DNA of 27,364 nucleotides from a virus: positions 1 to 27,364 of IMG/VR virus record IMGVR_UViG_3300021440_000100. One strand, 5' to 3'. Each line of letters starts with the position of its first letter. Position 1 is the stretch's first letter. Under the pieces are notes generated by a model that was not told where the DNA came from, searched no databases, and worked only from the letters and a program-made list of their open reading frames with translations. A program made the translations under genes and the position numbers. Positions 1 to 27,364 of the stretch are shown here, in pieces.

Positions 1-44
1 GTTGACAAAGCGCAACGTTTTAATAGAAAAAAATTTTTTAAAAC

Positions 45-73
45 TTGCAAAAATCAAAAAGGTGCTGTATATT
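45..73 (+). promoter_or_regulatory. sigma70-like promoter at left end
   Basis: A -35 box TTGCAA (45-50), a 17-base spacer and a -10 box TATATT (68-73) match the sigma70 pattern with few mismatches. An A/T tract rich in runs of A and T (27-44) lies just upstream and resembles an UP element. Transcription should begin near 80. It would make the candidate short RNA and, by readthrough, the head operon. This is sequence matching only. Confidence 0.6.
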
Positions 74-79
74 AGTTGG

Positions 80-174
80 TAGGGCGTAGTAAGCGACTGC
101 ACGCAACATGAGCGGCCACCGTAACGGGTCGAGCCCTCGCAAATTTGTCGGCAGCGTAGAAAGCCCGATTTTTT
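80..174 (+). ncRNA. candidate short structured RNA
   Basis: The roughly 95 bases between the predicted start at about 80 and the terminator ending near 174 are G+C-rich and unlike the A/T-rich promoter region before them. They contain a small GGG/CCC hairpin around TCGAG (126-136). No ORF with a ribosome binding site lies inside. It is not a tRNA: the GGGTCGAGCCC element looks like a T arm but does not pair properly, and there is no cloverleaf. It may be a phage small RNA, an attenuated operon leader, or part of the packaging site expected upstream of the small terminase gene. No known RNA family is recognised. Confidence 0.35.
148..174 (+). terminator. rho-independent terminator-like hairpin
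   Basis: TCGGC (148-152) pairs with GCCCGA (163-168) with one bulged C, and six T residues follow at once (169-174), then ATTTTA. The stem is short but the U tract is good. It lies upstream of every coding gene, so it would end a short transcript or act as an attenuator of the operon. Confidence 0.45.
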
Positions 175-212
175 ATTTTACCCGCGGCGCTGGACCGTTG
201 AGAGCCGGTAGG

Positions 213-248
213 ACGATACGGTGAGGATGGGTTCGCCCCTTCCGTCGT
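213..248 (+). promoter_or_regulatory. long leader hairpin with TTCG loop
   Basis: Bases 213-216 pair with 245-248 (ACGA/TCGT), 219-221 with 242-244 (CGG/CCG), 224-226 with 239-241 (AGG/CTT, one G-T pair) and 229-231 with 236-238 (GGG/CCC), closing a TTCG loop at 232-235. The hairpin ends about ten bases before the SD site of the first gene. It has no U tract, so a role in mRNA stability, translation control or protein recognition (for instance a packaging site) fits better than termination. Confidence 0.45.
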
Positions 249-272
249 GGGATTTTAGCAAGGGAGTTTTTA

Positions 273-476
273 ATGTGCAGAGCGTATATTTATAACTGCG
301 GAAAACTAACCCGCGCCAGGGGTGATCTCGATGTGATCAGTATGGGCGGTAATTTTGAAACTCATGGAAAAAGGTGGGCGCACTGTTTGGGCGTTATGTC
401 TAACATGAGATTGTCTAGGCATGCTATTAAGAGACGGCTCATTAAAAAACGTGTTAGGGAAGGGATGTGCTTATAA
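273..476 (+). CDS. small basic protein, unknown
   Basis: A 67-residue basic protein that I do not recognise. The ATG has a clear SD site, AAGGGAG at 260-266. It contains three scattered Cys, two His and a very basic stretch near the end (about residues 50-63, rich in Arg and Lys), which could bind nucleic acid. Its stop overlaps the next ATG by one base (TAATG), so the two genes are probably translationally coupled. It is the first gene of the head operon, just before the terminase genes. Composition is unremarkable and no domain is visible, so the support is ribosome binding site and position only. Confidence 0.5.
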   Translation: MCRAYIYNCGKLTRARGDLDVISMGGNFETHGKRWAHCLGVMSNMRLSRHAIKRRLIKKRVREGMCL

Positions 477-685
477 TGGGCAGACGATTTAAAAGCGAAG
501 TAAAAACAGAGATGCTGCACAAGCGGGAGATACGCACGACCGCGGATGCCGACAACGACCTGCAGTACATCCGTGACCACGCGCATCTTGTGGGGGAGGA
601 CGCCAGCACAGAGAGCCTGGCGGTAACTGTGGCCGCGAAATATTTTTCAGGAGTCCTGCGCGATGTTATCTCCGAAGCTCGCTAA
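476..685 (+). CDS. small protein upstream of terminase, unknown
   Basis: A 69-residue protein with the ATG at 476 as start. A GTG at 467 is in frame, but it would sit only two bases after the AAGGG site at 460-464, whereas the ATG is about 11 bases away. The protein has a basic N-terminus and a mostly helical, charged body (many Glu and Asp in residues 20-45). The gene overlaps the small terminase gene by 23 bases, which contain that gene's start, so it belongs to the packaging operon. No family is recognised. A DNA-binding helper of packaging is possible but unsupported. Confidence 0.65.
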   Translation: MGRRFKSEVKTEMLHKREIRTTADADNDLQYIRDHAHLVGEDASTESLAVTVAAKYFSGVLRDVISEAR

Positions 686-1289
686 AAAACTTAACGAGGC
701 CCCAGCTGCATCGGCGCCAGTACCAGTATCCGAGGCGGACCTAAAAACACGCATCAAAAAAAAACTCGCAGCCGGGAGCCCGGAACCGGAGGTGGCAGCA
801 GCAGCAAATCCATACGCTCGAATAGGAATTCCTCAGCTCGCGCAGGCCCTGGGTAAAACTCAATTTAACACAAAGCGGCTGCTCGACTATGGTATGCCCG
901 AAGTATCACCGGGACTGTATAATTTACCCTCGGTCGTTGAGTGGCTCATTGACAGGGAAGCCACCGAGCGTGCAAAGGCCGGGGCAGTACCTGTAACAGC
1001 AATCGGTGTGAGTGCTCAAAAAGCAATGCAGGACCTGGAGATTGCCAAATTAAAGCGAGAGAAACTTTCCCTCGAGGTAGAGGATCGCAAGGACAACACT
1101 ATCCCCCGCGAAGAGCGGGACCGGGACGTATCGGCGCTCATCGAGGCATTTACAAGTTACCTGCGTAACAGCATCCAGCGCAATCTAGCCACACTGCGCA
1201 GCGTACATGAGGCAGACGCGGATGTGGTTGTAAATGAGTTCGTGCAGGAACTGACAGCACATATGAGTCGGGCGGTGCGGATAAAATGA
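663..1289 (+). CDS. terminase small subunit (Nu1-like)
   Basis: The 208-residue product is read as the DNA-recognition subunit of the packaging terminase. After a disordered Ala/Pro-rich N-terminus (about 1-50) comes a winged-helix-like segment (about 52-97, IPQLAQALGKTQFNTKRLL then a VVEWLIDRE helix), as in lambda Nu1. A charged coiled coil follows (about 118-145, LEIAKLKREKLSLEVEDRK) for self-assembly, then a helical C-terminus. Nu1-type proteins bind the packaging site and hand DNA to the large subunit. The start has an AGGAG site at 649-653. The stop overlaps the large-subunit start as ATGA. The family call rests on architecture and on the GpA-type gene directly downstream. Confidence 0.85.
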   Translation: MLSPKLAKKLNEAPAASAPVPVSEADLKTRIKKKLAAGSPEPEVAAAANPYARIGIPQLAQALGKTQFNTKRLLDYGMPEVSPGLYNLPSVVEWLIDREATERAKAGAVPVTAIGVSAQKAMQDLEIAKLKREKLSLEVEDRKDNTIPREERDRDVSALIEAFTSYLRNSIQRNLATLRSVHEADADVVVNEFVQELTAHMSRAVRIK

Positions 1290-3238
1290 GGGAACTTTTT
1301 GACTTTCCGCCGTTCACTTGCAACGTAAAGCTCTCCGAATCCCAGAGGGACGCGGTACAGGTAAAACCATATCCGAGAGTAGACGAGTGGTGCGCGGATA
1401 ACTTGCAATTCGTCCGCCCAGGCTATGCATCCGACGGACCGTTTAAATTGCGTAACTGGCAAGTAGATCCAGCTAACGCTTTTTTACTTTACCCGCGTAC
1501 ATTACTCGTTGGTAGTCCGCAGACCGGTAAAAGCACTATTGCAGACGCAATGCTTTTTTACGCGATAAAAGTTTTTCGCACGAACGGTATGATAGCGTAT
1601 AGTGAGAACGAAACTGTTGAGACAGTTTTTAAAGACCGCATCAGGGCGATGATCGAACATAACCCGACGCTCCGTGTGGAGTGGAACGGCGACGAGGATT
1701 GTATGACTGTCAAGCGCGTAAAGCTACAGTCGTGCATGTGGCGTATCGCATCGGCATTTAACCGCAACACGCTCGCCACTTTCCCAGCCGGTGTGACCAT
1801 AGGATCCGAGGTAGGTAAGTGGCAGAAAGTTAAGTTCGACCCAGTAACGCTGCTTGAGGGACGCCAGGGATCATATGGGTACGGTATGAAACGAACAGTA
1901 CTTGAGACATCTGCTTTTGACGTTGACGACTACATGTACCGGGAACTTTACCGAGAGGGAACGCTAATATTGCACCCGCAGTATCCTTGCATACATTGCG
2001 GGCAGTACATAGAGCTGGTTGACTCTCAGATAAAACTGGTAAATCCTGATTACAGATACGCGGAGGTTATGCAGTACAAATTTGATTCCTGCTATTATGA
2101 ATGCCCGAAATGCAAAGGACATATTGATGAGCGCGACCGGCTTAAAATGGCGCAGGGTATCGTATGGGCCGCACCCTCCATTGAGCAAGAAGACTTTAAG
2201 CAAGACGCAGAGACTATACGCGATGGTGTAGTACAGGGCCTTGATGTACACGGTAAACGACCCGGCGTAGAGACAATCGCTTTTAAATGGCCCCGGTTAA
2301 TTGATACGGGTTTTAAATTTTGGGAGAACCTAGGTAAATTTTTTAAAGCGAAGAGTGATCCGATTGCTCTTAAAAGTTATGAAGCGGAAATTTGCAGCCG
2401 TTATAAAAGCAAGAATGGATCGGGAGCACTTGACATAGTGTCGCTTGAGAGTAAAAAAAGTTATTATCTGAAATCTCAAGTACCGTCAGAGGTGCTGGTA
2501 ATTACAGCGGGATTTGATACGCAGGATAGCGGATGGTACTATGCGCTTGTAGGTTGGGGGCGCTCCGGCGTGTGGTTTGTATTAAAGCATGGATTTATAC
2601 CATGCCGCATAAACGAGCAACTCGGACTTGAGGAAACGTACAGCCGATTTACATCAGCGCTGGAACAGGACCCCTTACGCTGGGATACGGGGGAACCCGC
2701 GGGGTTTAAATTCGGTTTTATGGATCGCGGCGGCCACCGCACGGAGGATGTGGATTATATTTGCGGCAGGTATCCGGGGCTTAAAGCCGCGCACGGGGCA
2801 AACTCTGTTGACGAGCGTCAATCCCTTGTTACTGAGTCAACAGGTTGGCATATGGTGCAGACCGAGCTACTGTCTAGTCTAATTGATACCCGGCTGGAGT
2901 CGGATGCGTTTTACATACCAAGTGATTCGTCGCTTGACTTTATGCGGCAGGTAGTGCGACAGTACCGGGTAAAAAAAATATCTCCCGACGGAACGGTAGG
3001 GAGTCGGTGGGTACACGGGGGAGATGACCACTACCGGGATTGTTTAAATTTAAACGAGGCCGCAGGTAAAAAGCTGGGGCTGGATGCGATACTCACCAGC
3101 GCCGCCGCATGCGAGACGTTAACAGCTAACCGGGCGCGGGTACATGCAGCGCCTACACATACACCACAACCCCGACCTGCGGTCGCGCCCGCGCGCTCTG
3201 GGGGGTATTTTAACCGGGCGATGAGGAGCAGGATATGA
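1286..3238 (+). CDS. terminase large subunit (GpA family)
   Basis: The 650-residue packaging motor, close in length to lambda gpA (641). The ATPase carries a Walker A loop GSPQTGKST at residues 76-84. The Walker B position reads TIGSEVGKW (171-179), keeping the catalytic Glu175 where relatives have DEVD. Two Cys pairs, C235/C238 and C273/C276, form the GpA-type zinc site. The RNase H-like nuclease starts at GFDTQ (Asp411), with further acidic positions in FMDRGGH and in VHGGDDHYRD near the end. It translocates DNA into the prohead and cuts it. Overlaps are ATGA on both sides. GpA terminases usually cut at cos sites, so cohesive ends are likely but not shown. Confidence 0.95.
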   Translation: MRELFDFPPFTCNVKLSESQRDAVQVKPYPRVDEWCADNLQFVRPGYASDGPFKLRNWQVDPANAFLLYPRTLLVGSPQTGKSTIADAMLFYAIKVFRTNGMIAYSENETVETVFKDRIRAMIEHNPTLRVEWNGDEDCMTVKRVKLQSCMWRIASAFNRNTLATFPAGVTIGSEVGKWQKVKFDPVTLLEGRQGSYGYGMKRTVLETSAFDVDDYMYRELYREGTLILHPQYPCIHCGQYIELVDSQIKLVNPDYRYAEVMQYKFDSCYYECPKCKGHIDERDRLKMAQGIVWAAPSIEQEDFKQDAETIRDGVVQGLDVHGKRPGVETIAFKWPRLIDTGFKFWENLGKFFKAKSDPIALKSYEAEICSRYKSKNGSGALDIVSLESKKSYYLKSQVPSEVLVITAGFDTQDSGWYYALVGWGRSGVWFVLKHGFIPCRINEQLGLEETYSRFTSALEQDPLRWDTGEPAGFKFGFMDRGGHRTEDVDYICGRYPGLKAAHGANSVDERQSLVTESTGWHMVQTELLSSLIDTRLESDAFYIPSDSSLDFMRQVVRQYRVKKISPDGTVGSRWVHGGDDHYRDCLNLNEAAGKKLGLDAILTSAAACETLTANRARVHAAPTHTPQPRPAVAPARSGGYFNRAMRSRI

Positions 3239-3426
3239 ACAGCAATAAAAAAGCAGTAGAATTACCGGAGACTACGAGTATACCGTGGACGCCGGAGCTT
3301 AACGCAACGGCCGCGGCTGCGAGCTTTAACGCAAAAATTGACCGCATGCAGCAGCAGGGGTATAAGTATCGGGACTGTATTGACATCGGGTGCGGGGGTA
3401 AGATATTGGTGTTTAGCAGGGCGTAG
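3235..3426 (+). CDS. small protein after terminase, unknown
   Basis: A 63-residue protein with an AGGAG SD site and an ATGA overlap with the terminase stop, so it is surely translated with it. The N-terminal half is Ala/Thr/Pro-rich and looks disordered. The C-terminal half has a short helix with QQQ and a Cys/Gly-rich end (residues about 44-58, RDCIDIGCGGKI). It sits where lambda has gpW, but the sequence does not look like gpW; a better candidate lies at 4000. Function unknown. It is the last gene before the inserted leftward gene. Confidence 0.7.
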   Translation: MNSNKKAVELPETTSIPWTPELNATAAAASFNAKIDRMQQQGYKYRDCIDIGCGGKILVFSRA

Positions 3427-3429
3427 GAT

Positions 3430-3447
3430 ACCGGCCCGTAGGCCGGT
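3430..3447. terminator. perfect hairpin between convergent genes
   Basis: ACCGGCC (3430-3436) and GGCCGGT (3441-3447) form a perfect 7-bp stem around CGTA. It lies in the 25-base gap between the convergent stops at 3426 (+) and 3452 (-). The rightward side is followed by TGTGTT, a poor U tract, and the leftward side has none. It probably acts as a weak or bidirectional terminator limiting convergent transcription. Function is inferred from position. Confidence 0.5.
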
Positions 3448-3451
3448 TGTG

Positions 3452-3841
3452 TTATGCTGGATCTACGATATTGAATTCCTTCTTTTTAAAATCCGGCTCT
3501 TCCCCGTAATATCCGTTTGAACATCCAAGCCATTCGAATACTACTTTCCCGAGAGAGGTCTCTATTGTAAAATCCGTCCATGTGAAGGACTCCTCGTTTA
3601 CCGGTACTTTTCCGAGTATCCCAGTCTCGGGGTTTGTTTTTTCCGCTAGTAGTATGGGTGATCCGATAAGGTGGGCAAGATCCCCGTCTATTTTATCCAC
3701 CATAACCGATTCGCAGCAATCCGAGTAATGATACATTTCGTAGAAAGTCCCGTCGCTGCATGTAAAAATTATTGATTCTGAGTTTTCGGAGTTGCCAGTT
3801 ATTTTGGTAATCGTTTTACCGATTAATTCGGATATCCCCAT
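3452..3841 (-). CDS. DUF7448-like protein, inserted moron
   Basis: A 129-residue acidic protein read against the structural genes. It carries the features I associate with the DUF7448 family, common in phages and of unknown function: an N-terminal LIGKTITKI beta start, then YHYSDCCESV (about 38-47) followed by KIDGDLAHLIGSPI, and near the end WLGCSNGYYGEE. The start ATG has AAAGGGG seven bases upstream. It has its own leftward promoter and a hairpin after its stop, so it is an independent unit between two parts of the head operon. This is the usual form of cargo (moron) genes that help the host or exclude other phages. The family assignment is from memory of the motif, not a search. Confidence 0.8.
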   Translation of the reverse strand: MGISELIGKTITKITGNSENSESIIFTCSDGTFYEMYHYSDCCESVMVDKIDGDLAHLIGSPILLAEKTNPETGILGKVPVNEESFTWTDFTIETSLGKVVFEWLGCSNGYYGEEPDFKKKEFNIVDPA

Positions 3842-3885
3842 AAGATTCCCCTTTGTTAAGTTGTTTAAGGTCTCTATCTACTCTA

Positions 3886-3914
3886 AATATACACCAACAA
3901 CAACAATAAATCAA
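3886..3914 (-). promoter_or_regulatory. leftward promoter of the DUF7448-like gene
   Basis: On the minus strand TTGATT (3914-3909), a 17-base spacer and TATATT (3891-3886) form a good sigma70-like promoter. The expected start near 3879 leaves a leader of about 38 bases before the ATG at 3841. The surrounding gap (3842-3999) is much richer in A+T than the flanking genes. Confidence 0.65.
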
Positions 3915-3964
3915 CATTTATTTTAATTATTTTGCATAAAAAATTAAATATTTTCCCCACGCGC

Positions 3965-3994
3965 TATAATTTTTAATATATTACAGGTAGGAGG
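3965..3994 (+). promoter_or_regulatory. rightward -10 box and strong SD before gpW-like gene
   Basis: A consensus -10 box TATAAT lies at 3965-3970, about 30 bases before the ATG at 4000, and a strong SD AGGAGG at 3989-3994. No good -35 lies at the right distance: TTGCAT at 3932 is 27 bases away, and the correct position reads only AATTAA. It could restart transcription of the head genes after the inserted gene, perhaps with help from an activator. Confidence 0.4.
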
Positions 3995-3999
3995 GCACT

Positions 4000-4185
4000 A
4001 TGGCAACACCTGAAGAGATGCTCGAAGCGGCAAGTGAACTGACGAAAAAGCGCGTAAAAGTACGGGATCGGGAGTACGAGAACTTTTCCCCGTCCGAACT
4101 TATCGCAGCAGCAGAGCTTATCGAAGCCAAAAGCGCCCCTAACGGGCCTTTTATCCGCGTTGGTTTTAAAGGGAGAACAGTATGA
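4000..4185 (+). CDS. gpW-like head-tail joining protein
   Basis: A 61-residue protein with the size, layout and position of lambda gpW (68 residues), which sits between the large terminase and portal genes and lets tails attach to filled heads. Helix one (about 4-16, PEEMLEAASELTK) is followed by a short beta turn with KRVKVRDREYENF and a second helix (about 30-43, SPSELIAAAELIEAK). This alpha-beta-beta-alpha order, and the KRV and FSPSEL landmarks, fit the gpW fold. The C-terminus (PFIRVGFKGRTV) is basic, as in gpW-like tails. The SD is AGGAGG, and the stop overlaps the next gene as ATGA. Similarity is by eye. Confidence 0.75.
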   Translation: MATPEEMLEAASELTKKRVKVRDREYENFSPSELIAAAELIEAKSAPNGPFIRVGFKGRTV

Positions 4186-4394
4186 GAGCGAAATTTACAT
4201 GCACATCTAAAACTGAAAACATGCAAGGCGTAGAAGTAACAATGCGCCCCGTTGTAAGTGGGAGCAAAGAAAACGAGGAGTTTTTTAAATATACCCCCTA
4301 CGGGGATATAAAAATAGGTTTTGTAAACAAAGAAGCGGAAAAAGAGATTGTGGTTGGCGCGCAATATTACGTTGATTTTACGAAAGCCGAGTAA
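4182..4394 (+). CDS. small beta-rich phage protein, unknown
   Basis: A 70-residue protein that seems all-beta: an N-terminal MRAKFTCTS strand, a VEVTMRPV strand, a loop with SKENEEFFKYTPYGDI, and a VVGAQYYVDF strand. Short proteins with this sequence of landmarks (an ENEEFFKYTP-like stretch and a C-terminal YYVDF) are familiar to me from many phages, without a function I can name. The gene overlaps the gpW-like gene by ATGA and its stop is immediately followed by the portal ATG, so it is made with the head-joining proteins. A structural or assembly role is only suggested by position. Confidence 0.75.
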   Translation: MRAKFTCTSKTENMQGVEVTMRPVVSGSKENEEFFKYTPYGDIKIGFVNKEAEKEIVVGAQYYVDFTKAE

Positions 4395-5960
4395 ATGAAA
4401 CTAATTGACGACATGAAATTTGCGGCGTATTACGCTACGCACATGTTTAATAAATTACCGTCGCGTGTATCTAAGCGCGAGCGGGATCAACGTATCCTGC
4501 AGGCAGGCTTTAAGCGCGGAGAGCGCGCGGGGGTACAGAAAGCCCTGCAGTATTTTCCAGGCGCGTCAAGCGGCGTACTAAATGCCGACTGGTCAAGCAG
4601 CATAAATTCAGCAATAGAAATGATTAGGCAGGATTTCTCCGGGCTATGTGGCCGCAGCGAGCTTGCTTACCGTACGTCTGCAATTGCTAAGCGAGCGGTT
4701 GACGTTTTATCGTATTTTGTAGTCGGCCAGGGCAACCGCCCGTATCCGACTGTACGTGATGCCAACGGTGAGGCGATAGAATCAGTAAATAAAATACTCG
4801 CGGCGGATTGGGAGCGCTTTAATGACCAAAGTATACGCAATGGCACGCAGGATTTAACGGACTACCAGGGCCAGCAGCTTGATTTTAGAACGATAGTAAC
4901 ATACGGCAGCGCGCTTTTTAACCGCGTCGCAAGCCGTAAAGGGTCTTTAAGCCCCTACGCTTTTCAGACTTTAAAGCCATATAGACTCGATTTTAGTAAA
5001 GATACGCTGTTTGGGGCGTACCAAGACCAGCTTAAAAAAGAGCAAATTATACACGGAATTGCTGTAAATGCGTATGGGGAACCGCAGAAATTTTACTTTA
5101 CCGACGGAAATACGTATACACCGGACAACATGCAGCTATGTTTCTACCCGATTGAAGCCGAGCAGTACCTCGGACTCCCCTGGTTGACACCGGTACTACC
5201 ACAAATATGGGATGACCAGCAGCTTTTTGACGATAAACTAAAACAATCCCGTATCGGTGCGCGCCTGGGTTATAAAGTATCCCCACGTGACATCGGAGGG
5301 CTTAATGGCCTACTTGCAACCGATGACGACAGCGGCGAACAGTATCTTGAGCTTGACTTTCAGGGGTTTGTCGGGACAAATGATAAGCCGGAGCCGATAA
5401 GTATCAGCGACCCGATTAAAGATACGTTTAAAGCGCTTGTCGAAATGTCAATGCAGCGTATAGCCATCGGTCTCGGATTCAGCTACCAGTTATTTACATC
5501 CGATTTAAGCGGCGCAAATTTTTCCAGTGCGCGTATGAATACTATAAATGACAACCTGGGCTTCCGTACGCTGTATAAATGGTTTGTGAAAGCCCGCTGT
5601 CAACGTCGATGGGAGCAATTTGTATACAGCGAGGTATTGACAGGGCGACTCGCAAGTGCGGGCGTTACCATGACCGAGTATAACCGGGACCCGTGGATAT
5701 TCAACCAGTGTTTTCATCTGCCAATGGATGGCCAGGAGTGGGTAGATCCGCTTAAAGATATTGAGGCGACGGTATTAGCATATAAAACGGGGCAGATCAC
5801 GTATCAGGAGATATGTAGCCGAACTGGTAAACACTGGCAATCGGTGCTAAAACAGCTCGAAAATGAGAGAAAAGAGATGGAAAATAGGGGTTTAAGTATG
5901 TTTTTACCGGAAAATATTGATAAAAAACAGTCAACCGGAGTCACAAATGAAAATATTTAA
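4395..5960 (+). CDS. portal protein (lambda gpB family)
   Basis: The 521-residue product matches lambda gpB in size (533) and order. Portal proteins form the dodecameric ring at one head vertex through which DNA enters and to which the tail joins. Typical landmarks are an N-terminal helical part with LNADWSSSINSAIEMIRQDF, the SELAYRTSAIAKRAVDVLSY helix (about 94-113), a GQGNRPYP loop, a central segment with FRTIVTYGSALF, and a later SDLSGANFSSARMNT motif (about 372-386). The extreme C-terminus (about 485-521) is charged and possibly flexible. The ATG directly follows the upstream stop. The last 14 bases overlap the start of the protease-capsid gene. Confidence 0.92.
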   Translation: MKLIDDMKFAAYYATHMFNKLPSRVSKRERDQRILQAGFKRGERAGVQKALQYFPGASSGVLNADWSSSINSAIEMIRQDFSGLCGRSELAYRTSAIAKRAVDVLSYFVVGQGNRPYPTVRDANGEAIESVNKILAADWERFNDQSIRNGTQDLTDYQGQQLDFRTIVTYGSALFNRVASRKGSLSPYAFQTLKPYRLDFSKDTLFGAYQDQLKKEQIIHGIAVNAYGEPQKFYFTDGNTYTPDNMQLCFYPIEAEQYLGLPWLTPVLPQIWDDQQLFDDKLKQSRIGARLGYKVSPRDIGGLNGLLATDDDSGEQYLELDFQGFVGTNDKPEPISISDPIKDTFKALVEMSMQRIAIGLGFSYQLFTSDLSGANFSSARMNTINDNLGFRTLYKWFVKARCQRRWEQFVYSEVLTGRLASAGVTMTEYNRDPWIFNQCFHLPMDGQEWVDPLKDIEATVLAYKTGQITYQEICSRTGKHWQSVLKQLENERKEMENRGLSMFLPENIDKKQSTGVTNENI

Positions 5961-8076
5961 TCACAGTAAAAAGACATGGTTTAACGCCAAAAAGACCACA
6001 GATAAGGCGGCTGAGATCGCTTTATATAATGATATCGGTATGTGGGGCGTGCAAACTGAGGATTTTAAGAATGCCCTTGACGGTCTCGGAGAGATTGACG
6101 ACTTGACCATACGTATAAATTCGTACGGTGGCGAGGTTTTCGTAGGATTCGCAATTTACAATTTGATCAATGACCACAAAGCCGCCAATAAAACAATGAT
6201 TGTTGACGGTGTGGCCGCAAGTATCGCGTCGGTGATTGCTCTTGCTGGAACGAAACGTAAAGCGCATAAGAACAGCTACATTATGATACATAACCCGGCG
6301 GTTATGATCGCTGGGGGTTCGGTTGATCTACGTAAAGCGGCGGACGAACTCGACCGGATCAAAGAAACTATTATAACTCTGTACAGAGATAGGGGTGTAA
6401 ATCTCAGCAAAAAGAAACTTGACGAACTTATGACCGTTGAAACATGGTTGACCGCTGAGGATGCCCTAAAGTATGGATTCATTGACGAAATACTTGATAA
6501 TAGCGAGAATGATGAACCAGAAACGAATAGTGCAACGAGACTGCCTGAAAATCTTAAGGCAACTTTTTTAAACCAAACCAAACCCGCCGCACCAGCGGTA
6601 AATAAGGGGGGCGATATGTTAACTTGTCCTAAATGCGGTAAAACGCACGCAGAGGGCGCGGCTTTCTGCAATCATTGCGGTGCGGCGATTACTGCATCCG
6701 CAAAGTCGACCGTCGAGCGCGACGAGCTGCTTAATTATGAGCGCAATCGTATCAAAGCAATTAGTAATCACTGCGGGCTCCTGAAGCTTCCAACCGATTT
6801 TATTCAGTCGCTTATTGATTCAGGGGAAACTCTGGATCAGGCAAGCGAAAAAATTACAAATAAGGTACGTGAGATGCAGGCGGCTACGCCACCGGCTACT
6901 CCGGACGTTACAGTAGCAGTTGACGAGACCGAGAAGTTTCGCAATCATGCGGTAAATTCTCTTGCCGTTGCGGTTGGATCTGAAAAGGACCCCGCAATTA
7001 AGGCAGATATCCGCAAGAATCCTGGACCTGTTGATATCCACGGCCTCGTACGTTCCTGCCTTATCAAGGATGGTATGAATCCGGCTACGGTTATCAATAT
7101 GAGTCCGACTCAGCTTGCAGATGAGGGACTTCGGAGAGCTAAAAATTCCGTAGGTAGCGCGGACCTCCCTGCCATCCTTGCGGACACCATGAACAAAGCG
7201 CTTGTCCTGACCCCGTCGGAAGTCGGAGCAACATTCGATCAGGTCTGTATGGAGGATATGACACCAGATTTTCGTACAAAGTCATACACAAAACTGTCGA
7301 GTTTCTCTGATATCGGGGATTTACCTGAAGGTGCAGCATTTGAGGCCGGGGGTTTTTCTGATAAAAAGGAAAGCGGATCAGTATCAACAAAAGGTAAAGT
7401 CGTTACTCTTACGCGTCGACTTATCGTTGACAACGACACCGGAGTTCTTGCTCAGTTCCCGCGTCGTATGAGTACTGCTGTTTACGGCCGTATGAACCGG
7501 GATTTTTACGACTTGCTTTGTAGCAATGCGCTCGTCGGCCCGACTCTTACCGAGGATAGCAAGGCGCTTTTCCACGCTGACCACAGTAACCTTAAAACCA
7601 GCTCCGGTGTTGTGTCTGTTGCATCTCTTGACGTTGCGGAACAGTATCTTGCATTGCAGAAAATGCCAAAAGCAAATGCCGCAGACAAGGACTCTTTTGT
7701 ATTCGGTGGTATCCGTCAGATACTTTGTGGTACTAATCAGCGTATCGCGGCTTTACAGGTTGTCAGGAGCGCTTTTGATCCAGCGAAGTCAAACAATAAC
7801 GTTTATAACCCGTATAACGGTATTGAGGTTATTTCTGACCCATACCTGCAGAGCCTGTTGACTGCTGGTAGCGCTGCGAATACTTGGTACGGATTTGCGG
7901 ATAAGAATCTCTTCCCGACCGCAACCGTTATCTATTTGTCAGGCGCACGTTCACCGTCATTCCGTAGCGAGGCGAGCGGTGTGGGTGAGGCTCAGGGTAT
8001 CGCGTATGAGATCTCTTTCGATTACGGATTTACCTTCCAGGATTTCCGCGGATTGATCCAGAACGATGGCAAGTAA
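5947..8076 (+). CDS. ClpP protease-scaffold-major capsid fusion
   Basis: A 709-residue polyprotein. I use ATG 5947, since the open frame before it has only an ATT start. Residues 1-185 are a ClpP/S14 protease with Ser92 (GVAAS), His115 (MIHNP) and an acid, probably Glu165 (VETWLTA), where ClpP has Asp. Residues 227-245 form a zinc ribbon (C227, C230, C241, C244). A helical, charged scaffold-like part (about 255-312) and a Pro/Ala linker (314-320) follow. From about 345 on lies the HK97-fold major capsid protein of the Mu gpT-like type, with ALFHADHSNL as a landmark. The protease should cut itself, the scaffold and the capsid part apart during prohead maturation. It replaces separate lambda C, Nu3 and E genes. 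A strong internal start lies at 6616. Confidence 0.9.
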   Translation: MKIFNHSKKTWFNAKKTTDKAAEIALYNDIGMWGVQTEDFKNALDGLGEIDDLTIRINSYGGEVFVGFAIYNLINDHKAANKTMIVDGVAASIASVIALAGTKRKAHKNSYIMIHNPAVMIAGGSVDLRKAADELDRIKETIITLYRDRGVNLSKKKLDELMTVETWLTAEDALKYGFIDEILDNSENDEPETNSATRLPENLKATFLNQTKPAAPAVNKGGDMLTCPKCGKTHAEGAAFCNHCGAAITASAKSTVERDELLNYERNRIKAISNHCGLLKLPTDFIQSLIDSGETLDQASEKITNKVREMQAATPPATPDVTVAVDETEKFRNHAVNSLAVAVGSEKDPAIKADIRKNPGPVDIHGLVRSCLIKDGMNPATVINMSPTQLADEGLRRAKNSVGSADLPAILADTMNKALVLTPSEVGATFDQVCMEDMTPDFRTKSYTKLSSFSDIGDLPEGAAFEAGGFSDKKESGSVSTKGKVVTLTRRLIVDNDTGVLAQFPRRMSTAVYGRMNRDFYDLLCSNALVGPTLTEDSKALFHADHSNLKTSSGVVSVASLDVAEQYLALQKMPKANAADKDSFVFGGIRQILCGTNQRIAALQVVRSAFDPAKSNNNVYNPYNGIEVISDPYLQSLLTAGSAANTWYGFADKNLFPTATVIYLSGARSPSFRSEASGVGEAQGIAYEISFDYGFTFQDFRGLIQNDGK
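6604..6618 (+). promoter_or_regulatory. internal SD and in-frame start in the capsid fusion
   Basis: The sequence TAAGGGGGG (6603-6611) is followed after four bases by an ATG (6616-6618) in frame with the fusion gene (codon 224). The site is as strong as any true SD in the window. The shorter product, 486 residues, would start with the zinc ribbon and hold the scaffold and capsid parts without the protease. Lambda uses the same trick: Nu3 starts inside C. It would let the phage make many capsid chains per protease. Confidence 0.65.
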
Positions 8077-8092
8077 TTAAAAATCTTAGCTC

Positions 8093-8109
8093 GGGGGTTA
8101 AATACCCCC
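8093..8109 (+). promoter_or_regulatory. hairpin between capsid and decoration genes
   Basis: GGGGGT (8093-8098) and ACCCCC (8104-8109) form a perfect 6-bp stem with a TAAAT loop. The SD AGGAGG of the decoration gene starts at 8110, right at the 3' foot. No U tract follows, so it is not a terminator. It may mark an mRNA processing point, protect the abundant downstream message, or position the ribosome. Confidence 0.5.
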
Positions 8110-8121
8110 AGGAGGTAAAAT

Positions 8122-8859
8122 ATGATTGGTAAAGTTGAATTAAAGCAGGAGGGGGAGGTAATTCTTTACACTTCCACGTCTGCGACGACAAAAGATACCC
8201 CCATTTATGTAAATGGTTTTGGTGTCTTGATTCCGCAAGCATCCGCCGGGGCAAACGTGCAGAATGCATACCGCCGCTGCGGTTTGTATCGTATCGCTCC
8301 GGCGAACTCAATCGCAGTAACGGTTGGGGCGTTGGTTTTTTATGATTCCGCGGCAGGCCGCGCGGTACTTACACGCCCGACAGCAGGCTTTCTGCTCGGT
8401 GTGGCGGTGACTGCCGGAACCGGTACAACCGCTGGAACGGTAACTGTTGACGTATTGATAAATACGGTTGATGGTGGAAACGGAAATTTCCAGGGGGCGG
8501 ATGTTTACGCTGGACGCGTTATGGAGGTTTATTCCGTTGCGTCAATTGCAGATTCAGCTGTAACATTGACCGCTGCGCAGGTTAAAAACGGTATTGTATC
8601 GCAGACTCCAGGAGCAGCAAGAGCAATCACGTTGCCCGCTGCAGCGGACCTGCTTGCGATTTGTCCGCGCGCCGTTGTCGGGTCAAGCTTTGAGTTGACA
8701 ATTGTCAACCTTGCGGCTAATACGCACGTGCAAACTCTTACTGCGTCGGGTACGTTTACTGTTGTGGGTCTTGCAACCGTGCAGCCTGCAACTAGCGCAA
8801 CGTTCCGTGTTGTATTTTCTGACGTGTCGACCGCCGCATGTGTGGCGTACAGGATCTAA
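8122..8859 (+). CDS. capsid decoration protein (DUF2190-like N-terminus)
   Basis: The 245-residue protein lies directly after the capsid gene with the best SD of the window (AGGAGGTAAAAT). Residues about 1-112 look like a DUF2190 capsid cement protein: repeated short beta strands, a VGALVFYDSAAGR motif, then FLLGVAVTAGTGTTAGTVTVDVLI. Residues about 125-245 form a second beta-rich module (DSAVTLTAAQVKNGIVSQT, then AARAITLPAA and SFELTIVNLAAN) of a type often joined to phage surface proteins. Such proteins bind the outside of the shell and stabilise it after DNA filling. The second module may be the exposed part. It has no transmembrane segment. Confidence 0.75.
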   Translation: MIGKVELKQEGEVILYTSTSATTKDTPIYVNGFGVLIPQASAGANVQNAYRRCGLYRIAPANSIAVTVGALVFYDSAAGRAVLTRPTAGFLLGVAVTAGTGTTAGTVTVDVLINTVDGGNGNFQGADVYAGRVMEVYSVASIADSAVTLTAAQVKNGIVSQTPGAARAITLPAAADLLAICPRAVVGSSFELTIVNLAANTHVQTLTASGTFTVVGLATVQPATSATFRVVFSDVSTAACVAYRI

Positions 8860-9177
8860 ATGTCATTTGACTTTAAGAGCAACTGGATAGGTTCAGGCAT
8901 GGACGAAACGGTGATCTATAACGGGTCACCCGTCCAGGCTATTGTTAACCGTAACGGTAAGCAGTCGTTTTCCGTGCAGGGTATGAATAACGCTATCCAC
9001 CAGTATACCATTGACATTGAGGTAGGTTCTGAAGACGTTCCGTCACCAGTTGCCGCCAGAAATGGCGGTGACATGGTGACTTTAATTGACGAGAAGGGCG
9101 TTACTGTAACCTTGCATGTAGCGGAAAAAATAAGGTACTGCCCGTTATCTAAAAGTTTTACCTTGGGGCTCGCATGA
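8860..9177 (+). CDS. probable head-tail connector (neck) protein
   Basis: A 105-residue beta-rich protein whose ATG follows the decoration stop without a gap. Landmarks are DETVIYNGSPVQAIVNRNG (about 15-33) near the start, and short strands to the end. Size, beta content and place between capsid and tail-completion genes fit the lambda gpFII / head-tail joining class, which closes the head and accepts the tail. The sequence is not clearly a member of that family to the eye, so the call is by position. Its stop overlaps the next start as ATGA. Confidence 0.6.
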   Translation: MSFDFKSNWIGSGMDETVIYNGSPVQAIVNRNGKQSFSVQGMNNAIHQYTIDIEVGSEDVPSPVAARNGGDMVTLIDEKGVTVTLHVAEKIRYCPLSKSFTLGLA

Positions 9178-9821
9178 AATTTCAGGGGCGCATTATTGGC
9201 GACAACGAGGTGCTTGAAATGATGAAAAGGGCACCTGCTATCTACATGCGTTACATGCGTGCTTATCTTAACTTTGCGGGAAAAACTTTTATAGGAAATA
9301 AGAAAAAGAATGGGTATCTGCGTAATTTACTCGCTAGTAAAGGGGCAACACGCAGCGGGCACTGGAGCACGAAATTTATTAATTCTGTAGCGCGTTATGA
9401 GATCTCACCTAACGGTATGGCTATGCGCGCCGGAATAATTTATAATAACAAAAAGAAAATCCATGAAATCATGGAACAGATGGAATCCGGGTTTACGAGA
9501 AATACATCCGGGTATATGATAGTACCGAATTACAGAGATTTACCAGCGGGTACTAAAAAACCGATGGCGCTTTTTAATAATATGTTAAGTTCGGATTCGT
9601 TAAAAACCATATTTAAGCATGGAAATATTTATTATATTAGTAAGGATACGGGGCGTATAATGTTTACTGGAACTAAACAGATTACCGTACGCTCGCAGTT
9701 TAATTTTGATGCGGCGTGGGGTGCAGTGGTTGGTAAGATAACTAAAAAAGCCGATAGTGTGCTTGACCGTGCTACTATTGCGGTAGAGAAAAAAGAAGCA
9801 AAGGTGGCGGAAATTGGCTGA
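9174..9821 (+). CDS. probable tail completion protein (gpZ-like)
   Basis: A 215-residue basic protein with an N-terminal helical part (about 10-45, VLEMMKRAPAIYMRYMRAYL), many Lys and Arg, and a C-terminal charged coil (about 185-212). This arrangement and the position between a neck protein and a tail-terminator-like protein fit the gpZ / HK97 gp10 type of minor tail protein, which completes the tail before joining. No catalytic motif is seen. It starts inside the previous stop (ATGA) and overlaps the next gene by eight bases. The family call is inference. Confidence 0.55.
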   Translation: MKFQGRIIGDNEVLEMMKRAPAIYMRYMRAYLNFAGKTFIGNKKKNGYLRNLLASKGATRSGHWSTKFINSVARYEISPNGMAMRAGIIYNNKKKIHEIMEQMESGFTRNTSGYMIVPNYRDLPAGTKKPMALFNNMLSSDSLKTIFKHGNIYYISKDTGRIMFTGTKQITVRSQFNFDAAWGAVVGKITKKADSVLDRATIAVEKKEAKVAEIG

Positions 9822-10275
9822 ATGTAGGGACTGGCAAATAATAGATGCGTTAATGACGTTGCTACGTACGATAACTACGGTTAATCATTACGAAATTAAC
9901 GTAGCTAATGTTTTTATACCTAAAAAAGTATTAAAAATTAGCAGTTACCCGGCAATTTTAGTATATTATGATGAGACGGTTCCTGAGAGCGAGGGATTTA
10001 ATTATGATCTATCGAACCTTGACGTAATATTAGTTTACACGGATGGGCTAAACGATGAGAACGAAACCAATAGCTATATTTACAGGTATCGCAACGTCGG
10101 GGCTGATATACGTAAAGCAATTATGACAAGCCCGTCCCTTGGGGGCCTATGCGAGTATGTAAAGGTGGAGACCTCACACCCAGCGCTGTTTATGGATGGT
10201 GATGAGATACTTGAGGCGCATGTTACGCAACTTAAAATATCGAGAGTATGCAATCAATATAACCCCTATTTGTAA
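9814..10275 (+). CDS. probable tail terminator protein (gpU-like)
   Basis: A 153-residue protein with a mixed alpha/beta pattern: an N-terminal helix (WQIIDALMTLLRTI), a SYPAILVYYD strand, then LDVILVYTDG and a C-terminal VTQLKISRV strand. Tail terminators have this size and cap the growing tail tube. It lies directly before the major tail protein, as U lies before V in lambda. The start is a TTG at 9814, supported by AAGGTGG at 9800-9806. The only nearby ATG (9822) runs straight into a TAG, so a non-ATG start is needed. Confidence 0.55.
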   Translation: MAECRDWQIIDALMTLLRTITTVNHYEINVANVFIPKKVLKISSYPAILVYYDETVPESEGFNYDLSNLDVILVYTDGLNDENETNSYIYRYRNVGADIRKAIMTSPSLGGLCEYVKVETSHPALFMDGDEILEAHVTQLKISRVCNQYNPYL

Positions 10276-10286
10276 AGGCGGTAAAA

Positions 10287-11246
10287 ATGAATAAAAGGCT
10301 AAGTTTTGGAAGCGCTAAGGCGCAGAGCGTCCTGGGAACGGCTGTTGTAATTAACCCGGCAACCGACTATGTGCAGTTTAGCGATCTTGACACCGAGCAC
10401 AATCAACTTATGGATAACGTACCTATTCTTTCGGGTTTGTTCACGAATGAGCCCGAGGTAGTGGGGAATCTTAACGCAACCTGTAAGGGTAAAATCCCCC
10501 TCGTATCGGGGGGTGTGGCTGTTGCACCTCAGTGTGATTTACTGCTTAAAGCCGCTGGGTTTACTGCTACGGAGGATACTGCACCTGTGGGCGGGAGTAA
10601 GTTTATTTACACCCGCTCTATCAATCAGGTGGATTTATCAATGTGTAAATATGATTGCCAGGGAAGTAACGCACGTATCTATAGCATAAATTCAGTCATG
10701 ATGACGATCATTAAAATTATGCTCGAATCGGGCAAAGTTCCGATGCTCGAATTTACGGGCCAGGGTATCGCAGGGGGCGCGGGATCGGTGGCATATGAGT
10801 CAACCGGAGCGGTTACAAAACCGACTCAGACAAAAATACCGTATTATTCTAGTAATGACGTGGTAACTACCGTGCTTGATACAACATGGCCACTGGTAAA
10901 GGCGGATCTTGAGTTTACAAATAAAATTACCCATAAGCCGGTTATGACGGGGTTAGGTTTCGGAGCCCCAGAAATGACCGATCAGGAAAGCAAATTTAAT
11001 TTTACCGTGCTTGCGGATACTGGATTAAGCGCGCAGCCGCTGACGCGCATCAGGAGTAGCATAACACCGGGTACACTTTCTATTACTTTCGGTTCAATCG
11101 TCGGCCAGCGCGTTAATATTACGACAACAAAGGCGCAGCTACTCACTGTAAAAGACAGCGCAACGGGTGATCTTGTCAGTCATGACGTGACCGGTAAATA
11201 CGTTGACAATACAGTTATTATTACGTTTAACAGCGATTTGACTTAA
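10287..11246 (+). CDS. major tail (tube) protein
   Basis: The 319-residue protein lies where the major tail protein is expected, before the tail assembly chaperones and tape measure. It starts with MNKRLSFGSAKAQS and the AVVINPATDYVQFSDLD segment, as many tube proteins do, and is rich in beta strands with few charges. The C-terminal 70 residues (LTRIRSSITPGTLSITFGSI onwards) look like an added small beta domain, as in lambda gpV. The SD is AAAGGCGGT. Copies of this protein stack into the tube through which DNA passes. No tail sheath gene is seen, so a siphovirus-like tail is likely. Confidence 0.75.
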   Translation: MNKRLSFGSAKAQSVLGTAVVINPATDYVQFSDLDTEHNQLMDNVPILSGLFTNEPEVVGNLNATCKGKIPLVSGGVAVAPQCDLLLKAAGFTATEDTAPVGGSKFIYTRSINQVDLSMCKYDCQGSNARIYSINSVMMTIIKIMLESGKVPMLEFTGQGIAGGAGSVAYESTGAVTKPTQTKIPYYSSNDVVTTVLDTTWPLVKADLEFTNKITHKPVMTGLGFGAPEMTDQESKFNFTVLADTGLSAQPLTRIRSSITPGTLSITFGSIVGQRVNITTTKAQLLTVKDSATGDLVSHDVTGKYVDNTVIITFNSDLT

Positions 11247-11252
11247 TAAATC

Positions 11253-11303
11253 GGGGACTTAGAGGTACGTGTAGGTGGTAACGCGCCTTACGTACCCGCC
11301 CCC
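11253..11303 (+). promoter_or_regulatory. long hairpin after major tail gene
   Basis: GGTACGT (11264-11270) pairs with ACGTACC (11290-11296). Inside, AGG (11273-11275) pairs with CCT (11286-11288). Outside, GGGG (11253-11256) can pair with the C run at 11299-11303. A weak U tract (ACTTTT) follows. It could be a partial terminator lowering expression of the chaperone and tape-measure genes relative to the abundant tube protein. Just downstream CTTTTAAAAG can fold over the SD of the next gene (AGGAG, 11313-11317). Confidence 0.5.
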
Positions 11304-11326
11304 ACTTTTAAAAGGAGTTTAGTTTT

Positions 11327-11659
11327 ATGTACATCCCAATGAGCGAAAAAGAGACAAGAAAATTTACTATTGACGGTGTGGAGCTTAACGTGAGGCCGCT
11401 CACTGGCGAGAATGAAATATTTTATTTTGGGCAGGTAGAGGCAGCGGATAAAGCCGAGAGTAACTTCGACCGTATTAAGGCATCGCGTGGGCTTTTTGAC
11501 TTTTTTGTAAAAGGTTACACGCATCCGGAAACAGGGGTGGCTGTTACGTTTGATGAAGTAAATGCGTCATCCTCGCATTTTGGTATGTCATTTATAAATC
11601 AGTTTATAGCGTCAATCAACAAAATAAACATCCTTACTGATGAGGAAAAAAAAATTTAA
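11327..11659 (+). CDS. tail assembly chaperone, short form (gpG-like)
   Basis: The unshifted product is 110 residues: a short beta start (TRKFTIDGVELNVRPLTGEN) and helices (ESNFDRIKASRGLFDFFVKG, then FGMSFINQFIASINKI). Size, position between tube protein and tape measure, and a slippery site just before the stop match lambda gpG. Such proteins coat the tape measure during tail assembly and are absent from the finished virion. The ATG has AGGAG nine bases upstream; a second in-frame ATG lies four codons on. The last codons are GAA AAA AAA ATT TAA. Confidence 0.8.
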   Translation: MYIPMSEKETRKFTIDGVELNVRPLTGENEIFYFGQVEAADKAESNFDRIKASRGLFDFFVKGYTHPETGVAVTFDEVNASSSHFGMSFINQFIASINKINILTDEEKKI

Positions 11660-12039
11660 TAGTTGCCGGGCGGTGGTATTTTGATAAGATTAAAGCATAT
11701 GAAAATTATTACCGCTGCGCAACGTGTAAAAAAAAGAGATCGAGGGGGTGTAAAAAACCCCTTAAATCAAAGCACGTAACCAGGATAAGCTGCACGTGTG
11801 AAGGTGATACAAAATGTAAATTGTGTAAGGGGGAAAAGTTGTTTAAAATATACAGGTGCCCTTACAAAATATTATGCTCTCCGATTATCCATAGATTAAT
11901 CCCTTATTTTTTCGATTATATAACAGCCTCCAGCTCGTGGCCTACCGGTTCGCGCATGACGTCGACACGGTTACTTGTCGAGGCGTTTGAGCTATTACTA
12001 TCCGTAAAGATTCAAGAGGACAAGAAAAATGTCAAGTAA
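11327..12039 (+). CDS. tail assembly chaperone, frameshifted form (gpGT-like)
   Basis: A -1 shift on the A9 run joins the 109 codons before the slip to 128 further codons in the -1 frame (11653-12036, stop TAA 12037-12039), giving 237 residues. This frame is open across the whole region between the short stop and the tape measure, which otherwise holds no gene. The added part begins NLIVAGRWYFDKIKAYENYY, carries a Cys cluster (C131, C134, C142, C156, C158, C164, C167 and others) and ends in a hydrophobic helix. It corresponds to lambda gpGT, whose T part contacts the tube protein. The end overlaps the tape-measure start by 11 bases. Confidence 0.8.
11646..11654 (+). promoter_or_regulatory. 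-1 frameshift site (A9 slippery run)
   Basis: Nine A residues (11646-11654) contain the heptamer A AAA AAA in the zero frame (11647-11653), followed by ATT TAA. GAGG lies immediately upstream and may act as an SD-like stimulator, although it is close. A GGGGG/CCCC hairpin (about 11743-11761) is some 90 bases downstream. Slippage by the ribosome or by RNA polymerase on the A run would give the same protein. Confidence 0.75.
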
Positions 12040-13924
12040 AGTAGAGATACAACTTGCTATAACCGAAAGCGGCATGGAGCATTTTAAGAATGCTTCTATG
12101 TCAACTGAAGACCTGAAAAAAAGCACTGTAGGGCTCAATACCGTGATGGTTAACATGGCTGCGACGCTTAACGTAGCCAAAGCCGCGTACGCTGCAGTGA
12201 GCGGTGTGGTAAAGTCTGCTGTACTTGACTCTTTAAACATGGCTGACGCACTTGATAAGCAGGCAAAGCAGGCCAATGTATCCACAACGGTATTGCAGGA
12301 ATACGGGTACGCCGCGAAGCAGTCCGGGGCCTCTCAAGAGGCAATGACCGCCGGATTAACACGGTTGACAGAAAATGCGTATAAAGCATTTAACGGTAAT
12401 AAAAAATTATCCGAGGGTTTTGACACTCTCGGGGTAAGCGTACGTGATGCAAAGGGAAATTTTAAGGACTCGAATATTATCGTTGAGGAAACGATTAAAA
12501 AACTTGCGGATCTTAAAGACCCGGCGCAGCAGTCTGCGCTTGCGGTGGACCTGCTCGGAAAAGGCGGGCGAGACCTTGTGCCTATGCTGCGTGGGGGTTC
12601 CGAAGAGATAGACAACATGCGTAAGGCCGCCGGTGACCTCGGGCAGGTGTTAAGCGGAAGCGCTATAAAAAACCTTGATAAAATGGGTGACAACCTGGAC
12701 ATGCTTAGTAACAGGCTGAGGGTATCCATCGCAGAAGGTGTAAATCAGGCCATGCCTGCGCTTGAAATGCTCGCGGGGGAATTGACAAAAATAATAGGAC
12801 TTGCATCGGAGACCGCGACCGCGTGGGGCTGGATGCTTGGTGGGGAGAAAAAATTTAAGGAAGAAATGGCAAAACAGGACGCCATTACCCGCGAGTTGCA
12901 GGATATGATCGCGCTTAAAAAAGAGTACGAAAGCATTATAGGTGCGCAGGAGGCATTTAAAGCGCATCAATCCGGCTTGTTTGATGAGGAGACACTTGTA
13001 TCCTATCAAGCAGCCTTAAAGAATCTTAATGCTGACTTAAAGGAATTTAATAAAAAGTCAGCTGGGGTTGACCCTCCCCCGATTATTACAGGGGGTGGTA
13101 GCGATAGTAAAGCAGATAAAAAATCAGATGACAAGTTAATGAGCCTTGAGCGTCAAGCAGCCCTGATGCATAAAAAAGAATCCGAGGAAGATGCAAAGGC
13201 GGCATGGGAAAAGAAGCAGAAACTATTTAAGGATGAAAAAACTGCTCAGGAAAAACGAGAAAAAGAACGTGTTGCATTATCAAAAGTAACTTACCGTACT
13301 ATAATTGACGCTCAGAGTGCCGCATATGACCAGATGAAGAATAAAGAGCGCGAGGAGTACCAGTATAACAAGGAACTAAAAGCCCAGCAGCAACAGATGT
13401 ATATCGCAAACGGCCGAGAGCAGCTCGACGTATTAACAGGGGTACTCAAAGAAGCTGGGGCAAAAAATAAAGCCGCAGCAGTAGCATATAAAACTATTAT
13501 GATAGCCACTACCGTAATTGACACATACAGCGGGGCGCAGAAAGCGTTTAACTCCCTCGCGTCAATACCATATGTGGGCTATGCACTCGGTCTTGTGGCT
13601 GCCGGTGCGACGGTGGCGGCGGGTTTGCTACGTGTCAACGAGATCCGTAAGCAGCAATTTGTATCCGGGGGTACATCGTCTGGGGGAATGGCGCTCGTCG
13701 GTGAGATGGGCCCGGAGCTTGTAAATATGCCACGGGGAACGCAAGTTTACAATCATCATCAAACAACACAAATGATTAGTAACGCTAATAAGTCCAGTAC
13801 GGTGCTTAACGTAACCATAAATGGCGGGCAGGGTACAGCGAGTCAGCAGCTCGTGCGCGAGATCCGTGGGGGTAAATCAGATTATCTTATAAAGCAGATA
13901 GCTAAAGCAATGGGGGTATCCTAA
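12029..13924 (+). CDS. tail tape measure protein
   Basis: The 631-residue protein sets tail length and is ejected with the DNA. It has long helical stretches with MADALDKQAKQANVSTTVLQ (about 70-90), a landmark of TP901/lambda-type tape measures, LLGKGGRDLVPML (about 171-183), a charged coiled coil (about 360-450, many Glu and Lys), one hydrophobic segment (513-534, IPYVGYALGLVAAGATVAAG) and a Gly-rich end with GGMALVGEMGPELVNMP. By the usual rough scaling the tail would be about 90-100 nm, which is inference. The SD is AGAGGA. It overlaps the chaperone extension by 11 bases, a further sign that the extension is real. Confidence 0.92.
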   Translation: MSSKVEIQLAITESGMEHFKNASMSTEDLKKSTVGLNTVMVNMAATLNVAKAAYAAVSGVVKSAVLDSLNMADALDKQAKQANVSTTVLQEYGYAAKQSGASQEAMTAGLTRLTENAYKAFNGNKKLSEGFDTLGVSVRDAKGNFKDSNIIVEETIKKLADLKDPAQQSALAVDLLGKGGRDLVPMLRGGSEEIDNMRKAAGDLGQVLSGSAIKNLDKMGDNLDMLSNRLRVSIAEGVNQAMPALEMLAGELTKIIGLASETATAWGWMLGGEKKFKEEMAKQDAITRELQDMIALKKEYESIIGAQEAFKAHQSGLFDEETLVSYQAALKNLNADLKEFNKKSAGVDPPPIITGGGSDSKADKKSDDKLMSLERQAALMHKKESEEDAKAAWEKKQKLFKDEKTAQEKREKERVALSKVTYRTIIDAQSAAYDQMKNKEREEYQYNKELKAQQQQMYIANGREQLDVLTGVLKEAGAKNKAAAVAYKTIMIATTVIDTYSGAQKAFNSLASIPYVGYALGLVAAGATVAAGLLRVNEIRKQQFVSGGTSSGGMALVGEMGPELVNMPRGTQVYNHHQTTQMISNANKSSTVLNVTINGGQGTASQQLVREIRGGKSDYLIKQIAKAMGVS

Positions 13925-14830
13925 ATGCCAGCCCCAAAAATGACCCTTAACGGGGTAAGCTTAAATCAACCCGCGTACGGTTACGTATCCCGCGTCCATA
14001 CAGGTATTAAATGGGATCTAGTGGGGGATAACTATAAAGGATACGATATAGGCGAGGTGTATTTTACAAATGAGATACCACGTATTATGCTTGATGAAAC
14101 AATGCAGGCGGCGATAGCAGTTGACTATGAAAGCGCGGTAACATTGGCGCTCGGTACGAATCATGGTTTTTATCCGTTTACACCGGTATTTACAGACGCC
14201 TCGTACTCGGTTCGCGTGCTACAACACCAGTATACCGGGGTGCTTAAATCCCCGTGGAAATATACAGACAACACACTATCTATGCGTTATGACGCCGCTA
14301 TACCAGCATTTACTCCCGGATCAATACCGGACGAGGGAACGGTAGCTATGTGGGATGGCAACACGATAGGGGCGGGCATAGTTGGTGGTATCCGTGAGAT
14401 TGACCAGCCGCCGGGGCTTAGTTTACCGGAATATTATAATGTATCCCTTACACAAAGCGGCGCAACGTACGGCATGCTGTATAAAAACCCGGATCAGATT
14501 AACGCGGGGATCACCGCGGACATAGAAATACGCGGAAGTGTTAGCAAAATCGGCCAAATTTTATTATATTTGCTTAATAAGGGAGCGAATTATTTTTATG
14601 TACTTATGCCATATAATACCAACATGCCGGAGCCAGTTCCGGGTACTCGGGACCCGGATTACTGGTTATTCGGGCGTAAAATACCCATGCAAAAATATCA
14701 ATTCACGAGCACGGGATTTACTCAATGGTTTTACGGATGGCGTGTTAAATGTATCAGCAACCCGATAGAGGTAGTGCATAATTATCGTAATAATTTGTCA
14801 ATACGTTTACGATTGGCGCTTGTAGTATGA
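13925..14830 (+). CDS. tail-tip protein 1, unknown family
   Basis: A 301-residue protein I do not recognise. It starts right after the tape-measure stop, the slot for distal tail or tail-tip proteins. It is beta-rich, aromatic (many Tyr, Trp and Phe) and has few Cys. It has a Pro-rich loop around IREIDQPPGLSLPEYYN (about 157-173) and a C-terminal part with YWLFGRKIPMQKYQFTSTGF and VHNYRNNLSIRLRLALVV. The repeated aromatic strands suggest a Dit-like or tube-like ring that joins the tube to the tip. This is by position only. The stop overlaps the next start as ATGA. Confidence 0.65.
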   Translation: MPAPKMTLNGVSLNQPAYGYVSRVHTGIKWDLVGDNYKGYDIGEVYFTNEIPRIMLDETMQAAIAVDYESAVTLALGTNHGFYPFTPVFTDASYSVRVLQHQYTGVLKSPWKYTDNTLSMRYDAAIPAFTPGSIPDEGTVAMWDGNTIGAGIVGGIREIDQPPGLSLPEYYNVSLTQSGATYGMLYKNPDQINAGITADIEIRGSVSKIGQILLYLLNKGANYFYVLMPYNTNMPEPVPGTRDPDYWLFGRKIPMQKYQFTSTGFTQWFYGWRVKCISNPIEVVHNYRNNLSIRLRLALVV

Positions 14831-16740
14831 GAGCAATTTATAGTTTAAAAATAACCTGCGACGGTGATAGCGTAGATAAAAGCGACGCCCCTGATCTGGG
14901 TTTTTACGTTGACGATATAGTACAAACTAACCCCCCTATGCTGCTGTGGTGTGAGTCTAAACTTGCATCAAGTGGGGTGACTACTATTGACGGAGCTCTC
15001 GCTACTGCGTACGCCCCTTTAATTATGGAATTATCTGAGCTAGCACGGGACTGTGAGCCGGACTCCCCCGTTGTAAATACAAACAGTGTCACTATTACAT
15101 TAGGCAACCATGATAAAATAATAGAATTTTTGCGCGAGTATGACATAGAGATACTAGGATTAAATGCGCGTTTATCTTTAAATATTTTTAATGCCTCCGG
15201 TGTACTTACGTCAAGCGAGTTAAAACTTGACGGAAAAATAGAAGGCCTTAATTACACCGATACGATATGCACGGGGACTATAAGTGCTAATAAATTCGCT
15301 CGTAACGCGCAGCTACTTTCGGTTGGTGAGCAACTTCTTATCGGTCAGAAACCGGCCGATACTGTTTACTGCGGTACTACCCGTAACTCGGTTAAAACCA
15401 TCTATACTACGGGTGGCCAGGACGCCTTTATGCTAATCGGCGGGTATGATACTATTACGTCGAGCGTAAAGCAACGTACGTACCAGGTATTTTTTAAAAC
15501 CGGCGTACCGAGTAACATAAGCAACTTAGTAGGCTGGTGGATGTATGTAGAATCGTCAAGCACCGAGAGCCGGGGGGAGTATCGTAAAATTACCAGTATA
15601 GAATCAATAACAGGGGTTGAGGTCGACTCAGTTAGTATATCTAATCCGGCGATAATCCCGTACATGGGGAACTATACAGGCGGGGGGTACGTAGAGATTG
15701 AAATTGATGGAGCCTATACTGAGGGTCTTGTGGTAGATTTATGTACCTACGTAAAGTTTGTAAATTTTGATCATTCGTTTACATTGTCTAAGAATGCATT
15801 AACCGGAACAGTTGACAGGCTATACAGCCAGGTTGACGGTGAGGTAGTACCTTTTGGGAATTTCGGTTACGACTGCGTGCTTAACACCAACGGTACTATT
15901 GACGTGTCGGTGGATTATCCGATTGACGACGATGTTATAGCCACGTATACGGGGGCACCATGTAGAAATTTAGCGCTTATCGGGAACAATATATCCGGGG
16001 CTAATTATGAGATAAATTTGCGTGAGTGGGTTTACGAAGCGGGAGACGCTGGGGTGAGTGGGGATCCGTATAAAAATATGAACGATCTCTACGCGGAGCA
16101 GACGCCGTTTACACCGGGTGTATTTAGTGAAGGTGGGCCAGTATCGAGCGGGTTGGTTACTAATGATTTTGGTAATAGCGGGGGGATATTTGATCACAAT
16201 GTAGCAACGTACGGATATTACCGTAATACTTTTACGAATTACGGTAACTCGCTTGTAGGAATACAGTTTGATCTTCCGATTATTGCGGACGATTTTAAAT
16301 TTAAATCCGTACACCTTGCGCTTGCTATTAAAAGTACATGCCCGGTTGGACTTGCAACCCCTAGCGGGATTGTGTGCTTAACGAAACAAGCGTATGGAGC
16401 CGCGGTAAAGCATTTTAATATGCCACTGGATAGCTCATCGGGTCCGGTGTACATAAATACCGTTCCCGAATTTTATCTTACGTCCGCGTTGCATGATGAC
16501 TTTTTTTATCCGACGGATTGGCAGTGGAAAACGCCGGATACTGCACCCCAGACGCGCTTTACCGGTTTAGAGTCTACTAAACTGCAAGGGGTTGACACTG
16601 TAGAAAAGTACCGCAAAATACTTAAAGTTGGATTATTTTTCCTGCGCGGGCCCGGAACCCCGGCGAATGACGAAATTTTACTTTACGAAATAGCAGCTAT
16701 ATTTAAGCATGAGAACTCGCTAACTGGGGTATTCGTATGA
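14827..16740 (+). CDS. tail-tip protein 2, unknown family
   Basis: A 637-residue beta-rich protein without a recognised domain. Residues about 1-150 start with IYSLKITCDGDSVDKSDAP and include VNTNSVTITLGN, resembling the first domain of tail hub proteins. The middle (about 185-400) has many short strands with Tyr, Asp and Gly. The C-terminal 250 residues include a jelly-roll-like run (NDFGNSGGIFDHNVATYGYY, later FKSVHLALAIKSTCPVG), perhaps a sugar-binding module. It overlaps both neighbours by ATGA, so tip proteins 1-3 and the fiber are translated as a chain. A tail hub or baseplate role is inferred from place. Confidence 0.65.
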   Translation: MRAIYSLKITCDGDSVDKSDAPDLGFYVDDIVQTNPPMLLWCESKLASSGVTTIDGALATAYAPLIMELSELARDCEPDSPVVNTNSVTITLGNHDKIIEFLREYDIEILGLNARLSLNIFNASGVLTSSELKLDGKIEGLNYTDTICTGTISANKFARNAQLLSVGEQLLIGQKPADTVYCGTTRNSVKTIYTTGGQDAFMLIGGYDTITSSVKQRTYQVFFKTGVPSNISNLVGWWMYVESSSTESRGEYRKITSIESITGVEVDSVSISNPAIIPYMGNYTGGGYVEIEIDGAYTEGLVVDLCTYVKFVNFDHSFTLSKNALTGTVDRLYSQVDGEVVPFGNFGYDCVLNTNGTIDVSVDYPIDDDVIATYTGAPCRNLALIGNNISGANYEINLREWVYEAGDAGVSGDPYKNMNDLYAEQTPFTPGVFSEGGPVSSGLVTNDFGNSGGIFDHNVATYGYYRNTFTNYGNSLVGIQFDLPIIADDFKFKSVHLALAIKSTCPVGLATPSGIVCLTKQAYGAAVKHFNMPLDSSSGPVYINTVPEFYLTSALHDDFFYPTDWQWKTPDTAPQTRFTGLESTKLQGVDTVEKYRKILKVGLFFLRGPGTPANDEILLYEIAAIFKHENSLTGVFV

Positions 16741-17672
16741 GCATTGACGCGGGCTATGGAAACCCTGTTGATTTTTTAAGGTACGTTCTGCGATGCCAGG
16801 ATTGGGGGGACAATGCTACGGGCGTTCCCTCGGCGTCGGCGCGGATACGTACGGGCGTAGGTGTCGAGGGCTCTTTTGATAGTGTTACTCTTGACACTGT
16901 AAGAGCTATACATATAAGGCTGCTTGTAAACGAGCAAATAAGCACTAAAGATATGGTTGACAAAATATGTAAACAGTTTAATTTATTGCAGTATACTGAC
17001 GTTGATGGCTACGAATGCGTAAAGTATCTTTTTGCCACTTCCAGCGACGTAACTATACCGACGTATGTCATAGGCGATACTCAGGCGGTTGACGCCTTGG
17101 AATACCCGGACACGTCAAAAATATGTGTAAATCCCCGTGTAAATTATAATTATGATTACGCTACATCCACGTATAAATCCTCCGTATACCTCGACAACGT
17201 GCAGCGCGGAACATATAATCCGGCGTATGCTGTTGGATTTTCAGCGGGCTCGGGCTTTATTTATTGGGATAAATGTCGGTCAGAGTTGTGGCCGTTGGTG
17301 CGCCGGGTCGAGGATATGGATACCGAGTGGAGAGACAATGAATTTATCATTGATTATCGGGGGGCTTTATTACGTCTTGATAATATAATAAAAATGATGC
17401 GAATGAAAAAACTGTCGATTACGGTGCCTTATGAACTCGGATACTCATTAAAAATCGGCAGGATTATTATAGTAAGTTTTGCGCATCTTAGCTATTTAGG
17501 GGATAAAGATTACCAGTTTGTAATTACGGGTATATCAGAAAGTAAAGTGGGAAATACGGTATCAATTACAGGATATTTACAAAATGAAGTAGATAGCTTA
17601 CTATATTACGGATCGGATTCTTTACTTATCTATAGTGAGGACGGCGTTATAAATTACAGGAGGATACAATGA
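16737..17672 (+). CDS. tail-tip protein 3, hub-like, unknown family
   Basis: A 311-residue protein. It has a motif block around ISTKDMVDKICKQFNLLQYTD (split here as ISTKDMVDKICKQ and FNLLQYTD, about residues 65-85) followed by CVKYLFATSSD, and a C-terminal beta part (LSITVPYELGYSLKIGRIII, then FVITGISESKVGNTVSITGYL). The last block, in which a strand returns to a position such as IGRIIIV, looks like the final domain of tail hub proteins of the gp27/gpD type. Together with the gene before it, it may be a hub split in two. The gene starts in the previous stop (ATGA) and runs into the fiber gene the same way. Confidence 0.65.
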   Translation: MSIDAGYGNPVDFLRYVLRCQDWGDNATGVPSASARIRTGVGVEGSFDSVTLDTVRAIHIRLLVNEQISTKDMVDKICKQFNLLQYTDVDGYECVKYLFATSSDVTIPTYVIGDTQAVDALEYPDTSKICVNPRVNYNYDYATSTYKSSVYLDNVQRGTYNPAYAVGFSAGSGFIYWDKCRSELWPLVRRVEDMDTEWRDNEFIIDYRGALLRLDNIIKMMRMKKLSITVPYELGYSLKIGRIIIVSFAHLSYLGDKDYQFVITGISESKVGNTVSITGYLQNEVDSLLYYGSDSLLIYSEDGVINYRRIQ

Positions 17673-20020
17673 ATTATCGTAGAATAAACTCGACGCTTGT
17701 CGGAGCCGTACCCACCGACGTGCAGGCATACTTTACGTCTATGGCTGGGAGGGAGATTATAGTTCCGGTTGAGTGGGTAATTGACGCCTCTGTAGACGCT
17801 TCCGGCGTAGCGCTTACGTTTGTTGACAACGGGAAAATAACAGTAACCGCAGGGCATACGGTATCTAATGTTACTGTAACGGGTATGCCGGATTGGAAGA
17901 TATTTGACGGGGATGGAAGCGTAACTATTAAAAGCGGATCTAGTCGTCCCGAGTGGTTCGGCGCTTCCACGGCCTCTTCATATCAAACTAATACTACGGC
18001 TATACAAAAAGCAACAAACGCACTTTCAGCACACGGGGGTGTAGTTAAGTATGGTGTGGGCGTATGGCTACAGGGTTCTGTCATACCCGTAAGTAACGTA
18101 TCGTATCAAGGGCTTGGCGAGGCCACGGTAATTAAACTCGGGGATGGTGCAAACAGCGCGCTTTTTAACCGTAATAATACGTCAATCAATTTAGCGACAG
18201 CGCAAAACAATATAACATTTTCCGATTTTGTAATTGATGGTAATAAAGCAAATGCCTTTATAAACGACTACAATGCCTCAGCCATACAAATAGGCGGTTC
18301 AAATATAACAATTAAAAATATCCGTGCATACAACACGATAGCCGCCATGTGCTCAATAGGTGTAAACGTAACGGGTGCGAAAAATATTCGAATACTTAAT
18401 TGTGTTGTTCACAATCCGGGAACAATAAATAGGTATTGGGGCGGAATCGCAGTTATTAATGGTAGTGACGTTTTAATGAGCGGGAACGTAATTACTACCT
18501 CCGACGGTTATATGCAGTATGGACTTGACTATGAGCCTAATTCAGCATGGGAACGCGGTATCGATATATCCATTGAGAATAACGTGGTGATAAGGGGAAC
18601 AATAAATGTTTCAGTTGCTTCTAACGTATCAATAAAAAACAATGTTGTTAGAATGCCGCTAAATAATGCCGGCGGTGGTGCATCCGTAAGGGTGGGGAAT
18701 TGTACGGGAATACTCGCTATTGAAGGCAATAACATCGAGCAATATATAGTAAATAACGCATGCTTGATGCTTGACGGAAATGCGTTCACCACCGGATTTG
18801 TATCTGGAAATCAATTTCTTCAGAGATGTCCATACCAGTCTAGCGAGAATTACTTAAATTCGCAAGCCTTACGGATAGTTGACACCTCGAATATTACCGT
18901 AAGTAGCAATGAAGTAGTATACCCGGGTGACATACAATATTATTCCAGAACTCAAGGCGGCGGAATTATTGAGATAGGCTCATCTAACAGCAATACATTT
19001 TTTAATAATATATTCGTAAATATTTATACTCCGTACGCGTTAATCGGCGCATCTAGTGTGGTAAAATGCTTGGAACAGCGACAGGACGGAACTTACCACC
19101 TTGACAGTACGGTAGCTGTTAAAAACGGAGCGGAAATAAATGTCCTACTCAATAAAAACGGGGATAGTTATATCAATGACAGGCTTGTGATAAATGGAGA
19201 TACTTACCACGGGAGCGGGGGGGCGTTTATACAGGCCGGGGTTGAAACTTACGGCGGTATAACCGTGCGTGGATCAGAAGGACCTAATACGGGTTATGAT
19301 CCCGATATGATAAACCCCGCTAATTTAAATCTTTTCGGAAGTAACGGAACATCAGCTCATAATGATGGGGGTGAAGCGGCTATTGATATGAGGGCAAACG
19401 GTGCGTATAGTAATCTCGATTACGCAAAAATAATTAAATACGCAAACGGTATAAACAGCGGAGTATTAGAGATTAGATGCGGGGCCCCCGCCGCTAGTCC
19501 GGCATTAGTTATCACCCCCGTATATACGGGGTCACCTAATGTGGGTATAGGAAAAGTACCTACTGTAAAACTCGATGTCGATGGCCCCATAAACTCTCAA
19601 AAAGTTAAACTGACAGCGGAAGGGGGTATTGCGGTGTTAATGACTAACCGTACTGGGGGTGCGTCCGTGAAGGGGGAAGTTGTCACTGTATCGTCAAGCT
19701 ATGATAATGCGGTGAGTAAAATAGTTGTGGACGTGCCTAACCCCGTGGGTGTTTTTTATGAGTCAGGTATTGCCGATGGGGCCGAAGCTTGGATTGTTGT
19801 GTCCGGGGTTGCGGACGTTTACTTTATAGGAAACACTACGCGCGGGCAATTCGGCCGTGGTTTTGTTACCGGTGATGCCGGGTACGTGTCTGGGCAAGCG
19901 TTTGCTGAAAACGTACCCACGGCCCCCTTTGCAACGGACAAGCACTTTTACGAGATATGCCATATCACTGAGAGCCGCACCGGTGCGGGGTTGGCTAAAG
20001 GGGTATTACATTTTAATTAA
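17669..20020 (+). CDS. tail fiber / tailspike with beta-helix
   Basis: The 783-residue receptor-binding candidate. The first 110 residues end in the RPEWFGA motif typical of the entrance to phage beta-helix spikes. Residues about 115-480 repeat N-rich strands (ISIENNVVIRG, VSIKNNVVRM, ITVSSNEVVY) of a right-handed parallel beta-helix of the pectate-lyase type. About residues 620-645 have the NVGIGKVPTVKLDVDG motif of trimeric fibers, followed by a C-terminal domain with TNRTGGASVKGEVV and ending in KGVLHFN. A depolymerase activity is possible, but no catalytic triad is evident. The SD is AGGAGG, with an ATGA overlap. It is the last gene of the tail operon. Confidence 0.85.
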   Translation: MNYRRINSTLVGAVPTDVQAYFTSMAGREIIVPVEWVIDASVDASGVALTFVDNGKITVTAGHTVSNVTVTGMPDWKIFDGDGSVTIKSGSSRPEWFGASTASSYQTNTTAIQKATNALSAHGGVVKYGVGVWLQGSVIPVSNVSYQGLGEATVIKLGDGANSALFNRNNTSINLATAQNNITFSDFVIDGNKANAFINDYNASAIQIGGSNITIKNIRAYNTIAAMCSIGVNVTGAKNIRILNCVVHNPGTINRYWGGIAVINGSDVLMSGNVITTSDGYMQYGLDYEPNSAWERGIDISIENNVVIRGTINVSVASNVSIKNNVVRMPLNNAGGGASVRVGNCTGILAIEGNNIEQYIVNNACLMLDGNAFTTGFVSGNQFLQRCPYQSSENYLNSQALRIVDTSNITVSSNEVVYPGDIQYYSRTQGGGIIEIGSSNSNTFFNNIFVNIYTPYALIGASSVVKCLEQRQDGTYHLDSTVAVKNGAEINVLLNKNGDSYINDRLVINGDTYHGSGGAFIQAGVETYGGITVRGSEGPNTGYDPDMINPANLNLFGSNGTSAHNDGGEAAIDMRANGAYSNLDYAKIIKYANGINSGVLEIRCGAPAASPALVITPVYTGSPNVGIGKVPTVKLDVDGPINSQKVKLTAEGGIAVLMTNRTGGASVKGEVVTVSSSYDNAVSKIVVDVPNPVGVFYESGIADGAEAWIVVSGVADVYFIGNTTRGQFGRGFVTGDAGYVSGQAFAENVPTAPFATDKHFYEICHITESRTGAGLAKGVLHFN

Positions 20021-20028
20021 AATACTTA

Positions 20029-20057
20029 TAGACACCGCGGGTATTTTTACGTATATT
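20029..20057 (+). promoter_or_regulatory. promoter of the lysis block
   Basis: TAGACA (20029-20034), a 17-base spacer and TATATT (20052-20057) match sigma70 with one mismatch in each box. The start would be near 20064. A 7-bp A/T hairpin (AAAATAC 20019-20025 with GTATTTT 20041-20047) overlaps it and ends in a T run, so it may also end the tail operon. Confidence 0.5.
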
Positions 20058-20087
20058 AGTAATAATTGAATCTCCTTTTAAGTGATT

Positions 20088-20113
20088 GGGGGCGCCTTTG
20101 GCCCCTTACTTTT
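20088..20113 (+). terminator. hairpin with U tract before the lysis genes
   Basis: GGGG-C-GCC (from 20088) pairs with GGCCCC (20100-20105) around TTT with one bulged C, followed by TTACTTTT (20106-20113). It looks like a rho-independent terminator, but it lies after the predicted promoter start near 20064. It could end the tail message and also attenuate the lysis message. Confidence 0.5.
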
Positions 20114-20131
20114 AACCAAGCGAGGAAAAGT

Positions 20132-20686
20132 ATGCATAGGTTTTTAACGTTACTTATCGGGCTCACCGTGCTTGTATCTGCTCAGCTTAACATGCGTACC
20201 TTGGAGTACGATGTAACAAACTTTCGTGCGGATTCCACGTATACGAGCGCGTGGGCATCGATGATTGACTACGAGAACGTTGACGTGACCGTGTTAATTA
20301 ACGATACCACATCGGCGGGGTACACATCCGATAGTATAGCAGTAAAATACGCAATACAGTATGGGAGCCCGTATAAAAATTATCTTGGCGTAGTTACTAC
20401 CGCGCATATAGGTCCGCCGCATTTTCTGGATTCTTTACGCGCTACGTCTGGGCGCTGGGTTACTAATAGTACATGGCTAGGATTTGGGGTAGATTCATTT
20501 CCAGAAACGCAACTCGATACTACTGTTGATCTAGGATACGCTTTAAATAAAAAATACTTACAACCCTATGTTAACCCAATGTTTCGGATTATACTTATCG
20601 GGCTCACCGGAAATAATAAAGACGCGTTTCTACGTGTCCGCATCGTTATTACTCAAAGAAAATGGCAGTTATCAGGTAAAAACTAA
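20132..20686 (+). CDS. exported protein before lysin, unknown
   Basis: A 184-residue protein starting at ATG 20132, with GAGG six bases upstream. An upstream in-frame TTG at 20066 would place a hydrophilic 22-residue piece before the signal and run through the terminator hairpin, so it is rejected. Residues 1-15 form a signal peptide (RFLTLLIGLTVLVSA, cleavage expected before QLN). The mature part is beta-rich with many Thr, Asp and Tyr (DVTVLINDTTSAGYTSDSIA), like a small secreted or periplasmic beta domain. It has no Cys at the cleavage site, so it is not a lipoprotein. No family is recognised. The TAA is followed at once by the SD of the muramidase gene. Confidence 0.75.
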   Translation: MHRFLTLLIGLTVLVSAQLNMRTLEYDVTNFRADSTYTSAWASMIDYENVDVTVLINDTTSAGYTSDSIAVKYAIQYGSPYKNYLGVVTTAHIGPPHFLDSLRATSGRWVTNSTWLGFGVDSFPETQLDTTVDLGYALNKKYLQPYVNPMFRIILIGLTGNNKDAFLRVRIVITQRKWQLSGKN

Positions 20687-20696
20687 GGAGCAGCTT

Positions 20697-21158
20697 ATGT
20701 TTTACAAAGCGGTTACTCGTGTTTTTCGCTGGGAGGGCGGGTATAGTAATGACCCCCATGACAGAGGGGGGGAGACTAACTACGGCATAAGTAAATCCGC
20801 GTATCCGAATCTTGACATAAAGAATCTAACACCATCGGGGGCCCGAGAAATATACCGCCGCGATTATTGGGACAAATGTAACTGTGATAAGATGCCGTAC
20901 CCCGTAGCGCTTATAGTTTTTGACTCCGCAGTAAATCAGGGCGCCAGCACGGCCGCCAGGATGCTTCAGAAATGCCTTGATGTAGAGATAGACGGAGTTA
21001 TCGGGCCTCAGACTATTGAAGCTTGTAAGCGCCCTGGTACGGTTATTAAATTTGCAGCAGAACGCATTTATAGATACACACACTGCAGCGGCTGGGAGCG
21101 TTACGGCATAGGCTGGACGCGCAGGGTCGCCGATATGATTTTAGGAGGCGCGGAATGA
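20697..21158 (+). CDS. endolysin, GH108 N-acetylmuramidase
   Basis: The 153-residue lysozyme cuts the glycan backbone of peptidoglycan to release virions. Residues 11-31 carry the GH108 signature WEGGYSNDP then DRGGETNYGIS, with Glu13 as the expected catalytic acid. The DYWDKCNCD and ALIVFDSAVNQG segments, and a C-terminal VDGVIGPQT-like stretch (here EIDGVIGPQTIEA) of the peptidoglycan-binding type, complete the family pattern. The length is near the minimum for the family (about 150-180). There is no signal peptide, so a holin should release it. I chose ATG 20697 with AAGGAG at 20685-20690; the open frame extends upstream but lacks an SD. Confidence 0.92.
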   Translation: MFYKAVTRVFRWEGGYSNDPHDRGGETNYGISKSAYPNLDIKNLTPSGAREIYRRDYWDKCNCDKMPYPVALIVFDSAVNQGASTAARMLQKCLDVEIDGVIGPQTIEACKRPGTVIKFAAERIYRYTHCSGWERYGIGWTRRVADMILGGAE

Positions 21159-21394
21159 CACCAAGGAAAAAAGTTACGCTTATGGTATTAGGTAGCTGGG
21201 CCGGGAGTATTGTGGCTGTGGCGGCGGTTGTAAGTTTAGGATGGACGGCAGCAACTAACCAGATCGCTGAATACATCGACAGCCGTATTGACTGCAAGAT
21301 GCAGTACGCTGTAGAGCTCTTAAAACAAATAACCACAATTGAGCAGCAGCGGCAAGCTGAGGAAGCCGTCAAGCGCTGGGAGATAAAAAAATGA
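21155..21394 (+). CDS. one-TM membrane protein of the lysis block
   Basis: A 79-residue protein with a basic start (MTPRKK), one hydrophobic segment (about 7-32, VTLMVLGSWAGSIVAVAAVV), and a charged helical C-terminal half (about 38-79, with EQQRQAEEAVKRW). The strong SD is AGGAGG at 21143-21148. The ATG lies in the previous stop and the stop in the next ATG (ATGA both sides). This is the shape of a small holin, antiholin or inner-membrane spanin-like protein. The sequence does not decide between them. Confidence 0.75.
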   Translation: MTPRKKVTLMVLGSWAGSIVAVAAVVSLGWTAATNQIAEYIDSRIDCKMQYAVELLKQITTIEQQRQAEEAVKRWEIKK

Positions 21395-21909
21395 ATATAC
21401 GAACGGTCGCTTTTTTGGTAATTTTATGCTTTCTTATAGGGTTAATAATCGGGGCATCTAAGAAAACCCGGTATGAGTCCACAAAACCCCGTCCGGCGGA
21501 GACTATTACAGTACACGATACTATTGTACGGGTACAACGTGACACAATACGAATACCTGTTAAACAAGTAAAGTATTATACTAAAACTGACACGGTGCGA
21601 GTGAGGGATTCGGTTATCACGGTCGATTGCGTTACGTTTCCCCTGCTGTTAAGCGATAGTTCAATTATCGCGGTTAACGGATGTAGCGCGTTAGGTATTC
21701 CGCGAGATCTAGCTCTGGAAGCTGAGTGGGTTGATAAAAGGGAGCACATACGCACTATAGAGCGCGTGCGGACCGATACGGTACAATTGCGTTCTAAGCG
21801 GCTCGGATTTACGTTAGGGCCGAGCGCTGGCGTGGGGATAGATATAAATAACGTATCTAGGCCCGCGTATTTTATAGGGTGTACGCTCACTTATGGTTGG
21901 AGGTTTTAA
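21391..21909 (+). CDS. spanin-like membrane-anchored protein, unknown
   Basis: A 172-residue protein with an N-terminal membrane helix (about 5-22, TVAFLVILCFLIGLIIGA), a Thr/Asp/Arg/Val-rich middle with repeated DT motifs (HDTIVRVQRDTIRIP, later KTDTVRVRDSVIT), and a beta end (LGFTLGPSAGVGID...) closing in TYGWRF. A C-terminal Phe after alternating hydrophobic residues is the usual signal of outer-membrane beta proteins. The layout, inner-membrane anchor, periplasmic stretch and outer-membrane-like end, is what a single-protein spanin needs for Gram-negative lysis. It resembles the general style of small anchored proteins in phages of Gram-negative hosts. Alternative: a conserved periplasmic protein without lytic role. 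Confidence 0.7.
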   Translation: MNIRTVAFLVILCFLIGLIIGASKKTRYESTKPRPAETITVHDTIVRVQRDTIRIPVKQVKYYTKTDTVRVRDSVITVDCVTFPLLLSDSSIIAVNGCSALGIPRDLALEAEWVDKREHIRTIERVRTDTVQLRSKRLGFTLGPSAGVGIDINNVSRPAYFIGCTLTYGWRF

Positions 21910-21910
21910 A

Positions 21911-22147
21911 ATGGAACGCAATAACGAGCTACCGCAGCGGGTAGGATACACCGAGGAATCCCCAGGAGTCAAGAGCAGCACGCGGCTTGTATTCGTTGTA
22001 GGGGCGTTTTATATATTGGCGCTTGCGGGGTATATGGTGTATGTAAAGTCCGGGGGACCCGTAGAGATAAGCGCTTTTATTGTATCCGGCATAGGAGCCC
22101 TTGGTGGCGTAAAGTATTTTGGAACAAAAAATGAGGTTGATAAATAA
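21911..22147 (+). CDS. two-TM protein, holin candidate
   Basis: The product is 78 residues from the ATG at 21911, with GGAGGT at 21899-21904. Upstream the frame is open but has a worse site. A hydrophilic N-terminus (1-24) is followed by two hydrophobic helices (about 27-46 VFVVGAFYILALAGYMVYV, and about 53-71 EISAFIVSGIGALGGVKYF), joined by a short loop, and a charged end. That is the class II holin shape. Holins gather in the inner membrane and let the endolysin reach peptidoglycan. Its place beside the muramidase gene supports this. The sequence itself is not family-diagnostic, and the one-TM protein upstream is a rival. Confidence 0.65.
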   Translation: MERNNELPQRVGYTEESPGVKSSTRLVFVVGAFYILALAGYMVYVKSGGPVEISAFIVSGIGALGGVKYFGTKNEVDK

Positions 22148-24232
22148 ATGAAAAAAACAATATTATTAATACTGCTCTTGTGCGGGGTGGTGAGTGGTAG
22201 CCCTTTACAGTATTATAATAAATATGTAATTGATACACTGCAAAAACCAGTTGTTATCCTTACCTTTGATGACGCTTTTGTTGATAACTATGTTAATGTT
22301 GTCCCTAAACTTGATTCAATGGGTTTTAAAGCATCGTTTTTTACTAACGGTTCTTTCGTAGGTGGTCCAACATATACTGTCGACGCAAATTTATCATCAA
22401 TGACCATCCAGCAACTAAAGTACGTTCAATCGCATGGACACGATATAGTCAATCACGGATTTACTCACTTGACGCTGACAAGCAAAACAAAAGATCAAGT
22501 ACTCGCTGAGATCAATAATAACAAAACATTTCTTAGTATTAATCATTTTTACGGCAATGATCTTTTCGCTCTCCCCGGAGGTGCTTATGATGCAACTGTT
22601 AACGGGTATATTGATACCGTGGTATCGTTTTCCCGCACAATAAACGGGACACCTTTTTATACAAATATTGGTAACACTAGAAATTTTAATTTGTATACAG
22701 ATACTATAATGTGGATCGACAGAGTGGCAGGTACAGTAGCACAATATAAAGCCGGCATTGATTCGATACACACCAGAACTGATAAACAGAGGGTTTACAT
22801 ATTTCTATTCCATTCTGTCAGTGATGCGTATGCTGGCGCGGGTGGAATTGGCGTAAACCAGTTTGATACTTTAATGAGATATGTAAAGCAGAAAAGTGAT
22901 AGTTCAAAAATACAAGTTCTTTCCTTGCGTCAGTTTTTTGGTTCGAACATTGCAATTAATAGAGGATCTGACAGTATCGTAAAAGTTAATCAAGTGATCC
23001 AATTAAACGGTTTCGGATTTAAGAACTCAGGAATTATCACTAATTGTAAGGTCATATCGCAAGCAGATGATTACATAAATGTACTTGTTCCAAATAAGCA
23101 AGGTGCTTGTACTCTGTCAATAACTAATTCTGATAGTAAAAACGTAAAATATCCTTTAACAATATCAGGCGCTTTATCAAAACTAGCGTTAATTACTAAT
23201 TCAACAAATGCCTATTCTTACACTGTAAATAGATCATTAGCCGATTCAAATTTTGCGCACTTCCCCGTTTGGTTAAATTTATCAAAACTTACAGGACAAC
23301 AAGATAATTACAGCGTTTCAGGATACTATAACGGAAGTAAGCTGCCTAAATGGTCTGAATCAATAGGTTCTAATAATGGTTCTGTTTTTGTTGACGGCAC
23401 CGTATCAACAGACACCAGCTCAAAGTATACTTTTTATACCGGAGCAATGGCGGATACAAGTAATAAAACTGCATTCACGAATAGCAGTTGTGCTGTGCGA
23501 TTTGCTTTTGATAGCAGCGCGGGAAATCCGGTTGACATATGCGGAAACACTACCGGGTTGTCTATCACAGGGACTTTCGGAAGAGATTCTGCTGGGGCTT
23601 ATGGCAATAGTAAAGCCTGGAAATTTAATTCTGGCGCCGGGGTAACCGGTACATTGGCAACATTGGCAAATGCAACAAAGTTTACTCTTGAAATGTGGAT
23701 TAAAATTGACACAAAATTAGGAAACAATAGGTGCATTTTTACAATAAATTCTGGTGCCGGAGGATCGATATTATTACAACCAACTCCTGCGAGTATTTCT
23801 TTTGGTTTTGCTGGTGGTTACGCAACATGTCCTACTTTTTACGACTACTGTACTCTCAACGACTGGCATTTAATCCACTTTATATATAATGGTTCAGGTG
23901 CAACTCAACCAGATCGATGGAAAATGGTGATAGATGGAGTTGACAGAACGAGCGCTATAACTTTTACAACACCATTTGGTACAGAGATAACGGCATCAAC
24001 AACATATCAACTCGGTATAGCTGCTTACCCAATCGTTTGCTTGATGGATGATTTTAGGCTATATACAGACAATAAATCTATTAAGTGGTGCTCTACTATG
24101 TGGGATAATTACACTGATCCTAATTTTGTTTTCAACAATTATTCAACTTACACATCCACCGGCTCGGCGGACAAATGGTCATCATATCGAGGGACTGGTA
24201 AATACGCAGCGTTCAAACGTGCGTGGAAATAA
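22148..24232 (+). CDS. secreted polysaccharide deacetylase with LamG-like end
   Basis: The 694-residue product has a signal peptide (1-17) and a NodB/CE4 deacetylase (about 34-265) whose metal and catalytic motifs are present: TFDD (39-42, Asp41/Asp42), HGFTH (103-107, His103/His107), FALPGGAYD (about 140-148) and IFLFHSV (His222). A short Ig/IPT-like beta part (about 270-340) follows, then a DUF2341-like segment (about 355-440) and a LamG-like concanavalin fold (about 470-690). It should remove acetyl groups from a glycan outside the cytoplasm. The gene is visibly richer in A+T, with different codon choice (AGA, TCA, AAT), than its neighbours, a sign of recent acquisition. It follows the holin candidate without a gap. 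Confidence 0.85.
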   Translation: MKKTILLILLLCGVVSGSPLQYYNKYVIDTLQKPVVILTFDDAFVDNYVNVVPKLDSMGFKASFFTNGSFVGGPTYTVDANLSSMTIQQLKYVQSHGHDIVNHGFTHLTLTSKTKDQVLAEINNNKTFLSINHFYGNDLFALPGGAYDATVNGYIDTVVSFSRTINGTPFYTNIGNTRNFNLYTDTIMWIDRVAGTVAQYKAGIDSIHTRTDKQRVYIFLFHSVSDAYAGAGGIGVNQFDTLMRYVKQKSDSSKIQVLSLRQFFGSNIAINRGSDSIVKVNQVIQLNGFGFKNSGIITNCKVISQADDYINVLVPNKQGACTLSITNSDSKNVKYPLTISGALSKLALITNSTNAYSYTVNRSLADSNFAHFPVWLNLSKLTGQQDNYSVSGYYNGSKLPKWSESIGSNNGSVFVDGTVSTDTSSKYTFYTGAMADTSNKTAFTNSSCAVRFAFDSSAGNPVDICGNTTGLSITGTFGRDSAGAYGNSKAWKFNSGAGVTGTLATLANATKFTLEMWIKIDTKLGNNRCIFTINSGAGGSILLQPTPASISFGFAGGYATCPTFYDYCTLNDWHLIHFIYNGSGATQPDRWKMVIDGVDRTSAITFTTPFGTEITASTTYQLGIAAYPIVCLMDDFRLYTDNKSIKWCSTMWDNYTDPNFVFNNYSTYTSTGSADKWSSYRGTGKYAAFKRAWK

Positions 24233-24253
24233 AAAATGCGGCGCGAAGCCGCA
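24231..24253 (-). terminator. strong leftward terminator of replication operon
   Basis: On the minus strand TGCGGC (24253-24248), a TTCGC loop and GCCGCA (24242-24237) are followed by six T residues (24236-24231). This is a classic rho-independent terminator three bases after the TGA of the last leftward gene. It lies just after the deacetylase stop, between convergent operons. In the rightward direction it lacks a T run, so it would stop rightward transcription poorly. Confidence 0.85.
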
Positions 24254-24256
24254 AAT

Positions 24257-24454
24257 TCAGATTCCTACCTTTCTTAATATCTCGTCAGCTTTATTTTTCT
24301 GCTTTACAGGATCATATAATGACTCCCTATACGCTATAGCCCGTTTCTCTTTTAGTTTTGCGTACTTAATAGGGTCGTTTTTTATCTTATTGTACAATTT
24401 AGAAGTACGCTCCGAAATAGTCATTGCTCTTTCTCCAATTAATTTTCGTGACAT
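24257..24454 (-). CDS. small basic helical protein, unknown
   Basis: A 65-residue product starting at ATG 24454, with GGGGAG about eight bases upstream. A GTG six codons earlier (24472) lacks a site. It is almost all helix and rich in Lys, Arg and Glu, with a long KIKNDPIKYAKLKEKRAIAY run (about 22-41). The DPIKYAKLKEK pattern is typical of small phage proteins with HNH- or HTH-like repeats (N-x-x-x-Y-x-x-L-K), although no nuclease residues are present. It is the last gene before the terminator. It overlaps the upstream zinc-ribbon gene by 16 bases. Confidence 0.65.
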   Translation of the reverse strand: MSRKLIGERAMTISERTSKLYNKIKNDPIKYAKLKEKRAIAYRESLYDPVKQKNKADEILRKVGI

Positions 24455-24678
24455 TTCATTTTCTCCCCGCACTTAACGCAATACTGATCTCTCCCGCTAC
24501 CACTTTTCCACGTCTCGCCGCACTCGCAGCGGTACTCGGAGCGCGTGTCAATTGGCGCAGCGGGCGGTATTATAGGTATAGACTCTACAACGCGTTCCCA
24601 CGATTCTTGTACCGCCCGCCGTCCAGAATCCCCGTAAATAAATTCCTCCACCCTGTCAACGTCTTCCCTTAGTCCCAT
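24439..24678 (-). CDS. zinc-ribbon protein, unknown
   Basis: A 79-residue protein starting at ATG 24678, with AAGGAG nine bases upstream, inside the polymerase stop region. The first 40 residues are helical and charged (MGLREDVDRVEEFIYG), followed by a Pro-rich linker (SIPIIPPAAPID). The C-terminal 30 residues have CECG ... CVKCG and a final CHEN: a small zinc ribbon with Cys pairs CxC and CxxC. Such proteins often bind nucleic acid or another replication protein. The longer reading of the frame (start at 24726) would lie inside the polymerase gene and has no SD. Function unknown. Confidence 0.7.
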   Translation of the reverse strand: MGLREDVDRVEEFIYGDSGRRAVQESWERVVESIPIIPPAAPIDTRSEYRCECGETWKSGSGRDQYCVKCGEKMKCHEN

Positions 24679-24679
24679 G

Positions 24680-26863
24680 CTATAACTCCTTTTTATAACG
24701 TTTACCGCGCCATCCGCCAGCCGCACGTATCGGCCAGTCTTTACACCATTCGGGCAGCGCGCCCATTAGTTTCTCCATTTCGTCAATCGTCCCCCAGCCC
24801 TCTGGAACCTCGCAACATATTTCGTCATGGACGTGGAGTACTATAGGGTATCCCGCCGAGTCAAGATTTAATAATGCATTCGCGAGTATGTCCCGCGCGG
24901 TAGCCTGTACGATATTTTCTGTCAACTTACCGCCGTAAGTATCTATACGCTCCCAGCCTGTCATGCTATTACCCATAAACGTAAGCTTGCTAACTTCTTT
25001 ACCCCACGGCGTCAACTCCTGATGCAGCCTTGGGTTGTGGTAGTAAAGTATGCGCCCGCTCAATAGCCTCAAGTGCAGTATGTCATTTTGCACCTGAAAT
25101 TTAATACCTTGATACTCAAAGCAATTACCCGGGTATTGTACCGCAAGTTTCGCGCAGTCCTCAATTTTATACCAGAATTGTACGATAGCCGGAGATGCTG
25201 CACGCCACGCTTTAATGCCGTCGCGAATCTCCTGCTCGCTTAGGTATTTATCCGCCCCAAATTGCATCCACGCCCCATAGCCCCCTTGGTAGCCGCTGGC
25301 GAGCTCGGCGACTTTTCCAACCTTCTTGCGCATCGGGTGGTGCTCATTGGTCTCCCGCTTCACGCGCAAAAACTCTTCAAATGGTATCCCCGTAATTTTA
25401 CTCGCCGACATCTCGTAAATCTTACCATGCGTTTTAAATACGTCGATACGCCATTGCTCTCCGGCAAGGCACGCAAGTACAACCGCCTCAATTGCGCTGT
25501 AATCCGAGCATATAAAATCGTATCCAGGCGCGGGTATAAATAATCCGCGTAAAGCCCCGGAAATACTTTCCATTATGTCAGGCCCCGGCGGCCCGCCGGA
25601 TAGAAAAGCATCCGCAAGATCAGGATCACCGCCGGGTAGGTTTTGTGGCTGCGGGCCACGGCCAGCCCAGCGCCCGGTACGATCCGCCCCGTAGTACTGC
25701 AGTATCCAACGGATGCGGTTGTCCATGCAAAGGCGATCCGATATAGAGTACAATTTTTTACATGAGGATAATGATAGTATTTGCCGCAATTCCAGTACCC
25801 TACGCTGCGATGGTGTAATACCGGGTAATGCAAGCGCGCGCTCGACGTTCTCCGCGTCAAGGTTCGCGAGGCCGAGTTTAAGCCAGTCAAGCATTTTAGC
25901 AACCTCACTACCAGTATTTACCGCGCCACCGGTTATATCCTGCAGCTCCTTAACGTACTTAACGGTCTCGCGCTCGTAAATATCTATAAGCCGCTGTAAT
26001 GCCGGTACGTCAATATACACACCACGGTCATTTATGCGCTGGTCAAGCTCCCACACTTTTTGCTCGAACGGTATGAGCGGGGGGAGTTTAGACATTGCCT
26101 CTACTTCAGCGTCAACGTCGCGTATATTATATTCGTAAAATTTCGGCCCGTCTATTGGGTCGAGGCGTGGGTCGTTACGACCTATCACCCGAAAAGGTTC
26201 GGGTGGGTCTATGACTACCTCAAATCCGGGCGGTATCGTACGCGATTTTAGAAAAGCTATGCAACCATCGCGTGTACTTTTATACCCAATAATATGAGGA
26301 AATCTATACCCCGGGAAGTTTACTTTATCCCCTAGTTTAAATTTCCTTAGTGGCGATGGAGATATACGTATTATATTATTAACCTGTGATAGAACCCAGT
26401 CCCTTTCTTTTTTACCCTGTTGTGGTACACTAAACTTATTTATAAGCCGCTTACCGTCCTTTAATTTTTCATGCGTCAATTTAAGTACCGCCCCGGCTTT
26501 CTCCAGTGACCCAGGAAGTCCGTAAACGCGAGCGAGCACCGACGGATCGACAAATTGACCTAATGGTATACGCCCTCGTGATATACCGTATTCAAAGGGG
26601 CTATTCCATGCAGCTACTTTTTCCCTGCGAGCTATTGCATCCCACAGGTCCTTCGGCTCTGGCATCCCTTCAATCCATAGCTGCGTGGGGCCGTCATTAA
26701 TTTTGTAAGCGAGGGAGAGTATACGAGTGCTTGGGTGCTCGGCGTAAACCGCGGAGCCCACTATTTCTATACCGGATTTTCCTTTACGTATAGGATGCGG
26801 TTTTCCGTCAGGCCCCGTATAATACCCGACCTCGCTGTAGGTCTCATAGTCAATGTGGATCAT
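24680..26863 (-). CDS. DNA polymerase, family A, with 3'-5' exonuclease
   Basis: The phage replicative polymerase, 727 residues from ATG 26863 (a GTG at 26875 adds four). Numbering from the GTG, exonuclease residues are Asp9 and Glu11 (HIDYETYSE), a WNSPFEYG block (90-97; Glu95 where most have Asp) and YNIRDVDAE (249-257). The polymerase has Y-x-ADRTGRWAGRGPQPQNLP (about 395-414), motif A SDYSAIEA (Asp458), motif B RKKVGKVAELASGYQGG (516-532) and motif C HVHDEI (Asp684). An added segment of about 70 residues (171-243) lies between exonuclease motifs. ATG 26863 overlaps the stop of an 11-codon micro-ORF. It is the core gene of the leftward operon. Confidence 0.95.
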   Translation of the reverse strand: MIHIDYETYSEVGYYTGPDGKPHPIRKGKSGIEIVGSAVYAEHPSTRILSLAYKINDGPTQLWIEGMPEPKDLWDAIARREKVAAWNSPFEYGISRGRIPLGQFVDPSVLARVYGLPGSLEKAGAVLKLTHEKLKDGKRLINKFSVPQQGKKERDWVLSQVNNIIRISPSPLRKFKLGDKVNFPGYRFPHIIGYKSTRDGCIAFLKSRTIPPGFEVVIDPPEPFRVIGRNDPRLDPIDGPKFYEYNIRDVDAEVEAMSKLPPLIPFEQKVWELDQRINDRGVYIDVPALQRLIDIYERETVKYVKELQDITGGAVNTGSEVAKMLDWLKLGLANLDAENVERALALPGITPSQRRVLELRQILSLSSCKKLYSISDRLCMDNRIRWILQYYGADRTGRWAGRGPQPQNLPGGDPDLADAFLSGGPPGPDIMESISGALRGLFIPAPGYDFICSDYSAIEAVVLACLAGEQWRIDVFKTHGKIYEMSASKITGIPFEEFLRVKRETNEHHPMRKKVGKVAELASGYQGGYGAWMQFGADKYLSEQEIRDGIKAWRAASPAIVQFWYKIEDCAKLAVQYPGNCFEYQGIKFQVQNDILHLRLLSGRILYYHNPRLHQELTPWGKEVSKLTFMGNSMTGWERIDTYGGKLTENIVQATARDILANALLNLDSAGYPIVLHVHDEICCEVPEGWGTIDEMEKLMGALPEWCKDWPIRAAGGWRGKRYKKEL

Positions 26864-26895
26864 AGTATCATCCACGCTATCATAGTTTTAATCAT
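26860..26895 (-). CDS. 11-codon coupled micro-ORF before polymerase
   Basis: ATG at 26895 to TGA at 26862-26860 encodes MIKTMIAWMIL. It has a strong SD (AAGGGGGGAG, 26909-26900) four bases upstream, whereas the polymerase start has only a weak GGA. Its ATG overlaps the stop of the upstream gene (ATGA, 26895-26892) and its TGA overlaps the polymerase ATG (ATGA, 26863-26860). It is too short for gene finders. Its likely use is translational coupling that sets polymerase level, although the peptide is hydrophobic and could be a product itself. Support is from the sequence layout alone. Confidence 0.5.
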   Translation of the reverse strand: MIKTMIAWMIL

Positions 26896-27098
26896 AACAC
26901 TCCCCCCTTATGTGCCAACTCAAGCAGCTGCTTACCTAAATCCGATGAGGCTTTTATAGATATATAATACCCGTCGTCGCATACCCCATGCTCTACAATA
27001 TTTTTTACGTCTACCTCGATATTTATAGTATCATCGTAGCAATCATAGTACACGTGCTCATTGTCATCTGATAGCACTATAGTTGATTTAGTTGACAT
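26892..27098 (-). CDS. small acidic protein, unknown
   Basis: A 68-residue acidic protein with the start supported by GGAGGT at 27113-27108. It is beta-rich with many Asp, Tyr and Val (HVYYDCYDDTINIEVDVKNI) and closes with a helix (SSDLGKQLLELAHKGG). Small acidic proteins like this are common in phage early regions. Some inhibit host or defence enzymes, but nothing here shows that. Its last codons AAG GGG GGA GTG hold the SD of the micro-ORF, and its TGA overlaps that ORF's ATG. It overlaps the upstream gene by 11 bases. Confidence 0.75.
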   Translation of the reverse strand: MSTKSTIVLSDDNEHVYYDCYDDTINIEVDVKNIVEHGVCDDGYYISIKASSDLGKQLLELAHKGGVL

Positions 27099-27342
27099 AT
27101 TTAATTACCTCCAGTACACCGCAAATAATAAAAGAGATCCCAGCCGCACAGATCAACCATCTAATTATTGTGTGCGCGCTTTGTTTGTGGTAGTAAGCAT
27201 CCCCGCCGGTGGCCAGCTTACGGTTGCGGTCGCGCATGAGGGCGTTGCGTTGTTTTTTAGTCATAAGTTTATTACGTAGCGCTACGTAATCGCCGGATTC
27301 CTGGTACTCAAATACAATAGCGTCAAAAATCTTCTTATTCAT
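27088..27342 (-). CDS. small membrane protein, unknown
   Basis: The 84-residue product has AAAGGAG seven bases before its ATG. The first 50 residues are charged and helical (VALRNKLMTKKQRNALMRDR), followed by a hydrophobic segment (about 59-79, IIRWLICAAGISFIICGVLE), and end in YVN. It is one predicted membrane helix with a basic cytoplasmic part (positive-inside). No family is recognised. It is the first visible gene of the leftward operon. The promoter must lie beyond the window, because only 22 bases remain after the start. Confidence 0.7.
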   Translation of the reverse strand: MNKKIFDAIVFEYQESGDYVALRNKLMTKKQRNALMRDRNRKLATGGDAYYHKQSAHTIIRWLICAAGISFIICGVLEVIKYVN

Positions 27343-27364
27343 ATAGATACTCCTTTAAGTAAAG

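Follow-up and report, generated by a model that had tools for sequence, protein, structure and literature searches.

In phage lambda, the scaffold protein Nu3 is translated from within the protease gene C, in the same frame and in excess over the protease, and the capsid protein is encoded separately. An in-frame scaffold start inside a protease gene is also known in Mu and has been proposed, with a Shine-Dalgarno sequence, in PaMx73 (PMC4378225). Fused capsid genes have been treated as single proteins (PMC6536676; PMC8601537). The tripartite ones are puzzling, since a protease for every one of the hundreds of subunits in a shell should be superfluous. An internal start in these fusions was not found reported in the literature searched, the original Gifsy-2 description being outside this search, and none of the annotations met in this analysis shows an enzyme-free shell product.

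The window analysed here is the whole 27,364-nucleotide stretch (positions 1 to 27,364) of the IMG/VR virus record IMGVR_UViG_3300021440_000100. It contains a full-length ORF of 709 residues at 5947-8076 (+), which encodes a ClpP-like prohead protease, a scaffold and a major capsid protein in one fusion. The ORF begins within the last bases of the portal gene, whose stop is at 5960; a TTG at 5917 is also readable as the 5' end, with ATG 5947 the likelier full-length start. The next gene downstream, at 8122-8859 (+), encodes a decoration (cement) protein (Pfam Phage_cement_2, E = 6e-7). The domain order and both neighbours, portal upstream and decoration protein downstream, are shared with the tripartite gene of Gifsy-2 and NF045540. 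NF045540 is the best NCBIfam match of the long ORF (E = 1e-108, residues 22-707), but the protein misses the curated whole-protein cut-off (364.7 bits versus 475), so it is a divergent relative and not a formal member; it also differs in carrying a zinc ribbon.

The N-terminal ClpP-like protease domain (residues 1-186; 5947-6504, +) is identified by Pfam CLP_protease at residues 44-185, by the ClpP-type head protease model NF045542 (172.7 bits versus a cut-off of 120), by AlphaFold2 and by Foldseek; the Clp_rel_HeadMat score is above its cut-off. By analogy with ClpP, residues S92, H115 and E165 form a putative triad; S92 and H115 are invariant across 35 relatives, and an acidic residue (E or D) stands at position 165 in 148 of 152. 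In the AlphaFold2 model (alignment of 35 sequences, with the ribbon relative L327 left out; mean pLDDT 84), the protease extends to around residue 186 and is followed by a predicted disordered linker at residues 187-222 (6505-6612, +; pLDDT < 50), the ribbon from about residue 223, a helical region at residues 255-357 (6709-7017, +) and then the capsid domain. The helices span residues 255-278, 283-292, 296-312, 327-342 and 349-357, and the region appears scaffold-like by analogy with Gifsy-2 and the HK97 delta domain. The major capsid domain lies at the C-terminus of the same ORF as the protease (residues 394-705; 7126-8061, +; Phage_capsid_4, 113.5 bits versus 27, E = 2.7e-32). With the full model, ClpP alone is found among the Foldseek matches listed; the capsid fold assignment rests on Pfam.

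Inside this gene, an in-frame ATG at 6616-6618 (+) forms codon 224, and the Shine-Dalgarno sequence TAAGGGGGG lies 4 bases 5' of it at 6603-6611 (+): TAA occupies 6603-6605, GGGGGG 6606-6611 and CGAT 6612-6615. The sequence-only reading had proposed a strong in-frame start at this codon, right before the zinc ribbon, and the letters at 6603-6618 bear this out. When the 14 bases at -17 to -4 of all 788 ATGs on both strands of the window are paired with the anti-Shine-Dalgarno sequence ACCUCCUUA, a simple model that predicts initiation only roughly, ATG 6616 ranks joint first with a duplex energy of -11.8 kcal/mol, compared with -6.1 for the full-length start at 5947 and -11.6 for the decoration gene at 8122. 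Local RNA structure at the site is not significant (z -1.2), and local folding possibly pairs part of the G run. Since the linker that is predicted to be disordered ends here in the AlphaFold2 model, the internal start would sit at a domain boundary. The nested ORF (6616-8076, +) would encode 486 residues, comprising the zinc ribbon, scaffold and capsid without the protease. This resembles lambda C/Nu3, Mu I/Z and PaMx73 in that a scaffold start lies in frame within the protease gene, and the latter two also in its Shine-Dalgarno sequence; in the window the site falls at the junction of protease and scaffold. On the other hand, the nested product of Mu and PaMx73 is scaffold only, with a separate major head protein. 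The nested ORF of the window contains the capsid domain, and the inclusion of the capsid protein itself in the predicted inner product is what sets it apart from the lambda- and Mu-type nested genes.

The tie at -11.8 is with a minus-strand ATG at 26895 that opens a frame of only 11 codons. One strong site is thus no proof of a start, and the proof is comparative, drawn from the sequences of relatives. This second site is an exact TAAGGGGGG-N6-ATG at 26893-26910 (-), with a pairing energy equal to that of the 6616 site; its ATG runs into the stop codon of a small ORF (26892-27098), and shortly downstream comes a DNA polymerase-like ORF with GTG 26875 as its start. The pair may serve a downstream start or be a product of chance.

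For the comparison, 348 ClpP-type fusion ORFs were extracted from alignment-based scans of viral contigs, one scan of bacterial genomes and several phage records. They were dereplicated to 151 genes, which lowers but does not abolish kinship among the sequences, and at least three of the 151 (L007, L009 and L206) are S78-type genes. The linker was bounded by alignment, from the protease end to the conserved scaffold residue Arg268. An in-frame linker ATG with a Shine-Dalgarno sequence at dG <= -6 is present in 108 of the 151 genes, compared with 6.5 in same-length downstream windows of the same genes; in about 30% of the genes the pairing is no better than weak (dG above -6). ATGs as such are not enriched in the linkers (175 versus 225 expected); what is enriched is their placement behind a Shine-Dalgarno sequence. 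Where the linker past the protease holds a single ATG (71 genes), this ATG reaches dG <= -5 in 67 and <= -6 in 51, compared to 50 and 17 of the 801 other in-frame ATGs of these genes, and their base profile shows an AGGA peak at -11 to -8 with G rare immediately 5' of the peak. In class A, the 115 genes without the enterobacterial motif described below, 83 genes have their strongest in-frame ATG from mid-protease to gene end at the linker site (12.1 expected). This site outscores every candidate for the full-length start in 81 genes of the class and scores lower in 32. Eight dereplicated non-fused ClpP head protease genes show no consistent internal start, so in this small sample the feature does not extend to every ClpP head protease. 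In one relative (L200:2923-4984), the protease and the scaffold-capsid part occupy two overlapping frames with the break near the end of the protease domain, which reflects either a sequencing error or a real frame change.

A Shine-Dalgarno-like run between protease and scaffold could merely pause ribosomes while the protease folds, with no initiation, and its position at a domain boundary agrees with this. However, start codons occur at initiation distance behind it in far more genes than after permutation of the linker codons with the ATGs held in place (mean 17.8, maximum 29 in 200 runs), and they keep the reading frame, the other two frames giving 7 and 2. In addition, of the few genes that lack a good ATG, two (L239 and L291) have GTG instead of ATG at the same place, behind AAGGAG or AAAGGAG, so that a start codon is retained. 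We consider pausing quite improbable.

It is slightly harder still to credit that the K/Q-E-x-x-M pattern is a feature of the protein, such as a self-cleavage site between protease and scaffold, with the Shine-Dalgarno sequence as a by-product of its codons. Such a linker does have to be cut somehow, and position -4 is often K, Q or E and position -3 often E. But shuffling synonymous codons within each gene gives a mean of 54.6 and a maximum of 68 against the 108 observed. A stricter set gives the same picture, with 58 of 80 genes against 9.4 (maximum 18) for permuted and 27.7 (maximum 38) for synonymous codons, 500 shuffles each; its counts exceed every synonymous shuffle at dG <= -5, -6 and -7, but not at -8 (22 versus a maximum of 23). 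At positions -4 and -3, GAG encodes 51 of 61 Glu (p = 3e-8), GGA 5 of 9 Gly (p = 7e-5) and AGG or AGA 3 of 3 Arg (p = 2e-4), with AAG and CAG leaning the same way without significance, and the preference for GAG and GGA is limited to this site. Moreover, the encoded residues differ (GGD, GEN, EVD, GDT, GGT) while the Shine-Dalgarno sequence is constant, and the GTG of L239 and L291 replaces the Met by Val in the long protein. These sequence patterns point to selection on the site at the nucleotide level, beyond the encoded residues.

Another finding is that the same junction start occurs behind an unrelated protease. In the S78-type fusions (NF045541), whose scaffold-capsid half is homologous to that of the window and whose protease is unrelated, without a ribbon, 29 of 42 genes have the site at dG <= -6, versus 4.8 (maximum 11) for permuted and 13.2 (maximum 19) for synonymous codons. 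Across the roughly 190 related genes of both protease types compared in all, the internal start is kept in most. That the site is a disused relic of a once separate scaffold-capsid gene recently fused to a protease is scarcely credible: this half is indeed found behind two unrelated proteases and the ribbon follows the Met immediately as at a genuine N-terminus, but the fusion is old and diverse (relatives are 26-43% identical to the window) and still keeps its Shine-Dalgarno sequence against synonymous drift. Internal initiation is thus the preferred reading; the site, its strength, its family-wide conservation at the domain junction and its nucleotide-level selection can be read directly in the genes.

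Several named phages added later match in site position, although some have a stronger site elsewhere in the gene: RcDormio Met214 and RcKemmy Met215 (-5.6), LPPA33 Met213 (-7.6) and phage S1 Met207 (-6.6), the last coinciding with L424 of the set. For cultured phages, internal starts are predicted from sequence at Met214 of Rhodobacter phage RcDormio, Met207 of Stenotrophomonas phage S1 and Met190 of Bordetella phage PBb001, and more tentatively at Met221 of Gifsy-2, an earlier Met with conserved residues around it. Gifsy-2 belongs, together with mEp213-like phages, to an enterobacterial and related group of 36 genes with an RxxEFxxMP-like motif, in which the ATG lies earlier and the Shine-Dalgarno sequence is weaker and more distant. 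At -6, this group gives 26 versus 11.9 for synonymous shuffles (maximum 19); however, the site has conserved amino acids and stronger sites sometimes occur elsewhere in the gene, which leaves an internal start in this group uncertain. Enterobacterial and Pseudomonas fusions (L006:3484, L005:3469, L004:3478) also have a strong Shine-Dalgarno/ATG pair at an ETWM motif of the protease domain, with -11.4 in phage Solano, -9.3 in LLS and -8.7 in Gifsy-2. It is a rival start for these fusions and is probably residue driven.

The zinc ribbon (residues 224-247; 6616-6687, +), a CPKCG...CNHCG segment with Cys 227, 230, 241 and 244, comes directly after ATG 6616. Zn_Ribbon_1 (PF13240) matches residues 227-247 with a score of 27.9 in the full protein and 32.7 in the fragment, compared to a gathering score of 25; the CPxCG...FCxHCG pattern is common to both, and in the window the ribbon forms the N-terminus of a capsid scaffold. 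Single-protein scans of IMG/VR gave no close relatives of the window, and the ribbon relatives (L090/L324, L091, L325/L326 and L327) came from the alignment-based scans. Their best segments are 35-42% identical to the window, with 41-43% over the full alignment for the first two, and all four Cys are invariant in the two closest. The ribbon is present in only five lineages (7 loci) among the 348 fusion ORFs. In all five, the ATG and a Shine-Dalgarno sequence stand 1-3 codons ahead of the first Cys, the other four lineages having AAGGAGAAAATATTATG, AAGGAAGTGGATATG, AGAGGAGACACTATG and AAGGAGGAACCATG. Over the Shine-Dalgarno sequence the window encodes KGGD and the others QGEN, KEVD, RGDT and QGGT; identity among the lineages is about 10% (ungapped) over the 24 residues before the Met and 55% in the ribbon core.

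The sequence-only reading had tied the start to the ribbon, and this does not hold: judging from the genes compared, the ribbon is confined to this clade and the internal start is not. The ribbon was accordingly rejected as the cause of the start, which most relatives have without it. The same reading had also proposed a second, protease-free product from codon 224, which gains support from the family-wide nucleotide selection, and had asked whether ribbon-keeping relatives lose the ATG or Shine-Dalgarno sequence; no loss is seen, and the five lineages keep both through different residues. In this clade the ribbon most likely serves as a small, zinc-stabilised cap at the N-terminus of the scaffold that is used only during assembly. 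It precedes the capsid domain and is probably cut off at maturation, so a role in assembly is more probable than one in the mature shell. The portal, the protease and DNA were put forward by the sequence-only reading as possible binding partners of the ribbon. In three relatives without a ribbon (L099, L100 and L328), a small helical segment conserved among them, M-x-x-x-LRALLERLGLSK, takes its place directly behind the internal Met, so the inner product seemingly accepts exchangeable small domains at its N-terminus. Elsewhere in the window, a 95-residue ORF at 24439-24726 (-), which adjoins the polymerase-like ORF, ends in a zinc-ribbon-like CEC...CVKCG.

Based on the results presented above, one message very probably yields two in-frame proteins from a gene nested inside the protease-scaffold-capsid fusion. 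Initiation at 5947 would give the protease-scaffold-capsid polypeptide, and we infer that ribosomes also initiate at the stronger site, 6616, producing a scaffold-capsid protein that begins with the zinc ribbon and lacks the protease. The short product would form the bulk of the shell, its excess being suggested by the strength of the internal site relative to the full-length starts in class A. Some full-length chains would co-assemble and bring the protease inside the procapsid, where it would later remove the scaffold, the ribbon and itself. The parallel to Nu3 within C that had been drawn for the window is apt in its logic, and a nested start is a plausible answer to the stoichiometry of the single-gene design.

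In general, the conserved second start offers a simple and testable answer to the question of one protease per subunit, and ties these fusions to lambda and Mu. In this large family, where two products are likely, annotations give just one. It is likely that an unannotated nested gene is general in the protease-scaffold-capsid fusions of tailed phages, across many proteobacterial and other hosts and two unrelated protease types; it would set the share of protease-bearing subunits, and a capsid that appears to be built from a single polypeptide would in fact be a two-protein system.
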